Positions 1 to 64,000 of a DNA stretch of 64,000 nt are shown here, piece after piece. The notes beneath the pieces are model-generated. The model ran no database searches. It saw only the letters and a list, made by a program, of their open reading frames with translations, and was not told the origin of the DNA. The number at the start of each line of letters is the position of its first letter. The stretch's first letter is position 1. A program made the translations under genes and the position numbers. Source of the stretch: Lutispora saccharofermentans (lineage in GTDB: Bacteria; Bacillota; Clostridia; Lutisporales; Lutisporaceae); contig NZ_JAJEKE010000005.1 in NCBI RefSeq assembly GCF_024363565.1, forward strand, positions 124,001 through 188,000, in the 5' to 3' direction.

Positions 1-29
1 ATACGCAATACCATCAGGTGTTGTCCTTA

Positions 30-65
30 GAGGCTCGGTAATGCTGTCCAGGCGGTCCGGGCCTC
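30..65 (+). terminator. Possible terminator of an off-window plus-strand gene
   Basis: Arms GAGGCTCGG and CCGGGCCTC pair with one mismatch around an 18-base loop and are followed on the plus strand by TTTTA. Bases 1-138 hold no gene I can support, so this hairpin may end a plus-strand gene lying left of the window. The loop is long, so the call is tentative. Confidence 0.4.
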
Positions 66-138
66 TTTTATCAACCTGATTATTTTTTAATATTGTTAAA
101 TAACATCCGCACTTTATTAGCCCTTTGGCCTTTTAGTG

Positions 139-828
139 CTAGCTTTCCGGAGAAGTGAAGCTCTCCTTCTGAAGCTTTCGGAACATCTCTTCGCGCAATC
201 TCGCCAGATCTTTCCTTCTCAGGCATTGGATCACCACATCGTGAGATACGACACTATCCTTCAGCTGCCCCTCATGATGCAAGCATACTTCAAAGGAACA
301 TCTTATCTGATAGGAAAGGTTCCTATGGATTTTCTGCGTCCAGAAACAGTGATCCTTCGCCAGGGAACATAAATACATATGGAACTCCATTTCCTTCTCG
401 CAAAACTTGAACAACTTCTTATCTCCCAAATCAGGGTTATCCACTATCTCCTGCAAATCCCTGTTTAGCGATTCAAGATGATTTAATTCTTCGACGCTCG
501 GGCCTCCCAGAGCTATAACCTTTTCAAGGACGCTATACTCCAGCAGAGTTCGAAGCTTAGTGATTTCCCAAAATCCTTCCTCGTGGTAGTCTGTTACAAA
601 CCAGCCTTTATATTGGATAGAACTGATCAAGCCCTGCTCTTCCAATTCTTTTAAGGCTTCCCGTATTGGTGCCCTGCTGATGCCCAATGTACGGGACAAT
701 TCTCTTTCATTTATCCGATCACCGGGGTGGAGCCCCCTGCTTTCAAAAATCTGTTCTCGGATATAATTAACAACAAATTCTTTTAAATTTCCTCTGATGT
801 TGGGAGCATCACGGAACCCCTTTACCAT
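139..828 (-). CDS. GntR-family regulator, FadR/FCD subfamily
   Basis: DNA-binding transcriptional regulator of about 229 residues. A winged-helix domain at about residues 12-77 carries the GntR signature (GDRINERELSRTLGISRAPI, then REALKELEEQGL). An all-helical FCD ligand domain at about residues 85-215 has histidines in EMEFHMYL and SHDV, as expected for metal and carboxylate binding. The open frame extends to a GTG at 867, but an AGGAGG lies 9 bases before the ATG at 828, so I chose that start. FCD regulators usually sense small organic acids, amino acids or sugar acids. The gene is in the same orientation as the downstream-numbered transporter and M20 peptidase and may control them, which is inference. 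Confidence 0.9.
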   Translation of the reverse strand: MVKGFRDAPNIRGNLKEFVVNYIREQIFESRGLHPGDRINERELSRTLGISRAPIREALKELEEQGLISSIQYKGWFVTDYHEEGFWEITKLRTLLEYSVLEKVIALGGPSVEELNHLESLNRDLQEIVDNPDLGDKKLFKFCEKEMEFHMYLCSLAKDHCFWTQKIHRNLSYQIRCSFEVCLHHEGQLKDSVVSHDVVIQCLRRKDLARLREEMFRKLQKESFTSPES

Positions 829-949
829 TTTTCTTTTCCTCCTCTTTGTGGACGACCGGTCGACCACTTGTTTTAACTATATATCTTTTAATGCCCTACG
901 TCAAGTAGATGCTATATAAAATATCGATTAAATCTCTAAAAAGAAAAAC

Positions 950-968
950 CCCTTGAATAAATCAAGGG
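950..968 (-). terminator. Rho-independent terminator
   Basis: Arms CCCTTGA and TCAAGGG close a 5-base loop and are followed on the minus strand by a T-rich run (TTTTTCTTTTT). It directly follows the coiled-coil gene ending at 980. Confidence 0.75.
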
Positions 969-979
969 TAATGCCTAAT

Positions 980-1300
980 CTATACAGGTCTGCGCTTTAA
1001 AACAGTAATATCAACTTCGTGTCTGCCAATAATCTCCTTTATAGCATCAATACTTTCACTTATATTTTTTTGATAGCCTTGTATTTGTGATATATCCATA
1101 GCCATTTTATCATGCTCTGCTTTATTAACATCTGCCTTGTGCTCTAAGGCTTTCAATATTTGGTGATCCTCTTGCTGTCCGCTTTTCAACTCAGACACAT
1201 CCATTTTAAGCTCTGACACATCAGTCTTTAGCTCTGATATATCATTTCTCATCAGTTTTATTTCTTCAAGTATTTTGACTAATAAGGATTCATCCGCCAA
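980..1300 (-). CDS. Small coiled-coil protein, unknown function
   Basis: A hydrophilic protein of about 106 residues made of heptads, with a tandem DVSELK motif (DISELKTDVSELKMDVSELK) at about residues 20-40 and a second helical stretch to the C-terminus. No membrane segment or enzyme motif is visible. The open frame reaches 1381, but an AGGAGG stands 8 bases before a TTG at 1300, so I prefer that start; the upstream Cys/Phe-rich stretch looks untranslated. A decayed copy of its 3' part occurs at 26034-26138. Short proteins of this type are common near Clostridia surface and transport genes, but no role is established. I do not recognise a named family. Confidence 0.65.
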   Translation of the reverse strand: MADESLLVKILEEIKLMRNDISELKTDVSELKMDVSELKSGQQEDHQILKALEHKADVNKAEHDKMAMDISQIQGYQKNISESIDAIKEIIGRHEVDITVLKRRPV

Positions 1301-1381
1301 TACAATCGCCTCCTGTTCATAAGATATCAAAGTTTTTGAGAAAAAGCAAGTATAGCAGCTAAAGAAACATCCCATTGTCAC

Positions 1382-2773
1382 CTAATAATTCAGCTTAAGC
1401 CCCAGCCACAGCAAGCCTATTGAAAGGATCACCATGACCAATTGAATCTTAAAAATCCATTTGAACCATTTGGGGTAGCTCACCGAGGCCAGACCGAGGG
1501 AAATCAACAGCACGGCATTTGTGGGGTACATTATGTTGCTGAATCCGTCCCCAAACTGGAAGGCCAATATGCCCAGCTGGCGGCTGATGCCTATCATATC
1601 GAGAAGAGGAGCTATTATGGGCATCACTATAAAGGCCTTGGCACTGCCGGAGCCTATAAAAAAGTTCAATACGAGGACCAGAAAGTATATCCCCAATACA
1701 GCGTTTATCTTGGTGGAGGATGCAATCCAGCCAGATGCATAGTACAAAATAGAGTCCATTATGCCGCCTGTGGCTATGATATGCTTGACGCCCGATGCCA
1801 GGAGTATCAGCACGATGCCGGGAGACATAAACAATGCGCCTTTGAAAAATTTTTGCCCTACTTCCCTAAGGGATAAGCCGGAAAGAAGGCCTCCTCCCAC
1901 TCCGGAAATAATAAACAGCAAGGCGATTATAGGCAGGTTGTATGCACTTATTGCAGGAACTACAGGTGACAGCAGCACCAGACATACCATGAAGCAGGTC
2001 ACCACTGCAAACCAAATCACGCCTTTCCTGTTATCTATGGGAGCTCCTTCCGCCCTGACCCCGGAATCGACTGTGCTTTGAGCTTCAGGCTTTATTCTTT
2101 TTGTATAAAGCATTAAAAAAGCCATCAGGACTATGTAGGTTATGAAAAAAATTAATAGCCTGTACCCTGCCCCGGAAAACATGGGCACGCCGGAAATCTC
2201 CTGGGCGATCCCAATGGTAAAGGGATTGGTCACAGCTGCAGAAAAGCCAAAGCCGCAGGCCACCAAAGACATGCCAAGGCCGGTTAGCACATCCCATTTA
2301 AGCTCTATAGCCAATGCTATCATAAGCGGTACCAGCGGAACAATCTCTTCAAAAATACCTATGAAAGCGCCAAGACACATAAAAATAAAAACGATGAGCC
2401 CCATCAGCACGTACTTTTTATCCTTAAATCTCTTCACTACACTGGTGATTATGGTGCTCAATATCCGGGCTTCATTCAGCACATGGATTGCTCCTCCGAT
2501 CACAAGCAAAAATATGATGATGGCAATAATCAATACACCGTCTGAAGTCCATAAAACCGAAACCGGTGCTGCCGCCCATTTGTATACGGGCAGTCTTTCC
2601 TGGTCAGTGAATTTAAAGCTGCCTGGAACAATAACTTGCTCTCCATCTACTATGGCCCTCTCATAAGACCCGGTGGGTATGATCCATGTCAACAAGCCTG
2701 ACAAAAGTATAAGCACCACTAAAATCAATATAGCGGACGCAAATGTCTTTTTGCTTATATTTCTCTCGTTCAT
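1382..2773 (-). CDS. YfcC/DcuC-like carboxylate or amino-acid transporter
   Basis: Integral membrane carrier of about 463 residues with 11-13 hydrophobic segments, resembling the YfcC family (C4-dicarboxylate anaerobic carrier / arginine-ornithine antiporter relatives). The motifs EIVPLVPLMIALAIELKWD and NFFIGSGSAKAFIVMPIIAPL are typical of the ion-transporter fold. The substrate cannot be fixed; dicarboxylates, amino acids or peptides are possible. The open frame continues upstream to 2923 only because it reads through mobile-element copy A (2842-2969). The true start is the ATG at 2773, preceded by GGAGGGG. It follows the M20 peptidase on the same strand, so uptake and hydrolysis of one peptide-like substrate is a reasonable guess. 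Confidence 0.85.
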   Translation of the reverse strand: MNERNISKKTFASAILILVVLILLSGLLTWIIPTGSYERAIVDGEQVIVPGSFKFTDQERLPVYKWAAAPVSVLWTSDGVLIIAIIIFLLVIGGAIHVLNEARILSTIITSVVKRFKDKKYVLMGLIVFIFMCLGAFIGIFEEIVPLVPLMIALAIELKWDVLTGLGMSLVACGFGFSAAVTNPFTIGIAQEISGVPMFSGAGYRLLIFFITYIVLMAFLMLYTKRIKPEAQSTVDSGVRAEGAPIDNRKGVIWFAVVTCFMVCLVLLSPVVPAISAYNLPIIALLFIISGVGGGLLSGLSLREVGQKFFKGALFMSPGIVLILLASGVKHIIATGGIMDSILYYASGWIASSTKINAVLGIYFLVLVLNFFIGSGSAKAFIVMPIIAPLLDMIGISRQLGILAFQFGDGFSNIMYPTNAVLLISLGLASVSYPKWFKWIFKIQLVMVILSIGLLWLGLKLNY

Positions 2774-2841
2774 ACTCTGATCCCCTCCAAACAATATTGA
2801 ACCAAACTGCAATTTTACAATTACTCGCTTTGATACCTCAT

Positions 2842-2969
2842 TGAACGAGACTTCATTCAGAGGGGGATTCAACCCCCACTGAATGTTAGTCGAGTCCATA
2901 CTGGACTTAGCCGCTCTTGGCACCCGCCGCCTATAGAGGCGGGGGTCTTAGAGCGGGTTAGTTCAGTGA
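2842..2969 (+). mobile_element. Hairpin-rich mini-element, copy A
   Basis: A 128-bp element from TGAACGAG to GTTCAGTGA with three internal stem-loops: a GGGGG/CCCCC hairpin, GTCC/GGAC, and a large CGCTCT/AGAGCG arm enclosing a GC-rich hairpin. It matches copy D base for base. Read on the minus strand it is preceded by TTTTTA. No target duplication is visible. It sits at the 3' end of the M20 gene and supplies that gene's stop codon. Confidence 0.9.
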
Positions 2970-4313
2970 TAAAAACCTGATATAAAAGCAGATCATGTTA
3001 GAAAAATTTATTATGGATATTCTTTCATTGCTGGAATGTATAGAAGCATTATCCTTCTTGGTCAATATTACCGCTGAAAATCTATATATATTTTTGCATG
3101 AGCCCAGATACTTCCTCGAATCAGTTCCTCCGATCATTAGATAAGGCACGATCACGGCTTCCGGATATATCCCATTAATAATACTGCCCAGTATTTTGTA
3201 GGGCTCCGAATCGATAGAAGATATCTCGGAGGGTTCCTCAGCCAGCATCTTTTCTATCTGAAAATTGATACCCGGATTGACCTTTTTTATATGCTCCAAG
3301 GTGGAATCTACGCTGTCGCCCTGAAGGACCCTCAGGTTGGCTACAGTCCATGCTTTTTGCGGCAGTACGTTGGGAGCATCTCCGCCGCCGTTCATCGTAA
3401 AGGCTATGGTGGTCCTTATCAAAGCATTGGTAAGAGGGCTCTTGGCGAGCATGGAACTGATGATCGGAAAGAGACGGTCAATATTTTTTAAGACAAATTT
3501 TTTCTCTTTCATATAAGGCGCCATCGTCTTGAGCATTTCTTTCACAGGCATGGTGAGCCTGGCAGGCATAGGGTTATTCTCCACATTGGATATGATCCTG
3601 GCTATGGTGCCGATCGCAGTACTTCCGGGAGGCATGGATGAGTGGCCGCCCTTATCTTCAACGGTTATCTTGATATTGGTCGAGCCCTTCTCGGCAATGC
3701 CGATTATGGCTGCGGGTACGGTAAGGCCTTCCAGCATATCGGTTATAATGCAGCCGCCTTCATCGATTACGCATTCAAATTCAATATTTCTTTCTCTGAA
3801 GATCCTGGCTGCTTCTTCGGCTCCCCTCATTCCTCCTATTTCCTCATCAAATCCAAATACCATATAAATATCTCTCTCAGGCTTAAAGCCATTGCTTATA
3901 AGATGCTCCACCGCTTCCATTACCGCTATGACTTGATTCTTGTCATCCAGCGAGCCCCGCCCCCAGATATGATCATCCTTTATGGTTCCGGAAAAGGGAG
4001 CCTCCTCCCAATCGGCCTCTGAATCCTTTTCTATGGGAACCACATCGTAATGGCCCAGCAATAAAACCGGCTTATTGCTATTCCCCTGGCTCTCCCATAT
4101 ATATATGGGGCAATATCCGTTTACCAGCTCTTTTTTACAGGCTTTTTTTATATTTGGGTATGTGTTTTCAAGAAACAGCAAAAATTCGTCAAACAGCTTG
4201 AAGTCCATTTTCTCATGATCAGGATATGATATCGTCTTTATTTTGATTGAATCAGCCAAATGCTGCACAGCACTGTTTAGATCAAAGCTTTTTTCAATAT
4301 TTGAATCCGACAT
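2958..4313 (-). CDS. M20 family metallopeptidase (carboxypeptidase S / dipeptidase-like)
   Basis: Zinc-dependent exopeptidase or deacylase of 451 residues, probably cytoplasmic. The metal and catalytic motifs are complete: GHYDVVP (His and catalytic Asp), WGRGSLDDK (bridging Asp), FGFDEEIGG (catalytic Glu plus ligand Glu), then CVIDEGG, and a late SIHSSNER His ligand. A dimerisation domain lies between. The arrangement is closest to carboxypeptidase S / PM20D1-type members, which hydrolyse N-acyl amino acids or small peptides. The ATG at 4313 has AGGAGG 5 bases upstream. Its last codons (SLN-stop) lie inside element A; removing the element restores a C-terminus ending LMRYQSE. Activity should survive, since every ligand is upstream. 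It likely forms a unit with the YfcC-type carrier. Confidence 0.9.
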   Translation of the reverse strand: MSDSNIEKSFDLNSAVQHLADSIKIKTISYPDHEKMDFKLFDEFLLFLENTYPNIKKACKKELVNGYCPIYIWESQGNSNKPVLLLGHYDVVPIEKDSEADWEEAPFSGTIKDDHIWGRGSLDDKNQVIAVMEAVEHLISNGFKPERDIYMVFGFDEEIGGMRGAEEAARIFRERNIEFECVIDEGGCIITDMLEGLTVPAAIIGIAEKGSTNIKITVEDKGGHSSMPPGSTAIGTIARIISNVENNPMPARLTMPVKEMLKTMAPYMKEKKFVLKNIDRLFPIISSMLAKSPLTNALIRTTIAFTMNGGGDAPNVLPQKAWTVANLRVLQGDSVDSTLEHIKKVNPGINFQIEKMLAEEPSEISSIDSEPYKILGSIINGIYPEAVIVPYLMIGGTDSRKYLGSCKNIYRFSAVILTKKDNASIHSSNERISIINFSNMICFYIRFLSLN

Positions 4314-4440
4314 AGCATCCTCCTAAAATCTAATTTTTTGTTCAGTATAATAATTTTATATTACTCCATTTGCAAGCCAAGGTCTACCATATTTTACTAG
4401 GCTGGGCCAAAACATATGAGCATAGAGGCGATATAGAATG

Positions 4441-4476
4441 TTTTAAGAGGCTGCCCCGAAGGACAGCCCCTTAAAA
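4441..4476 (-). terminator. Terminator hairpin, displaced from its gene by element B
   Basis: Arms TTTTAAGAGGCTG and CAGCCCCTTAAAA-type pair almost perfectly (bases 4441-4476). It lies between the large SLH gene ending at 4611 and the M20 start at 4313 and most likely ended the SLH transcript. Element B is inserted between the SLH stop codon and this hairpin. Confidence 0.55.
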
Positions 4477-4484
4477 CATTTTTA

Positions 4485-4613
4485 ACACTGAACTAACCCG
4501 CCCTAAGTCCCCCGCCTCTACAGGCGGTGGGTTCCAAAGGGCGGCTAAGTCCAGTATGGACTCGACTAACATTCAGCGGGGGTTGAATCCCTCACTGAAT
4601 GAAGTCTCGTTCA
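4485..4613 (-). mobile_element. Hairpin-rich mini-element, copy B (divergent)
   Basis: The most divergent of the four full copies (about ten differences), in the opposite orientation to A, C and D. It is preceded on the plus strand by TTTTTA, the same target as the others. Its outer end supplies the TGA stop of the SLH gene; removal would join TAT to TAA, giving the same protein end. Confidence 0.85.
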
Positions 4614-7600
4614 ATATTTATTGTATATGCGATATAGGAATACTGCAGCCTCGGCACGGGTCACCCGGGAATGAGGGTTCAGCTTATTGCCGAAACCTGT
4701 GATCAAACCTTCCCGGACCAGTGCTGCCAAGCTTTCTGCGGCATAATCGTAGATGTCTCCCTTGTCGCTGAATCCATCCAGCGCCGAGGTATTTCCCATG
4801 ACCTTAAATTTTTTGAATTTTTCCAGTGCCCGGGCTGTCAGCACCATCATGTCCTGCCTTGAAATGCTCTCCTGAGGCTTAAACTGATTATTTCCGCTGC
4901 CTGCAGCTATGCCTAATTTCTTAGCGACTCCTATGGCTTCGTAATAATATGCGCCTGACTTTACATCCTCAAAGTTGTCTTCAAAGCTGGCTGTCAATCC
5001 CAGAGTCTTTATAAGGAAAGCAAGATAATCGGCTCTGGTGATGTTGCCGGCAGGTGAGTAAGTATTGAGCCCGGTACCGGTCAGGATGCCCTTGGAGGCC
5101 ATTGTCTCAATTGCCTTCCTTGCCCATTCCGTCATGCTCAGATCATCAAAGGTCTTGTAAACATATGCTGCTGCGTATCGGCCGAAACGGGTGCTGCTGA
5201 AGGTCATGGTGCCGGCAGTCTGATCATACCGTCCGTTTGGAACCGTAATCATATTGCCGCTGCCGTCAATATAACAGATGACTATATGTTCCAAATTGCC
5301 AGTTACCTCTCCTGCAGGCTTGTAGGGTATGGCTGCTTTCACAGAGGCATCCTCATTATTCCACAATATCTGCTTGCCATCTATCTTCATGCTCAGGTCC
5401 ATTACAGGCCCGCCATTTATTTGTTTCTTTATATTCTCAGGCAAGCTGCCATTATCGACAGCTGCCACAATTAGAGATACCTTTTGCATCCCCGCCGTAT
5501 CCGTCAGCATGTTGTCAGGCACTTCTACTGATGCGATACCGGTTTTTATTTCAATCCTTTTCTTTCCGTTCCCCGAGGTGAAAAAGCTTGCCGGAAGCAC
5601 AGCTTCATATGCTTTTGCCCCGCTCATATCAGGAATATCAATTTTTATTGTTCTTACACCTTGGGCATCTGCCTTTGATTTATCAAATGCAGCGGTCAAA
5701 GAGGGTGAATCCGGCGCGGCTGTGAAAACTCCCTTACTTTTATCCATTATTATGGGAATTGTTTTTATAACGTCTTTATTTGAGTCCAGCACTCGGGCTG
5801 CAGGCTTTTGTTCAGGCACAGCTGAAGAAACAGAGCCGCCCTTATCACCGGAGGATTCACCGCTGCCGCTTGAGCCGCCGCTGTATCTCCATGCGGCTGT
5901 GACAGTCACATCCTTGTCAGGCATGATGAAGGTAGTGGTGCTGCTGTTGGCATCGGCAAAGGCCACACCGCCGGAAGAGCTCCAGCCTGCAAAGCTGTAG
6001 TTGCTTCGGCTGCCTGCGTTGATAGTAACGGCAGCGCCCTGTGCATAGCTTCCCGCCCCGCTGGTTCCCGCATAGCTGCCATTTACAGCCACATTGTAGA
6101 GTGCTGCGGGAATTGGTTCAAAGATTGCCTTTACAGTTACGTTCTCTGCGGGCATGGTGAATTTGTTTTCTACGATGTTCACCCCGCCGCTGATAACTTG
6201 CCACTCCTTGAAGCGATAACCGATGTTAGGCGTGGCGGCCATGGTAATTTCCGTACCCGCCTGTGCGGAAATTACGTTAGCGCTTGCCGTACCGTTACCG
6301 TCATCCTGGACGGTGATTGAATAGGTATTCACGGGCAGAGCTTCATAGATAGCTGTTGCTGTAACTGGCTGAGCAGGCATAGTGAATTTTGCCGTCTGGC
6401 TGGTTTTGCTCGTACTTTCTACAAAAATAACGGATGAAGTAATGTTCCATTCCTTGAATCGCTGTCCATCGGGTGCCGCATCTGCGGTAATGGTTACGGC
6501 AGTCCCCTCCTCATAGCTGCCGCTGCCTGTACCGTTTACTACTATCAGTGCATGCTTGGGTACCGAAGTGCTTTCCTTTACCCAGACAATTGCAGTATCT
6601 TTGCTGTAGGTGTGATAGCCCGGCTTGGTGGTAGGAAGAGTCTTATCGTTCTCCGTCTTTATTGTATAATATACCTTTGCAAACACCTTGCCGGAAAGCT
6701 TGCCGTCAATGGTGATTTCACCGTTTTCGCCTGCCTCCGCGCCGATGCCGTTGAGGGCAGCTACGTTCCCGGTCACCGACACCGAGCCGTAGGAGGCGTA
6801 AACGCCCACTGTATCGCCGGCGCTGCCGGTGGCGGTCACGTTGCCGGTGACGGAAATCGTACCGTCATTGCCGTGGTACTTAACCCCGTTTGGCCCCTCC
6901 ACGTTGCCGGTGATGGCAATAGCGATGGTATCACCGGAGTTGGCCAAGCCCTCCACCGCAAAGACCGACGCCAAGGTCGAGGTAGATTTGACGTTGCCGA
7001 GCACCTTGATATCGGCATCGCCGGTGGCGTGAATGGCGCGTGCCTTGCCCGTTACATCGCCGTAGACCGTAATGTCGGATGTGGTAGAACCCTGACGGGT
7101 CCAGATGCCGGCGCTGCCGGTACTGGTCACCGAGGCGGGATTTTGCTGGCTTCCCACCGTCACGGTGCCGCCGTTTTCCACATAGATACCCGCGCCAAGA
7201 CCGCTGGCGATGTTGATATCACCGTTCACCTGGACGATATTGCCGGTATAATTGCCGCTTAGATTTATGCCGTGACACTCCCATGCGGGCTGGCCGTTTA
7301 CGATGATTGACCCGTTGAAAGAAACACTGTTGTTGCTTCCGATGGTGTATATGCCGCCCGACGCACCTGTGATGGAGCCCTTTTGGACAGTCACAGTGGA
7401 TTGGTAGGAGGCGTCAATTCCCACAGTTCTGCTGCTCTCCAGGCTTGCGTTGATATTGCCGCCGGAGCTAAAGGCGGATGCTGTAACATACAATGCGGCA
7501 AACTTAGCATTAAGGCTCAAATCCCCTGTGCCAGTTATGCTCAAATTGGCATTATTCACCACCGCAAGACCATGTCCCAACGAATTTGAGATGCTGAGAC

Positions 7601-10145
7601 TGTGGCCGTTTAGATCAAGCGTTATCGTTTTGCTATCAATCTTAACAGCACCGTCGCCGGAAACGGCTTTATCAAACGAGATATCATCCAGCAATTTGAT
7701 GGTCTTGCCGTCGGCGGCGGATAGCGCTTCGGGCAGGTTGTCATACTGTGCGCCGTCTACGATTTCGCAGACCGCTGGCGCGATTTTAACCCAAACGATC
7801 CCCGGCCCGTTTGCCACGGCGGAATATTTCAGGTAGCCGTTGTCCACTTCGCCCGAGCCCTTGGCCTTGTAAACGCTGTTCAGGTTGATATAAATGGGCG
7901 CGGTCATGATGCCTTCGATTCGGATTTGTCCGGTACCCCAGGTCTTCGCGCCGCAGCCGCCTTCCGTGCCGGTGACCTCCACATCTCCCAACACGTTTAT
8001 CTGGGAGCCGTTGCCGTTGGCATAGACTCCGAAGGCCGATCCGTTGGCGACATTGACTTTGACGTTGGTGACCGTGGCCGAGCAGCCCGCTTTGGCATAG
8101 ACGCCCGCGGAGGTATTAGCGCCGGTCACGTTGATATTAAACTCCCCGGTCCCCGCCAGGGCAAGATTGCCGCTGTTCTTGAGCTCCAGCGCGTACACCG
8201 CCGTTCCGGGCGCGGACACATTGAGGTTGAGGGTGAAGGTTCCCACGTCGAGGGTGAAGCTTTTCGTGTCCACCACGATCTTTTCGGTGTAGTTGATGTT
8301 CGCCGTCAGACGGATGGTGCCGCCGCTGACCACATTGGTCAGCGCCGCCTTCAGCTCGGTCACGTTCGAGACGGCGATGACGGAGGACGGATCTTTGACC
8401 CATACGACGCCTGTGGCGCCGGAATTGCTGTACTTGAGATAGCCGGGCTTCGCAGGATCGGGCGCGCCCTCATTCTGTGCCAGCTTTACGTTGTTGATTA
8501 GCACATAGCTGGCCGAGCCTTGGGGTGTGACGGCGCCCTCCACCGTGATGTTGCCGCTGCTGCCGCCTGTAATGACAGCGCAGTGGTTGTAGGAGGAGAG
8601 GTCGCCTTTAACGGTGATGCTGCCGCCCGCACCCTCGGTGAGCGCGCCGGCGCGGATGCCGTAAATGTCGCCCTCCACGGTGATGACGCCGCTGTCAGAG
8701 GTATGAGCACCGTAGCCGGAGGTAGCGGACACATTGCCCCCTACAATTACCTCGGCCTGATTCAGGGCATAGACCGCCCCTTGAATCTGCCCATCTGTGG
8801 AGGTGACGTTTCCGTTTACTGTGACCATGGTACCGGAATCGGTGGCATAAACCCCGTTGTTCTGCCCGGTGGCGTTGCCGCGCACCGTTACTTTAGAGCC
8901 GCCCATGGCGAAAACGCCGATGCCGTCGTTGCCGCTGGCGGCGGCGTCAATCGTAACGGTGCCCTGGTTCGCCCATACGCCGTAAAGCTTGCCGGTGGCG
9001 TTGAGCTTGCCAACGCCGGCAAGCGCCACGGTTCCCTCAGTCACCTTGAGCCCTTCGTTGGCGGTTGTATCAATCGTGAGGGTATGTCCGTTTAGGTCAA
9101 AGGTGATATGTTTCCTGTCGATGATAACACCTTGAACGGTTGTGAAGCTTTTGAGCAACTTGATGGTTGCTGTGGAACCCGCCGCTTCCACAGCCTCTTG
9201 CAGTGTCGCATATTCCGTGCCGCCGGTTTCGCAGAGCTTTTCCCCTGCGATATCCGGCGGGGTAGTTACCTTTAGCTCGATAACGTCAGTACAACGACCC
9301 AGCGGATTGGCGTAATTAGTGTCGCCTACCACCATGTAGAGGTCATATTGTATATTTCCGGCAGCTCCGGTTACAAGAAAGTTCTCTTCGCTTCCCGGAC
9401 TGAATTCCGGGCTCCCTGAGGCGATTGCGGCAGCATCGTCGCCGTCTGTGCCGGCTGCAACCTGTTCAATGCTTGGTCGGGCGGCGCCCTCAGGCAGGAG
9501 CACCCAATATACCTTGCCCTTATAGTCGTCTCCAATATTTTGCAGCTTAACCTTTACCTCTGCCTGTTTGCTGCCATCCGGCTGGGCAGCCCCCGCCATG
9601 GGATAGCCGGAAGCAAGCAAATCTGCGGGCGGCGGCGAAGGGAAGTCCACCATTGCCGGCTCCGACAGATTGCCGGCATCATCTCTCAGCACCACATAGA
9701 CGTCATAATCAGTGCTATGCTGAGGTACAAAGTCGGAAATGGTCATATCGGTGGCCATGCTCTTGCTGCCAAAAGCCTTTATAGCCGCCTGATCCGCCGC
9801 GTCCGTTCCGGTCGCAACCTGCTCTTTATTGGGTGGTACAGCGTTATTTTCCAACAGAACAGCATGATAATAAGACGGTTCCTGCGCTTTAAAGTAAATA
9901 TAAATCTGCCGCGATCCGGGTGATTGCGGGTTGTTCTTCGGGAAACCCCCTTCAGCAAAAGCCGGCGGCGTGGTGTCACCATATACAGCCTCTGAGACAG
10001 TGGGCAAAGAAGCCGGATATGCAGGCGGTGCGTCTCCCCCCGGGGCATAGGCACTCACTCCGCTCATGGTCATGGTCATCAATATGACCAGTGCCAAAAG
10101 CAGGGCAAGAAACTTAGAAAGCCCTTTTCTATTTATTTTCATCAT
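4611..10145 (-). CDS. Giant SLH surface protein with beta-helix and InlB-like repeats
   Basis: Secreted cell-wall protein of about 1844 residues. Order: signal peptide (FLALLLALVILMTMTMSGV, cleavage near AYA); two Ig-like segments; three beta-helix modules, each opening with a motif like YATLQEAVEAA..TIKLL and closing with GYLKYS....VVWVK; three InlB/Listeria-Bacteroides-type repeats (GTGSGSYEEGTAVTITA, RFKEW, FTMPA..VT); a Gly/Ser linker; one further domain; then three SLH repeats at the C-terminus (ITRADY, ISRQDM, VTRAEA) that would bind pyruvylated wall polymer. I chose the ATG at 10145 because GGAGG lies 7 bases upstream; the frame opens at 10172. The beta-helix part is visibly richer in G+C than the rest. 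A role in adhesion or polysaccharide contact is inference. The stop codon belongs to element B. Confidence 0.88.
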   Translation of the reverse strand: MMKINRKGLSKFLALLLALVILMTMTMSGVSAYAPGGDAPPAYPASLPTVSEAVYGDTTPPAFAEGGFPKNNPQSPGSRQIYIYFKAQEPSYYHAVLLENNAVPPNKEQVATGTDAADQAAIKAFGSKSMATDMTISDFVPQHSTDYDVYVVLRDDAGNLSEPAMVDFPSPPPADLLASGYPMAGAAQPDGSKQAEVKVKLQNIGDDYKGKVYWVLLPEGAARPSIEQVAAGTDGDDAAAIASGSPEFSPGSEENFLVTGAAGNIQYDLYMVVGDTNYANPLGRCTDVIELKVTTPPDIAGEKLCETGGTEYATLQEAVEAAGSTATIKLLKSFTTVQGVIIDRKHITFDLNGHTLTIDTTANEGLKVTEGTVALAGVGKLNATGKLYGVWANQGTVTIDAAASGNDGIGVFAMGGSKVTVRGNATGQNNGVYATDSGTMVTVNGNVTSTDGQIQGAVYALNQAEVIVGGNVSATSGYGAHTSDSGVITVEGDIYGIRAGALTEGAGGSITVKGDLSSYNHCAVITGGSSGNITVEGAVTPQGSASYVLINNVKLAQNEGAPDPAKPGYLKYSNSGATGVVWVKDPSSVIAVSNVTELKAALTNVVSGGTIRLTANINYTEKIVVDTKSFTLDVGTFTLNLNVSAPGTAVYALELKNSGNLALAGTGEFNINVTGANTSAGVYAKAGCSATVTNVKVNVANGSAFGVYANGNGSQINVLGDVEVTGTEGGCGAKTWGTGQIRIEGIMTAPIYINLNSVYKAKGSGEVDNGYLKYSAVANGPGIVWVKIAPAVCEIVDGAQYDNLPEALSAADGKTIKLLDDISFDKAVSGDGAVKIDSKTITLDLNGHSLSISNSLGHGLAVVNNANLSITGTGDLSLNAKFAALYVTASAFSSGGNINASLESSRTVGIDASYQSTVTVQKGSITGASGGIYTIGSNNSVSFNGSIIVNGQPAWECHGINLSGNYTGNIVQVNGDINIASGLGAGIYVENGGTVTVGSQQNPASVTSTGSAGIWTRQGSTTSDITVYGDVTGKARAIHATGDADIKVLGNVKSTSTLASVFAVEGLANSGDTIAIAITGNVEGPNGVKYHGNDGTISVTGNVTATGSAGDTVGVYASYGSVSVTGNVAALNGIGAEAGENGEITIDGKLSGKVFAKVYYTIKTENDKTLPTTKPGYHTYSKDTAIVWVKESTSVPKHALIVVNGTGSGSYEEGTAVTITADAAPDGQRFKEWNITSSVIFVESTSKTSQTAKFTMPAQPVTATAIYEALPVNTYSITVQDDGNGTASANVISAQAGTEITMAATPNIGYRFKEWQVISGGVNIVENKFTMPAENVTVKAIFEPIPAALYNVAVNGSYAGTSGAGSYAQGAAVTINAGSRSNYSFAGWSSSGGVAFADANSSTTTFIMPDKDVTVTAAWRYSGGSSGSGESSGDKGGSVSSAVPEQKPAARVLDSNKDVIKTIPIIMDKSKGVFTAAPDSPSLTAAFDKSKADAQGVRTIKIDIPDMSGAKAYEAVLPASFFTSGNGKKRIEIKTGIASVEVPDNMLTDTAGMQKVSLIVAAVDNGSLPENIKKQINGGPVMDLSMKIDGKQILWNNEDASVKAAIPYKPAGEVTGNLEHIVICYIDGSGNMITVPNGRYDQTAGTMTFSSTRFGRYAAAYVYKTFDDLSMTEWARKAIETMASKGILTGTGLNTYSPAGNITRADYLAFLIKTLGLTASFEDNFEDVKSGAYYYEAIGVAKKLGIAAGSGNNQFKPQESISRQDMMVLTARALEKFKKFKVMGNTSALDGFSDKGDIYDYAAESLAALVREGLITGFGNKLNPHSRVTRAEAAVFLYRIYNKY

Positions 10146-10176
10146 TATGATTCCTCCCATATAAGATTTCATTTTG

Positions 10177-10200
10177 TAACACTCAATGAAGTCTCGTTTA
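10177..10200 (-). mobile_element. Remnant end of the mini-element
   Basis: About 20 bases matching one end of the 128-bp element (AATGAAGTCTCGTT core) with two mismatches. It lies just upstream of the SLH gene, whose 3' end carries full copy B. It is probably a deletion derivative. Confidence 0.55.
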
Positions 10201-10248
10201 TATCGCAGTCATATAATCTCTAATTCTCTTCATAGCACCTTTTCTTGA

Positions 10249-11115
10249 TTATGCTATTGGAGATACTCGGCTTTGCTTTCTGAAGGCTCCCGGAGATAAT
10301 CCGGTTTTCTTTTTGAAAGCATCTGAAAAATGGCTGTGGGTTACAAAGCCGCAAAGACCCGCAATTTTCAAGATATCCAAATCGGTTTCCACAAGCATTC
10401 TTTTTGCATTTGCTATTCGGAGTTCCGCCAGGTATTCCCTGGGGCTAATGCCTACCAACTCTCTAAACTGTCTTGACATGCGGCACTTGCTGATGTTGAC
10501 ATGCTCCGCTATGGCTTTGCTCGTAATGGGCTTATCATAATTTTTCTGAATATATCGTACAATGGCTTCGGCTGAAGCGAAGCACAAGCCTTGCTTCTCT
10601 TCCACTACTGCAGCTGCCAGTACAGCATGCCGCAAAACATTGATGAAAAGCTCATAGATTAGATTATCCAGCATGAGATGTTTCCCCGGAGACTCAACGC
10701 GGCTTTCACAAAGCAGATTGTCAATGACCGTATATACTCGGTTTTCAACAGGGATAGGCTGATTCCGGAATCTGTTCAGACATTTTCCGTAAAGCTCTAA
10801 ATACAAGCTGTTGATATATGCAGCCTTGCATGTTATTCTTATGAGGCTTGAATCCTTCCCACAGGCCAAAAGCCGGCGCAGCTGCCAGGGATTGACGCAT
10901 ACCATTTCCGGTTCTTCTATTTTCAGGCTTGTATAGCCTGCACGGAGATACATCTCTCCGGCCCAAGGTATAAAAAAGTCATAGCAGTCGGATATTTCTC
11001 CCCATTCAAGGAGTACACGCTGTTGGGCACTTATTATGCTCAAAACCAAGCTGTTCTCAGAAAGCTTATAAATGATTGCGTCAGGATGTGTTTCGCAGGT
11101 ATGATACCATAACAT
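10249..11115 (-). CDS. AraC-family transcriptional regulator
   Basis: Regulator of 288 residues. The C-terminal ~100 residues form the double helix-turn-helix AraC domain (SKAIAEHVNISKCRMSRQFR and the second helix ILKIAGLCGFVTHSHFSDAF, then KKKTGLSPGAFR). The N-terminal ~180 residues are probably a cupin-like sensing domain, without an obvious ligand motif. The ATG at 11115 has GAGGTGAGGTGAA just upstream. It lies next to a second AraC gene in the same orientation and upstream of the giant SLH gene, which either may control; that is inference. No inducer can be assigned. Confidence 0.9.
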   Translation of the reverse strand: MLWYHTCETHPDAIIYKLSENSLVLSIISAQQRVLLEWGEISDCYDFFIPWAGEMYLRAGYTSLKIEEPEMVCVNPWQLRRLLACGKDSSLIRITCKAAYINSLYLELYGKCLNRFRNQPIPVENRVYTVIDNLLCESRVESPGKHLMLDNLIYELFINVLRHAVLAAAVVEEKQGLCFASAEAIVRYIQKNYDKPITSKAIAEHVNISKCRMSRQFRELVGISPREYLAELRIANAKRMLVETDLDILKIAGLCGFVTHSHFSDAFKKKTGLSPGAFRKQSRVSPIA

Positions 11116-11174
11116 TTCACCTCACCTCACTTCGTATTGCTACTTTTTCCCAACACATCCAGTATAAATAAAAA

Positions 11175-11201
11175 AGCAACTATTCTTTTGGAATAATTGC
11201 T
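11175..11201 (-). terminator. Rho-independent terminator of the upstream AraC gene
   Basis: Arms AGCAACTATTC and GAATAATTGCT pair with one mismatch around TTTTG and are followed on the minus strand by TTTTTTATTTAT. It ends the AraC gene at 11223, so the two AraC genes are probably separate transcripts. Confidence 0.75.
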
Positions 11202-11222
11202 CATCATACTTACTAAAAATTG

Positions 11223-12086
11223 CTATTCTAAGGCTGAACCGATATTCTTTTTATATTCGGCAGGAGAATACCCTGTCATATCTTTGAAAGTGCTTGAAAA
11301 ATGAGGCATGCTTACAAAACCGCACAGCATCGCCGTCTCCGAAACGGAGTACCTGCCGGATTTCAAAAACTCCCTGGCCTTTTGTATGCGTATCTTCAGC
11401 AGGTACTTATGGGGAGAAACTCCGATCTTTTTCTTAAAGGTCCGTATAAAATGAAAGGGAGAGATATTGATCTCGTCGCATATATCTGCAATCTTGATAT
11501 TTGCATTGTAAAATGCCTCCATGTATTCCACAGACAGGGCGATGCAGGTGTCCATATCAGGAGATTTTTCAGGAAATCTTTTAAAATTCGTTTTAAACTC
11601 CCGCAAAAGCAAAGCAACGATCTGCGCGGCTAGGCAATCCAACATCAGAGGAAAAGTGTCAGCACGTTCCGCTTCCCTGTCAAAGGTGCTGATCGCTTGC
11701 ATCAGTTCTCCCGAATATGGGTTTAGAATCTTTAAGAACCTTACCGGGCCTGAATGCCCCATTTCTTCCGCTGTTCTATTGATGAACCCAGGCTTTATGA
11801 GCAGTGAAAGGTATCGCTTCTTTACTCCTTCTCCGGTGCAAAGTATGGTATCTCCCGGATTGAAAACAACAATTTTCCCGCTGCTGAAACTTTGCAGCTT
11901 GCAGTTTACATAGGTGTCGGGTGGAGTTGTCGATGTAATAATCATATGAAAGTCCTCTGAATGCATAAGCTTCCCTGCAATAAAGGTTTCTGGCCTGAAA
12001 AGCGCAACATCGCTGCATAAGCACTTTTCAACCTTCTCCATGATGTTTTTGGGAATCTGATTCACAAAGTTAACATACTTATCCAT
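11223..12086 (-). CDS. AraC-family transcriptional regulator
   Basis: Regulator of about 287 residues. The C-terminal domain carries both AraC helix-turn-helix motifs (IADICDEINISPFHFIRTFK and VSETAMLCGFVSMPHFSSTF) and the usual KDMTGYSPAEYKK end. The N-terminal ~170 residues form a cupin-like AraC ligand domain (residues near VVFNPGDTI). The frame opens at 12152, but AAAGGAGGTGG stands before the ATG at 12086, so that start is preferred. It is only distantly similar to its neighbour at 10249, so the pair is not a recent duplication. Its target is unknown. Confidence 0.9.
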   Translation of the reverse strand: MDKYVNFVNQIPKNIMEKVEKCLCSDVALFRPETFIAGKLMHSEDFHMIITSTTPPDTYVNCKLQSFSSGKIVVFNPGDTILCTGEGVKKRYLSLLIKPGFINRTAEEMGHSGPVRFLKILNPYSGELMQAISTFDREAERADTFPLMLDCLAAQIVALLLREFKTNFKRFPEKSPDMDTCIALSVEYMEAFYNANIKIADICDEINISPFHFIRTFKKKIGVSPHKYLLKIRIQKAREFLKSGRYSVSETAMLCGFVSMPHFSSTFKDMTGYSPAEYKKNIGSALE

Positions 12087-12251
12087 ACTCCACCTCCTTT
12101 GCACCGATTTCATTTGAGATATGGTTAATTGTACCATAATAGTAAGATGCATGCTTTCATAAAATTGCTCACTTTCGAAATATTGATATGATTCATTAGT
12201 TATTTTAACTTATTCATTCTCTTGTTTATCCTCATATCCATGACGAAGAAG

Positions 12252-12449
12252 TTAATTATTCAAGCCTGACCCCATCCTTGGGAAAAATACCAGATCTCCA
12301 TATGCTAAATCTTCCTTGGATACATACGCTCCGACCTTTGCTTGGGACCTTGCTACTCTTGGCAATATTATACCAAGCTTGCCAAACAGGTAGTATACTA
12401 ATCCGGAACAGTCATAACTATCTGGGCCTGTCCCGCCCCACTGATAAGG
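12252..12449 (-). pseudogene. NlpC/P60 peptidoglycan hydrolase relic
   Basis: An open stretch of 65 codons without a start encodes the heart of an NlpC/P60 domain: PYQWGGTG, then SYDCSGLVYYLFGKLGI with the catalytic Cys, IILPRVARSQ, and AYGDLVFF. An in-frame stop lies immediately before PYQWGG, and the part that should contain the catalytic His is absent. It is therefore a decayed cell-wall endopeptidase gene truncated at both ends. Neighbours on the same strand are also wall-related and damaged. Confidence 0.8.
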
Positions 12450-12592
12450 TTATCCCCAACTCCGTTTATAACTCTTATGCCATATAAGTAACCCCCAGCT
12501 TCTTGTGCTATGGTGAAATCATATCGTAATCTAAAAATATGTGCTCGTACAAAAAGGAGATTAGCTTCTTTTGTTTTATCAGCAGTGTTCTT

Positions 12593-12625
12593 AGTTCAGA
12601 TGGAGTTTATAACTCCATCTGAACT
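12593..12625 (-). terminator. Hairpin after the M16 fragment
   Basis: A near-perfect inverted repeat (arms AGTTCAGATGGAGTT and AACTCCATCTGAACT) begins at the TAA of the M16 fragment. No long T run follows on the minus strand, so it may be a weak or factor-assisted terminator. Confidence 0.5.
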
Positions 12626-14649
12626 TATTTGTTTAAAGCATCACTTATGCTGTCAAACATGCTTTCTTCTGCTTTAAGTTTTAAGCCGTTACCTATTACG
12701 CATAAATTATTCTGCTTCATAATTTCATCGATTAATTCCGCGTAATTCCTTATATCTTCTGCTTTTGTATCAAAAATTTCATCCCGATATTTTTGTATAT
12801 CCTGCTTTGTTTTCCCTGTTATATACATTCTGTCCCATACCCATCCTTTGTTTTTTGGTTCCAGTTCAAAATCTATGTATTCTATTGATTTATATATATA
12901 ATTATTCATTTCTTCACGGCTTGGATTAAAGCTTTTTAAAAAAAGGCCGGCATTATTAAATACATTAATGGTTTCTTTCAAATCAGGATCATCAAAGGAA
13001 TAAAAAACAATTGTGGATTCATCTATCCAGGCGCCTTCCCCATAGGCGCCGCCCTTAAGCCTGATTTCCTCAAACAGATATTTGTCTATTATTCTGTTAA
13101 GCACGGCAAGCTTGCCGCTTTCTTCATAGCCAAGCTTCTTAAAATCACCGGCTTTGGTTATATACTGAACATTGACCGGCGATGTATAAGCCTGATTTTT
13201 TTCAGAACATTCAAATTCATATTCTTGCTTAGGCAGATTATTAATCTTCAGCTCAGTTATAAAATTTTCCAGGGTCTTTTCAAACTGAAGGAAATCATTT
13301 TCCCCACCTGTATAACTCACAATCAAGTTTTCTTTATCAAAGGCAATTTTGCTTACTTCCTCCAGATTCCTTATTATCTCATCGGCCTTTAACTCAAAAT
13401 TGGCGTCTATATCTGAAATAAACATATAAAAAGGAATAGAACTCAGGCTGTTGTACTTTTCCTTGGGTGAAAGACATGATAAAGCCTGAGATGCAGCATA
13501 CGATAAAGGATTGTTTTCTAATTCAAATTTATTATAAGACTTTATTTGTCTTATTAATTTATGTAATTCTTCCTTATTACTAAACTTACTGTTATTCTTT
13601 ATTTCACCTAATAAAGCAAATCCTTTTTCGAGATTTTCCTTTAAGATGCTCATGGATACCTGCAATTTAGGATAATATTCGCCATGCTTCTTACTGTCTT
13701 CATAAGCATAAATACCAAAGTCAATACCGCCTGTATAGGTTTTCACCATATTATCCAGTTTGGAGGAACCGTAGCTTGCAGTATCAACTCTTCCAAGAAG
13801 TTTAGTTAATAAGATTAAATACATCAGCCGGTCTTGGCTAACCTTTTTAGTATCATAGTAAAAATGTATATAGCCTATACCATTTGTAAATATAGAATGA
13901 TTTAAGGCCTTAACCCCATTAATTTCCTTTATGATCGTCGGAATGTCTTCCGTTTCTTTTTTTAATCCGGCAAGATTATTCTCTGCTGCTTTTCTTTCTT
14001 GGATAGTCTTCTCCTGCCATTTTAAGAAGTCCTGGTTTTCCTTAATTATTGCATTCATTTTTTCCTGAGATAAGCCCGCTTTTAATTCTGCAAATTTATT
14101 TTTAGAATCTTCTGCAAGCTTTTCCTGCAGGCCTACCTTTGGCTTTAAGACTACTAAAGATGAATGATTATTCTCCAAAAAATATTTTTGAATTATCTGC
14201 TCAAAATACTTGTCATTACTTTTTGCTCGCAGTTTACCAATTTGAGCATTTTTAGAAAAAGCTTCTTCAAAGCTTTCATCATATAACCAGGCATCTGTTG
14301 CTGTAATAATATTTCTAAGGCCTTTATCTTTAGAAATCACATCGTCACGTATTGTCATTTCATAGGAATTAAATACTGACTCTAAAAGCTCTTGATCAAA
14401 ACCGTTTTCTACTATATCAGTCAGTATCCCTCGAACAGTTCTTTGAAGCTTTTCTTTGCCATAATCCTCATCAGCTTCCATTATCAGACTCCAGCTGAGC
14501 TGTTTCCCGCTGCCTGCCGTAGTATAAGGAGTGCCTGCCTTACTATCAATAATTGCCTTTTTAAAAGGTGAAGCATCTGTCATCAAGAGATAATCCAGAA
14601 TATCTAAGGCAGTGTTTAAATAATCACTTATATATATCTTAAGATTTTC
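12625..14649 (-). pseudogene. 5'-truncated M16C (presequence-protease-like) peptidase
   Basis: The 653-residue frame matches the middle and C-terminal parts of M16C peptidases (PreP/Cym1 type, normally about 970 residues): NGVKALNHSIFTNGIGY, the second-half fold with LLTKLLGRVDTASYGSS, and the C-terminal substrate-contact part RLKGGAYGEGAW. The N-terminal third with the zinc motif HxxEH is missing. The frame is open without a start from 14649 (ENLKIYISDYL...) and stops at a TAA inside a 17-bp repeat (14638-14654). The first possible start is a TTG or ATG at 14586/14583 without a ribosome site. I read it as a truncated, zinc-less remnant. A second-hand non-catalytic role cannot be excluded. 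Confidence 0.75.
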
Positions 14650-14654
14650 TTATG
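14638..14654. repeat. 17-bp direct repeat, copy 1
   Basis: CTTAAGATTTTCTTATG on the plus strand, exactly repeated at 15729-15745. The two copies bracket the D,D-carboxypeptidase gene. This copy marks the point where the M16 reading frame is broken. Confidence 0.85.
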
Positions 14655-14660
14655 GATATC

Positions 14661-15653
14661 TTATTTTTTTAGGTACTTCCCATAAACCATAAATGCATCC
14701 ATGATATGATACTGTTTTGTCAAATGATCACCTGGAGCTCCTGCGGTAATCAAAATATACTCGTTTCCGTTTTTTTCAGCCAAGCTGGCCAGGCACAGGC
14801 CGGATTCACGGGTATAGCCGGTTTTACCGCCGAGGATCCTTCCCCCGTCAAATTCATAGGTATCCATTTTTTCAAACATAGTACTGTAATAAGTGATTCC
14901 ATCGGGGTGCATATTGGTGCCCGCAGTGGAATGGCGTGCAGAAGTAAAAACCTCACGAAATGTTTTATTTTTCAGCGCATATTCAAGCAGCACGGAAATA
15001 TCCTTTACTGTAGTATAATGGTTATCATCGTAAAGGCCGCATACGTTTGTAAAATGAGTATCATTCATACCAAGCTGCTTTGCCTTTTTGTTCATCAGCT
15101 TTACAAATTCATCTTCTGAACCTGAAACTCGAAGAGCAAGTCCCATGGAAGCATCGGCGCCTGAAGGCAAAAGCGTTCCATACAGTAGATCAATCACAGT
15201 AACTTTCTCACCGGGCAAGAATCCCGCCATCGAAGCATTAGCTGCATATAGACTCGGGAAAATGTTCTCCGGAAGAATAACCGACTCCTTCAGATCAGAA
15301 ATATTCTCCATTGCTATTATTGCAGTCATTATTTTTGTCAGAGATGCCGGATAGATTCTTTCCTCACTCCTGGTTCTAAAAGCTACCTTATTATCCTTAA
15401 GGCGAATCAGTATTGCATATGGGCTGTACAGCTCTTCTTTTATAGAGTTGAGGCTTATCGGCTCCTTTATACCTGCCGGCGATGAGTCTTGAGACTGCGG
15501 ACCCCGTAATGGAGAGGAAATACCCCTAAATGGCCTGCTCAAAATAAACGGCAGAAAGTTACTGGCAGTTTTATAGGCTCCATTTGCCAAAAAGACAATG
15601 AACAAAGTTAAAACAAAGATTCTGATATATTTGGGTTTTCTTTTTCGACTCAT
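14661..15653 (-). CDS. Serine D-alanyl-D-alanine carboxypeptidase (PBP5/DacF type)
   Basis: Removes the terminal D-alanine from peptidoglycan stem peptides on the outer membrane face. The protein has 330 residues with an N-terminal membrane anchor (IFVLTLFIVFLANGAYKTA). Peptidase S11 motifs are present: SLTK (YPASLTKIMTA, nucleophile), SGA in LLPSGADAS in place of the usual SGN, and KTG (GGKTGYTRES). The C-terminal PBP5 beta domain is absent. The ATG at 15653 is served by an AAGGAG that is buried in the 3' arm of an 18-bp hairpin (15655-15709). It sits downstream of a wrecked VanRS-like two-component system, an arrangement seen for D,D-carboxypeptidases under wall-stress control, so it may have lost its regulator. 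Confidence 0.9.
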   Translation of the reverse strand: MSRKRKPKYIRIFVLTLFIVFLANGAYKTASNFLPFILSRPFRGISSPLRGPQSQDSSPAGIKEPISLNSIKEELYSPYAILIRLKDNKVAFRTRSEERIYPASLTKIMTAIIAMENISDLKESVILPENIFPSLYAANASMAGFLPGEKVTVIDLLYGTLLPSGADASMGLALRVSGSEDEFVKLMNKKAKQLGMNDTHFTNVCGLYDDNHYTTVKDISVLLEYALKNKTFREVFTSARHSTAGTNMHPDGITYYSTMFEKMDTYEFDGGRILGGKTGYTRESGLCLASLAEKNGNEYILITAGAPGDHLTKQYHIMDAFMVYGKYLKK

Positions 15654-15654
15654 T

Positions 15655-15709
15655 AAAACACAACTCCTTCATATGGTCTATTGAACCATAAATGAAGGAG
15701 TTGTGTTTT
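15655..15709 (-). promoter_or_regulatory. Hairpin covering the ribosome site of the carboxypeptidase gene
   Basis: Two perfect 18-base arms (AAAACACAACTCCTTCAT and its complement) enclose a loop with a further ATGGT/ACCAT stem. On the minus strand the 3' arm contains the AAGGAG of the gene starting at 15653 and ends in TTTT just before AATG. It can act as a terminator for transcripts from the two-component genes, as a block to translation of read-through RNA, or both. Confidence 0.75.
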
Positions 15710-15728
15710 AATTCCGGCTTATGAAAAG

Positions 15729-15745
15729 CTTAAGATTTTCTTATG
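15729..15745. repeat. 17-bp direct repeat, copy 2
   Basis: Second exact copy of CTTAAGATTTTCTTATG. Here it is the natural 3' end of the histidine kinase reading frame (codons for the last residues and the TAA). Confidence 0.85.
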
Positions 15746-15876
15746 CTGGGCAGAATAACTGTAAAAATAGTCTGAACGTCGTCACTTTGTACATAAATAC
15801 TGCCGCTATGAGCTGTTACAATTTCTTTTGCAATAGATAGGCCCAGTCCTGCACCGCCTGTTTTCCCTGGGGTGTC
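15730..15876 (-). pseudogene. Histidine kinase C-terminal relic (VanS-like)
   Basis: In the frame shifted from the response regulator, the minus strand encodes DTPGKTGGAGLGLSIAKEIV, the G2 box of a HATPase domain, then TAHSGSIYVQS and FTVILPS to a TAA at 15730. Everything upstream of this in a normal kinase (sensor, HisKA, N and G1 boxes) is missing. A single deletion has joined the regulator's wing domain to this tail, with a frame change at about 15876-15893. Confidence 0.85.
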
Positions 15877-16561
15877 AATATAGGATAAAATTCCTCAGAG
15901 CTTACCACACGTCCCCGGTTGGAAGCCAGTACCCATAAAATAGAAAACTCTGTAGGAGTAAGAGAGAGCAATTTTTCGTTAAGCATGCATTCATGGGTGT
16001 TCTTATCCAGAATCAGACCGGAAAACTCGATTATTTTCTGCTCTTGTGGCGGTTCGACAGTATTGTATTTGGTAAACCTGCGGAGCTGCGCCTTCACTCG
16101 GGCAATTAATTCAAGCGGCCGGAAGGGCTTAGTAATATAATCGTCGCCACCTAGCGTAAGCCCTGTAATCTTGTCGATTTCCTCATCCTTAGCTGTTAGC
16201 ATGATGACCGGAAAGTTATGTTTTTCACGAATGCGCCGGCAAATTGAAAAGCCGTCCACATCAGGAAGCATCACATCTAGAATAGCCATATCCGGTTTTT
16301 CATTTTCATTGAACGAGACTTCATTCAGAGGGGGATTCAACCCCCACTGAATGTTAGTCGAGTCCATACTGGACTTAGCCGCTCTTGGTACCCGCCGCCT
16401 ATAGAGGCGGGGGTCTTAGAGCGGGTTAGTTCAGTGATAAAATTCAGAGCATCCTGCCCATTATAAAATTTGAAAACATTATAATTCTCATTCTTCAGAT
16501 ATAGCTCAATCAAGTCTGCAATAGACTGCTCATCATCCACAACCAATATGTTTGCAATCAT
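15877..16561 (-). pseudogene. OmpR/VanR-type response regulator, interrupted and truncated
   Basis: The receiver domain starts at the ATG at 16561 (MIANILVVDDEQSIADLIEL), is broken after residue 41 by element C (16310-16437), and resumes with ENEKPDMAILDVMLPDVDGF containing the phospho-accepting Asp, LTAKDEEIDK and DDYITKPF with the conserved Lys. The winged-helix domain follows (LTPTEFSILWVLASNRGRVVSS) but is cut off before its recognition helix by the deletion into the kinase. Removing exactly 128 bases restores the receiver frame (NFNENEKPD). The gene cannot make a functional regulator. The nearest relatives are VanR-like regulators of wall-modifying genes. Confidence 0.9.
16310..16437 (+). 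mobile_element. Hairpin-rich mini-element, copy C, inside a gene
   Basis: 128 bp, one base different from copies A and D. It interrupts the response regulator after codon 41. Read on the minus strand it is preceded by TTTTA and followed by AT, and precise removal restores an open reading frame, which fixes the element's ends and shows no lasting target duplication. Confidence 0.93.
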
Positions 16562-16667
16562 ATTTTTTAATCACTCCGTATCCCTATTATTCTACTATAT
16601 TATTCCTTCCTTATGCCGATATATTGTTAAACAGTAATAAGGCCAATTAACACATACCCACCGCAGC

Positions 16668-17327
16668 TTATGAAGCTTTTATAACAAGCCCTAATAATTT
16701 TGAAAAGTCTATCGCTTGCATAGGGGAAACTATCGCACCTCTAAGATCTTCAGGCCTTATACCTAATCCTTCAACATCAGAATCAGTCAAATCTATTCCT
16801 GATAAGCTGGTTCCTGACATCTGGCTCAGTCTGAAATTACACTTTCTGACCTCCACCTTATTAAAGATACTGCTCTGAAAGTTACTGTTTTCAAACATAC
16901 AATCCGAGAATACCGCATTTTTCATTCGAATAAAACTCATTACAGCAAATTTACCATTGCAGTTTTTCATATAAATGTTCTGGAGCGTTGCCTCGCTGAG
17001 GTTCATGCCCACAAGCTTGCAATCTATAAACTCTGTCCTATGAATAATTGCACCGCTGAAGTTTGCGTTTGACAAATCACAGTTTTCAAACCTTACATCT
17101 GTAAGCTCCAGAGAATTAAATCTAGCACCTTTGAAGTCCACTTTATTGAAAATCACACCTTCAAAGCTTATTTGATCAGCTGCCTGCCTATCGACTTTGC
17201 AATCCGATATATAGATATCCCTGATGCTGCTTTCGTCTTCGATTTCAATGGCTCTCGTGCATGTGTCTTCGATTCCCCTTATGAATTTGGGCTTGATTAT
17301 TGGTGAAAGAGCTTGCTTGCTATTCAT
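16668..17327 (-). CDS. Pentapeptide-repeat protein
   Basis: A 219-residue protein built largely of pentapeptide repeats of A(D/N)LXX type, for example FEGVIFNKVDFKGARFNSLE and LSNANFSGAIIHRTEF from about residue 50 to 195. This predicts a right-handed square beta-helix. No signal peptide or membrane segment is visible, so it is probably cytoplasmic. Some family members (Qnr, MfpA) mimic DNA and protect gyrase, but most have no known role, and nothing here singles out that function. It is divergent from the kdp operon and downstream-oriented toward the dead two-component genes. A single-gene transcript is likely. Confidence 0.85.
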   Translation of the reverse strand: MNSKQALSPIIKPKFIRGIEDTCTRAIEIEDESSIRDIYISDCKVDRQAADQISFEGVIFNKVDFKGARFNSLELTDVRFENCDLSNANFSGAIIHRTEFIDCKLVGMNLSEATLQNIYMKNCNGKFAVMSFIRMKNAVFSDCMFENSNFQSSIFNKVEVRKCNFRLSQMSGTSLSGIDLTDSDVEGLGIRPEDLRGAIVSPMQAIDFSKLLGLVIKAS

Positions 17328-17768
17328 TTTGAAGTCTCCTTAGTATTTTATTTGAATTTGATGTAGATACAGATGAAATATATTGCATTTCATAGCTGTA
17401 AAAATTCATATATCTGATTTTTTTATATTATTCAATCCTATCTATCAAGTCCTTAATACAATTCTTTTTCCCCTTTGCTAGCCTATGAATATTTTGTACA
17501 TTTAAATATGTTGATAGAAAGTATAATGCTGCTGATACGGCAATTATCCGGCCGGCATTTATATTAACGGCATTTTGCCTGCTATACACTAAAGATATAA
17601 TATTTGGGTGTACTTCTCAAGCTCTTCTTTATACATTCTTTATCTCACCATATTTCCCCTTTACGCCATCTTTATGAAGAAATAATTATAATTAAATTGA
17701 TAGGAGACATTCAATGGTTGGAGATTAATGCTTATAGTCCTTAAAGAAAATTAAGTGAGGTGAAACCC
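17328..17768. other. Divergent intergenic region before the kdp operon
   Basis: An AT-rich 440-bp gap between the pentapeptide gene and the kdp operon. No reading frame of note. One possible plus-strand promoter is described separately. I looked for a c-di-AMP (ydaO-type) riboswitch because potassium transport genes often carry one, and found no match to its conserved core by eye. Confidence 0.6.
17575..17601 (+). promoter_or_regulatory. Possible kdp operon promoter
   Basis: TTGCCT and TATAAT separated by 15 bases, about 170 bases upstream of the first gene. The -10 box is perfect; the spacing is short, so this is tentative. Confidence 0.35.
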
Positions 17769-18155
17769 ATGACAGATAATTTAAAGCCATACGATAATTA
17801 CATCCAATCGGCTATAAATGCCTTAAAACAGAGGAGCTATCCACAGGCAGAAGAAAGTATCAAGCAAGCTATGCTTATAAATCCGCATTCTTCTGTTGTT
17901 CACAATTTGTATGGTATATTTGAAGAGCTCTTAATGAAAGATAATCTAGCCCGCAAGCATTATAGGGCAGCCTATGCCCTTGATCCAACATATAAGCCTG
18001 CAATTCGGAATCTGGAGCGTATATCGACCTTTGAGTACTACCTGAAAAGAATCCCTATTGATTTTGGTGACCAGCCGGAAGAGGAAACTGAAGATACGTA
18101 CCCTGCATATTATGATAACCCTGTAATGCATTTGTGTAAGAAAAAAAAGGAGTGA
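17769..18155 (+). CDS. TPR-containing protein, first gene of the kdp operon
   Basis: A 128-residue hydrophilic protein with about two tetratricopeptide repeats (IQSAINALKQRSYPQAEESI, then VHNLYGIFEELLMKDNLARKHYRAAYALDP) followed by a charged tail. Tetratricopeptides usually mediate protein contacts. GAGGTG lies before the ATG at 17769; an earlier GTG at 17760 is the frame's first start but overlaps that ribosome site. It is 7 bases from kdpF and co-directional, so it is very likely co-transcribed with kdpFABCDE. It is not part of the standard Escherichia coli Kdp system. A role in assembling or sensing for the Kdp complex is inference. Confidence 0.8.
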   Translation: MTDNLKPYDNYIQSAINALKQRSYPQAEESIKQAMLINPHSSVVHNLYGIFEELLMKDNLARKHYRAAYALDPTYKPAIRNLERISTFEYYLKRIPIDFGDQPEEETEDTYPAYYDNPVMHLCKKKKE

Positions 18156-18162
18156 TTTTTAT

Positions 18163-18252
18163 ATGGAAAGGGTTTTAGCAATTTCCGCATTTATTGGACT
18201 GGGATTGTTTGTTTACCTATTTTATGTTTTATTCAGAGGTGAAAAATTATGA
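18163..18252 (+). CDS. kdpF: KdpF, small subunit of the Kdp potassium pump
   Basis: A 29-residue single-span membrane peptide ([19 protein letters not shown]), the expected size of KdpF, which stabilises the KdpABC complex. AAGGAG precedes its ATG. Its stop overlaps the kdpA start as ATGA, which implies translational coupling. It is too short for usual ORF finders, but position, size and hydrophobicity together make the call firm. Confidence 0.9.
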
Positions 18253-19937
18253 CCTATTTTATACTGCAAGATATATTTTATATAGTCATATTAATAATAC
18301 TGTCTATTCCCTTGGGAATTTATATGTATAAAGTTATGGCAGGGCAGAAGGTTTTCTTGACTCCTTTGCTCTTTCCCATGGAAAGCAGGATCTATAAGCT
18401 GATGGGAATTCAAGCCGACAAGGAAATGAGAGCAAAAGAATATGCTTTTTCAGTAACTGGCTTCAGCAGCATCGGCCTTGTTTTTCTTTGGGTGCTGCAA
18501 ATGCTTCAGGGTATTTTGCCTCTTAACCCCGAGGGAATTAAGGGAACCAGCTGGCATCTTGCTTTCAATACGGCAGCAAGCTTTGTTTCCAACACCAACT
18601 GGCAGGCTTATTCAGGCGAAACTGCTCTGTCTTATTTATCCCAGTCACTGGGACTGACCGTTCAGAATTTTGTGTCGGCAGCAACCGGAATTGCCGTGTT
18701 GTTTTCCTTGATGAGAGGATTGATTTTAAAAGAGAAAACAACCATCGGAAGCTTTTGGACGGATTTGACGAGGACCACACTCTATATTTTGATTCCTCTT
18801 TCGTTAATTACAGCGCTCCTTATTGCCTCTCAAGGCGTGGTCCAAACCCTGAGTCCTTATAAAGATGTTGTTTTGCTGGAAAACGGTGCGGTTCAGACCA
18901 TACCTTTAGGCCCGGCTGCAGGCCAGATTGCCATAAAGCAGCTTGGTACAAACGGCGGCGGCTTTTTCGGAGCAAATTCAGCCTTTCCATTGGAGAATCC
19001 TACACCATTCTCCAACTTGGTTCAATGCTTGTCACTCTTGCTGATACCTGCCGGGCTATGTGTCTCATTCGGTAAGGCGGTGAAGGACAGCAAGCAAGGC
19101 AAAGCAATCTATGCGGCGATGCTCATCTTGTTCGTTATATGCCTTGCTGCTGTTACTTTCTGTGAACAATATACAGCACCCGTTTTTGATGATGCGGCAG
19201 CATCCGGCAACTTGGAGGGCAAGGAAATTATCCATGGCGTGGGACTTTCATCCTTGTGGGCCGCCGCAACTACCGCTGTGTCTAATGGTTCTGTTAACTC
19301 CATGCACGACAGCTTTACACCCCTCGGCGGCATGATTCCCATGTTCCTGATGCAGCTTGGCGAAATAGTTTTCGGAGGTGTAGGCAGCGGACTTTATGGG
19401 ATGTTGGCTTTTGTCCTGCTTACCGTATTCATCGCAGGATTAATGGTTGGTCGTACTCCTGAATACTTGGGGAAAAAAATTGAACCCTTTGATATGAAAA
19501 TGGTGTGTATTATAGTACTCGTTCCGCCGCTTTTTACATTATTGGGAACAGCTGCCGCAGTCTTAATGCCTGAGGCGCCTTCTTGGCTGACAAATTCGGG
19601 AGCCCATGGCTTCTCTGAAATTCTTTATGCCTTTACTTCTATGGGAAATAACAACGGCAGCGCCTTTGGAGGCTATGCAGCTAATACGGTTTTTACAAAT
19701 ATTACAGGTGGAATCATTATGCTCATAGCACGCTTTGCGCCTATGACAGCAGCTATATATCTTGCAGAAAACCTTGCATGTAAAAAGACCGTAGCCCCGG
19801 GCGAAGGGACACTTTCCACAAGCAATGCTATGTTCGTAGGACTGTTAATATCAATAATCCTGATAATAGGTGCACTTACCTTTTTTCCTGCTTTAGCATT
19901 AGGACCCATTGCGGATTATTTTACCACTGTTAAATGA
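18249..19937 (+). CDS. kdpA: KdpA, potassium-binding channel subunit
   Basis: Potassium-translocating subunit of the high-affinity Kdp P-type ATPase, 562 residues with about ten membrane helices; belongs to the superfamily of K+ transporters with four pore loops. Pore signatures are visible: [39 protein letters not shown] and [13 protein letters not shown]. The start is coupled to kdpF. The gene is full length, with no damage. With kdpB and kdpC it forms the membrane complex that scavenges potassium under limitation. Confidence 0.97.
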
Positions 19938-19947
19938 GGTGAGCTAT

Positions 19948-22005
19948 ATGAATAGTAAAAATTTAGAAAAAAATATATTTGTTGATGCAATTAAGCAGTC
20001 TTTCGTTAAACTTTTGCCAAAAACTCAGATTAAAAACCCCGTAATGTTTGTAGTCTATATAGGAGCTGCATTAACTTCGATGCTATATCTGCTATCTTTT
20101 GCCGGTATCAAAGATGAAAGCCCGTTCTACACACTTGCTATCGCTTTGATACTGTGGTTTACCGTGCTTTTTGCCAACTTTGCGGAAGCCATGGCTGAAG
20201 GCAGAGGCCGAGCTCAGGCCGACACCCTGAGAAAGTCCAGAAAAGATGTAAAAGCCAAAAAACTGAAATCGGCGGCTGATGCAGAAGATTATGAGGAAGT
20301 ATTGTCCAACACCTTAAAAAAAGGAGATATTGTATATGTAAAAGCCGGTGAACAAATACCCATGGATGGAGAAGTAATCGAAGGAGCCGCATCGGTAGAT
20401 GAAAGTGCAATCACAGGCGAATCCGCTCCCGTCATACGTGAATCCGGCGGTGACAAAAGTGCTGTAACGGGAGGCACTACTCTGGTATCCGACTGGCTGG
20501 TTATTCGGGTAACAGCCCAGCCGGGGGAAAGCTTCCTCGATAAAATGATTGCCATGGTAGAGGGTGCCTCCAGGAAGAAAACTCCCAATGAGATTGCGCT
20601 CCGGATATTGCTTGTAACTCTTACCGTTATTTTTCTTGCTGTAACCGCAACACTGCTCCCCTTTTCAGATTTTGCAAGCAAACAGGCTGAAGCAGGTTCC
20701 GCCGTCTCCATAACTAATATAATTGCACTGCTTGTATGTTTGGCACCCACAACTATTGGAGCCCTTCTCTCATCCATCGGCATTGCCGGCATGAGCCGTT
20801 TGAATCAGGCCAATGTGCTGGCTCTGAGCGGACGCGCTATCGAAGCTGCAGGAGATGTGGATATACTCTTATTGGATAAAACAGGTACTATTACACTGGG
20901 AAATAGACAAGCAAGCGAATTTATCCCCTTAGGCGGAGTGACAGAGCATGAACTTGCCGATGCTGCACAGCTTTCCTCAATTGCGGATGAAACTCCTGAA
21001 GGAAGAAGCATAGCAATACTGGCAAAAGACCGCTTCAACCTCAGAGGAAGGGATCTGTCCAAGCTAGGCGCTGCATTCGTGGAATTCTCTGCAAAAACAA
21101 GAATGAGCGGGATTGACTATCAGGGCAATGAAATCCGAAAAGGTGCTGCCGAAGCCATAAAAAAATTTGTGCTGGATAAAGGCGGAATTTATCCGGATGA
21201 ATGCGATCAAATCGTCAAACGAGTTGCCGGAGAAGGGGGAACACCTCTTGTGGTTGCTAAGAACAATAAGGTATTAGGTATTATTTACCTCAAAGATATC
21301 ATAAAAAACGGTGTAAAAGATCGATTTGAAGATTTGCGAAAAATGGGCATAAAAACCATCATGATAACCGGCGACAATCCTATGACCGCTGCAGCCATCG
21401 CTGCAGAGGCAGGTGTGGATGACTTTCTTGCAGAAGCAACGCCGGAAGCAAAGCTTAATCTTATTCGTAATTATCAAGCCAAGGGACATCTTGTAGCTAT
21501 GACAGGCGATGGTACTAACGATGCGCCGGCCCTTGCACAAGCAGATGTGGCAGTGGCGATGAATACAGGCACACAAGCTGCCAAGGAAGCCGGAAACATG
21601 GTGGATTTAGACTCAAGCCCAACTAAGCTGATTGATATCGTAAGGATAGGGAAACAGCTGCTAATGACAAGGGGAGCACTGACCACTTTTAGTGTTGCCA
21701 ATGATGTAGCAAAATACTTTGCTATCATACCTGTACTGTTTTTTGGCATTTATCCTCAACTTGACTCCCTCAATTTCATGAGACTGACAAATACAACCAG
21801 TTCCATCCTGTCAGCCATTATATATAATGCACTGATTATCGTCGCACTGATCCCTTTGGCTTTGAAGGGAATAAAATATGATGAAATGCCGGCCGGAAAG
21901 CTTTTAAAAAGGAATATGCAGATTTATGGGTTAGGCGGCATTCTTGCACCCTTTGGAGCAATTAAGCTTATTGATATAGTACTGACCGCATGCGGTCTTG
22001 TGTGA
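19948..22005 (+). CDS. kdpB: KdpB, P-type ATPase subunit
   Basis: ATP-hydrolysing subunit of the Kdp pump, 685 residues. The phosphorylation motif DKTGTITLG is at about residue 310, the actuator motif TGES appears as [10 protein letters not shown], the nucleotide-binding and hinge motifs [13 protein letters not shown] and [19 protein letters not shown] are intact, and the membrane motif [15 protein letters not shown] is KdpB-type. The frame opens at 19909, overlapping kdpA, but GAGGTGAGC stands before the ATG at 19948, which I use. It is full length and should be active. Confidence 0.97.
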
Positions 22006-22016
22006 GGTGAAATAAT

Positions 22017-22577
22017 GTGAAAAAAAATCTTAAGGCTCTCAAGCAGGTATTTTTGTGCTACATCATCATGACAGTACTATGCGGGATCATTTATCCGGGC
22101 ATCGTTACCGTTATTGCTCAGACAGTATTCCCTATTCAGGCTAATGGCAGCATCATTACTATCACACTAAGAGACGGAACATGCAAAGATTATGGTTCTG
22201 CTTTGATCGCTCAAGAGTTTACGAAGCCGGAGTATCTAATAGGCAGACCCATGGGTACAACGAATCTGTCACCTGTAAGCAAAGAACAGGAAAAGCTTGT
22301 AAAGGAACGAATCGATTGGTGGCATTCCTTTGACCCCGATAATGATGCGGAAATTCCTATGGACCTGGTTACTGCTTCAGGCAGCGGCGTTGATCCTAAT
22401 ATTACACCGGCGGCAGCTGAGTATCAGGTTTCGCGTATTGCAAGGGAAAGAAGCCTCAGTGAATATGCAATCAGAGAAATTATAAGCAAATATACCACGG
22501 GAAGATTCCTGGGATTTTGGGGTGAACCGGCTGTAAATGTATTAAAAGTGAATTTATCACTTGATGGCTTGCTTTAG
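22017..22577 (+). CDS. kdpC: KdpC, Kdp complex subunit
   Basis: A 186-residue subunit with one N-terminal membrane helix (VFLCYIIMTVLCGIIYPGIV) and an extracytoplasmic domain with the family motifs YLIGRP, DLVTASGSGVDPNITP and GEPAVNVLKVN. KdpC stabilises the complex and raises ATP affinity of KdpB. It begins with GTG at 22017, preceded by GAGGTGAAATAAT. It lies 11 bases after kdpB and is intact. Confidence 0.96.
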   Translation: MKKNLKALKQVFLCYIIMTVLCGIIYPGIVTVIAQTVFPIQANGSIITITLRDGTCKDYGSALIAQEFTKPEYLIGRPMGTTNLSPVSKEQEKLVKERIDWWHSFDPDNDAEIPMDLVTASGSGVDPNITPAAAEYQVSRIARERSLSEYAIREIISKYTTGRFLGFWGEPAVNVLKVNLSLDGLL

Positions 22578-22614
22578 AGCCAGTGTAATGACATACTTAA
22601 AAAGGAGGGGTTTT

Positions 22615-25320
22615 ATGGTAAATAATTATGAACAGCGTCCCAATCCGGACACTATTCTGGAAAGCATCGGCGCCGACAGATCCGTAAAAACAGGTAAACT
22701 TAAAATTTTCTTTGGTTATGCAGCCGGTGTAGGCAAGACTTATGCTATGCTTGATTATGCCCAGAATCAGTTAAAAAGCGGTATTGATGTTGTGGCCGGG
22801 TATGTAGAACCCCATACCCGGCCTGAAACAATGCAGCTGCTAAACGGATTGCCTGTTTTGCCTCCAAAGATCATAAATCACAAGAATATTCAACTGAAAG
22901 AATTTGATTTAGATGCGGCACTCAGCAGGAAGCCCGAACTTATTCTGGTTGATGAGCTTGCTCACTCCAATGCTTCGGGAGTTCGCAACAAAAAACGATA
23001 TCAGGACATAGAAGAGCTTCTCAATGCCGGAATTGATGTCTGCACAACAATAAATGTTCAGCATATTGAGAGTTTGAATGATTTGGTTCAGGATATCACA
23101 AAAGTTACTGTTCGCGAAACAGTCCCTGACTATATCTTTGACAATGCCTACAATGTTAAGCTCATAGATATCGAACCTGACGAACTCCTAAAACGATTTG
23201 ATGAAGGAAAAATTTACAAACCTGAAAGAGCTAAAACAGCTATGAAAAATTTTTTTACCAGAGAAAATCTTTGCCTTCTGCGTGAGATCGCTATGCGCAA
23301 GGCTGCGGATAGAATCAGCCATGAAAATCAGAACGAACGGCGTATGACAGAAAAAATGGCCAGCATCAAGCTGCTGGTTTGTGTCAGTTCTTCACCGTCT
23401 TCCTCCAAGTGCATCCGTTGGGCGGCAAGAACAGCTGAAGCCTTTCATGCACCATGGATAGCCGCCTATGTAGAAAACATGGAGAGCCGCTATTTTACGG
23501 AAGAAGAAAAGAAAAACATTCGTATCAATCTTGATCTGGCCGAGCGATTGGGTGCTGAGATAATAACACTGAACGGAGATGATATTGCAGCCATTATCGC
23601 AGAATATGCCAAGCTTTCAGGCATTACCAACATTGTCATAGGGAAAAGCAGGAATAAGAAAACACTGAAAAGCCTGTTTGAAACAGATTTTGAGGATAAA
23701 CTTATCTCTCTCCTACCCAGCATAGAAATACACATTATCCCCGGTAATACGACACAAAAAAACTATCGGAATCCAAAGAGAAGAGCAAAAAAGCAGAATC
23801 TGCTTTTTTCATGGACTGATGCATTGAAAACCCTTGGGCTTTTAACTGCAGCCACCCTATTTTGCATGGTTCTTCAAGCTTTTGATATCGGCGATCAAAA
23901 TATTATAATGGTTTATATTCTGTCCGTACTTATGATTTCAAGGATCACAATGGGATATATTTATGGTGTTGTTGCTTCCGTACTAAGTGTGCTTGCATTT
24001 AATTTCTTTTTTACGATTCCATATTATACCTTTAATGCAATACAGCCCGGATATCCTATCACCTTTTTCATAATGCTCCTTGTGGCTTTGATAACAAGTG
24101 CCCTTACCATCCGCATAAAAATACATGCACGTCTTGCCGTAGAAAGAGAACACCGTACGGAGGTATTGTATGAAATTAATAAAAAACTTTTAGGAACAAG
24201 AGGACTTGAAAATATAATGAACCTGACAAATGACTATATTACAAAACTCTTTGACCGCTCCGCAATTTTTTACACGCAAGACCCGGAGAACAGCTCAAAA
24301 TATGCTTTTATGCAGTCATCCGCAGACCCGGATGCCTCCTTCCTATTATCGGAAGATGAGCGTGCTGTCGCCCACTGGGTATTCATCAATCAAAAATACG
24401 CAGGTGCGGGTACGGATACCCTTATGGGAGCAGGTGCTTTTTATATACCTGTTATCTCACAAGGAAACGTGCTGGGAGTAATTGGCTTATCCTGTGCTAA
24501 GGGACAGCTCAGCCAAAGCAGCCGTGCATTTTTGCATATGCTTGCTTCACAAGTAGCAATGGCTTTGGAGCGCCAATGCTTATCCGATGAACAACGGCGG
24601 ATAATAATCGAATCGGAAAAGGAAAAAATGCGAAGTAATTTGCTTAGAGGAATTTCCCATGATCTGCGCACCCCGCTCACCTGCATCTCAGGTGCAAGCT
24701 CCGCCATACTTGAAAGCGGCGATTGCCTTGATAAACAGACTCATGATAAGCTTGTTTCCAATATTAAAGAGGATTCCCAGTGGCTTATCCGCATGGTGGA
24801 GAATATCCTTTCTGTTACACGTATCAATGAAGGGACTATGAATGTCACAAAAACTCCGGAGGCTGCTGAAGAAATCGTAGCCGAAGCCATCAACCGCATT
24901 CGTAAAAGATTTCAAAACCGTAAGATTACTGCAAAAGCTCCCGATGAACTTTTGATGATTCCCATGGATGGGACTCTGATTGAACAGGTCCTCATAAACC
25001 TTATTGAAAATGCTGTCAAGCATTCACCGGAGGATTCTGTTATTGAAGTGGAAGTAAAAAAAGACGGTAATGACGCTGTATTTCAAGTAGTTGACCATGG
25101 AGAAGGAATTTCAGATCAGGATTTTCCTCATTTGTTTGAGAGCTATAGTCCAAACAGGAAACGAAGCTCCGACTCATCAAGAGGCTTGGGAATAGGCCTG
25201 TCCATATGCATGTCCATTATAAAGGCTCATAATGGTAAAATGGAAGCTACCAATAAAAAAGAAGGCGGTGCAGTTTTTAAATTTACACTGCCGCTGGGAG
25301 GAAGTGAAAGCTATGGATAA
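22615..25320 (+). CDS. kdpD: KdpD, potassium-sensing histidine kinase
   Basis: Membrane sensor kinase of 901 residues that responds to potassium limitation. Order: KdpD N-terminal ATP-binding domain with GYAAGVGKT (residues 34-42) and LVDELAHSN; a universal-stress-protein domain at about 235-360; four clustered membrane helices at about 395-505; a GAF-like segment; HisKA with HDLRTPLT (His near residue 681); and HATPase with NLIENAVKHS, DHGEGIS and GLGIGLSI. The frame opens at 22561, but AAGGAGGGG precedes the ATG at 22615. It is full length, with the complete sensor. kdpE overlaps its end by 8 bases. Confidence 0.96.
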   Translation: MVNNYEQRPNPDTILESIGADRSVKTGKLKIFFGYAAGVGKTYAMLDYAQNQLKSGIDVVAGYVEPHTRPETMQLLNGLPVLPPKIINHKNIQLKEFDLDAALSRKPELILVDELAHSNASGVRNKKRYQDIEELLNAGIDVCTTINVQHIESLNDLVQDITKVTVRETVPDYIFDNAYNVKLIDIEPDELLKRFDEGKIYKPERAKTAMKNFFTRENLCLLREIAMRKAADRISHENQNERRMTEKMASIKLLVCVSSSPSSSKCIRWAARTAEAFHAPWIAAYVENMESRYFTEEEKKNIRINLDLAERLGAEIITLNGDDIAAIIAEYAKLSGITNIVIGKSRNKKTLKSLFETDFEDKLISLLPSIEIHIIPGNTTQKNYRNPKRRAKKQNLLFSWTDALKTLGLLTAATLFCMVLQAFDIGDQNIIMVYILSVLMISRITMGYIYGVVASVLSVLAFNFFFTIPYYTFNAIQPGYPITFFIMLLVALITSALTIRIKIHARLAVEREHRTEVLYEINKKLLGTRGLENIMNLTNDYITKLFDRSAIFYTQDPENSSKYAFMQSSADPDASFLLSEDERAVAHWVFINQKYAGAGTDTLMGAGAFYIPVISQGNVLGVIGLSCAKGQLSQSSRAFLHMLASQVAMALERQCLSDEQRRIIIESEKEKMRSNLLRGISHDLRTPLTCISGASSAILESGDCLDKQTHDKLVSNIKEDSQWLIRMVENILSVTRINEGTMNVTKTPEAAEEIVAEAINRIRKRFQNRKITAKAPDELLMIPMDGTLIEQVLINLIENAVKHSPEDSVIEVEVKKDGNDAVFQVVDHGEGISDQDFPHLFESYSPNRKRSSDSSRGLGIGLSICMSIIKAHNGKMEATNKKEGGAVFKFTLPLGGSESYG

Positions 25321-26032
25321 TAAAACTTCAATTCTAATAGTGGAAGATGAAGAAGGCATATGCAACTTTATTTCCGCAATACTATCTTCAAACGATTTTA
25401 ATGTAATTAAAACAGCAAAGGGAAAGGAGGCTGTTTCGATGACAGCTTCTTATTGCCCTGATTTGATTCTACTAGATTTAGGCTTGCCCGATATGGATGG
25501 AATAGAAGTATTAAAAACAATCAGGCAGTGGACGAATATACCTGTCGTTGTTGTATCGGCCCGCGGTCATGAGCGTGAGAAGGTGGAAGCCCTTGATTTA
25601 GGAGCAGATGACTATATTACAAAGCCCTTTGGGACTTCTGAGCTGTTGGCGAGAATAAGAACCGCACTCCGGCATCATCAAAAGATTTCCATTGGAGGCC
25701 CGTCTGAAGCCGATAAAATTACCTTAGGAGATCTGGAAATTAATTATAGCAAAAGAATTGTATCAGTTGCCGGAAAAGAAATACATCTTACTCCTATTGA
25801 ATATAAAATCATCGTGCTGCTTTCTAAATATATAGGTAAAGTGCTAACCCATGATTTTATTATAAAGGAAGTATGGGGGCCCTATATAAATGAAACCTAT
25901 TCAAGTGAAATACAAGCACTTCGGGTTAACATGGCAAACATAAGAAGAAAACTGGAAATAAATCCTGCTGAACCAAAATATATTGTTACAGAGGTTGGTG
26001 TAGGGTACCGTATGGTTGAGGAATTGCAATAA
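25313..26032 (+). CDS. kdpE: KdpE, response regulator of the kdp operon
   Basis: OmpR-type response regulator of 239 residues. The receiver has acidic residues VEDEE, the phospho-accepting Asp in LILLDLGLPDMDG (about residue 53), and DDYITKPFG. The DNA-binding winged helix covers about residues 135-238 (LTPIEYKIIVLLSKYIGKVLTHDFIIKEVWG and YIVTEVGVGYRM). The ATG at 25313 overlaps the kdpD stop. Its expected target is the promoter in front of this same operon. No binding site was identified by eye. Confidence 0.96.
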   Translation: MDNKTSILIVEDEEGICNFISAILSSNDFNVIKTAKGKEAVSMTASYCPDLILLDLGLPDMDGIEVLKTIRQWTNIPVVVVSARGHEREKVEALDLGADDYITKPFGTSELLARIRTALRHHQKISIGGPSEADKITLGDLEINYSKRIVSVAGKEIHLTPIEYKIIVLLSKYIGKVLTHDFIIKEVWGPYINETYSSEIQALRVNMANIRRKLEINPAEPKYIVTEVGVGYRMVEELQ

Positions 26033-26033
26033 T

Positions 26034-26138
26034 GTCAACTTTATGCCCGGCTATGATCTCTTTTATAGCATCAATGCTTTAACTTGCATTTGTGAAATAT
26101 CTATAGCAGTATGCTATTTTGTTTGCTATGCTCCTCCC
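26034..26138 (-). pseudogene. Decayed copy of the coiled-coil gene at 980-1300
   Basis: About 100 bases align with 1010-1120 of the coiled-coil gene: shared stretches are TTTATAGCATCAAT, TTTGTGA.ATATC and CATAGC/CTATAGC, with an internal deletion of roughly 25 bases. Only the 3' third remains and the frame is broken. It lies between kdpE and the kdp terminator. Confidence 0.65.
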
Positions 26139-26142
26139 ATGT

Positions 26143-26177
26143 AAAAGAGGCTGCCTCTTAAAGAGACAACCTCTTTT
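26143..26177. terminator. Bidirectional terminator between kdpE and SLH gene
   Basis: Arms AAAAGAGGCTGCCTCTT and AAGAGACAACCTCTTTT pair imperfectly, with T runs on the plus strand and A runs before the stem, so it can serve both converging transcription units. Confidence 0.75.
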
Positions 26178-26187
26178 TTTATGCTTT

Positions 26188-29100
26188 TTATTTAGCCGTA
26201 GCTTCTTGCACTGCCTCTATTGTCACAGGCTTTGCTGGATCTGTGGGTATGTTTATCTTGAACAGCTTCATTCCAACGCTGCTTCCTTTTGCCACTTCAA
26301 CCTTCAGTATCATGTCAGCATCAGCTATATCTCTTGTGACCTTTACATTGCCGGTTTCTTTCATAATTTCTAAGAGTGAACTACTTCCATCTCTCTTAGC
26401 ATCATATTTTACAAACTTTCCATCGACCATATTGCCTACTTCTATATATTTGTAAATTGCTCCGTTTGCATGGGGCTTGAGAGCTAGAATTCTTGGCTCA
26501 TTCGAAGTCGCAGGGTATACCGGACCAAATTGGAACTTCTCGGCTGTAAGCCATGCCTTTGCATCTTCAACGTCAAGGACGTCCTTCACTGTCAATATTT
26601 CGCCGTTGAGAAGTTCTGATGTCTCCGCTGCTTTCTCAATCTTAGCTATTGCTGCTGCAATCCTTCCATTCAAAGCGGACTTTAAGCTGCCTTCCTCAAG
26701 ATTGCCCACAGCCTCCCAGGCAGGAGCTTCTAAGGCTCTGGCTGACTGGATCATTGCCTCAGCCTGATCCGAAGTCCTCTTCGCTGCATCCATTGCCATA
26801 TTCACAATAGATCTTTTTTCAGGAGCTGCAGGAGGTCCCAGATAGACAGCAAGGGAGTTCTTCAGCTCTTGAACACGGATTGCCAGAGCTGCTGACTGGA
26901 CACCTATTCCTTCTTCTCCGGCTGCAGCTTCAAAGGCTTTTACTGCATACTCTGCCGCAGCTTCTGCTGCCTTTTTAGCTTCTTCTTCAGCTTTTCTTCG
27001 CTCTTCTTCTTGTTGTTTAGCTTCCTCTAATTCTATTATTTTTGCCTCAGCCTCTACAAGCTTCTGATAATTTGCTACATAAGCTTGCTGCTCGGCTGTC
27101 AATGCTTTATATGCTTCTCTTGCTTCTTCTACAGCTTTCTTATTTTCAAGTACCAGGGATTCGGGAAGAGCATTTATCTTCTCTTCTACTGTCGCTGCTT
27201 TTGCTTTATCTTCCTTAATCCTGTTTGCTTCTTCCTCAAGGCGCTTTGCTTCTTCTTCTAATTCTGCTATTCTTCTTTCAGCCTCTACAAGCTTCTGATA
27301 ATTTACTACATAAGCTTGCTGCTCGGCTGTCAATGCTTTATATGCTTCCCTTGCTTCTTCTACAGCATTCTTGTTTTCCAGTTTTAATATCTCTATCGCT
27401 GGAAGGGCATTGATCTTCTCTTCTACTGTCGCTGCTTTTGCTTTATCCTCTTTAATTCTTTGTTCTTCCTCTTCAAGGTGTTTTGCCTCTTCTTCTAATT
27501 CTGCTATTCTTGCCTCTGCATTTACAAGCTTTGTATAGCTAGTTACATAGGCTTGCTGTTCAGCTGTTAATGTTTTATATGCTTCTCTCGCTTCTTCTAC
27601 AGCATTCTTGTTTTCCAGCTTTAATATATCTATGGCAGGAAGATCATTGATCTTCTTTTCCACCGCCGCTGCTTTTTCTTTATCAGCTTTGATCTTGTTT
27701 TGCTCTTCCTCAGTTTTCTTTTGTTCTTCTTCCAATGCTGCTATTCTTTTCTCAGCATTTTCAAGCTTTGTATAGTTAGTTACATAGGCCTGCTGTCCGG
27801 CTGTCAAAGCTTTATATGCTTCTCTTGCTTCTTCTATGGCCTTCTTGTTCTCCAGCTTTAGCATCTCTGCCACTGGAAGATCATTGATCTTCTTTTCCAC
27901 TGCCGCTGCTTTTGCTTTATCTTCCTTGATCCTGTTTTGCTCCTCTTCAAAGCGTTTTGCTTCTTCCGCCTTTCTTTGCTCTTCCGCTAATCTGGATATC
28001 TCCGTTTGGGACTCAGACAGCTTGCTGTAATTGGTGACCAGCTGCTTTTGCTTTGATGTCAGCTCATTATATCTGGCTGCCGCATCCTCCACCGCTTCTT
28101 TGTCTGCAAGCTTTATATCCGTGGGCAGTGCGGCTATTTTATTGATAACCGCATCTGCCGCAATCTGATCATCCATCTCAGGCACTTTGACGGGAGCCAG
28201 GTCTGTGCCAGTGAAGTAGAATTCTTCTCCCCTTATATTTTCGCTGATGTTGCCTACCAAATCTTTGGCCTGGGAATCTATTATCAGAATGTATTCGTAT
28301 CTTCCCTCAAGAGGCTGGCCCAGAGTCAATATGACCTTGTTCTTGTCGATCTTCTTCAGGGAATTGGTTATAGTCTTATATTTGCTATAATCATCCGCAT
28401 TCTTTATGGTATATCTGCCTTCATATCCTATGGCCTCGTTATACTCGATCTCTACTGTCAATCTGTCTATAGCGGTAACAGTGAGTATATACGGCTTATC
28501 CTCATCTTTGTATTCGCCGTAGAGCATGGTGTAGCCGTTATCGGTATTCTGAGCTTTAATGCCGTGCTTATCCGTCAATACCTTGCTCAAATCTACCTTG
28601 TAGTCTTTGTTGTTGTCAATATACTTAGTGGAGCTGATAGTAAAGGTCACCAGCTTATCATCTTCTCTTTCCACTTTTACATCAAAGGTGGCGGAAGGGC
28701 TGCCTATTGTGCTTGCTTTGCTGTTTTTCACCACTACTTCCTTTGACATTTCCAGTTCAAAGGTTTTGCCGTCCCTCTGGGTGATATATAATATCTCGGG
28801 AACCTCGGGATCCTCATCGTTGCCGTATATATCCATGCCATAATCCCATGAATAGCTCCTGTCAAAAGCATTCCTGTTCACCGATTTGTCCCTTATGCCC
28901 TTTAAGGAATCTTCTTTGACTATGGTATAAGCTCCATAAGCCGATAGAGTTTTGCCTTCTTCCACATTGGAAAATTCTATGGTCCTTCCATCATCTGTTG
29001 TGGCTTTGGCATAAAGCTTGATGGTTTTGTCCCCGGCCTTTAAGACCATAGCCGTCGCATCACTGCCGCCTGTTGTATAGCTCACAGGCTCATCAAACAC

Positions 29101-31284
29101 TGCAGCCACTACATACTTATTCACTGTATAGACATATTGGAGCTCAGGGCCTTGCTGGTCATTCTCCCCTGCTATGGCTCTAAATTCAAAGCTCAGCTTC
29201 AATCTATTGCCTGTAGCATCCACCACTCCGTCTATATTTATCTTATATATCTTTCCTTCCGTCATGGATGCGGTCTCCAGCGTAACCTTTTCATCCTCAT
29301 ATTCGGCCCCTATGGGAGAGCCTATATCGTTATTTATCTCATAATTTGCGATATCCTCAGCGCTTTTCTCATCCAAGGGCTTTGTGAAGTATATCTCAAT
29401 CTTATTGCCGCCCACTACTTTATAATTCTTGACAGTAGCTGCCGCAAAATCATCCCGGGATACCCTCAGGGTTCCGCTGTTGTTCTTTTCCATTACGTTG
29501 CCGAATTCGTCTTCTATGTTAAAAGCCGTCACAGTATAAGAGCTGTTTACTTCCAGATCCTCCACGCGAAGCATGACTTTGTATTTGCCATCTGCATGGG
29601 ATGCCTTTTCCACGCTCTCTACATAGATGCTTTCCTTGTACCTGTCATTCCTGGTAATCTCATAATTATTTGCATCCAATACGGTAGCTTCATTAAACCT
29701 GCTGCTGTCGCTGAATACCACCTGGATATAGTTCCTGGACAAGGCCTTGAGATCGCCTTTGGAAAGCTGAGGTGCGGAAGTATCCACCCTCATGCCGTAG
29801 AAGGTTTTCTTAGCCGCTTTTTTCATCACATTGGCAGCCTTTGTCTTGTCGCTTATATTCTCTACGCTCAGTTCATACCTGGCACTGGCTTTCTGGGTCT
29901 CTGTGGTGAGCTCCACCGTATCTTCATCATCCCCAACCAGTTGGGCCTCCAAGATGCCCAGCTCTGTACCGCCGGTTTTTATCAGATAGTTGCCCACATC
30001 TTCTGCCGAGTCTCTGGTAATAGCTTCGGAAAACTTTATTACCACTCGCTGGTTTGTCTCGGCCTTAACATCTCTGAGCGAAGGAGCGGTAGTGTCCAAT
30101 CTGGTGTAAAAGGATCTGCTGTCAGATCTTAAAACCACACCGTCGATGGATTTTATATTTGTCGCCTTCACCGTATATTGCTTTCTTCCTACCAAGCCAT
30201 AAGTGGATAAAGTAACTTTTTTGCCTTCCAGCTCTGCCTTTACCACATCAATACCTGATATGCTGTAATTTGAAGCATCAGTGGCAGAAGCAAAATCCAA
30301 TTCCTTGTCAAACTCAATAACAACTGTCTCAACATCTTCGCTTTTGACATTTTTTATCCTAGGTGAGCCTGATGCTTTTGCTACTCCGGTGAACTTCAGC
30401 TTTGTATTGCCCACGTTCAATGTGTACAGCTTTCCTGCGCTCATGCTCGCTGTCGTCAGCCTTACCGTATCTGCTCCGATCAGGTCTGCAGACTTGATTG
30501 ACAAGCCCTGGACAGAGTAATTATCCAGATTTTCTCCATCATATCTGTCTATGCTTTTGGTGAAAACCACTTCTATCACTGTATTTCCCACAGCCTTTGC
30601 GCTCTTTGCCTCCACATCTATGATATCCTTCATAAGTCCGGCAGAGATGGCTGTGGATCTTCTGATCTTGCCTGCGTCTACTAAAACGTTGATATAAACC
30701 TTTCCGGCTTTAGTCTTTGCCTTCAAAGCCGATACAGTAGCCTTGGACAGCAGATCTATGGTAAACTTTGCTTCCTTGGATGGCTTCAAGCCTATAGACT
30801 CTGCAAATTTCAGAGTGCTGTCCCAGGTAAAGTCTCCTTTGACCCCTGTTACCTCCTGCTTGTAGCCCAGAGTTTCCAGCAGGACCTTGTAATATGCCTG
30901 CTCGTTTATATTGTTATAGGGTCCGAAACGTCCCCTCTCGTCTCCTATGAAGCCCAGGTCGGGATTTGCCTTGAGGTAAGCCAGTATGGCCCGGCCGTCT
31001 GCCCACAATACCTCATTCTTGTCTGCAAAATTTGCAGTACCTCCATAGTTCAATGCCTCTTCATACAGCCCTCTCAGCTTGAGGATGGATATGGCTGCAG
31101 TAAATCTGTTCATCTGCTTTTGGGTATATTCCCATGTAACTCCGTGGCCATCGCCTTCCAGCATGCCGATATCGGCGAGGGTGCTCGCTTCAGGGCTTAC
31201 ACCCCAAGCCGCATAGCCAGGCGCATATCCCATGACAGAAAAAGCTATTGTAAAGGCCAACACAAATGCCAGCAGTTTTTTCAT
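26188..31284 (-). CDS. Giant SLH surface protein with Ig-like domains and helical repeats
   Basis: Secreted protein of 1698 residues. Order: signal peptide (LLAFVLAFTIAFSVMGYAP, cleavage near AAW); N-terminal SLH region (about 30-190; motifs RFTAAISILKLRG, FGPYNNINEQAYYKVLLETLG); eight or more Ig-like domains of about 90 residues (repeated pattern VEVVFTK.ID...NY.V...V..A.L.G..V.L.T..M..GK.Y.L); five helical repeats of about 79 residues (27000-28170 in DNA); and a C-terminal domain. AGGAGG precedes the ATG at 31284. SLH repeats here are at the N-terminus, unlike the other giant protein. Typical of S-layer or wall-spanning stalk proteins. The function beyond surface display is not clear. Confidence 0.88.
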   Translation of the reverse strand: MKKLLAFVLAFTIAFSVMGYAPGYAAWGVSPEASTLADIGMLEGDGHGVTWEYTQKQMNRFTAAISILKLRGLYEEALNYGGTANFADKNEVLWADGRAILAYLKANPDLGFIGDERGRFGPYNNINEQAYYKVLLETLGYKQEVTGVKGDFTWDSTLKFAESIGLKPSKEAKFTIDLLSKATVSALKAKTKAGKVYINVLVDAGKIRRSTAISAGLMKDIIDVEAKSAKAVGNTVIEVVFTKSIDRYDGENLDNYSVQGLSIKSADLIGADTVRLTTASMSAGKLYTLNVGNTKLKFTGVAKASGSPRIKNVKSEDVETVVIEFDKELDFASATDASNYSISGIDVVKAELEGKKVTLSTYGLVGRKQYTVKATNIKSIDGVVLRSDSRSFYTRLDTTAPSLRDVKAETNQRVVIKFSEAITRDSAEDVGNYLIKTGGTELGILEAQLVGDDEDTVELTTETQKASARYELSVENISDKTKAANVMKKAAKKTFYGMRVDTSAPQLSKGDLKALSRNYIQVVFSDSSRFNEATVLDANNYEITRNDRYKESIYVESVEKASHADGKYKVMLRVEDLEVNSSYTVTAFNIEDEFGNVMEKNNSGTLRVSRDDFAAATVKNYKVVGGNKIEIYFTKPLDEKSAEDIANYEINNDIGSPIGAEYEDEKVTLETASMTEGKIYKINIDGVVDATGNRLKLSFEFRAIAGENDQQGPELQYVYTVNKYVVAAVFDEPVSYTTGGSDATAMVLKAGDKTIKLYAKATTDDGRTIEFSNVEEGKTLSAYGAYTIVKEDSLKGIRDKSVNRNAFDRSYSWDYGMDIYGNDEDPEVPEILYITQRDGKTFELEMSKEVVVKNSKASTIGSPSATFDVKVEREDDKLVTFTISSTKYIDNNKDYKVDLSKVLTDKHGIKAQNTDNGYTMLYGEYKDEDKPYILTVTAIDRLTVEIEYNEAIGYEGRYTIKNADDYSKYKTITNSLKKIDKNKVILTLGQPLEGRYEYILIIDSQAKDLVGNISENIRGEEFYFTGTDLAPVKVPEMDDQIAADAVINKIAALPTDIKLADKEAVEDAAARYNELTSKQKQLVTNYSKLSESQTEISRLAEEQRKAEEAKRFEEEQNRIKEDKAKAAAVEKKINDLPVAEMLKLENKKAIEEAREAYKALTAGQQAYVTNYTKLENAEKRIAALEEEQKKTEEEQNKIKADKEKAAAVEKKINDLPAIDILKLENKNAVEEAREAYKTLTAEQQAYVTSYTKLVNAEARIAELEEEAKHLEEEEQRIKEDKAKAATVEEKINALPAIEILKLENKNAVEEAREAYKALTAEQQAYVVNYQKLVEAERRIAELEEEAKRLEEEANRIKEDKAKAATVEEKINALPESLVLENKKAVEEAREAYKALTAEQQAYVANYQKLVEAEAKIIELEEAKQQEEERRKAEEEAKKAAEAAAEYAVKAFEAAAGEEGIGVQSAALAIRVQELKNSLAVYLGPPAAPEKRSIVNMAMDAAKRTSDQAEAMIQSARALEAPAWEAVGNLEEGSLKSALNGRIAAAIAKIEKAAETSELLNGEILTVKDVLDVEDAKAWLTAEKFQFGPVYPATSNEPRILALKPHANGAIYKYIEVGNMVDGKFVKYDAKRDGSSSLLEIMKETGNVKVTRDIADADMILKVEVAKGSSVGMKLFKINIPTDPAKPVTIEAVQEATAK
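27000..28170 (-). repeat. Five tandem repeats of about 237 bp inside the SLH gene
   Basis: Each unit encodes a motif like VEKKINDLP....LKLENK.AVEEAREAYKAL, then TAEQQAYV..Y.KLV.AE.RIAELEEE, with a Glu/Lys-rich linker. Units 2-5 are close to identical in DNA, which implies recent expansion or gene conversion. The units should form antiparallel helical bundles acting as a spacer. Confidence 0.85.
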
Positions 31285-31485
31285 TAAAAAACCTCCTTCA
31301 GAATAATTTTAAGTTTTTATCAAGCTTAGTGTGCTATGTAAAACAAACCGTAAAATGCGTTTGTCTATAAAATTGTTGGTTATGTTGTAAAACGCGCTTT
31401 CAATATATATAGACGCCCAAAGATGTGAAAAGGTTTCCAGAACTGCTTATATTATGAGTATATATTTTTGCCTTAAAATGACAAA

Positions 31486-31514
31486 ATAGGTGCTCTTTCA
31501 TAAAGAACACCTAT
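31486..31514 (-). terminator. Terminator of the TetR operon, displaced by element D
   Basis: Arms ATAGGTGCTCTTT and AAAGAACACCTAT pair with one mismatch around CAT; the minus strand continues TTTTGTCATTTT. It lies about 150 bases after the tetR stop, with element D inserted between. Confidence 0.8.
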
Positions 31515-31526
31515 AGCTGCATATGT

Positions 31527-31654
31527 TGAACGAGACTTCATTCAGAGGGGGATTCAACCCCCACTGAATGTTAGTCGAGTCCATACTGGACTTAGCCGCT
31601 CTTGGCACCCGCCGCCTATAGAGGCGGGGGTCTTAGAGCGGGTTAGTTCAGTGA
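31527..31654 (+). mobile_element. Hairpin-rich mini-element, copy D
   Basis: 128 bp, identical to copy A. On the minus strand it follows ATATTTA, so it is again 3' of TTTA. It sits 9 bases beyond the tetR stop codon, between the gene and its terminator. Confidence 0.92.
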
Positions 31655-31663
31655 TAAATATTG

Positions 31664-32326
31664 TTATTTCTCCAAAGCTTTTCTTACGAATTTCATTATG
31701 CCTTCTATTATCCTCTCCTCGTCTCTCACCCCGTCATCGCCAAGGAAGATTTTCATTCTATCCTTGTAGTAATCGGAAGTGAAGGAGAATTGGAACATCA
31801 CCAAAAGATTATCCAGGCAGAAGGATACCAGCTGCTCATCGATATCAGGGGATATTGCGCCTTGCTCCTTGGCTTTTCTCAGGATCTGAGCATAGAGCCT
31901 TGCAGTGATGGACTCCATCTGCCACGACAGCCTGCTCGATAAGCCGGAGAGGCCCTGAGTGCTGAGATCGAGATATATCTGGTTCATCTCGGGATAATTC
32001 TCCGCATATTCTCTGGTAACCCTGAAAAGCCTCTCTATTATTTCAAAGATGTTGCCCTCATCCGGATGGATCTCTTCTAATGCTTTTTCCAGAAGGTGAA
32101 AGCCTTTATCAACAATAGTGAGAAACAAATCCTCCTTGGATGCAAAGTAGCTGTACATAGAGCCGATGCTTATTCCTGCTTTTTTGGCTATGGTATTTAT
32201 ATTTGTGGAGCTGTATCCGTTTGATGCAAACTCGGATATGGCTACTTCAAATATCTTTTCCCTCTTATCTTCGGATATTTTTTCAAAGGTGCTTTTATAA
32301 AATATCTGCTTCTCACTTTGTATCAT
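31664..32326 (-). CDS. TetR-family repressor, last gene of the split-transketolase operon
   Basis: A 220-residue regulator. The N-terminal helix-turn-helix is typical (IFEVAISEFASNGYSSTNIN, then KKAGISIGSMYSYFASKEDLF), and the remaining ~170 residues are the all-helical ligand and dimer domain. It starts 13 bases after the flavoenzyme gene and is the promoter-distal gene of the operon, so it probably regulates its own expression through the palindrome at 40394-40415. TetR proteins of this build often bind acyl-CoA, steroid or other hydrophobic effectors. The effector is not determinable from the sequence. Confidence 0.9.
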   Translation of the reverse strand: MIQSEKQIFYKSTFEKISEDKREKIFEVAISEFASNGYSSTNINTIAKKAGISIGSMYSYFASKEDLFLTIVDKGFHLLEKALEEIHPDEGNIFEIIERLFRVTREYAENYPEMNQIYLDLSTQGLSGLSSRLSWQMESITARLYAQILRKAKEQGAISPDIDEQLVSFCLDNLLVMFQFSFTSDYYKDRMKIFLGDDGVRDEERIIEGIMKFVRKALEK

Positions 32327-32339
32327 TTTTAGCCTCCGT

Positions 32340-34610
32340 TCATATTGTGGTACCCAGGGCGTAGCCCGCCTTTACGGCTTCCAGTACCCTGCCGCCGGTA
32401 AAGGAGTCGCCTATGTTGTATATCTCGGGAGCGGTATGCTCTTTAATGCATTCGTAGTAAAGCCTATCATCGGGTATGGCACCGGTGCATATCAGTACCA
32501 GGTCCGCTTCCAGCTTCATGGGCCGCTCCGCCTCCTCCAGCCCCTTCACGAAAGGGTTTGCTATATTGTCCGCGAGGGCAGGGGTCCATGTTATGTACGG
32601 GTCAGGCACGGTGTCCGATGTGTTCCTCATGATCTCCACTAAGCCTTCGTCTATGCCGATGAGCCTGGCGCAGTTTATCAGCTCTACTCCCGCAGCCTCC
32701 AGGTGATGTATCATGAAGAATCTGTTGGAGGTGCAGGTCTTTTTCATAAAGTAAGGGGTCATCTCCACAACCTTTACCTTCTTGCCCATTTCATAAGCCA
32801 GCATATAAGCAGCTTCGCAGCCTACATCGGAGCCGCCTATGACCACCACCTTCTCTGCCTTATTAGCCGTCTCAGGATTTTTGAGAAAATCTGCTCCCGT
32901 TATGACATAGGGGAGATTTATCCCCGGCAGCGGTGGCTTTGAAGGCTTTGTTCCGGTGCAGGTCACTATGGCATCGAAGCTGCCGGCCTTGAGCATATCC
33001 CGGTTTACATCAGTACCGAAAAGGGTCTTCAGTTTATAATCCCTTGAGATCCGCCTTATTTCATTATTAATATACTCCATATAGTTTGCTATTTCAAACT
33101 TAATTTTGGGACGTGAACCCGGAATGAGCATGCCTCCTGCTTTGTCATTCTTATCGTAGAGCACTACCTCATGCCCTCTCCTGGCGGCAGTACAGGCCAA
33201 TACAGCTCCTGCCGGCCCTGCCCCCACCACCGCTATCTTTTTTTTCCTCTCCGCAGGCTTCATATCATCTTGATAAACATCTTCAAAACCGGTCCTGGGA
33301 TTTACCGCACAATGGGGATGCCCTCCGACGGCAAACTGCCCCAGGCAGCCCTCATGGTCTCCTATACATGGTATTATTTCCTTCACTCTGCCCGAATAAA
33401 CCTTCTGAGGCCAGTAAGGGTCCGCGAGTAGAGGACGGCCCAGCATTATCATGTCGCATTTTCCCTCTCTCAATGCCCTCTCTGCCAGATCAGGATAGCC
33501 CAGCTTCCCCACAGCCATTACCGGTATGGGAAAGCCTGCATTGGATACTATCCCCCTTTTATCAAAATGCTCCTTTACCAGATTGGCTATCTCCATATAT
33601 ACCCCGGGAGGCATTCCGTTAGGCGGATGGGGGAGCCACCAGCTATCATAGCCGCCCAGGTCTGCATCAAAGACATCCACCCCTGCCTTTACAAGGTTCT
33701 CCATATAGTCCAGCGTCATATCTGCGGTACGGCCGTTTCTGAACTTCTTCAGTATCTTATCCTCATCCATCTTTTCCCCGTAGGTCTCTCTGAGGGCCAG
33801 AGAAAGGTCTATCCTGTAATGTATGGGGTAATAGGCTCCGCATCTCCTCCTTATTTCTCTTACCATATCCAGTCCGAAGCTTTGCCAGTCCTTATACCTT
33901 CCCATTTTTCTCCTGTTGTAGGCAGGGTCTGTCATCTGCTCTATAAGATAGCCGGAGTGGCCATGAAGATATACGCCGTCTATCCCCAGCTCCCTCGCAT
34001 TGACTGCGATCTCCCCCGTATTCCTTATTATCCTCCTGCACTCCCTGTCGGTGAGGGGCCTGCATAGTATCTGGGGTATATACCAGTTGTTGTTCCAGGA
34101 GGATGATATGGGAAGCCTGTATTTCTTCGTCAGGCATTCCGGATTGCCTACCCTTCCCATACCCGGTGCAAGCTGTATGAAGAACCTGGCTCCATATGCA
34201 TGGCAGCCCTCAGCTATGGCCCTCCAACCGGAATAGGCAGTCCTGTGGCTGTCTATCCTCGGAAAGATCCCTGTAGAGTCCAGATCCCCATAGGATGGGT
34301 CCGCCTTCCATGATACGGGAGTCATGCCGCTGGTTATGAGCCCTGCTCCGCCCTTTGCCCTCTCTATGAAATACTTTATCATCTTTTGGCCGGGCTTTCC
34401 CGTCTCGTCTGCCATGGATACATTGCCCATGGGAGCCATCACTATGCGGTTTTTTATCTTCAGCTTATTTATCTGTATGGGCTCAAAAAGCTTCTCATAG
34501 GGATAGAGCTCATCTGTCATCCTTCCCTGTTTCAGCCTTTCTTCGTCTGAAAACCAGTCTCCCAGGCCGTCAATTATTTCTTTTACCTTGTGATTTTGTC
34601 TCTCTTCCAT
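32340..34610 (-). CDS. Old Yellow Enzyme / 2,4-dienoyl-CoA reductase-type flavoenzyme
   Basis: NAD(P)H-dependent ene-reductase of 756 residues. The N-terminal FMN barrel (about 35-430) has NRIVMAPMGNVS, the active-site loop HGHSGYLIEQMTDPAYNRR and LGRPLLADP. The C-terminal half has FAD and NAD Rossmann motifs (VVGAGPAGAVLACTAARRG; VVVIGGSDVGCEAAYML). The iron-sulfur motif reads CIGDHEGCL...HCAVNP, where families such as FadH have CxxC; the second Cys is replaced by Asp, so cluster binding may be altered. Relatives reduce dienoyl-CoAs, bile acids (BaiCD, BaiH) or steroid enones. It is the second-last gene of the operon, 7 bases after the VOC gene. Confidence 0.9.
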   Translation of the reverse strand: MEERQNHKVKEIIDGLGDWFSDEERLKQGRMTDELYPYEKLFEPIQINKLKIKNRIVMAPMGNVSMADETGKPGQKMIKYFIERAKGGAGLITSGMTPVSWKADPSYGDLDSTGIFPRIDSHRTAYSGWRAIAEGCHAYGARFFIQLAPGMGRVGNPECLTKKYRLPISSSWNNNWYIPQILCRPLTDRECRRIIRNTGEIAVNARELGIDGVYLHGHSGYLIEQMTDPAYNRRKMGRYKDWQSFGLDMVREIRRRCGAYYPIHYRIDLSLALRETYGEKMDEDKILKKFRNGRTADMTLDYMENLVKAGVDVFDADLGGYDSWWLPHPPNGMPPGVYMEIANLVKEHFDKRGIVSNAGFPIPVMAVGKLGYPDLAERALREGKCDMIMLGRPLLADPYWPQKVYSGRVKEIIPCIGDHEGCLGQFAVGGHPHCAVNPRTGFEDVYQDDMKPAERKKKIAVVGAGPAGAVLACTAARRGHEVVLYDKNDKAGGMLIPGSRPKIKFEIANYMEYINNEIRRISRDYKLKTLFGTDVNRDMLKAGSFDAIVTCTGTKPSKPPLPGINLPYVITGADFLKNPETANKAEKVVVIGGSDVGCEAAYMLAYEMGKKVKVVEMTPYFMKKTCTSNRFFMIHHLEAAGVELINCARLIGIDEGLVEIMRNTSDTVPDPYITWTPALADNIANPFVKGLEEAERPMKLEADLVLICTGAIPDDRLYYECIKEHTAPEIYNIGDSFTGGRVLEAVKAGYALGTTI

Positions 34611-34617
34611 ACCAACA

Positions 34618-35133
34618 CTACTCCGTATAATATTTTTTAAATTTTCCCCCGGCCATAATCTTGCCTATCAAGCTTCCCAGTATCCTTATGGCCGGATAAT
34701 TGAACTTCAGGTCTATGAGCTCTATAAGGTTGCCGTCCGGGTCCTTCATAAACACCCACTTGTTGCCGTCAGTATCCTGAGGCGGAGAGAAGAAATATAC
34801 TCCCTTATCCTTTAGATGCTCATACCATTTGGGCACATTCTTCACATCCAATGTTATATGGGTAGGCCCCGGTTTGTTCCACCGCATCTTTTCCACCGGA
34901 AGCAAAGGAGTGAATTCGAATATTTCAATGACTCCGCCCTTGGGGAATCTTAAGAAGCCCAGTCTCACCGATGCATCCTCTACCCCGTAAAGCTCCCGCA
35001 GCTCCTTGACCTGCTCCCTGGGGAGGGTTTGCTCCGATATGAGCCAGCAGCCAAAGCTCTCATGATACCATTTCACTGCTTTTTCAAAGCTTGATACTGT
35101 AAGCCCTGCATGGCTTAAAGAACGCACTTTCAT
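34618..35133 (-). CDS. VOC superfamily protein (glyoxalase / epimerase-like)
   Basis: A 171-residue vicinal-oxygen-chelate fold protein with two beta-alpha-beta-beta-beta modules. Probable metal ligands are His in SHAGLTV, Glu in VIEIFEF, His in GPTHITLDV and Glu in DPDGNLIELIDL. Members include glyoxalase I, methylmalonyl-CoA epimerase and extradiol dioxygenases; the size and motif order are nearest to epimerase/lyase types, but no substrate can be claimed. It is 7 bases before the flavoenzyme gene and 368 bases after the first SCP2-like gene. Confidence 0.82.
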   Translation of the reverse strand: MKVRSLSHAGLTVSSFEKAVKWYHESFGCWLISEQTLPREQVKELRELYGVEDASVRLGFLRFPKGGVIEIFEFTPLLPVEKMRWNKPGPTHITLDVKNVPKWYEHLKDKGVYFFSPPQDTDGNKWVFMKDPDGNLIELIDLKFNYPAIRILGSLIGKIMAGGKFKKYYTE

Positions 35134-35149
35134 GAAAACAACTCCTTGT

Positions 35150-35275
35150 TTTATAGTCTCTAGTCGCTAGTCGCCGGTCACTGGTCTCCAGTCTTAGGGT
35201 ATTCCTTTCGGGATATGACACTAGCCACTGGCCTCTAGCCTCTAGCATTTGGGTATTCCTTTCGGGTCTTTTTTT
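35150..35275. repeat. Degenerate short tandem repeats in the operon gap
   Basis: Many 7-9 base units of the type CTAGTCGC, CTGGTCTC and CTAGCCTC, with GGGTATTCCTTTCGGG occurring twice. It has no coding content. It lies in the only long gap of the eight-gene operon. Confidence 0.7.
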
Positions 35276-35390
35276 GAAACCACTAAAAATCGCGAAAAGG
35301 TTATATACCAATCACTTAGTACTTAAGGTTCTTCACTGCATTGAGAATTAACATGTGTTACCCACACCACAATAAACGAAAACATATCTG

Positions 35391-35456
35391 GTCATTCTGA
35401 GAGCACAGCTCGAAGAATCTCAAATTAGATCCTTCGGGCACAGCCCTCAGGATGAC
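35391..35456. repeat. Palindromic intergenic repeat (GTCATTCTGAG type)
   Basis: A 66-bp imperfect palindrome from GTCATTCTGAG to CTCAGGATGAC, with inner CGAAG.ATCT / GATCCTTCG arms. Sequences of this kind are, to my knowledge, widespread dispersed repeats in bacterial genomes. It is non-coding. Confidence 0.75.
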
Positions 35457-35501
35457 AAGGAAGCCGGTCTTTCAGTGGTTCCCGTTCCCTATTTACAGCT
35501 C

Positions 35502-36287
35502 TTATTTAGCATAGTCGCCTACCATGGTCATGAATTCGCCTATCTGGGCGCCGAATTCGGGGGCGCCCTCCATTATGAGCCGGCCCTTTATAGTGGCTTC
35601 GATGAGGTTGTCTGTCTGAAGCAATATGCCCAAAGCGCTGTCTACAGAGTCAAAGCGCATGGTGAAAAAGGGCTTGGAGCGCGTGTATTGGCCTCTGGCA
35701 GATTTGGTATTGCCTGCTTTCACCCTTATATATGCACAGAGCTCCGGCTTGCCGCTGACTGCCCAGGCATATACCCTGTCCGGGCTCTTCTTGGCCCATT
35801 TGGAGATCTCGGGATGCCCTGCTTTGTTCAGCTGGCTTATGCCGGCAGACAGCAGGTAAAAATAGAGCTTAACGAGGAGCTCCTTGTCTTCATCCTTCTT
35901 AGGCGGCTCCTTGGCTCCCAGCATGGCTGCCATCTTGAGAAGGGCCTTAAAAGTGGATATTAGGAGTCCCAGGTTTCTCAGACCGATGATCCTGGGGAGT
36001 TTTTTGCTCTTGCCCTTGAAAAAGTCATTGAAGGCAGTGATGCTCTTAAACTCCAGCTCAATGTCCGGTGAGTCCGTTATTCCTTTTTTTACTGTCCATA
36101 TCCCATCCTCTATTATGAAGTGAGTTCCGACCTTTCCTCCGTCTGTTTTGGCACTTATTTGTATCTTGGCATTCTTGCCTTGAAAGCCTTTGCCCAGGCT
36201 TTCATCATTCTCAACGATAACCTTTACAAGAGGGAGCACGGCATTTAAAAAAATCCTGCTTGAATATATATCATCAAACGCAGTCAT
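35502..36287 (-). CDS. SCP2-like sterol/lipid-binding protein (first copy)
   Basis: A 261-residue cytoplasmic protein without signal peptide, with two SCP2-type modules: one at about residues 25-105 (KIQISAKTDGG, then SPDIELEFKSITAFNDFFKGK) and one at about 185-258 (FFTMRFDSVDSALGILLQTDNLIEATIKGRLIMEGAPE). SCP2 domains bind sterols, fatty acyl chains or acyl-CoAs in a hydrophobic tunnel and can deliver them to enzymes. The gene ends the tight five-gene block and abuts the transketolase C-subunit (4 bases). It is a distant paralogue of 39444-40205. No catalytic motif is seen. Confidence 0.78.
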   Translation of the reverse strand: MTAFDDIYSSRIFLNAVLPLVKVIVENDESLGKGFQGKNAKIQISAKTDGGKVGTHFIIEDGIWTVKKGITDSPDIELEFKSITAFNDFFKGKSKKLPRIIGLRNLGLLISTFKALLKMAAMLGAKEPPKKDEDKELLVKLYFYLLSAGISQLNKAGHPEISKWAKKSPDRVYAWAVSGKPELCAYIRVKAGNTKSARGQYTRSKPFFTMRFDSVDSALGILLQTDNLIEATIKGRLIMEGAPEFGAQIGEFMTMVGDYAK

Positions 36288-36290
36288 AAG

Positions 36291-37298
36291 CTACACCTCA
36301 TCATCCCAGTTTTCGTCTTCCTCGAAGTCCTTGCCCATGAGCTCCCTCACATTCTCCAGTATTCCGTTGGTATCGATTTTGTAATGAGCCATGAGGTCCT
36401 CATGGAGCCCTATTATTGAGAAGGTGTCGGGAATGCCCAGCATCTTGAATGCGCAGGTCATGCCGCTGCCGGCCACCACCTCTGCCACGGCACTGCCGAG
36501 TCCCCCTATGACATTATGGTCTTCTACGGTTATTATCCTTCTGGTCTCACGGATCGCCTTCAGTATGGCTTCGCTGTCTATGGGCTTTATGGTATGCATA
36601 TTTATGACCCTTGCCTTGATCCCATCTGTGCTATTGAGTATCTTTGCAGCTTCCACCGCCTGATATACGCAGGAGCCGCAAGCTATTATGGTCAGATCCG
36701 TTCCTTCTGCAAGCTCTACTGCCTTGCCTATTTTATAGCCGTACTCAGTGTTTTCATAGAGCTTTTGGTCGAAGCCCCTGTTTATCCTTATGTATACCGG
36801 ACCCGGGGTCTCATAGGCTGCCTGCACGGCATTTGCAGTTTCTATGCCGTCTGCCGGCACTATCACCTTACAGTTGGCCATGGCGCGCATTATGGACAGA
36901 TCCTCGGTGCAGTGATGGGTAGAGCCGGCTTGACCAAAGGAAAGCCCTGCATGTGTAGCTATCATCTTTACATTCAGGTTCTGATAGCATATATCCGTAT
37001 GGACCTGATCAAGCCCGCGCATGGAGGTAAATATGGCGAAGGTGGAAACGAAGGGCACCAGCCCTGCCTTTGCCATTCCCGCAGCCATGCCGAACATGTT
37101 TTGCTCGGCTATGCCCGCATTGAAAAAGCGGTGGGGAAATTTGCTGCCGAACAGCCCGATCTTTGTGGATTTCGCCAGGTCCGCAGACAGTCCTACTATC
37201 TCAGGATGGATTTCTCCCATATCGCATAATACCTTTCCGTATAGCTCAGCCGTAGAAAGATTAGCAGTATCCAGCATTGTATATGTCAATCCCGCCAT
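36291..37298 (-). CDS. Transketolase C-terminal subunit
   Basis: A 335-residue protein with the pyrimidine-binding and C-terminal domains of transketolase. The catalytic Glu lies in FNAGIAEQNMFGMAAGMA; other motifs are HAGLSFGQAGSTHHCTEDL, TPGPVYIRINRG and the C-terminal TVEDHNVIGGLGSAVAEV. It needs the N-terminal subunit encoded next to it (4 bases apart) for thiamine-diphosphate chemistry, moving a two-carbon ketol unit. Split transketolases serve sugar pathways in many Clostridia, but the characterised steroid-17,20-desmolase DesAB of Clostridium scindens is also a split transketolase. The SCP2-like neighbours favour a lipid substrate; this is inference. Confidence 0.92.
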   Translation of the reverse strand: MAGLTYTMLDTANLSTAELYGKVLCDMGEIHPEIVGLSADLAKSTKIGLFGSKFPHRFFNAGIAEQNMFGMAAGMAKAGLVPFVSTFAIFTSMRGLDQVHTDICYQNLNVKMIATHAGLSFGQAGSTHHCTEDLSIMRAMANCKVIVPADGIETANAVQAAYETPGPVYIRINRGFDQKLYENTEYGYKIGKAVELAEGTDLTIIACGSCVYQAVEAAKILNSTDGIKARVINMHTIKPIDSEAILKAIRETRRIITVEDHNVIGGLGSAVAEVVAGSGMTCAFKMLGIPDTFSIIGLHEDLMAHYKIDTNGILENVRELMGKDFEEDENWDDEV

Positions 37299-37301
37299 AT
37301 T

Positions 37302-38156
37302 TTACACCCCTTTCATCCTTTTTTCATAGTATCTTGCAAGGCTTTCCTTGCTCTGCTTTATTTTCTCCGAGTCCAGCCCTCCATAGTGCCAGCGGTAGTC
37401 ATTTTCCATGAAATCTACTCCGCAGCCCTTTACGGTGTTGGCTATTATCACAACGGGAGCCTTCTTCTCTCCCAAGGCATACTCTATGGCCCGGGAAAGC
37501 TCCGGGAAGCTGTGGCCGTTTACCTCCTTCACTATGAATCCGAAGGCCTCCCATTTCTTTGCGAAGGGCTCCAGCTTCATGACTTCTTCTGTAGGGCCGT
37601 CTATCATGCAGCGGTTCCTGTCAACTATTGTTATCATATTGGTCACATTGTAGTGGGCAGCGGCCATGGCAGCTTCCCACACGGAGCCTTCGTCGCATTC
37701 GCCGTCTCCCAGCAGGCAGAAGGTTATATAGGATTTGTCCAGCAATCTTGCCGCCAATGCAGTGCCTATTGCTATAGGCAGCCCGTGGCCCAAAGAGCCT
37801 GTTGATGCATCCACGCCGGGGACCTTTCTGGAGTCCAGATGCATGCCCAGGCTGGAGCCCGTGTGGTTGTATTCCTTCAGCAGCTCCTTGTCAAAATATC
37901 CTTTATCCGCCAATACCGGCGCATAGCCCACGCCTATATGCCCTTTGCTGAGGATCAATCTATCCCTATCCTCCCATTCCGGCTTTTTCGGATCAATATT
38001 CATATATTTATAATACAGTATGGTCAGTATGTCCATAGAGCTCAGGCTGCCGCCTATATGGCCGCTTCCCGCCCATACCACAGTATCGACGCACAGATTT
38101 CGGAGTTCGTTGGCTTTTTCCTCCAGAGCCCTTAGCTGTTGTTGGTTTAATGGCAT
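37302..38156 (-). CDS. Transketolase N-terminal subunit
   Basis: A 284-residue thiamine-diphosphate-binding subunit. The cofactor motif runs from GDGECDEGSVWEAAMAA to IVDRN, with the metal-binding Asp and Asn; the N-terminal His lies in GHIGGSLSSMDIL, and GSLGHGLPIAIG and CEGKTGSL-equivalent loops are in place. It is complete for this half-protein class. It is encoded immediately upstream of its partner and 12 bases after the aminotransferase. Whether it uses sugar phosphates or a steroid/aryl ketol cannot be read directly; the pocket residues need comparison with DesA and with ordinary split transketolases. Confidence 0.93.
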   Translation of the reverse strand: MPLNQQQLRALEEKANELRNLCVDTVVWAGSGHIGGSLSSMDILTILYYKYMNIDPKKPEWEDRDRLILSKGHIGVGYAPVLADKGYFDKELLKEYNHTGSSLGMHLDSRKVPGVDASTGSLGHGLPIAIGTALAARLLDKSYITFCLLGDGECDEGSVWEAAMAAAHYNVTNMITIVDRNRCMIDGPTEEVMKLEPFAKKWEAFGFIVKEVNGHSFPELSRAIEYALGEKKAPVVIIANTVKGCGVDFMENDYRWHYGGLDSEKIKQSKESLARYYEKRMKGV

Positions 38157-38168
38157 ATTATCCTCCCC

Positions 38169-39425
38169 CTATCCTAATTCAGGATGTCTCTTTTTCACTG
38201 CCTTGAAGGCATCATCTGCGATTCCGTGGGTATATTTTATGTCCTCCTCCGTCATGGCACAATTGATGAAAAGGTTATGATGATTGGCGAAGAAGGCTCC
38301 TCTTCTCACGCACTCAGCTACCCATTCCTGATGCAGCATTAAAGAATCATCATTGGCTATCCTCATATACCAAAGCGACGGAGCACCGCTGATGACCAGG
38401 TCAAAGCCATGGCTTTTGCCTATATCCCTGAGGCCGTCGGTCAGCTTCTTCCCCAGATTGAGCATGTACTCAGGCCCGTTGATCTTTTTCAGCTTGGTCA
38501 GGCATGCTATGGCTGCTGCGAAGGGTACTGCCGACAGCCAGTAGCTGCCTGTGTACATGACCGAGGATGCTGCATCCTTCAATGCATCTATTCCGCACAG
38601 GGCTGAAACGTTCCAGCCGTTGGCCAGTGCTTTGCAAAAGCACATCAAATCCGCCTTAAATCCGAAATAGTGATCCGAGCCCGCCATATCCAGACGGAAG
38701 CCGCAGCGCACATCATCTATGGCAAGGACTATGCCCTTATCTGTGCAGAGCTTTCTTACCTTTTGCCAATAATCCTTCTCCGGCATGGCATTGTCCGTAA
38801 AAATAGGATGGTGGTAAGGTGTAGCTATGAAGCAGGCGATCTGGCCCGGGTTTTCGGCTACTGCTCTTTCTATCTGCTCAAATTTGTTCCATTCCACATA
38901 TATGTTGTTGGATACATCTTCATCTATGATACCCGGGTAGCCCAGCTTTTGGGTCCAGGGGGCAACGCCGTGATAGCCGCCCTTTACCATTATTGTCTTT
39001 TTCCTGCCTGTGGCTGCCTTGGCTATCATGACTGCAAAGCTGGTGACATCTCCTCCATTTTTGGCAAAGAAGGCCCAGTCCGCCATCGCTACAGTGTCCA
39101 CCATGAGCTCTGCCAGATCGATCATCTTGGTTGAGGGTGCTGTCACACAGTTGCCTTCCTTCATTTGCTTTTCTACCGCTGCATCCACTTCCTCGTCATT
39201 ATAGCCCAGCACATTGGGGCCGTATGCGCACATATAGTCTATAAACCGGTTGCCGTCCACATCCCAGAAGTATGCTCCCTTGGCCCTTTCGGAAAAGAAA
39301 GGATATGCATTGGCAGGTATATAGCAGCCCGATGCAGGGCCCAGATGCCCGTATATTCCCCCGGGTATTACTTTTACGGCTCTTTTGAAATATTCATCCC
39401 TTTTGTTATAGCTGTAGGTTTCCAT
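38169..39425 (-). CDS. Class III aminotransferase, glutamate-1-semialdehyde aminomutase-like
   Basis: PLP-dependent enzyme of 418 residues, fold type I. Motifs: CAYGPNVLGYNDEEV, MVKGGYHGVAPW, LAIDDVRCGFRLD with the cofactor-binding Asp, and the Schiff-base Lys in LMCFCKALANGWNVSALCG. The overall form follows the HemL/GSAM branch, but no heme genes are near, so a different amino ketone or aldehyde is likely. It is 18 bases after the second SCP2-like gene and 12 before the transketolase N-subunit. It could form an amino group on an aldehyde produced by the transketolase or feed it by deamination. Confidence 0.9.
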   Translation of the reverse strand: METYSYNKRDEYFKRAVKVIPGGIYGHLGPASGCYIPANAYPFFSERAKGAYFWDVDGNRFIDYMCAYGPNVLGYNDEEVDAAVEKQMKEGNCVTAPSTKMIDLAELMVDTVAMADWAFFAKNGGDVTSFAVMIAKAATGRKKTIMVKGGYHGVAPWTQKLGYPGIIDEDVSNNIYVEWNKFEQIERAVAENPGQIACFIATPYHHPIFTDNAMPEKDYWQKVRKLCTDKGIVLAIDDVRCGFRLDMAGSDHYFGFKADLMCFCKALANGWNVSALCGIDALKDAASSVMYTGSYWLSAVPFAAAIACLTKLKKINGPEYMLNLGKKLTDGLRDIGKSHGFDLVISGAPSLWYMRIANDDSLMLHQEWVAECVRRGAFFANHHNLFINCAMTEEDIKYTHGIADDAFKAVKKRHPELG

Positions 39426-39443
39426 AATACACTTCCCTCCTTT

Positions 39444-40205
39444 TTATTCAGACAAATAAGCCGGTACTTGAGCCAGGAGCTTGTTCATGTTGTCAATCAT
39501 GGGTATATAGCCTTTTATCTCCAGCCTGCCGTCTCCTATGCAGGTATAGCTGTCCAGCTTGCCGTTTAGGACTCCATTGGCCGTATCCAGGGAGTCAAAG
39601 GCCATGATCGCTCTGGGCTTTTCGGCTGCTCCTTTTATGACCTCAAGCCTGCCGCCTCTTACATTGATGCTTATGGAAGGGCCGCCGTTCAATACGGACA
39701 CAGCTATTATGCCGTCAGGTATCCTGTGGGCATTCAGCTTGCCTATCCTGTCATTGTTGCCTATTTCAGCAAGGGCAAAAAAAGCGGTATAGGCAGTGAG
39801 TATGGTATTGATGCTTGCATAATTCCGGTTCTTTAGGAGTGATTCTGTGGGTTTCAAATAGTAGGCAAGTTTGTCTGTGAGCTTGGTGAATTCATTTTTT
39901 AGAAAGCTGATCTTTGTGATTCCTTTTACCGGGATGGGGTTCGCTTTCCCTTCCATCATCTGATTGAAATGCTGGGGAGATTTGAAATACAGCTTGATAT
40001 CATGGGGTCCTGCTCCTTTTGACATGGTGCACTTTCCGTTTTTGAAGGAAAGCAGTGCTTCCGGCACATCCTTTGCAGAGAACAAAATGGAGATGTCCTT
40101 GGCTGAGATGAGTGACTTCGCTTCCTGATCCAGCTGGCATAAATCCTCAAGGTTTCTTAACACAGAATGGAGGTTTATGCACGCCTTGGTCAATTCGTCA
40201 GGCAT
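39444..40205 (-). CDS. SCP2-like sterol/lipid-binding protein (second copy), first gene of operon
   Basis: A 253-residue protein with two SCP2-like modules (about 50-105: PHDIKLYFKSPQHFNQMMEG; about 165-250: SINVRGGRLEVIKG and IMAFDSLDTANGVLNGKLD, GRLEIKGYIPMIDNMN). No signal peptide or membrane segment. It resembles 35502-36287 in layout but not closely in sequence, so the two are old paralogues within one operon. Promoter and TetR operator lie about 190 bases upstream. A carrier role for a hydrophobic substrate is the simplest reading. Confidence 0.75.
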   Translation of the reverse strand: MPDELTKACINLHSVLRNLEDLCQLDQEAKSLISAKDISILFSAKDVPEALLSFKNGKCTMSKGAGPHDIKLYFKSPQHFNQMMEGKANPIPVKGITKISFLKNEFTKLTDKLAYYLKPTESLLKNRNYASINTILTAYTAFFALAEIGNNDRIGKLNAHRIPDGIIAVSVLNGGPSISINVRGGRLEVIKGAAEKPRAIMAFDSLDTANGVLNGKLDSYTCIGDGRLEIKGYIPMIDNMNKLLAQVPAYLSE

Positions 40206-40265
40206 ATGATTTCCCCCTTTAATTTATTTTGTTGTGGTAGCTGATAACGAGTATAAAGCTTCAAG

Positions 40266-40288
40266 GCTAAGACTTTGTAAGCTTGCAT
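40266..40288. repeat. 23-bp match to the palindrome at 57305
   Basis: An exact 23-base match to bases 57307-57329 (core ACTTTGTAAGCTTGCAT). Here only one arm of that palindrome is present, in the operon leader. Confidence 0.7.
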
Positions 40289-40393
40289 TTGCTGTGAGTC
40301 TTTTTTGAACATAGCTTTTCAAGAATGGCTTTTTGTGTTTTGCTTCGATATGTCTTTCATTATTTGCACGATAGAAGGCTTGTATTTTATTTC

Positions 40394-40415
40394 ATAGAAT
40401 GAGTGCTCGCTCTAT
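40394..40415 (-). promoter_or_regulatory. Probable TetR operator
   Basis: A 22-bp interrupted palindrome: outer arms ATAGA and TCTAT, inner arms GAG and CTC, two-base spacers. It starts 6 bases downstream of the -10 box, so a bound repressor would cover the transcription start. The tetR gene is in the operon it would control. Confidence 0.72.
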
Positions 40416-40421
40416 ATCTAA

Positions 40422-40450
40422 ACAATACTACTAATTTATATTATTGTCAA
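40422..40450 (-). promoter_or_regulatory. Promoter of the split-transketolase/SCP2 operon
   Basis: Consensus TTGACA, 17-base spacer, then TATTGT on the minus strand, about 220 bases before the first gene (40205). Strong -35 and ideal spacing. Confidence 0.78.
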
Positions 40451-40477
40451 ACTATTTTGATAACTCTAAAAATAAAA

Positions 40478-40497
40478 AAACTTCCCTAGAGAAGTTT
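40478..40497 (-). terminator. Terminator of the AlbA_2 gene
   Basis: Arms AAACTTC and GAAGTTT around CCTAGA, followed on the minus strand by TTTTTTATTTTT. It ends the gene at 40542 just before the next operon's promoter. Confidence 0.78.
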
Positions 40498-40541
40498 GCT
40501 CTAAAGAAGTTTTCGAATGAGATTTAGTCATCTCTCTGCTG

Positions 40542-41978
40542 CTATGAATAGTATTTTTGGAACTTGCTTTTTGGTTTATCAGGCATAGTCATTTTTATTT
40601 TTCCTTCTTCAATCAATGTCTGAACATATTTTTTTAAAAAATAAGCAGGTGTTTCGAATCCGAATTTTTCTGCAAGTTCTTCTCTTGAACGCGGTGTTAT
40701 GCAGTAATTTAAAATTTTCATCTCCATATCTATATCTTTATTCTCGGCATTAGCCTTTTTATAAAATATGACCTTAAATACTCCCCGTCTATCAATAAAC
40801 ACCGGCTCCGGCATACCTGCCTTTTTGAGCTCTGCTCTCACAGTAGGAATACCCGAAAAGGGATTTTCAGTGTCAATCATAATTTCCATAGCTCCCGCTA
40901 TATATGGGTTTCTGGTATCTGCAGCCGCCTTACCTAGATCATCCACAGTTATCCTGCCATATAGGCCGCCTGGGTTTTCCAGCTCTAATCTATCCTCATA
41001 CATTATTAAACGCACTGGAGAACGATCTGTATGCATACTGTAATCTCTGTGTATAAGGGCATTTAATATAATTTCCCTCACGGCCTTTATCGGATACTCG
41101 GGTTTGTCAGCACGAAGCCCATCTTCAGTTATTATGGTTTTCACTTTCATATTTCTGCGCACAAAAGCTAATGCTCCTTCCAGCATCTGCGGTATGGTGC
41201 CTTCGATCCGTTTATTATCTACAAAGCGCTCGCCATCATCACCAAGCTCCCCTATTTCCCTGCCTTGCACTACCATTGCAGTAACACTAAGCTGCGGAAA
41301 AAATTCTTGAGGGTATTCACCAAGGAGCATTAACCCTGCCAATGTAGGAAGCTGGTTTTGAATAATACCTTGTGTTTCAAGTATTCGCCGGTCCTCAAGA
41401 TTAACTAGATTCTGTTTTTGTCTGCGCAGCTTTATCAGATATTCTGTTACATTATCCTTTGACAGGTTCTGCAGCGCTGCTCTATCAACAGCACGAAGCT
41501 CATCATGTATCCTTCTTTTAAATGCTTCATAACTATATATCTCATATTCTGTCATTGGCTGGTCTGAATCCCCAACACGAATATAAGATCCGCGCAGCCT
41601 TCCTGCCCCTTTATAAAAGCATGGCTTATCATAGATGTCACATTCAGAAATTTCTGCACTGACCACCAATTTATCTTCTATTTGAACGACAGTAAACAAC
41701 GGCCTCACAACCGGCTCCATTTGCAAGGATTGCTCCAGCACCTTCTTTTGAAGCTCTTGAGCATCATAAACGCCTGCTACTTTATATCCGGCATCCTCAT
41801 CAATGCCAAAAATAATTATGCCGCCGCCAACCTGATTTGAAAAACTTGACAGGGTATAATAAAGTTTCGATGGAGTACCTCCGCTTGCTCTCTTTAGTTC
41901 TATATGCTGCTTTTCACATTTTTGAGAAGTGACCCTTTTGACTAATTCCAATAATTCTTCTTCTAACACAGAATCCAC
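40542..41978 (-). CDS. AlbA_2 / AAA_4 domain ATP-binding regulator-like protein
   Basis: A 478-residue protein. The N-terminal AlbA_2 (schlafen-like) domain at about 10-135 has HIELKRASGG, FSNQVGGGIIIFGID and RGSYIRVGDSD; the middle has a GHKL-type ATP-binding domain at about 290-390 (EIILNALIHRDYSMHTD, LIMYEDRLELENPGGL); the C-terminus ends in a winged helix (EELAEKFGFETPAYFLKKYV). Such proteins are usually annotated as putative transcriptional regulators or DNA-binding ATPases; the true activity is unsettled. It is a single-gene transcript, ending in its own terminator. Confidence 0.85.
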   Translation of the reverse strand: MDSVLEEELLELVKRVTSQKCEKQHIELKRASGGTPSKLYYTLSSFSNQVGGGIIIFGIDEDAGYKVAGVYDAQELQKKVLEQSLQMEPVVRPLFTVVQIEDKLVVSAEISECDIYDKPCFYKGAGRLRGSYIRVGDSDQPMTEYEIYSYEAFKRRIHDELRAVDRAALQNLSKDNVTEYLIKLRRQKQNLVNLEDRRILETQGIIQNQLPTLAGLMLLGEYPQEFFPQLSVTAMVVQGREIGELGDDGERFVDNKRIEGTIPQMLEGALAFVRRNMKVKTIITEDGLRADKPEYPIKAVREIILNALIHRDYSMHTDRSPVRLIMYEDRLELENPGGLYGRITVDDLGKAAADTRNPYIAGAMEIMIDTENPFSGIPTVRAELKKAGMPEPVFIDRRGVFKVIFYKKANAENKDIDMEMKILNYCITPRSREELAEKFGFETPAYFLKKYVQTLIEEGKIKMTMPDKPKSKFQKYYS

Positions 41979-42190
41979 CCCCTTATATAATTATATTATA
42001 AATCTCTGGAATCATTAATTCTTTAATAAAATAATATGTATTTTAGTTAAATAATCGTAAATTAATCAAAATTTAATGTATTTATATAAAATAGTTTATT
42101 AAATTTTTCACATTTTTTTATAATCTTATACATTAAATTTAATATTATCGAAGGCTTAAAGCTATACTTGAAATAATAAGTATGGATAAA
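41979..42190. other. AT-rich intergenic region
   Basis: Very A+T-rich spacer of 212 bp upstream of the AlbA_2 gene. It must contain that gene's promoter, but so many TATA-like boxes occur that no single one can be chosen. No frame or RNA structure supported. Confidence 0.5.
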
Positions 42191-42232
42191 AAATAAGTAA
42201 ATGGGTGCTATAACGCACCCATTTACTTATTT
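42191..42232 (-). terminator. Strong terminator after the symporter gene
   Basis: Perfect 18-base arms (AAATAAGTAAATGGGTGC and complement) around TATAAC, with TTTTTT-type runs on both sides. It probably ends the symporter operon (minus) and may also work on the plus strand. Confidence 0.85.
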
Positions 42233-42294
42233 TTAGAATGGCGACCGGGAGAACTGGCCTGACCCATTTATCCCGCTCCGTATCCTATAAAGTT

Positions 42295-43548
42295 TTATGC
42301 TTTTGCAGCTACTTTTTCTATATTGGACCTGTTAAAATCTTCTGCCTTCCATACACCTTCACTCTTTGCCAGCAAAAGTGTGCCGACTACATCTCCCGAA
42401 ACATTTACAGTAGTGTGCCCCATGTCTATAAGCCTGTATAACCCAGCTATAGGTCCCATTAAATCGAATGGTAATCCCATGAGATTTAAAAATATTGCCC
42501 CTGTAACAATGCCACCACCAGGTATACCTGGAGCTGCAATCGACATTATTGTTGATATAGTAATCACTATAGCTATCTGCTCTACAGTCAAGCTTAAGCC
42601 ATAAAAATCAGCAACAAAAAAGGCCAATAGAGTTTTATACAATGCCGCACCTGTTAAGTTTACAGTCGCTCCCAAAGGAATAGTAAATGATGCCATCCAT
42701 TCAGGGACTTTCAGTTCATTCACAGTAACATCCAAAGTAACCGGAATTGTACCGGTACTGCTTGTTGTAGCAAGAGTCATCATCCATACCCTGGAAATAG
42801 ACTTGACAAATTTTTTATAATCAATTTTAGTATACAGCACCAAAGGAATAGACATTATTACTATCCAAATCAGAACAACTCCAAGCCAATCGCAGAGTAT
42901 AAATTTCCCCAAAACGCCAAATATATTTACTCCATAAACTGCTATAGCGTTTGCCATAAGGGCAAATATACCTATTGGCGAATAGATCATTATTATGTCA
43001 AGAATTTTATAGCATGCTGTTGCACCTTGGTTCATAAGATCTGTTATCATTTTCCCTTTCTCTCCAAGCATGACCAATGCTATTCCTAACAGTATAGTAA
43101 AGAATATTACCTGCATAACGTCACCCGATGCCATGGATGAGATAACATTTGAAGGAATCATCCCTAAAAAGAAATCCCCGATGGAAGGTGTAGTCACTTC
43201 CGAAGTAAATTTAGCTGCATTATCTAATACAACACCGAGACCAGGCCTCATCACCTTAGCAACTACTACTCCTATAAAGCAAGCTAAAATAGTCATGACT
43301 GTATAAATAAGCATTATTTTGCCGCCAATTCTTTTTAATTTTTGGACATCACCCATGCTTGCTATACCGCTTCCAACGCTAAAGAAAACAACAGGGATAA
43401 TTAGCATTTTAATCAGATTCATGAACACAGTTCCAAAAGGTTTAACCCATATAGAAAAATCCGTAAAAAGCAATCCGACAATAATACCCATAATGAAGCC
43501 TATTGCCGCCCTCAACGGTAAATACTTTTTATCTACCAGTATTTTCAT
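42295..43548 (-). CDS. DAACS-family sodium/dicarboxylate-amino acid symporter
   Basis: Membrane carrier of 417 residues, glutamate/aspartate:cation symporter fold. Motifs: IIPVVFFSVGSGIASMGD, ATTSSTGTIPVTLD (serine-rich hairpin), NLTGAALYK and the C-terminal IDMGHTTVNVSGD substrate/Na+ site. The frame opens at 43599, overlapping the upstream gene, but GAGGTG precedes the ATG at 43548. It lies 13 bases after the class V aminotransferase, so the operon probably imports and then processes an amino acid. Which one is unknown. Confidence 0.92.
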   Translation of the reverse strand: MKILVDKKYLPLRAAIGFIMGIIVGLLFTDFSIWVKPFGTVFMNLIKMLIIPVVFFSVGSGIASMGDVQKLKRIGGKIMLIYTVMTILACFIGVVVAKVMRPGLGVVLDNAAKFTSEVTTPSIGDFFLGMIPSNVISSMASGDVMQVIFFTILLGIALVMLGEKGKMITDLMNQGATACYKILDIIMIYSPIGIFALMANAIAVYGVNIFGVLGKFILCDWLGVVLIWIVIMSIPLVLYTKIDYKKFVKSISRVWMMTLATTSSTGTIPVTLDVTVNELKVPEWMASFTIPLGATVNLTGAALYKTLLAFFVADFYGLSLTVEQIAIVITISTIMSIAAPGIPGGGIVTGAIFLNLMGLPFDLMGPIAGLYRLIDMGHTTVNVSGDVVGTLLLAKSEGVWKAEDFNRSNIEKVAAKA

Positions 43549-43561
43549 TATATGCACCTCT

Positions 43562-44845
43562 TTAAACATATTTGTTTTTCGCAATTTTTTCCGAAGCAAT
43601 TAAGAATCCCTCTATTTCTTCAAGATCATTGAAGTGCATAGGCGAAACTCTTATTATGCCTTCTAGTCCAAAAGCGTCCATCATCCTCTTAGAATAGGGG
43701 CTCGAAGCAAGCCTTTCAAATACTATGTAATTTTCTTTATCGTATAAGCGAACTGCAGAAGAGCAATCCATACTATCAAATGAAATTGCAATGATCAAAT
43801 CTTTTGAGGCTAAATCTTCCGTATCAAAGTGAACGGTAACTCCATCAATATATCTCAACCCTTTTGCATTTGGAGTCCCTTCTAAAAGAGAATAGAGCAA
43901 GAACTTTTCCTGAAATTCGATTTTATGCATTGCAGTTGCGATAAGAGTCCGTTTATCCTTACTGTCAGTAAAATGCGAGCCTAAAAAGCATAAGTACTCT
44001 ATTATTTTGCTGAAACTTGCAAAATCAGAAGCATCTGCACTGCCAAGCTCCCATACATCAGGGCTTTTTCCGGTTATTTTTTCATGAGGAAATGAAGCTA
44101 CTCTCTCAGAAACAAATCCAAGGCCAATTCCTCTATTCCCAAAAAACTTATACGGTGCTACAACTACTCCATCAAGCTGAAGCTTATCAAAATCAATGAC
44201 GCCGTGAGGTGCACGCTGAACCGCATCCAATAATATATATACTGATGGATTAACCTTTCTCACCTCTGAAATAATAGCTTCGACATCCATTGCCGCACCG
44301 GTAATGTTAGATGTATATATCATGCTTAATAAACATGTATCTTTGTCAACTTTGTCTAATACTTCAGAAACATCTATCCCGCCGGTAACCGGATTAGCTT
44401 TACACTCTCTAAACTCCTTATTGTATTTGTTACAATAATATTTTGCGGAATCATAAGAACCCGGGTGGTCAAGACATGTGGTTACCACATTTGAACCAGG
44501 AGCATTACATAATATAGCTTCAGTAATATTGAATAAAACCCTCGAAGCCGTAAAATTTGTTACTATACTGCCTTTTGAAGCATTTATAAATTTCTTGAAA
44601 TCATCTTTCCCGCCATTTATAGTTTCCAATAGAAATTTTGCTGCTTTGTTCGGCCTTGTAGAGCTCTCAGGAAAACGCATGACATAACTTGAAGCCTCTA
44701 CCACACTTTTTAGTCTGAGAGAACCACCTGAATTTTCAAAGTACACTCTTTTATCAGTAAAATCATCCTTATCAACGAAATAAAATCTGTCTCTTATTTG
44801 CTTAGTTAACTCTTCTGAAAAAATGTTTTCATAAACTTTAGCCAT
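43562..44845 (-). CDS. Class V aminotransferase, cysteine desulfurase-like
   Basis: PLP enzyme of 427 residues. Motifs: KRVYFENSGGSLRL, SNITGAAMDVEAI, LLDAVQRAPHGVIDFD with the cofactor Asp, and VVAPYKFFGNRGIGLGFV with the Schiff-base Lys. The family contains cysteine desulfurases, selenocysteine lyases and isopenicillin-N-epimerase-like enzymes. The characteristic catalytic Cys loop of cysteine desulfurases is not evident to me, so a lyase or epimerase role is open. It is the first gene of a two-gene operon with the symporter. A promoter is visible at 44927-44955. Confidence 0.85.
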   Translation of the reverse strand: MAKVYENIFSEELTKQIRDRFYFVDKDDFTDKRVYFENSGGSLRLKSVVEASSYVMRFPESSTRPNKAAKFLLETINGGKDDFKKFINASKGSIVTNFTASRVLFNITEAILCNAPGSNVVTTCLDHPGSYDSAKYYCNKYNKEFRECKANPVTGGIDVSEVLDKVDKDTCLLSMIYTSNITGAAMDVEAIISEVRKVNPSVYILLDAVQRAPHGVIDFDKLQLDGVVVAPYKFFGNRGIGLGFVSERVASFPHEKITGKSPDVWELGSADASDFASFSKIIEYLCFLGSHFTDSKDKRTLIATAMHKIEFQEKFLLYSLLEGTPNAKGLRYIDGVTVHFDTEDLASKDLIIAISFDSMDCSSAVRLYDKENYIVFERLASSPYSKRMMDAFGLEGIIRVSPMHFNDLEEIEGFLIASEKIAKNKYV

Positions 44846-44926
44846 TCTTATTACCTCTTTCTAATTATCTAGATTCACAAGTACAAGATTTATTAATTCC
44901 GATTTTCGCTGTAAGAAAAAATGTTT

Positions 44927-44955
44927 ATTTTAATAATATTCTTTGCTATAATCAA
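44927..44955 (-). promoter_or_regulatory. Promoter of the aminotransferase-symporter operon
   Basis: TTGATT, 17-base spacer, TAAAAT on the minus strand, about 80 bases before the start at 44845. Confidence 0.55.
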
Positions 44956-45029
44956 CATAGCGTGGACGGATAGAAATTAACTCAATACCTGGCCGTATTA
45001 ATTATTTTTTTATCTGTTCCTGCTACCGT

Positions 45030-45896
45030 TTAATGCAGTTCATGCATTTCAATATACTTTTCTAAATCGTTGACTCTGTCTTTTGCTTCATTCTTTGTTT
45101 TGTCGCTAATAACAAGTAAGATCAGATCATTTAAACATAAGGGTGCAACGTAAGAGTTACAGAATCCCAATCCATCAACAGCCGTAGGTAAAACTATATC
45201 TGCTTTAGCTGCAATAGGAGAAGTAATTTTATCAGTTACGACTATTATATTTGCATTTTTTGAATGTGCAATATCTATAGCAGAAGTGCATAGCTTTGTG
45301 TGTATTGGAAAGCTGTAAAGTAATATACAATCACCTTTTTCAATATCAATTATTTGCTCTATTAATTCACTATCCGCATGGGTGCATATACTTACATTAG
45401 GTAATAAATATCTAAGCTTTCCTCCCATAAAACTTGCCAAGCTTGCCGAACCTCTGAACCCAATAATATACTTGTGCTTGCTTTTAACTAAAATATTGGC
45501 AGCCTCATTAATTGCTTCATAATTCAATTGTTCAAAAGTTTTCTGTAAGTTTTTAAATGTCTGCTCCATTAGGTTGTCAATAAGGTTATTCTTACTAAGA
45601 CTTTCAATTGTATTTTTATATTTATTAGCAGGTGACATTGAATTAGCAGCATCATTTATTTGCCTGACCATTTCTTCCTTCATCTCTCTTTGGAAATCTG
45701 AATAGCTTGAATAACCTAAAGAACGAATAAATCTGATTATCGATGTATCACTTACTCCAACCTCTATGGATATGCTGGTTGCCGTCATGAAGCAAATATT
45801 ATTCAGATTTTCTAAAAAATAATCAGCTATTTTCTTTTCAGTCTTGGTTAATGTGGATTCCTTTACCCTCTTCTCAAACAGCGTAATAATTTTCAC
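45030..45896 (-). CDS. RpiR-family regulator (HTH plus SIS domain)
   Basis: A 288-residue MurR/RpiR regulator. N-terminal helix-turn-helix at about 1-78 (LTKTEKKIADYFLENL, SIEVGVSDTSIIRFIRSLGY) and a SIS domain at about 120-270 (YIIGFRGSASLASFMGGKL, ILLYSFPIHTK, VVTDKITSPIAAKADIVL), which binds phosphosugars or related ligands. It precedes the aminotransferase-symporter operon in the same direction with a gap of 184 bases containing a promoter, so it likely controls that operon. The related protein at 50093 is a distant paralogue. Confidence 0.9.
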   Translation of the reverse strand: MKIITLFEKRVKESTLTKTEKKIADYFLENLNNICFMTATSISIEVGVSDTSIIRFIRSLGYSSYSDFQREMKEEMVRQINDAANSMSPANKYKNTIESLSKNNLIDNLMEQTFKNLQKTFEQLNYEAINEAANILVKSKHKYIIGFRGSASLASFMGGKLRYLLPNVSICTHADSELIEQIIDIEKGDCILLYSFPIHTKLCTSAIDIAHSKNANIIVVTDKITSPIAAKADIVLPTAVDGLGFCNSYVAPLCLNDLILLVISDKTKNEAKDRVNDLEKYIEMHELH

Positions 45897-46016
45897 CTCC
45901 TACATGTTGAATTATATTCATAATATTTTAAATATGTTGAATATAATTCAATTTTATCATTGGAGAATATTTTGTCAAGTTTTTTCTCTATTTCCGGGGT
46001 CTTAATACGATCATCA

Positions 46017-46080
46017 ATGAACAATAAAAAATACCTTCTGCTATGGTTTTTTATCCTATAACAGAAGGTATTTTTTATTG
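46017..46080 (-). terminator. Terminator repeat, copy 1
   Basis: Arms AAAAAATACCTTCTG and CAGAAGGTATTTTTT with a 22-base loop; ends mazF transcription. The whole 64-bp unit, loop included, recurs with two differences at 61572-61634. Confidence 0.88.
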
Positions 46081-46121
46081 GAATTTAGCATTCAAGCCTT
46101 GACATGTTGGATTGTCTTTGA

Positions 46122-46496
46122 TCATGATTCAAGCAGCTTTTCATAGATGGCATTAAATATAATATTGCACTTATTTAATATCTCTTTAGGCGCCTTTTCT
46201 ATAAATTCAAATTCTCTTTCACTTAAATCCAAAGCTTTAACTTGGTCCATAAATATATCGCCTTTAGTTGTAATATTACATTTATCTAAATTTACCCTGG
46301 TAAAAAAAGTGCTGGTTGAATTTGTTATTGGTACCACTGTTACTATTCCATTTAACTCTTTTTGGGTAATAGGATCTGATATTACAAGCCCTGGTCTATA
46401 GCCTTTCTGCTCATGTCCTTTCGATGGCGAGAAGTTGATTCTTATTATGTCTCCAAATTCTAAGTCACAATAGTTATTTTTATCTGATTTAGCCAT
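46122..46496 (-). CDS. mazF: MazF/PemK-family endoribonuclease toxin
   Basis: A 124-residue toxin of the PemK/MazF barrel fold: FGDIIRINFSPSKGHEQKGYRPGLVISD at the N-terminus and VVPITNSTSTFFTRVNL follow the family pattern; the conserved Arg and Ser/Thr of the active site are in these segments. It would cleave mRNA at short sequences. I start at the ATG at 46496; an in-frame GTG at 46508 overlaps the antitoxin stop. It lies 5 bases after mazE in the standard antitoxin-first order. Confidence 0.9.
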   Translation of the reverse strand: MAKSDKNNYCDLEFGDIIRINFSPSKGHEQKGYRPGLVISDPITQKELNGIVTVVPITNSTSTFFTRVNLDKCNITTKGDIFMDQVKALDLSEREFEFIEKAPKEILNKCNIIFNAIYEKLLES

Positions 46497-46501
46497 AATA
46501 A

Positions 46502-46759
46502 TTACCACACTTCTTTCCCGATAGGTTTACCCCAGTTAATATCCTCTTTTGGATTTATTTTTTCTCCCTTTGATTTTTCAGCCAAAAGTTCAAATTTTGT
46601 TTTTTCTTGTTTCTTTTTTAAGATCAATTTGCCTTCTTCTACATCAATATCAAAACTTATATTTTCAAAATTATTACTATCAATTTTTAATTCGTCTAAT
46701 ATTGCCTTTGGTATACGAATAGCTGCACTATTACCCCACTTAGATAAATTAGTATTCAT
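46502..46759 (-). CDS. mazE: MazE-type AbrB-fold antitoxin
   Basis: An 85-residue protein whose first ~50 residues form the SpoVT/AbrB DNA-binding fold (LSKWGNSAAIRIPKAILDEL) and whose charged C-terminus (FELLAEKSKGEKINPKEDIN, GKPIGKEVW) should wrap the toxin. AAGGAG lies 9 bases before the ATG at 46759. The promoter at 46801-46829 carries a perfect palindrome, consistent with autorepression by the MazEF complex. Confidence 0.9.
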   Translation of the reverse strand: MNTNLSKWGNSAAIRIPKAILDELKIDSNNFENISFDIDVEEGKLILKKKQEKTKFELLAEKSKGEKINPKEDINWGKPIGKEVW

Positions 46760-46800
46760 ATAAACCATCTCCTTAAAATTTTCTTAGTACTCTTATATAT

Positions 46801-46829
46801 AGTATATACGCGTATATACGGATTGTCAA
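46801..46829 (-). promoter_or_regulatory. mazEF promoter with embedded operator
   Basis: TTGACA, 17 bases, TATACT on the minus strand. The spacer and the -10 edge are covered by the perfect palindrome GTATATACGCGTATATAC at 46802-46819. Confidence 0.85.
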
Positions 46830-46860
46830 TCAACCATGAGGCTGATTTGAAATGGCCCGC

Positions 46861-46932
46861 AGATAGTTGAAAATTACTTTTGAAATATAATTTTTCTAAT
46901 GCTCTTAGCTCTTTTTCTCTGCCTATAAACAT
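46861..46932 (-). pseudogene. N-terminal relic of an AAA-type ATPase
   Basis: A 24-codon stretch MFIGREKELRALEKLYFKSN matches the conserved start of bacterial/archaeal P-loop ATPases of the DUF234-associated type, which normally continues into a Walker A loop. Here homology stops at FQLS and the following codons are unrelated. The rest of the gene is missing upstream of mazEF's promoter. Confidence 0.65.
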
Positions 46933-47018
46933 GCTATCAACCATCTACTGAATTACGATTATTATACTTATGTTTCAGTAAATTATATTCTCTAGTTTGG
47001 TAAAGCCTTAGGATTATC

Positions 47019-47057
47019 AATAAAACATCCTCGGATTTGCTCCGAGGATGTTTTATT
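47019..47057 (-). terminator. Terminator of nhaC
   Basis: Perfect 16-base arms AATAAAACATCCTCGG and complement around ATTTGCT. T-rich on both outer sides; ends the antiporter gene at 47075. Confidence 0.88.
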
Positions 47058-47074
47058 ATTGCTTTTTAATTGTA

Positions 47075-48622
47075 TTATGCCGGCATATTGTCAGACTTTA
47101 GGGCAATTTCTTTACTATATTTATTCATAGACAGCTTATGCAGGAAGTATATAACTATAGCCAAGGCTATGGCTCCGGGAATAATAATAAATGTCTTCTG
47201 TGAGAAACCGGCTATTATGTATAATGGAACACATACGGCTGCTACTGTAAGAGCATACGGAAACTGGGTTCTGAAGTGGTCTATATGGTCTGATGCAGCA
47301 CCCATAGAAGCCAGTATCGTAGTATCAGATAAAGGTGAACAATGATCTCCAAAGAGACCTCCGCTGATTACCGCTGCTATGGTTACGAATAGCGGCGCTC
47401 CCATAGTCATGGACATTGGTATGGCAATGGGCATAAGTATGGCATATGGACCCCAGGATGAACCTGTCGCAAGTGACATTGCAGCCCCAATTGTAAATAA
47501 TATCGTGGGCAGCAGTGCAGGATTGAGAAAATCCTTGCTGACTTCTATTATATAATCAGCTGTTCCCAGATTCTTGCATAATGATCCCAATGACCAGGCA
47601 AACACCATGACCACCATGAGATATATCATATCTGACATGCCCTCCATAGCGATATCCTGAGCTTTCTTGAATGTCATGACCTTGTATTTTACAGACAGCA
47701 ATACACATACCAAGGCGCCTATGAGGAAGCCTGTAGCTATGCCAACCCTTATTATATTGCCCTTGAGAGGCTCGAAGGGGAATCCGTTCAATATAAATAT
47801 GAAAAACATTAATCCTAATAGGGTTATCAAAGGCAGTATCATGGTAATAAGCTTAGGTTCAGCGCCTTCCGGAAGCTCAACCTGCTTCGTATTCCTTAGG
47901 GGAACTGCTCCATCTCTCAATAGCTTGCCTGATTCTGCTCTCTTCTGAGCTCTCAGCATCGGGCCGTAATCAAACTGAGTATATGCCATATATCCAACCA
48001 TAAGCACTGTTAGAATGCTGTAAAACTGGAAAGGCACAGCCTTTATAAATGCATCCCAGCTTGTCATATTGGTCACCTGCAGAGCTTCAAATTCTTTATC
48101 TATAAGCCCCATGATGTATACACCCCAGCTTATAATAGGGATCGTAGAACAAACGGGAGAAGCAGTGGCATCCAGTATGTATGCAAATTTTTCCCTCGAT
48201 ACCTTTAGCCTGTCACCTATGGACTGAAATATAGGCCCGACTAAGAGTGCATTAGCAGAATCAGAGAACCATATGAACAGTCCTCCAAACCACATTGCCA
48301 ATTCTGCTTTGGCCTTTGTATTTATCCAGCGGGAAACATATTTTGCAAAAGCTATGGCTCCGCCGGATTGTGTTATTATAGCCACAAATAAACCTATTAT
48401 GAGCATATTGGTCATAGATTGAGCATTATAGCTATCGGCTACTTGTACAAATATATAGTCCTTGATGAAAATATAAAAGCCTACAAAGGGATTCCAGGAG
48501 CTAAGGATGGTCGTTCCTACCAGCAGGCCTGCAAATAGCGAAAGAAGAACGTTTTTGGTCAATACCGAAAGAACGATTGCAAGTATTGGGGGAATAATAG
48601 AGAGAAACCCAAAATGTTCCAT
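47075..48622 (-). CDS. nhaC: NhaC-family Na+/H+ antiporter
   Basis: Membrane antiporter of 515 residues with about 12 hydrophobic helices. Family features: PPILAIVLSVLTKNVLLSLFAGL, ILDATASPVCSTIPIISWGVYI, SLATGSSWGPYAILMPIAIP and GGLFGDHCSPLSDTTILASMGA. Members exchange Na+ for H+, and some couple malate or amino acids. AAGGAGG precedes the ATG at 48622. It follows the alanine-dehydrogenase-like gene by 110 bases on the same strand, probably in one sigma-54-dependent unit; a substrate-exchange role for that pathway is inference. Confidence 0.92.
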   Translation of the reverse strand: MEHFGFLSIIPPILAIVLSVLTKNVLLSLFAGLLVGTTILSSWNPFVGFYIFIKDYIFVQVADSYNAQSMTNMLIIGLFVAIITQSGGAIAFAKYVSRWINTKAKAELAMWFGGLFIWFSDSANALLVGPIFQSIGDRLKVSREKFAYILDATASPVCSTIPIISWGVYIMGLIDKEFEALQVTNMTSWDAFIKAVPFQFYSILTVLMVGYMAYTQFDYGPMLRAQKRAESGKLLRDGAVPLRNTKQVELPEGAEPKLITMILPLITLLGLMFFIFILNGFPFEPLKGNIIRVGIATGFLIGALVCVLLSVKYKVMTFKKAQDIAMEGMSDMIYLMVVMVFAWSLGSLCKNLGTADYIIEVSKDFLNPALLPTILFTIGAAMSLATGSSWGPYAILMPIAIPMSMTMGAPLFVTIAAVISGGLFGDHCSPLSDTTILASMGAASDHIDHFRTQFPYALTVAAVCVPLYIIAGFSQKTFIIIPGAIALAIVIYFLHKLSMNKYSKEIALKSDNMPA

Positions 48623-48732
48623 TAATAAACCTCCTTTTTTATAGCTTCATGACTATGAATGCTTGAATATCCTTATATGCATTATTTGGCTCATTCCCTC
48701 CTTCCTTATATTTTGTCATGCAGATAAACATA

Positions 48733-49869
48733 CTATAAAGCCTGATTAGAATTGTTCTGCATGAAATAGCTTAGTGAAGCCCTTACTAGGGACCTTTCAT
48801 GCAAGTTATCACTGTTTATGTCAAGATCATCAATGTCCCTGGTCATCAGCACCTTCAAAAATGGAGCGAGCTGCTCATTGTAGATTGCCATGCATTCTTT
48901 AGGCTCTACCGCAGGCCATGCATTGCAGCTTACAACAAGACGTCTGTTTTTGGATCCGACACCTTCGGGTATGGTATCATAAAGTTCATCGTTGGTTTCT
49001 ATCACATATTTATCTATATTTCCGGTTGGGATTCCTTCTATACCCTTTACCTGTATAGGCTGAAGCTTATCATTATAGGGGTCGGCAGAAAGATCCAATA
49101 TGACTGCGTGCTCCGGCATCGCTTCAATCATTTCGTTAGCCACGATTATCTGTGTCGCATCTTCCCTTTTGCTTGCATCCACTAAAATATCAGTATGGGA
49201 TAATATTTTCCTAAGGTATTTCTCATTTTTCGTAATATTCCTCGGAAGCATAGTTATCAAAAAACCAGGCATCTCCCAGTTCTTATAATAGAACTCCTCA
49301 TCGCTGAATTCTTCAAAGGCTTTAGCGGCGTTTATCCCTACTGCTCCCATTCCTATTATGGTGATTTGTATTGGTCTTCTACTGGAGCTGTAGAATCCTT
49401 TCATTCTCTTTTTTAATTCCGCAAAAGCTACTTTTGAGCCCGCCCTGGATGTACCTGCATAATTGACAAGCATTCTGATGTTCCTGTCATCCTTAAAGCC
49501 ATCCATTGAAAAGCACTTTATTCCTTTGTCCATAAGCAGCTTATCCCTGGACTCCTGAGTCTCATAATGAAGCATAGATACCAGTACGGAACCGGGCTTC
49601 ATTATCTCTAATTCCTCATCCTTAGGAGCTCTTAGGACAACTACCATATCCTTCATATATATCTCATCGTGATCGACAAACTTTATTTTGGGGTTATATG
49701 CCAGATAGTCTTTCTCTGTAAAACCCATTGCAGAGCCATAGCCTTTTTCCACAAATATTTCAATATTACCATAGGAGCCTAGCTCTCCAAAAAGTGATGG
49801 CAAAAAATCTCTTCTCTCATTTTCTTCTTTGTGCATCCTGGGAAAACCTATGGTTTTTATATAGGCCAT
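48733..49869 (-). CDS. Alanine dehydrogenase / PNT-like dehydrogenase
   Basis: A 378-residue NAD-linked protein resembling alanine dehydrogenase and pyridine nucleotide transhydrogenase alpha domains. An N-terminal catalytic-like domain (RRDFLPSLFGELGSYGNIEIFVEKGYGS) leads to a Rossmann motif ITIIGMGAVGINAAKAF. The sequence departs from classical alanine dehydrogenase in much of its length, so another imino- or keto-acid substrate (for example lysine- or proline-derived) is possible. AAGGAGG stands before the ATG. The upstream sigma-54 promoter (49923-49938) suggests control by the activator gene at 51011. Confidence 0.8.
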   Translation of the reverse strand: MAYIKTIGFPRMHKEENERRDFLPSLFGELGSYGNIEIFVEKGYGSAMGFTEKDYLAYNPKIKFVDHDEIYMKDMVVVLRAPKDEELEIMKPGSVLVSMLHYETQESRDKLLMDKGIKCFSMDGFKDDRNIRMLVNYAGTSRAGSKVAFAELKKRMKGFYSSSRRPIQITIIGMGAVGINAAKAFEEFSDEEFYYKNWEMPGFLITMLPRNITKNEKYLRKILSHTDILVDASKREDATQIIVANEMIEAMPEHAVILDLSADPYNDKLQPIQVKGIEGIPTGNIDKYVIETNDELYDTIPEGVGSKNRRLVVSCNAWPAVEPKECMAIYNEQLAPFLKVLMTRDIDDLDINSDNLHERSLVRASLSYFMQNNSNQAL

Positions 49870-49922
49870 ATTTTTACCTCCTTAAAAAGATGTTAACTTT
49901 TGTCTGCTGCAATATATGTAGG

Positions 49923-49938
49923 AGCAACTTCCGTGCCA
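49923..49938 (-). promoter_or_regulatory. Sigma-54 promoter
   Basis: TGGCACGGAAGTTGCT on the minus strand: perfect -24 TGGCAC and -12 TTGC with the required spacing (GG-N10-GC). It lies about 55 bases before the dehydrogenase gene at 49869. Confidence 0.85.
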
Positions 49939-49990
49939 TAAGCATCGCTAAGCATTTCCAATGCATCAGACGCTTTATAGATAAAATAAG

Positions 49991-50008
49991 TGTTGCATTT
50001 TTGCAACA
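49991..50008. promoter_or_regulatory. Palindrome, probable activator or RpiR binding site
   Basis: Perfect arms TGTTGCA and TGCAACA around TTTT. It is centred about 85-90 bases upstream of the expected sigma-54 start site, the usual position of an enhancer site, and about 95 bases upstream of the divergent RpiR gene. Confidence 0.65.
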
Positions 50009-50092
50009 TGTTACGTAAAAACAACGCTTTTTACAAAGGATTCTTAATGGTTATATAGAATATATTAAGAAACCATAAGGGGAGGTCAATAT

Positions 50093-50965
50093 ATGAAGCT
50101 TTATAAGAATCATAAGAAGGAATTCCTTAATAAGCTTATTGATGAGACATTGAACTTCAATGGGGAAGAGAAAAAAATCGCGTTATATATTAAAAAGTGC
50201 TGCAAAAAGGTTTCTTATATGAATTTGTCCGAGCTTTTGGAAGCTGCAGAAACAAGTGAGGAAAATGTAAAAAGCTACTTAGCCAAGATGGGCTACAACA
50301 GCTATGATGATTTCAGAAAGGAATTAAGAGAAGTCATAATGGTTGGTATGAAAACTACTGAGGCCTTCAAGATATCTATGGATATGATGCATCCGAAGGT
50401 AAACAACATTTTGGACTTTATAGTAAAAAAAGAAACGGACAACCTCAATGAATTCAAGAAAACCTTTGACGAAGAAGCATTTAGAAATATTATTGAAGCA
50501 ATAATCAATGCAAATGATATTATACTGGTTGGAACCAGGGCATCAGCTCCCATTGCCATATATGCGGAATACATATTCAACAAGATAGGAAAGCGCAGCA
50601 GAAAGATAATTTCCGGAGGAACCGAGAATTTCGACTTTTTATCTCTTATTGACAGGGATACATTGGTATTAGCCTTCGGCTTCGCCAGATATCCGAAAGA
50701 TACCATAAAGATCCTCAGCTTTTTCAGAAAAAAGAATTTTAAAATTATATCTGTCACCGACAATTACCTTTCACCCTTGGCCAGATTCTCGGATATGATT
50801 TATACCGTGCCGATAGAGTCCTATTCTTTTACCGACTCCTATGTAATACCTGTTTCTCTGGTCAATATTATAGCCATATTGATAAGTCAGCTGGATGAAG
50901 ATAATTCCATGAAGCATCTTACAGAGTTTGAGGAGATTGCAAAAGATATAGGATTCTATTTTTAA
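50093..50965 (+). CDS. RpiR-like regulator (HTH plus SIS domain)
   Basis: A 290-residue protein with an RpiR-type N-terminal helix-turn-helix (LNFNGEEKKIALYIKKC, SEENVKSYLAKMGYNSYDDF) and a SIS domain (about 130-280: IILVGTRASAPIAIYAEYIF, LVLAFGFARYPKDTI, ISVTDNYLSPLARFSDMIYTV). The helix-turn-helix is weaker than in the protein at 45030. GGGGAGG precedes its ATG. It is divergent from the dehydrogenase/nhaC unit and followed after 45 bases by the sigma-54 activator, so it may act as the sensor for this locus. Confidence 0.85.
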   Translation: MKLYKNHKKEFLNKLIDETLNFNGEEKKIALYIKKCCKKVSYMNLSELLEAAETSEENVKSYLAKMGYNSYDDFRKELREVIMVGMKTTEAFKISMDMMHPKVNNILDFIVKKETDNLNEFKKTFDEEAFRNIIEAIINANDIILVGTRASAPIAIYAEYIFNKIGKRSRKIISGGTENFDFLSLIDRDTLVLAFGFARYPKDTIKILSFFRKKNFKIISVTDNYLSPLARFSDMIYTVPIESYSFTDSYVIPVSLVNIIAILISQLDEDNSMKHLTEFEEIAKDIGFYF

Positions 50966-51010
50966 ACAATACCCGTGTTCATCAAATATAAATATTCAGA
51001 GGTGAGTATT

Positions 51011-52045
51011 GTGGCCTCATATAATTACGCTGAATCTTTGGACAGCCATAATTGCATCATACCGCCAAAGGATTTTAATCCATTTAAAATAGAAAATATA
51101 TTTACATGCAGTAAAAGTATGAAGAGGATCATAGATTTAGCCTTGAGAATAGCCGGTTCTAACGCTCCCGTGCTAATACTCGGCCCCTCCGGGGTAGGCA
51201 AGGAGGAGCTGGCTTCGCTCATACATAAAAACAGTAAAAGAGCCCAAAATTCATTTGTAAAGCTGAACTGCTCCGCTATACCCGATAACCTTATAGAGTC
51301 GGAGTTTTTCGGGTATGAGGCAGGGTCCTTCACCGGTGCATCCAGGTCGGGCAAAAAAGGGCTCATCGAGCTTGCCGAAAAGGGAACCTTATTTTTAGAT
51401 GAGCTGGGAGAAATGCCTCCCAATCTGCAGACAAAGCTGCTTCGGGTTCTGCAGAACGGCAAGTTCTTAAAAATCGGCGCCTATAAGGAGTCCTCCTCTG
51501 ATACAAGGATCATTGCTGCTACTAACAAAGATTTGCAGGCGATGATAAAAAGCGGTACCTTCAGAGAGGATTTATATTTCAGACTTAATGTAATACCCAT
51601 ACATATACCCCGGTTAAATGAAAGAAGAGAGGATATACCTCTATTATCCATGTATTTTTTGGATTATTTCAATAAGCAATATAATGTAAATAAGAAGATA
51701 AGGCTGGAAGTTATGAATCAGCTTCTTTGCCATAATTGGCCCGGCAATATAAGAGAGCTCAAAAATACCATCGAAAGGCTGGTGCTCATATCTTTGGATG
51801 ATGTAATAACCATGGACGATCTTTCTTATTCATATTTCGCAGAGAATAAATACAATAGCATTGAAAGCAGCATAAGCGATATTCAGTACATCCCAAACAT
51901 GACCCTGCGGGAAATGGTCAATGAATTTGAAACCAACATAATAACTCAGGCAGTGAAGAAATACGGAAGCATAAGAAAGGCTGCCAAAGTGCTGGATGTG
52001 ACTCCTTCTACCCTATCAAGAAAGCTGAACAGAGGGATGTCATAG
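51011..52045 (+). CDS. Sigma-54-dependent activator lacking a sensory domain
   Basis: Bacterial enhancer-binding protein of about 344 residues. A short N-terminus (~30 residues) goes straight into the AAA+ domain: Walker A GPSGVGKEE, sigma-54 contact loop GSFTGA (usual GAFTGA), Walker B GTLFLDELGEM, and R-finger region LYFRLNVIPIHIPRLNERREDIP. The C-terminal Fis-type helix-turn-helix is GSIRKAAKVLDVTPSTLSRKL. The usual N-terminal PAS, GAF or receiver domain is missing. I start at GTG 51011 because GAGGTG lies just upstream; the frame opens at 50975. The nearby sigma-54 promoter at 49923 is the obvious target. Confidence 0.88.
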   Translation: MASYNYAESLDSHNCIIPPKDFNPFKIENIFTCSKSMKRIIDLALRIAGSNAPVLILGPSGVGKEELASLIHKNSKRAQNSFVKLNCSAIPDNLIESEFFGYEAGSFTGASRSGKKGLIELAEKGTLFLDELGEMPPNLQTKLLRVLQNGKFLKIGAYKESSSDTRIIAATNKDLQAMIKSGTFREDLYFRLNVIPIHIPRLNERREDIPLLSMYFLDYFNKQYNVNKKIRLEVMNQLLCHNWPGNIRELKNTIERLVLISLDDVITMDDLSYSYFAENKYNSIESSISDIQYIPNMTLREMVNEFETNIITQAVKKYGSIRKAAKVLDVTPSTLSRKLNRGMS

Positions 52046-52091
52046 AAAAAGCAGAGGGGCGATCCTTGACCGTCCCCATGCTTCAATCATT

Positions 52092-53063
52092 TTATCCAAA
52101 CAGTTTGCACATCACATAATGATTAGGCTTTACTTCATTTAGCGATAGGTCTTCTGATAAACACTCCGGCTTAAAAAATTTGCATCTCGGTGCAAAACGG
52201 CATCCAGGCTTGGGGTTTATTGGGTCAGTTACCTCTCCTCTTATTATTTCTCTTTCTGAAATGCGGCTTTTAAGCGAAGGCACCGGTATGGAAGACAGAA
52301 GTATTTTTGTATAAGGATGAATCGGGTTTCTAAAAAGCTCCTTAGACGGTGCCTTCTCTACGCACTGCCCAACATATAAAACCGCTATTTCGTCCGATAT
52401 ATGCTTGACGACGGCCAAATCGTGTGTAATAAACATGTAGGTCAAACCAAGCCTTTCTTGAAGATCCATCAGCAAATTTAGTATTTGGGCCTGTATGCTT
52501 ACATCCAGTGCAGACACAGGTTCGTCGCATACTATAAACTGGGGACTCATGGAAAGCGCACGCGCTATTCCTATTCTTTGTCTTCTTCCTCCATCAAGCT
52601 CATGAGAATAAGAGTTTATAAACCGCTCTGCCAAGCCCACCGTTTCCATTAAAAAAAGTACCCTGTCATTGATTTCATTCCTGGAGCCATAAATCCTATT
52701 GACTATCAAAGGCTCGGCTATGATTTGAAAAACAGTCTTCCTAGGGTTTAAGCTGGCATAGGGGTCTTGAAAAATCATTTGCATTTTTTGGCGCATCAGC
52801 CTCATTTTTTCTTTATCATAGCCCAAAATATTTTCACCATCAAACAATACTTGTCCGTCAGTAAGGGGCAAAAGCCTCAGAATAGTACGCCCTAAAGTCG
52901 ATTTCCCGCATCCCGATTCACCGACAACACCTAATGTTTTGCCTTTATCTATGCTCAGGTTGATGTCATCCACAGCATGAAGAAGCCCAAAAGGAGTATT
53001 GAAATATTTTTTTAAATTCACAGTTTCAATCAAAGGCTTTCTATTATCGTCGTCTTTTTTCAT
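52092..53063 (-). CDS. Peptide ABC transporter ATPase (OppF/DppF type)
   Basis: Nucleotide-binding subunit of about 323 residues. Walker A GESGCGKSTLG, Walker B FIVCDEPVSALD, H-loop ITHDLAVV, and the oligopeptide-type C-terminal Cys-rich segment PGCRFAPRCKFFKPEC. The ABC signature reads LDGGRRQRI instead of LSGGQ, a variant seen in OppF-type subunits. The frame opens at 53114, but GGGAGG lies 8 bases before the ATG at 53063. Last gene of the uptake operon, overlapping the OppD-type gene by 20 bases. Confidence 0.92.
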   Translation of the reverse strand: MKKDDDNRKPLIETVNLKKYFNTPFGLLHAVDDINLSIDKGKTLGVVGESGCGKSTLGRTILRLLPLTDGQVLFDGENILGYDKEKMRLMRQKMQMIFQDPYASLNPRKTVFQIIAEPLIVNRIYGSRNEINDRVLFLMETVGLAERFINSYSHELDGGRRQRIGIARALSMSPQFIVCDEPVSALDVSIQAQILNLLMDLQERLGLTYMFITHDLAVVKHISDEIAVLYVGQCVEKAPSKELFRNPIHPYTKILLSSIPVPSLKSRISEREIIRGEVTDPINPKPGCRFAPRCKFFKPECLSEDLSLNEVKPNHYVMCKLFG

Positions 53064-54057
53064 TTGTTTCATCCTCCCTTGTGAATGCATGGCAAACAAT
53101 ATTATGGGTCCCATAGGTGATCTTCGGAGGGGTTCTCCTCGAGCAGATTTTCATTGCTTTCGGGCATCTCGGATGAAACTTGCAGCCAAATGGCAAGTTT
53201 GTCGGATCGGGCATCAATCCATCTATAGGGCTTAGGCGATCGGTTTCAATTTCAAGATTAGGAATCGATCCGAACAGGCCCACAGTATACGGATGGTGCT
53301 TTTCACTCTCGAAAATATCTTCGATTAAGCCGCTTTCAACTATTTCGCCGGCATACATGACCGCAACCTTATCACAGGTTTGCGCTACAATTCCTAAATC
53401 ATGAGTTATAAGTATCATCGACATTCCAAGCTTATTCTTCAGTTCTGTCATCATAGCCAGCACCTGGGCTTGAATGGTGACATCCAATGCCGTTGTGGGC
53501 TCATCCGCGATCACAAGCACCGGACTGCATGCGAGAGCTATGGCTATCACAACCCTCTGCTTCATACCTCCGGAAAATTGGTGCGGATATTCCCGCTTTC
53601 TGTTCTTGGGTATTCCCACTAACTCCAGCATTTCATCAACCCTGGCTTCAAGCTGGCTTTTGCTTTTGTTTTGAGTATTATGAAGTTCAAGGGCTTCATA
53701 CAATTGCTGTTCAACAGTCAAAACCGGATTGAGGCTGGTCATCGGATCTTGAAAGATCATAGAAATCTTCTCGCCCCTGACTTTTCGCATATCACTTTCT
53801 TTTGCCGATATAAGATCCTTGCCTTCAAAAATAATTTGGCCTTCAGTGATTTCTCCTATATCCTGTGGAAGAAGCCTCAGGATGCTGAGTGCAGTTGTGG
53901 TCTTGCCGGCACCTGTTTCTCCGACGATTCCAAGAGTCTGTTCCTTATCCAGGGCTAGATCGATCCCGTTCACTGCACATACTGTATCTGAATCAGTCTT
54001 GTAAATGACTTTCAAATTGCGGATTTCCAATAGTCTATTTTCTATTTTATTATCCAT
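53044..54057 (-). CDS. Peptide ABC transporter ATPase (OppD/DppD type)
   Basis: Nucleotide-binding subunit of 337 residues: Walker A GETGAGKTTTA, signature QFSGGMKQRVVIA, Walker B VLVIADEPTTALD, H-loop ITHDLGIV, and the oligopeptide C-terminal motif LPFGCKFHPRCPKAMKIC. AAGGAG precedes its ATG. It pairs with the OppF-type subunit to power import of di- or oligopeptides through the adjacent permeases. Confidence 0.95.
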   Translation of the reverse strand: MDNKIENRLLEIRNLKVIYKTDSDTVCAVNGIDLALDKEQTLGIVGETGAGKTTTALSILRLLPQDIGEITEGQIIFEGKDLISAKESDMRKVRGEKISMIFQDPMTSLNPVLTVEQQLYEALELHNTQNKSKSQLEARVDEMLELVGIPKNRKREYPHQFSGGMKQRVVIAIALACSPVLVIADEPTTALDVTIQAQVLAMMTELKNKLGMSMILITHDLGIVAQTCDKVAVMYAGEIVESGLIEDIFESEKHHPYTVGLFGSIPNLEIETDRLSPIDGLMPDPTNLPFGCKFHPRCPKAMKICSRRTPPKITYGTHNIVCHAFTREDETNEKRRR

Positions 54058-54092
54058 GCTTTTAGCTCCTTACATAAAATTATTATCCCTTG

Positions 54093-54986
54093 CTAGTTCT
54101 TTAATCTTGGATCTAAAGCATCCCTCAATCCATCGCCTATTAAATTTATGGAAAAAACAGAAATGGCAATTGCAATTCCCGGTATTACAACTAGATAAGG
54201 ATAATCTCTCATATATTCTCTTGCCTCAGACAGCATATACCCCCATTCGGGTTGAGGCGGCTGAATGCCCAAGCCGATAAAGCTGAGCCCCGCCGCCAAA
54301 AGTATCATCTTTGCAACGGACATGGTTCCCTGCACTATGATAGGCCCTATGGCATTGGGCAAAACATCATTTGTGATAATTCTGAAATCTTTCGAACCGC
54401 AGGCTCTGGCCGCTTCTATATAATCTTCTCCGACCACAGTCAGCACCGTAGATCGGACAATCCTCGTAAAGCCCGGAATTTGGGATATGGTTATTGCAAT
54501 CAAAAGGTTCAGCAGGCTCGGACCCATTGCTGAAACGATTGCGATCGCCAGAAGTATAGATGGAATGCTCAGCAAGATGTCCATCAATCTCATGACTATC
54601 TCATCAAATATTCCGCCATAGTATCCTGTCATCGCCCCTAATATCCCGCCTATCAAAAGTGAGATTCCCGTAGTGAAAAATCCGATGCTCAGTGAAACTC
54701 TTGAGCCATGGACCATGCGTGCCAGAAGATCTCTCCCATACTGGTCGGTACCAAAATAGTGCTCCCAGGAAGGCGGCTGCAGTCTAAGGCTTCCATTCTG
54801 CTTAATAGCTGACTCTTGATAGTCGGCTATTAAGTCTGCACTAAGAGACATTGCTACCAATATGCAAAATATAGCCAGCCCTATCATGGCAAGTTTGTTT
54901 TTCTTCATTCTTCGCCAGATCTCTTTTATTTGACTTTTCTTTGCATATTTCTTCTCTATAGCAACTGCGTTGGCTTCTTGAGTCAT
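54093..54986 (-). CDS. Peptide ABC transporter permease (OppC/DppC type)
   Basis: Inner-membrane permease of about 297 residues with an OppC-type N-terminal helix and five core helices. The EAA-type loop EAARACGSKDFRIITNDVLPNAIGPI binds the ATPase. The frame opens at 55007, but GGGAGG stands 9-10 bases before the ATG at 54986. It lies between the DppB-type permease (10-30 bases) and the ATPases. Confidence 0.93.
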   Translation of the reverse strand: MTQEANAVAIEKKYAKKSQIKEIWRRMKKNKLAMIGLAIFCILVAMSLSADLIADYQESAIKQNGSLRLQPPSWEHYFGTDQYGRDLLARMVHGSRVSLSIGFFTTGISLLIGGILGAMTGYYGGIFDEIVMRLMDILLSIPSILLAIAIVSAMGPSLLNLLIAITISQIPGFTRIVRSTVLTVVGEDYIEAARACGSKDFRIITNDVLPNAIGPIIVQGTMSVAKMILLAAGLSFIGLGIQPPQPEWGYMLSEAREYMRDYPYLVVIPGIAIAISVFSINLIGDGLRDALDPRLKN

Positions 54987-55017
54987 TTCACATATTCCTC
55001 CCATCAAATAAAATCAT

Positions 55018-55947
55018 CTATTTTATATACTTCGAGCGTATCCTTGGGTCTATAAAGGCATAAATCATATCAACGATGAGCATAGTGATGCATACCAAAA
55101 CAGCAAAAAATATTATGGAAGCCGTGACCTGCGGGGTATCCTTCATTCTGATGGATGTGATCATCAAAGTAGAAATGCCCGACATGGAGAATACTGTCTC
55201 GATAAGGATGGCTCCGCCCAGAAGCATCCCAAATTCTACTCCGAGTGCTGTTATAACAGGCAGCAGCGCATTTTTCAATTCATGTTTGAAAATGATGCGC
55301 CTCTCGCTGGCCCCTTTGGCTCTTGCAGTCCTTACATAGTCCTGGCGGATTGTTTCAAGCATAGTCGATCTGGTCAGGCGAAGGATATTGGCCGCTGTAG
55401 GAGCCGCAAGCGTAAAGACCGGAAGCACAAAATGCCGCCAGCTTCCTACGCCGTTTGATGGAAATAATTTTAGCTTTACAGAAAAAAATAATATGAGCAA
55501 TAACCCGAGCCAAAAACGCGGCAATGACGCGAATACCATTGCACAGGATGTACAAATCATATCGATAGGCTTGTACTTTTTAACGGCTGATATTATTCCC
55601 AGGGGTATCCCCATCAAAGCCGTCAGAATAACACTGCAGAATGCAAGCTCTAAAGTCACCGGAAATCTTTTGATGATTTCTCCGAATACAGGTTTTTGTG
55701 TCCGGTAAGATAGCCCGAAATCCCCATGCAAAGCGTTAAATATGTACTTAACATATTTAACCGGCAGAGGATCATAATAACCGAACTCTGTATTCAATTG
55801 AACGATAGCTTCTTCCGGGGCATCCTGGCCTAACAGCAGAGAGGCAGGGTCTCCGGGCGTGAAGCTCATAATAAAAAGAATTATAAAGATTACGCCTAAT
55901 AAAATCGGTATAAGCAATAATAAGCGTTTGATCACATATCTATACAT
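55018..55947 (-). CDS. Peptide ABC transporter permease (OppB/DppB type)
   Basis: Permease of 309 residues with about six membrane helices and the EAA loop RTARAKGASERRIIFKHELKNALLP, ending in FIDPRIR as is common in the family. The N-terminal MYRYVIKRLLLLIPILLGV helix is typical. It is the first of four ABC genes; the M24 peptidase gene lies 100 bases upstream on the same strand. Confidence 0.94.
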   Translation of the reverse strand: MYRYVIKRLLLLIPILLGVIFIILFIMSFTPGDPASLLLGQDAPEEAIVQLNTEFGYYDPLPVKYVKYIFNALHGDFGLSYRTQKPVFGEIIKRFPVTLELAFCSVILTALMGIPLGIISAVKKYKPIDMICTSCAMVFASLPRFWLGLLLILFFSVKLKLFPSNGVGSWRHFVLPVFTLAAPTAANILRLTRSTMLETIRQDYVRTARAKGASERRIIFKHELKNALLPVITALGVEFGMLLGGAILIETVFSMSGISTLMITSIRMKDTPQVTASIIFFAVLVCITMLIVDMIYAFIDPRIRSKYIK

Positions 55948-56047
55948 TTGCTCTCCCCTATTCTTAATAGAATATCTTTTATGACTCTCAGATGGAGCCG
56001 GAAACCGGCATCTCCTGCTCCACCTGGAGTATTAAACGGATTCAGCC

Positions 56048-57172
56048 TTATATTATCGATAAGACTCCCGGGTTGAAATCATGATTTGAAAGTATCTTCG
56101 GACCCTCAGGTGTGATCTGGATCAAATCTTCCATATGAAACATGCGGCCTTCAGCCACAACCACAGGCTCAATGTTAAACACCATGTTTTCTTCCAAAGC
56201 AAAATTCTCTTTAGGAGAAAGCATTGGAAATTCATGCAAACCGATCCCTAAAGAATGTCCTATATGAGGCGTAGAAAAAGGCAAATTGTATTCCTTAAAT
56301 TTCCTTGAACATATATCATACAGCTCAGCTGCGGTAACGCCTATCTTCATACAAGAAATAACATGCTGGTACACTTCAGTCAGCCTGTCATAAATATCCA
56401 GATACTTTGGATTCGGCTTTCCTATCATGACTGTTCTTGCAAAATCGGATTGATAGTTCCCTTTGAATAACCCTCCAAAGTCCAATCGCATGACTTCACC
56501 ATCTTCCATGATCGTATCATCCGGCAAGGCGTGCACTTGAATGGATTTGGCTCCGGAGCCCATCACAAAAAATGAGATTTTATCCGCTCCGCCGTTGAGC
56601 ATGTTTATTTTTACTTTACTTGAAAATATTCGCTCGGTGCAGCCCGGGTGAACTTCTGCTAAGGCTTTCTCCAATGATTCCCTGGTGATATTTGCAGCTT
56701 CGCTCAAAATAGCTATCTCTTTGTCTTCCTTTATCATTTTTACTTTGTCAAAAAGACGTGTACAGCTGACAAAATCGGCATCCGGCATTCTTCCGACCAG
56801 TTCTTTGTAATAGTGAGCCATCAAGTAATCCAGCTCAATACCGACTTTTTTCTTGCTCAACCCTTTTTCGGCCAGAACGTCTGCCAGGAATTGTATCGGT
56901 GATTCTTGAAATTCGATATAATATCTCTTGTCTTTAATCCACGTTTGGGCCTCCACAGTGCCTCTTTCGATACCGCAGGCAATCATCGCCGGCTCCCCCG
57001 AAAGAGGAAGAACGGCTATTGCCAGCCTGTCTCTTATATCAGTTTGAGTCATTATATAGGTTTCAGCAAAATATAAGGTGTTTTCCGGAGATATGACTAC
57101 CGTGACATCTAATCCTTCTTCCTCCATATATTTTTTTAATCTATCATACCTGCTTAAATTATTTATCAACAT
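56048..57172 (-). CDS. M24 family aminopeptidase (Xaa-Pro type)
   Basis: Dinuclear-metal peptidase of 374 residues in the pita-bread fold. All five ligands are visible: the two Asp in MRLDFGGLFKGNYQSDFA, His in PHIGHSLGIGLHEFP, Glu in VFNIEPVVV and Glu in HMEDLIQIT. Its N-terminal creatinase-like domain (RYDRLKKYMEEEGLDVTVV) matches Xaa-Pro aminopeptidases/dipeptidases. GAAGGAGG precedes the ATG. Encoded within the peptide uptake operon, it would cleave imported proline-containing peptides. Confidence 0.92.
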   Translation of the reverse strand: MLINNLSRYDRLKKYMEEEGLDVTVVISPENTLYFAETYIMTQTDIRDRLAIAVLPLSGEPAMIACGIERGTVEAQTWIKDKRYYIEFQESPIQFLADVLAEKGLSKKKVGIELDYLMAHYYKELVGRMPDADFVSCTRLFDKVKMIKEDKEIAILSEAANITRESLEKALAEVHPGCTERIFSSKVKINMLNGGADKISFFVMGSGAKSIQVHALPDDTIMEDGEVMRLDFGGLFKGNYQSDFARTVMIGKPNPKYLDIYDRLTEVYQHVISCMKIGVTAAELYDICSRKFKEYNLPFSTPHIGHSLGIGLHEFPMLSPKENFALEENMVFNIEPVVVAEGRMFHMEDLIQITPEGPKILSNHDFNPGVLSII

Positions 57173-57304
57173 AATGATCCTCCTTCAATAAACTAGATAT
57201 AACGCATTAAATATTCCACATAGCTGTTATGCTGATTGATAACGATTGCAGATGCCCCAGGGCATCCTCTCTTGCTCCTGTGGAGCAATTCACCTTATGC
57301 TCCA

Positions 57305-57406
57305 GAGCTAAGACTTTGTAAGCTTGCATAGGGTTGCGTCAAAACTCGCTTTGGCTCAAACAGTTGACGCAACTTGTCCTATGCCTCGCTAACAAACTCT
57401 AAGCTC
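57305..57406. repeat. Large palindromic intergenic repeat
   Basis: Arms of about 40 bases (GAGCTAAGACTTTGT, GCATAGG, TTGCGTCAA on the left and their complements on the right) enclose AAACTCGCTTTGGCTCAAACAG. Two small hairpins (GATGCCC/GGGCATC and TTGCTCC/GGAGCAA) lie just before it. A 23-base part recurs exactly at 40266. It fills the 310-base gap between the binding-protein and M24 genes. Confidence 0.8.
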
Positions 57407-57482
57407 CTTCACGATGCACTCTTTTATCAGTCAGGATAACATTATTGCTGTAAAATCTTTTTCACGTCATAGATAGCTCGGC

Positions 57483-59054
57483 TTATTCTGCCCATTCAAG
57501 ATATTTGAGCTGAACACCGACAAACTTATCATAGCCTGTGATGTTTAGGCCTTTCGTGATAGCATAGCTTTTCTTGGGATAATAAATAGGAGCAAAATAA
57601 GCTTCTTCGCCAGTCCTTACCAGAATGGATTCCAAAATATCAAATCTTTTTTTACTATCCAGTTCTATTTTCTGAAGCTTGTTTTGTTCCTCTATCCATT
57701 CATCATTGATGCCGGAGAATGGGACCGAACCGGTTATGCTGATCACGTCCATTGCATTATCTCCATCAGAGTTCAAATTCAAATGGCTGGATGCCATAAC
57801 AAAATTGCCTGTTTTCAAATCGTCAATAAATGCATTATTTTCAACGACTTGAACGGTGGTTTCAATCCCTATGGCTTTTAAATTCTCTAAGGCGATCTCT
57901 GCGATCTTTTTATCTTTTCCATCACGGGTTATTATTGCATCAAATTTGAATCCGTTTTCATAGCCGGCTTCTTTCATAAGCTCCTTTGCTTTTTCAACAT
58001 TGTACTCATAATAGGGTATCCTCTCGCTGTAGCCAAACATTCCTTGATTGGCAACGCTTCTGGCCGGAACTGCCATGCCTTCTTCGGCTACCTGGATCAT
58101 GAAATCCTTGTCAAAACAGTAGTTGATCGCCTGGCGGACCTTCTTGTTTTTTAAAGGCTCAATGGTATTGTCCCTTTGATTAAACTGTATAAAGTTGACA
58201 AGCCCGCATGGATGCGAATAAAAATCAAGATTTGGGTTCTCCTTAATATTTTTTAACGCTATCATGGCAAAATTCCTGGACAGATTCAGCTCTCCGGTTT
58301 CCAATGCAACTACTTGTGTGTTTGCATCAGGAATGATTTTGAAAACAGCCTTTTTTATCTTTGGCTTTATATCTCCATGATAATCTTCAAAGGCTTCCAG
58401 TTCTACGCCTATGGTAGGGTCGTAAGAAACCAATTTATATGGGCCGCAAGAAATCACCGTATCTTTATATTTGTCAGTTTCGTTATATGCTTTTTCGGAG
58501 TACATTTTTACATTGATTGCACAAAGGTAAAGAAAATTGGCTGATGGGTTGTTCAAATAAACATCGACTGTATAATCATCTACCAGTTTCACTTCTTTGA
58601 TCTGATTTGCGGTTGCAGCCTGATATGCTTTGTATTCTGTCATCATTAGGTTGAAAGTAAAAGCTGCATCGCTTGCCTTCAGCTCTGAACCATCATGAAA
58701 CTTTATCCCTTTCTTTATTTTAAATCTATATTTATTTTCATCCTCAATCCATTCCCAGCTTTCTGCAACATTCGGAATAATGGTTCCATCATCAGCTACA
58801 TTGAGAAATGTGTCATATATATTAGAAATGCATTCATTGGTTACGATATTTTGCATTGCAAAAGTATTTAAGGTTTGCAGCTCTGTCGCCAAGGAAATAA
58901 CCACTTGCCCCGTGTCTTTGATCAACGGATTTTCATTGCCCGAAGTGCCATTTGACGGCGTCTCGTTTGCCGGTACCGAAGAGCTTGTACAACCCAGGAG
59001 CGAAGACAAAACCATTGTGCTGATCAAAATCAAACTTATGATATTCTTCTTCAC
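57483..59054 (-). CDS. Extracellular peptide-binding lipoprotein (SBP family 5)
   Basis: Solute-binding protein of 523 residues that captures peptides for the ABC importer. Lipoprotein signal with lipobox SSLLGC (Cys about residue 22), then the family 5 fold: PNVAESWEWIEDENKYRFKI, KKGIKFHDGSELKASDAAFT and KNKKVRQAINYCFDKD. It starts at GTG 59054, overlapping the amidohydrolase stop (GTGA), so translation is coupled. It is separated from the M24 gene by a repeat-filled gap but shares its direction. Confidence 0.94.
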   Translation of the reverse strand: MKKNIISLILISTMVLSSLLGCTSSSVPANETPSNGTSGNENPLIKDTGQVVISLATELQTLNTFAMQNIVTNECISNIYDTFLNVADDGTIIPNVAESWEWIEDENKYRFKIKKGIKFHDGSELKASDAAFTFNLMMTEYKAYQAATANQIKEVKLVDDYTVDVYLNNPSANFLYLCAINVKMYSEKAYNETDKYKDTVISCGPYKLVSYDPTIGVELEAFEDYHGDIKPKIKKAVFKIIPDANTQVVALETGELNLSRNFAMIALKNIKENPNLDFYSHPCGLVNFIQFNQRDNTIEPLKNKKVRQAINYCFDKDFMIQVAEEGMAVPARSVANQGMFGYSERIPYYEYNVEKAKELMKEAGYENGFKFDAIITRDGKDKKIAEIALENLKAIGIETTVQVVENNAFIDDLKTGNFVMASSHLNLNSDGDNAMDVISITGSVPFSGINDEWIEEQNKLQKIELDSKKRFDILESILVRTGEEAYFAPIYYPKKSYAITKGLNITGYDKFVGVQLKYLEWAE

Positions 59055-60304
59055 ACTATTACCTCCCCGAAATTCTTATAAACCGTTCCGTCTTTCATCA
59101 CGAAGCCTACATTTCTCATCACATTCATATCATTCAGCGGATTCCCTTCAACGGCGATAATGTCCGCCAGCTTTCCCTTTTCAATCGTACCTATTCTATC
59201 ATCCCAGCCCAATAGTTCAGATCCTGTCTTGGTTGCAGAAATCAATGCATGCTCCGGCTTCATTCCGACTTTTTCAACCATCAATACCAATTCTTCTGCC
59301 TGGGTGCCATGATAAAGATATGGAGCTGCTGCGTCTGTCCCGAGAGCTATTTTTACCCCTTTATCATAAGCCATTTTTATATTGGTGAAATGAACCTTTT
59401 TACATATTTGGGCCTTTTTAATCGCATAGTCGGCTATCTCGCCTTCCTTCATTTTGGACAGCATTCGAGTATTCACTGTAAGGGTCGGAACCAAGAAAGT
59501 ACCTCTCTCCACCATCATTTCCGCTGTCTCTTCATCAATAAAAGTGCCATGCTCTATAGAAGTAACTCCGGCTTTTACAGCACATTTGATGCCGTTCAAT
59601 CCATGAGCATGTGTAGCTGTTGTTTTTCCTCTGAATTCGGCCACTTCAATGATTGCCCTCACCTCTTCATAGGTCATCTCCTGAGCTCCCGGGTCGTCTC
59701 CTGTTGTCAGCACACCATATGTAGACATAAACTTGATAAAGTCCGCACCATACTTGAAGTTAAAACGAGCTGCCTGACGAGCCTGATCCGGCCCACATAT
59801 GATAGCTCTCACATTATTCCTGTCACCGCCTGTGTATGGCGGCTGCAGAGGACTATCCCCATGTCCGCCCAACGCATTTAGCGGAAGCCCCGCTGCCATC
59901 ATTCTCGGACCCCAATGATAGCCTTCATTGATCGCATCCCTTATCGCGACATCTGCGAATCCGGGAGCTCCAGCATCTCTGATCGTGGTAAATCCAGCCA
60001 TCAAATCATTTTGAACCCACTTTATTCCCCTCAACGCATAGGTCGGGGGAGAAACCGTATACATGCCATCTACCGTTAACTCTTTGAAGCTGCCATTGCC
60101 CCAGCAATGAGTATGTGAGTCAATCAAGCCGGGCATAATGAATTTATCGCTTAAATCCATCACTTCGTAGTTTCCCAAATCTCCTATCCGGGATATTTCC
60201 AGCACATCTGAAATCTTGTTGTCTTCAACTACTATTGCCATATTTTGTTGGACAGCCTCATTTGAGGCTTTGAACAGTTTTCCGCATTTAATCAGTTTTT
60301 TCAT
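59051..60304 (-). CDS. Zinc-dependent amidohydrolase (prolidase / imidazolonepropionase-like)
   Basis: Amidohydrolase-superfamily enzyme of 417 residues. Metal-binding residues: HTH in DSHTHCWGNG, probable carboxylated Lys in DFIKFMSTYGVL, His in ATHAHG and SIEHGTF, and Asp in LGTDAAAPY. The Lys-containing pattern is that of the Xaa-Pro/Xaa-Arg dipeptidase group rather than imidazolonepropionase. Its coupling to the peptide-binding lipoprotein and the M24 peptidase supports a dipeptidase role in the same pathway. Cytoplasmic. Confidence 0.9.
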   Translation of the reverse strand: MKKLIKCGKLFKASNEAVQQNMAIVVEDNKISDVLEISRIGDLGNYEVMDLSDKFIMPGLIDSHTHCWGNGSFKELTVDGMYTVSPPTYALRGIKWVQNDLMAGFTTIRDAGAPGFADVAIRDAINEGYHWGPRMMAAGLPLNALGGHGDSPLQPPYTGGDRNNVRAIICGPDQARQAARFNFKYGADFIKFMSTYGVLTTGDDPGAQEMTYEEVRAIIEVAEFRGKTTATHAHGLNGIKCAVKAGVTSIEHGTFIDEETAEMMVERGTFLVPTLTVNTRMLSKMKEGEIADYAIKKAQICKKVHFTNIKMAYDKGVKIALGTDAAAPYLYHGTQAEELVLMVEKVGMKPEHALISATKTGSELLGWDDRIGTIEKGKLADIIAVEGNPLNDMNVMRNVGFVMKDGTVYKNFGEVIV

Positions 60305-60327
60305 GTTTACACCTCTTAATAATTTTT

Positions 60328-60756
60328 TTACACAATCTCCAACATCCTCGGATTCAAGATATGGCTCCCGCTTCTTTTATCCTTATATGCTATGGCTTCA
60401 ATCTCCACCCTGGCGCCTCTCGCCAAAGAAGCCGCCGCCACACAGGACCTGGCGGGCTTATGAGTGGTGAAATACTTGAGATAAACATTATTGAAATCGT
60501 CAAATTGATTTATATCTGTAATAAAAATTGTTATCTTTATTACATCCTTCAAATCATACGCTGCTGATCTGAGTATCGCTTTTATATTTTCCAATGCTTG
60601 CACACATTCATCTTCGAAAGTCAAATTTTCTGATTGATTAGCTGAATTGTTCAAGCCAAACTGCCCTGAAGTGAACAGGAATCCACCTGCCATAATTCCT
60701 TGAGAAAACAATGGGCTTGAAGGGATAGAATCAGCAGTTGCGTACCTTTTGCTCAT
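60328..60756 (-). CDS. ridA: RidA/YjgF-family enamine/imine deaminase
   Basis: A 142-residue protein that hydrolyses reactive enamine/imine intermediates from PLP enzymes. Family features: GIMAGGFLFTSGQFGLN, TFEDECVQALENIKAILRSA, DLKDVIKITIFITDI and the late Arg in KPARSCVAAASLARGARVEIEAIA. AGGAGG precedes its ATG. First gene of the peptide operon; it may act on amino-acid breakdown products. Some RidA subfamilies have lost activity, but the key Arg is present. Confidence 0.9.
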   Translation of the reverse strand: MSKRYATADSIPSSPLFSQGIMAGGFLFTSGQFGLNNSANQSENLTFEDECVQALENIKAILRSAAYDLKDVIKITIFITDINQFDDFNNVYLKYFTTHKPARSCVAAASLARGARVEIEAIAYKDKRSGSHILNPRMLEIV

Positions 60757-60870
60757 GTTTTACTCCTCCTATAAATTTTCTTCACAGTTTTTTTGCTTCT
60801 ATAGCTTTAAGCAATGAAGCAAACAAAATTAAGTCATATGCATCACTCCCCAATTCAATATTTCAGCCTG

Positions 60871-61080
60871 CTAAGCACCTCTTGGCTTGTCTTGATTTTC
60901 AATAAAAAGTGCCGTTAGTGAAGTGTTTAGTTCTTGAGCAATCTTTTTTAGAAGTGCTATGGAGGGATTATAGTGGCCATTCTCCAGAGCAGATAAGTAT
61001 TCCCTAGTTATATTGAGCTTCACTGACAGCTCCTTTTGTGTAATCCCTGTTTTTTCTCTTGCTTCCTTTATTCTCAACAC
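60871..61080 (-). CDS. Small XRE-family DNA-binding protein
   Basis: A 69-residue single-domain Cro/C1-type regulator: RIKEAREKTGITQKELSVKL, NITREYLSALENGHYNPSIALLKKI. The frame opens at 61089 (GTG); I use the GTG at 61080 because GGGGGG lies 8 bases upstream. It is divergent from a second XRE gene, and palindromes of TAATGTA / TACATTA type lie between them. It may regulate the ubiquitin-like operon or the peptide operon; this is inference. Confidence 0.85.
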   Translation of the reverse strand: MLRIKEAREKTGITQKELSVKLNITREYLSALENGHYNPSIALLKKIAQELNTSLTALFIENQDKPRGA

Positions 61081-61107
61081 TATCAACACCCCCCAATGAA
61101 TAATATT

Positions 61108-61124
61108 GTAATGTTTTATATTAC
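61108..61124. promoter_or_regulatory. Operator-like inverted repeat 1
   Basis: Arms GTAAT and ATTAC 7 bases apart (GTAATGTTTTATATTAC). It lies 28 bases before the minus-strand XRE start. Confidence 0.5.
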
Positions 61125-61141
61125 GTTTATCAAACCCATTA

Positions 61142-61156
61142 TAATGTATTACATTA
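61142..61156. promoter_or_regulatory. Operator-like inverted repeat 2
   Basis: Perfect palindrome TAATGTATTACATTA in the middle of the divergent XRE intergenic region. Confidence 0.6.
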
Positions 61157-61222
61157 CGTTTTCGTTAAATACCTTTTGTTTTCTCTGTATATCTTGTATT
61201 TTCTAGGCAAGTTGTTTATAAT

Positions 61223-61245
61223 AATGTAAAGTATAATCTTACATA
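61223..61245 (+). promoter_or_regulatory. Operator-like repeat 3 and -10 box
   Basis: Arms AATGTAA and TTACAT flank a TATAAT at 61232-61237, about 25 bases before the plus-strand XRE gene, so a bound regulator would sit on its promoter. Confidence 0.5.
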
Positions 61246-61261
61246 TATTAAGGAGACTGCT

Positions 61262-61564
61262 ATGGATATTGGTAGTAGAATAAGGGACTTAAGGAAATCT
61301 CATGATATAACAATAGTTGCATTAGCTCGAAAAGTTGGATTAACTCGTGAATACTTAAGCAACTTAGAACATAATGTCAATACTCCATCTCTAAGCACTT
61401 TGCAGAAAATTTGCGACGCTCTGGAGGTATCCATGGCTGGATTTTTTAATGCAGATGATGCAGCACTTCCCCCTGAATATCAGGAATTGCTGCATAATGC
61501 CAAAAGCCTTTCTCCGAAGCAGCTTGCATCTCTTAACGAATTTTTGAAATCTTTGAAGCAATAG
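61262..61564 (+). CDS. XRE-family regulator
   Basis: A 100-residue Cro/C1-type regulator: RIRDLRKSHDITIVALARKV, GLTREYLSNLEHNVNTPSLSTLQKICDAL, then a ~30-residue helical tail with a proline-rich turn (LPPEYQELLHNAKSLSPKQL). AAGGAG precedes its ATG. Transcribed toward the JAB gene and ended by the shared terminator at 61572. Its helix-turn-helix resembles that of the divergent partner, so the two may bind the same palindromes. Confidence 0.88.
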   Translation: MDIGSRIRDLRKSHDITIVALARKVGLTREYLSNLEHNVNTPSLSTLQKICDALEVSMAGFFNADDAALPPEYQELLHNAKSLSPKQLASLNEFLKSLKQ

Positions 61565-61571
61565 AATAAAA

Positions 61572-61634
61572 ATGAACAATAAAAATACCTTCTGCTATGG
61601 TTTCTTATCCTATAACAGAAGGTATTTTTTATTG
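61572..61634. terminator. Terminator repeat, copy 2 (bidirectional)
   Basis: Arms AAAAATACCTTCTG and CAGAAGGTATTTTT between convergent XRE and JAB genes. Nearly identical, loop included, to 46017-46080. Confidence 0.88.
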
Positions 61635-61640
61635 TATTAT

Positions 61641-62159
61641 CTACCTTTCCAAATATTTTATAGTATCAATTACTTGTATCTCAACTTGATAAATATATCT
61701 TTTAGTTGTTATGTAGCCTAAAAGTTCAACCTTATCATTTTCTAAGAAAGCAACTATACACGCAAAAGCATTAAATCTATAATCAGAGTCATACATGATT
61801 GAAGAGAGAGTTGCAATATCTCCTCCACTGACCCCTCTTAATGGTACTATATGGCTGTGCCATTCCCCAACATAGTCTACACCATATTTTTCATAATGCT
61901 CTCGGAGAACCTTTGAGCAGTATCCTGTATCTCTAAGAAATTTGGTTGAAGAATGATACGCTTTAGGACCTGGTAATGAAGCATGAGTTACATTTACTGT
62001 TAAGGGTTTAATGTCACTCCCTATTAAAATGCCTCCGGTTTCGACTTGGGGACTATCCTTTGTAGTCTTAACGATAAACTCATATGCTTCCCTTCTAACA
62101 TTTAACTGTGGTTTTACAACCTCTAATTTTTTATACCGATAGTTTCTGAATAATCTCAT
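61641..62159 (-). CDS. JAB/JAMM-family isopeptidase (Mov34/MPN)
   Basis: A 172-residue zinc metallo-isopeptidase. The complete JAMM set is visible: Glu40 in VETGGIL, HSH at 101-103 in GEWHSHIVPL, Ser111 and Asp114 in GVSGGD. In prokaryotic ubiquitin-like systems JAB proteins trim the ubiquitin-like precursor or remove it from targets. It overlaps the E1 gene by 29 bases, with GAGG 9 bases before its ATG, so co-translation is likely. Last gene of the E2-E1-JAB operon. Confidence 0.93.
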   Translation of the reverse strand: MRLFRNYRYKKLEVVKPQLNVRREAYEFIVKTTKDSPQVETGGILIGSDIKPLTVNVTHASLPGPKAYHSSTKFLRDTGYCSKVLREHYEKYGVDYVGEWHSHIVPLRGVSGGDIATLSSIMYDSDYRFNAFACIVAFLENDKVELLGYITTKRYIYQVEIQVIDTIKYLER

Positions 62160-63477
62160 TATACTTATCCTCTATATTAATATTTCTAATTTCTTCTGCT
62201 AATGAGCCACAAATGGGGCATTCAGGATGAATGTTATAATTGCAGTAATTAGTTCCAAATGGTTGTCTAAATTTATATGGCTCAATAAACTCAATATTTC
62301 TTACTGCTCCCCAAGCAATGTAATTATAAGGTAATTTACCAAATCCATTATCGGGATCGTCTTTTATTGTCATAAGAGCAACCTTTGCTGCCATCGCAGC
62401 AACTATAAACACATCAGTCCTAGTGCCCCTACTATTGCCATTTGAATTCTCTACTTGAGAACTATATGGCAAAATTCCTTCTCTGGTGTCATTATCTTCT
62501 ATTAATGCACCTTGCTCCTTAAGATGAATCCTTGTACATTCATAACAAGCAGCTTTATTTGGTGTAACCCTAATTATTTCTCCAATCTTTGCATTATCAA
62601 AAGTACATACCAAAATAAGTGGTTTACTAAATTTAACACATATATAATTTACCATTGCCCGTGATTCCGGGTTATCTGTAGCACAAATTACAATATCTGA
62701 ACATTGTACTGCTTCTACTAATTTTTCAGGGTAAGACATAATATCATTTTCGCACTTTTTAATACTGGTAGGTAATGAATGCTCCTTAATTACATCTTCA
62801 ACTGCATCTATCTTTTTTCTGCCTAAGTCTCTTACACCACATATATGTCTAAAAAGATTCACACTATTAAGCCTATCTTTATCAAATAAATGTAATGTTC
62901 CTACACCTGCTGCTGCAAGTTCCATAGCAATAGAAGATCCTCCACTCCCTAATCCAACAATAACTATAGATTTCTCTTTCATTTCTTCTAACGGCACTAA
63001 TCCATCTATTCTTTTAAACGGATTAGGCTTCTCCTCTAATGCTTGTACTTCCCCAGGTAAAATTAATTTTTTTCCCTTTAACTCAAGAAAAAAAGCAAGT
63101 AGTATCTCTTTTGAATCTTCTTCAACAAATAATAAATATTCTGCTTTTGACTCCTGAATCATCTCAAATAAGTCTTCCGGTAGCCATTGAGTTAATTCTT
63201 CAAATAACATATCCCAATTTTTTATTTTCTTTATTAAACCTTTTTTTACTTTTACCCAATAAGCCAATTTATCTTTATAATTGTTATTACAGAGTCTATG
63301 TTTCGATACTTTAAGAGAAGCAAGGCACGGTTCCATATCTCCTGTTCCCAGATCAACACTAAATGCACCTAAGACATCACCTTTAATAAATCCGTCAATA
63401 TAGCCCCACGATATATCGCATTTTCTCATTTTATCTATTAATTCTTCACCAATCAGCATACAGTACCACGAAGCCAA
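62131..63477 (-). CDS. ThiF/E1-like adenylyltransferase
   Basis: E1-type activating enzyme of about 448 residues. A ~160-residue N-terminal region of unknown fold is followed by the ThiF domain: VGLGSGGSSIAMELAAAGVG (nucleotide loop), LFDKDRLNSVNLFRH with the conserved Asp and Arg, and VICATDNPESR. Zinc-type cysteines occur as ACYEC and CPIC. A catalytic Cys for thioester transfer probably lies in this C-terminal part but cannot be chosen with certainty. The frame opens at a GTG at 63486 overlapping the E2 gene, but GGGAGG is spaced properly only for the TTG at 63477, one base after the E2 stop. Confidence 0.9.
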   Translation of the reverse strand: MASWYCMLIGEELIDKMRKCDISWGYIDGFIKGDVLGAFSVDLGTGDMEPCLASLKVSKHRLCNNNYKDKLAYWVKVKKGLIKKIKNWDMLFEELTQWLPEDLFEMIQESKAEYLLFVEEDSKEILLAFFLELKGKKLILPGEVQALEEKPNPFKRIDGLVPLEEMKEKSIVIVGLGSGGSSIAMELAAAGVGTLHLFDKDRLNSVNLFRHICGVRDLGRKKIDAVEDVIKEHSLPTSIKKCENDIMSYPEKLVEAVQCSDIVICATDNPESRAMVNYICVKFSKPLILVCTFDNAKIGEIIRVTPNKAACYECTRIHLKEQGALIEDNDTREGILPYSSQVENSNGNSRGTRTDVFIVAAMAAKVALMTIKDDPDNGFGKLPYNYIAWGAVRNIEFIEPYKFRQPFGTNYCNYNIHPECPICGSLAEEIRNINIEDKYNEIIQKLSV

Positions 63478-63478
63478 G

Positions 63479-63919
63479 TTATGCACCTCCCTTTATAGGT
63501 ACATCAGCCATGCCTTCATCAGGCATTTTATCAATTAGTTTAAATAGAAATGCCAAGAAATTAAAATACCAAATTTCAATTTTTTCAACTACATCTACTG
63601 TAGTATACTTCACATTCCATAATTTAGGTTGCAAATAACATAAGTTACCATCCTCCCACCTATGCCATTTATGTCCCCACATCTCTTTGGGTAATTCCGG
63701 CTCAAGTGGATAGACTTTAAGAGGTATGATTGGAAAACCATCAGGATATATTAATCTTACCTTTAACGGTGCTGCTTCGATTCCCTCAGGAATTAAATTA
63801 ACTTCACCTTCCCATGCAAGTTTACCTTCATATTTGCATAAAATGAATCTTTGATATTTGCTCTGCATACTTTGGTATTCTAGAACAACCCTATTTTTAT
63901 CAAACTCATACCACTTCAT
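63479..63919 (-). CDS. E2-like ubiquitin-conjugating protein
   Basis: A 146-residue protein with a UBC-like pattern: N-terminal strands (RFILCKYEGKLAWEGEVNLI), then PLKVRLIYPDGFPIIPLKVYP, and the active-site segment HKWHRWEDGNLCYLQPKLW, in which His and downstream Cys follow the H...G..C order of E2 enzymes. It would accept a ubiquitin-like protein from the neighbouring E1. AGGTGA lies 5 bases before its ATG, inside the end of an upstream gene that runs off the window. Divergence from eukaryotic E2s is large; the operon context makes the assignment strong. Confidence 0.85.
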   Translation of the reverse strand: MKWYEFDKNRVVLEYQSMQSKYQRFILCKYEGKLAWEGEVNLIPEGIEAAPLKVRLIYPDGFPIIPLKVYPLEPELPKEMWGHKWHRWEDGNLCYLQPKLWNVKYTTVDVVEKIEIWYFNFLAFLFKLIDKMPDEGMADVPIKGGA

Positions 63920-63923
63920 AATA

Positions 63924-64000
63924 TCACCTAAAAAACGGCCGGTCTTTTAGAGGGCGAGGACCCTTATTGATATTTTTCTCTGCATTCGCTTCAACAGGGG
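63924..64000 (-). CDS. 3' end of an upstream gene in the ubiquitin-like operon (partial)
   Basis: One frame stays open from the window edge for 24 codons (EANAEKNINKGPRPLKDRPF and so on) to a TGA that overlaps the E2 ribosome site. The tight join suggests a real gene co-transcribed with E2, possibly the ubiquitin-like protein or the target/effector of the system. It does not end in GlyGly. Too little is present to identify it. Confidence 0.55.
   Translation of the reverse strand, partial: PVEANAEKNINKGPRPLKDRPFFR

Follow-up and report, generated by a model that had tools for sequence, protein, structure and literature searches.

Organization of the carboxypeptidase locus

The window, i.e., the whole stretch of 64,000 nucleotides of Lutispora saccharofermentans DNA that was analyzed, carries on its minus strand, in this order, a broken vanR-vanS remnant, a VanR-type box, a hairpin, an ATG and a carboxypeptidase gene (Table 1). 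The protein scored 74.6 bits against the NCBIfam model vanY_of_D (cut-off 625), its matches to VanY-D and other carboxypeptidase models were all far under cut-off, and no vanY_BG match (VanY-B/VanY-G family) was found for it (P0001) at E ≤ 1e-3. After these family searches, the name "vanY" was narrowed to an S11 serine-type enzyme in the vanY position. The enzyme of the Enterococcus faecalis vanG operon belongs to another vanY family. The product in the window is a wall-modifying enzyme, and its gene is related to vancomycin-resistance operons.

Table 1. Features of the carboxypeptidase leader and its surroundings (window coordinates).
Feature	Position	Strand	Basis
Serine-type (S11) D,D-carboxypeptidase, 330 aa, vanY position	14661..15653	-	Pfam PF00768, E 4.7e-43
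Hairpin 3' arm with SD AAGGAG (15664-15669) and T-rich tract before ATG	15652..15672	-	sequence, SD accessibility
Predicted start of transcription, some 43 to 46 nt past box	15672..15675	-	inferred from -10 position
Extended -10-like element TATGG-TTCAAT (TRTGnTTnAAT), +28 to +38 from box, top of 5' strand	15680..15690	-	45-leader register
Hairpin 5' arm with anti-SD CTCCTT; predicted promoter spacer DNA, predicted absent from own-promoter RNA	15692..15712	-	inverted repeat and promoter register
Possible degenerate -35 AAAACA, 9-14 nt past box, foot of 5' arm	15704..15709	-	sequence; weak, inferred
VanR-type box, three half-sites spaced 11 nt, CATAAG AAAAT CTTAAG CTTTT CATAAG	15718..15745	-	sequence; consensus score 24/27
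Wrecked vanR-vanS: vanR start, dispersed-repeat interruption, junction to last vanS codons	15730..16563	-	profile matches, sequence

The box contains the stop codon of the vanS remnant (TAA, 15732-15730). The match of an upstream ORF (15816-16367) to the VanR-ABDEGLN model covers profile positions 37-179 of 226, and a deletion appears to have joined this vanR frame to the last codons of vanS. A dispersed repeat also interrupts vanR. Every one of the 116 bases searched (16325-16440) recurs elsewhere, so that these coordinates do not delimit the insert; there are at least 41 genome matches at 86-100% identity, with 40 of 88 candidates scored. The repeat is at least 116 bp long, has internal hairpins and further copies near 2857-2972, 4482-4598 and 31542-31657, and looks like a small non-autonomous mobile element.

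A box similar to that in the window precedes vanR in the genomes with the leader. The window box would fit a VanR-activated promoter resembling PYG of the E. faecalis vanG operon, with repeated putative VanR sites upstream of -35 and -10. A second VanR-like box (14627-14654, minus strand) lies directly past the carboxypeptidase stop and is followed by the ORF of a truncated M16-type (PreP-like) peptidase, which suggests that another VanR-controlled gene was deleted there.

A long hairpin that contains the ribosome binding site

The hairpin lies between the box and the carboxypeptidase ATG. Its arms are complementary at 21 of 21 positions and are separated by 19 nt, and an inner stem is present in addition. 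Folded as RNA, with the plus strand as input, it reaches -34.5 kcal/mol, compared to a mean of -10.65 (sd 2.57) for dinucleotide shuffles (z -9.28), none of which was as stable (0/200). The initial annotation had proposed a hairpin of 18 bp, which is correct as to the hairpin itself, whereas the perfect arms measure 21 bp. Its other two placements hold, AAGGAG within the 3' arm and TTTT beside the ATG: on the minus strand, the Shine-Dalgarno (SD) motif AAGGAG (15669-15664) is followed by TTGTGTTTTA up to the ATG (15653-15651), with TTTTA directly before the start codon.

Among the 13 pairs listed by an inverted-repeat search of the 64 kb (arms of at least 15 nt, at most 80 nt apart), this hairpin is the longest perfect repeat. 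A search of Rfam with leaders L005, L003 and L061 and with window positions 14000-17800 gave nothing at the gathering score, only sub-threshold matches. Elsewhere in the window, two near-identical inverted repeats, AAAAATACCTTCTGCTAT and ATAACAGAAGGTATTTTT, at 46022-46080 and 61581-61629, are possibly copies of one small repeat.

Conservation of the hairpin in orthologous leaders

Genomes for comparison were chosen by the carboxypeptidase protein alone (P0001, E ≤ 1e-80), which gave 50 genomes (18 + 9 + 1 + 22). An order-level search had returned only the 22 genomes already known from a family-level search. A hairpin at the same place, with the SD in its 3' arm, was found in 43 of the 50; these 43 carry 16 family labels, all within a single class. 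Hairpin presence and start codons were judged by reading, and one leader (L101) has ATA where the others have ATG. Seven genomes were counted as hairpin-less: G238 (L051, a small 9-bp stem beside the SD), G333 (L058, a short stem away from the SD), G534 (L096, a decayed hairpin remnant without a recognized box), G576 (L093), G556 (L099), G619 (L100) and G601 (L105). The L096 locus contains two more box-like repeats CTTAAGAAATCTTAAG, near 922 and 2634, the second of which, by eye, precedes a VanW-like start.

Sequences diverge between leaders, and pairing is retained. In an 18-pair stem, 89.4% of 785 cells are standard pairs, compared to 40.4-59.9% for slid partners. The covariation score is 0.231 versus 0.197 +/- 0.009 for shuffles, of which none was as high (0/500). 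Parsimony on a protein tree of 43 sequences gives 12 changes from one Watson-Crick pair to another. Seven pairs changed on both sides, by itself a weak measure, as 31 of 500 shuffles equalled it. G-U cells outnumber A-C cells (127 versus 22), and at 7 free pairs the changes are 18 versus 7 (p 0.04). As proof of RNA pairing this asymmetry was weakened, since SD and promoter constraints alone yield such an excess.

The two strands of the stem are constrained differently. On the 5' strand, promoter bases 28, 30 and 31 have zero entropy and their partners 0.6-1.15 bits; on the 3' strand, A-G-G of the SD has zero entropy and its partners 0.44-1.1 bits. Each strand keeps its own signal, and pairing is maintained by wobble and compensatory change, which is the pattern that a read-through lock around a promoter predicts.

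In its own genome, the leader DNA has only two further matches, its own reverse strand and the leader of a vanG-type cluster. When 391 genomes of the class were searched for the box followed, after 27 nt, by TNTGNTTNAAT, 14 of them yielded a total of 15 hits; read backwards, this combination was found in none of the 391. Fourteen of the hits were leaders already in our set, and the fifteenth (in G214) is an intact leader in front of a broken carboxypeptidase gene. No match to the leader was found in plasmid DNA. Protein searches returned 3 plasmid records and 12 phage records, in which the carboxypeptidases are more distant; in the 2 of these 15 records that were examined, the leaders had neither box nor hairpin. 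Together, these data identify a real and conserved hairpin element, which is probably functional.

An extended -10-like element at a fixed distance from the box

We analyzed 45 leaders (44 of them distinct), namely those of the 43 genomes, the copy in the vanG-type cluster of the same genome (L003) and L064. Positions are numbered from the point where the third half-site of the box ends; the box of L088 was shifted by 11 nt for an extra half-site, L099 and L051 were left out, and the boxes of L059, L060 and L061 are weak. T28, T30, G31, T33, A36, A37 and T38 are invariant in 45/45 leaders. Position 29 is always a purine (G in 39, A in 6) and position 34 is T in 42. Position 24, by comparison, is spread over all four bases, and positions 40-44 are mixed. 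Gram-positive promoters of the extended -10 type have TRTGn ahead of the hexamer. The hexamer of the leaders, TTnAAT, has no A at its second position in 44 of the 45 leaders, and a generic sigma-70 scan of 15400-16000 reported no promoter.

Match to TATAAT alone does not single out this register. Averaged over the leaders, it is 4.29 at offset 36, 4.18 at offset 2 and 4.13 at offset 33, the last being the only one of the eight best offsets that never falls under 4/6. The best TTGACA-like match starts at offset 7, which corresponds to a 20-nt spacer. Positions 5-14 are also conserved (A5 in 44, T8 in 45, A12 in 44 and A14 in 43 leaders); they would fit a -35 region, and equally a promoter further upstream.

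Orthologous leaders without a hairpin retain a hexamer in this register. Three of the four that have a box (L093, L105, L100) show TAGAAT or TAAAAT at exactly 33-38; in the fourth (L051, weak box), TAGAAT is found at 37-42 instead.

As an independent comparison, the vanR promoters of the same genomes were taken. From 17 sequences (16 stretches and the vanR promoter of the cluster in the same genome, L129, whose box was located by reading), L136 and L138 were dropped because they had no box of 15/22, which left 15. A hexamer starting 32-38 nt past the box is a perfect TATAAT in 9/15 and a 5-of-6 match in 14/15, versus means of 0.28 (maximum 3) and 3.0 (maximum 10) in mononucleotide shuffles. 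The register is looser than in the leaders: 5-of-6 hexamers start at 32-34 in 8/15 (shuffle mean 1.38, maximum 6), and the mean TATAAT match is best at offset 9 (3.6), then at 14 (3.27), then at 34 and 37 (3.07, equal to offset 1).

The promoter PYG of E. faecalis has a comparable geometry. According to PMC4405338, VanRG protects -100 to -56, and at higher concentration to -43, upstream of a -35 (AAAACA) and a -10 (TACAAT) that are 16 bp apart. If the footprint edge marks the end of the box, the -10 of PYG would lie about 31-33 nt past it, which is compatible with the leader register. Since the invariant element, the hairpin-less orthologues, the vanR promoters and the PYG geometry combine in this way, transcription should begin near +45, where the loop ends on its 3' side.

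Predicted accessibility of the ribosome binding site

Among the 28 candidate genes of the window with an SD-like motif, the carboxypeptidase gene has the least accessible SD (0.000 unpaired). Over the 45 leaders, the predicted unpaired fraction of the SD has a median of 0.02 in read-through RNA, folded from 30 nt before the box end, and of 0.69 in RNA starting at +45. The predicted own leader would then be about 20 nt long in the window, with a median of 26 nt (15-27) over the 45 leaders. The gain in the window is modest (0.00 to 0.34), and L059 behaves opposite to prediction (0.41 to 0.23). The hairpin-less leaders L093 and L105 change little (0.55 to 0.50 and 0.51 to 0.65, respectively). A start at +12 leaves the SD as buried as in read-through RNA (median 0.02), so that, of the starts folded, only one inside the hairpin opens it.

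These values bear on two claims of the initial annotation. That a transcript starting inside the hairpin would expose the SD agrees with the folding from +45. That read-through RNA would be terminated or untranslatable agrees, in its second part, with the predicted SD burial; termination is suggested by the T-rich tract, and a terminator scan that allowed loops of up to 8 nt did not call the hairpin. In the 45 leaders, the spacer between SD and start codon is 72% T and 10% A, compared to 39% T and 35% A in a rough control from the window (44 redundant matches, the carboxypeptidase gene included). A histidine-kinase gene ends upstream on the same strand in 33 of the 45 loci, at most 125 nt from the ATG in 20 of them; no such end was found in the other 12. 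It is plausible that the hairpin also terminates the vanRS transcript.

A probable promoter-wrapping hairpin and its alternatives

We consider it quite probable that the hairpin functions as a lock against read-through and encloses a promoter that depends on an activator. VanR would bind the box, and RNA polymerase would recognize the extended -10 (TRTGnTTnAAT), which lies at the hairpin top on the 5' strand, and would begin RNA synthesis at the loop's 3' edge. With this start, the anti-SD-bearing 5' arm would serve as promoter spacer and be absent from the short leader of the gene's own mRNA, leaving the SD free. Read-through RNA from vanRS, upstream on the same strand, would contain both arms, fold and hide the SD, and perhaps terminate at the T-rich tract. 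The carboxypeptidase, and the products of any genes behind it, would consequently be made only with VanR active at this promoter. A regulatory switch that insulates the gene from the upstream operon, as initially annotated, is supported by the hairpin in 43/50 genomes and by the invariant extended -10-like element at a fixed distance from the box. Because the vanRS genes upstream are wrecked in the window, the argument for insulation is drawn from the relatives. The initial annotation had counted against itself an mRNA start always 3' of the first arm together with an unconserved hairpin; the start is indeed predicted 3' of the first arm, but the hairpin is conserved.

One alternative is a start upstream of the hairpin, from a -10 such as TGGAAT or TAGAAT just past the box, in which case all transcripts would carry the hairpin as a conditional SD lock, a thermosensor or a 5' stabilizer. 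Many hairpin loci do have T(G/A)(G/A)AAT after the box, the offset-2 mean is among the highest, and the hexamer of L079 at this offset is TATAAT without mismatch. Positions 5-14 show strong conservation as well, and in the vanR promoters the mean match peaks at offset 9. Yet the offset-2 hexamer drops to 2/6 in some hairpin loci and in the hairpin-less L093, an upstream start leaves the TRTGnTTnAAT of 45/45 leaders unexplained, and 9/15 vanR promoters have their perfect TATAAT in the downstream register; in PYG, as far as described in PMC4405338, the VanR sites are upstream of the -35. It would moreover need a signal to open the SD, which stays buried from +12, and no Rfam family was found at cut-off. 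We regard this reading as rather unlikely. Still less likely is a hairpin that is only the intrinsic terminator of vanRS, with the SD placed in the 3' arm for economy of space and no translational lock. The T-rich spacer and the nearby kinase ends in 20/45 loci speak for it, and termination as such is compatible with a read-through lock, but L003 keeps the hairpin despite what by eye is a separate terminator after vanS, the terminator scan with loops of up to 8 nt made no call, and predicted SD burial is near complete.

The inverted repeat could also be a DNA operator for a dimeric repressor, for example a VanU-like regulator, and PMC4405338 describes VanUG of E. faecalis as binding imperfect inverted repeats with a footprint that overlaps PYG. 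However, an SD fixed on one arm, promoter bases on the other and common G-U pairs are better explained by RNA pairing, and we judge an operator very improbable. A chance palindrome or mobile-element relic of one genome, suggested by the much-copied repeat nearby, has a negligible probability: that repeat differs in sequence from the leader, the leader has only its two further matches in the genome, and the hairpin is kept in the orthologous leaders of 43/50 genomes.

A more far-reaching version of the read-through lock is tentative, and we give it somewhat less than an even chance: a two-level insulator within an activator-dependent promoter, the spacer of which also supplies the anti-SD strand of a hairpin resembling a terminator. 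Such an element would block incoming RNA by termination and SD occlusion, and start lock-free RNA when VanR is active. If so, basal expression of a costly van-type operon would be independent of the transcription of the adjoining regulator genes. Expression of van-type operons carries a fitness cost, and, as far as described in PMC4405338, transcription factors fully account for their control. Where a conserved hairpin encloses the promoter, silencing would gain another, built-in layer that holds however strongly the regulator genes are transcribed. The leader would represent a simple, testable design of an activator-dependent promoter that ignores incoming transcription, and the lock would be missed if the -10 were annotated simply as part of the loop, or if the hairpin were taken for a riboswitch or for nothing more than a terminator.

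Comparison with known systems

Similar locks are known from phages. According to PMC3014915, the SD of T4 gene e is hidden in long early transcripts, from which about 100-fold less lysozyme is made, and the late transcripts lack the 5' strand of the hairpin. Likewise, according to PMC2988022, I-TevI and mobE have an SD-hiding hairpin in long transcripts from upstream promoters. As far as these sources describe them, the systems share with our leader an SD hidden in the long transcript and a near promoter that gives RNA without the 5' strand, both of which are predictions in our case. They differ in serving phage early/late timing from phage late promoters, whereas the predicted promoter of the leader combines a VanR box with an extended -10, belongs to a bacterial operon under two-component control and is conserved across 16 family labels within a single class. 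Its -10 would lie at the top of the hairpin, in the 5' strand. The leader would thus work like the T4 gene e lock, built on a VanR-type bacterial promoter, a likeness that is one of prediction. In IS10 and IS50, too, external read-through RNA is made untranslatable and the element's own transcript is translated. That arrangement is self-protection of a mobile element with respect to its transposase; here, an activator-controlled chromosomal operon is concerned.

Among van-type promoters, PYG resembles the predicted promoter of the leader: its VanR sites precede a -10 and a degenerate -35, vanRS lies upstream, and it drives resistance genes (PMC4405338). The word "hairpin" is absent from the main text of that paper, and the likeness concerns the promoter layout. 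The dacJRS locus of Clostridioides difficile is similar by description only, with a two-component system beside a D,D-carboxypeptidase that has its own promoter (PMC11326576). In the open library searched, we found no paper linking vanG and vanY to a stem-loop, or vanY to a hairpin together with a promoter and ribosome binding site.

A second copy of the leader in a vanG-type cluster

The second leader of the genome belongs to a vanG-type cluster on contig C4 (positions 2892-9145 of stretch L129, minus strand), in which vanR, vanS, vanW, the vanG ligase and vanT reach their NCBIfam cut-offs, and a vanXY-like protein matches below cut-off. The cluster has an intact hairpin leader like that of the window, followed by a carboxypeptidase gene that is shortened internally. 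As the local VanRS pair is broken, the window promoter would be drivable only in trans, and the intact VanR of this cluster could in principle do so. In the vanR promoter of the cluster (L129, about 9130-9245, minus strand), a perfect extended -10, TGGTATAAT, with its hexamer at 34-39, comes after a VanR-like box, and this vanR looks autoregulated, unlike VanRG of E. faecalis.
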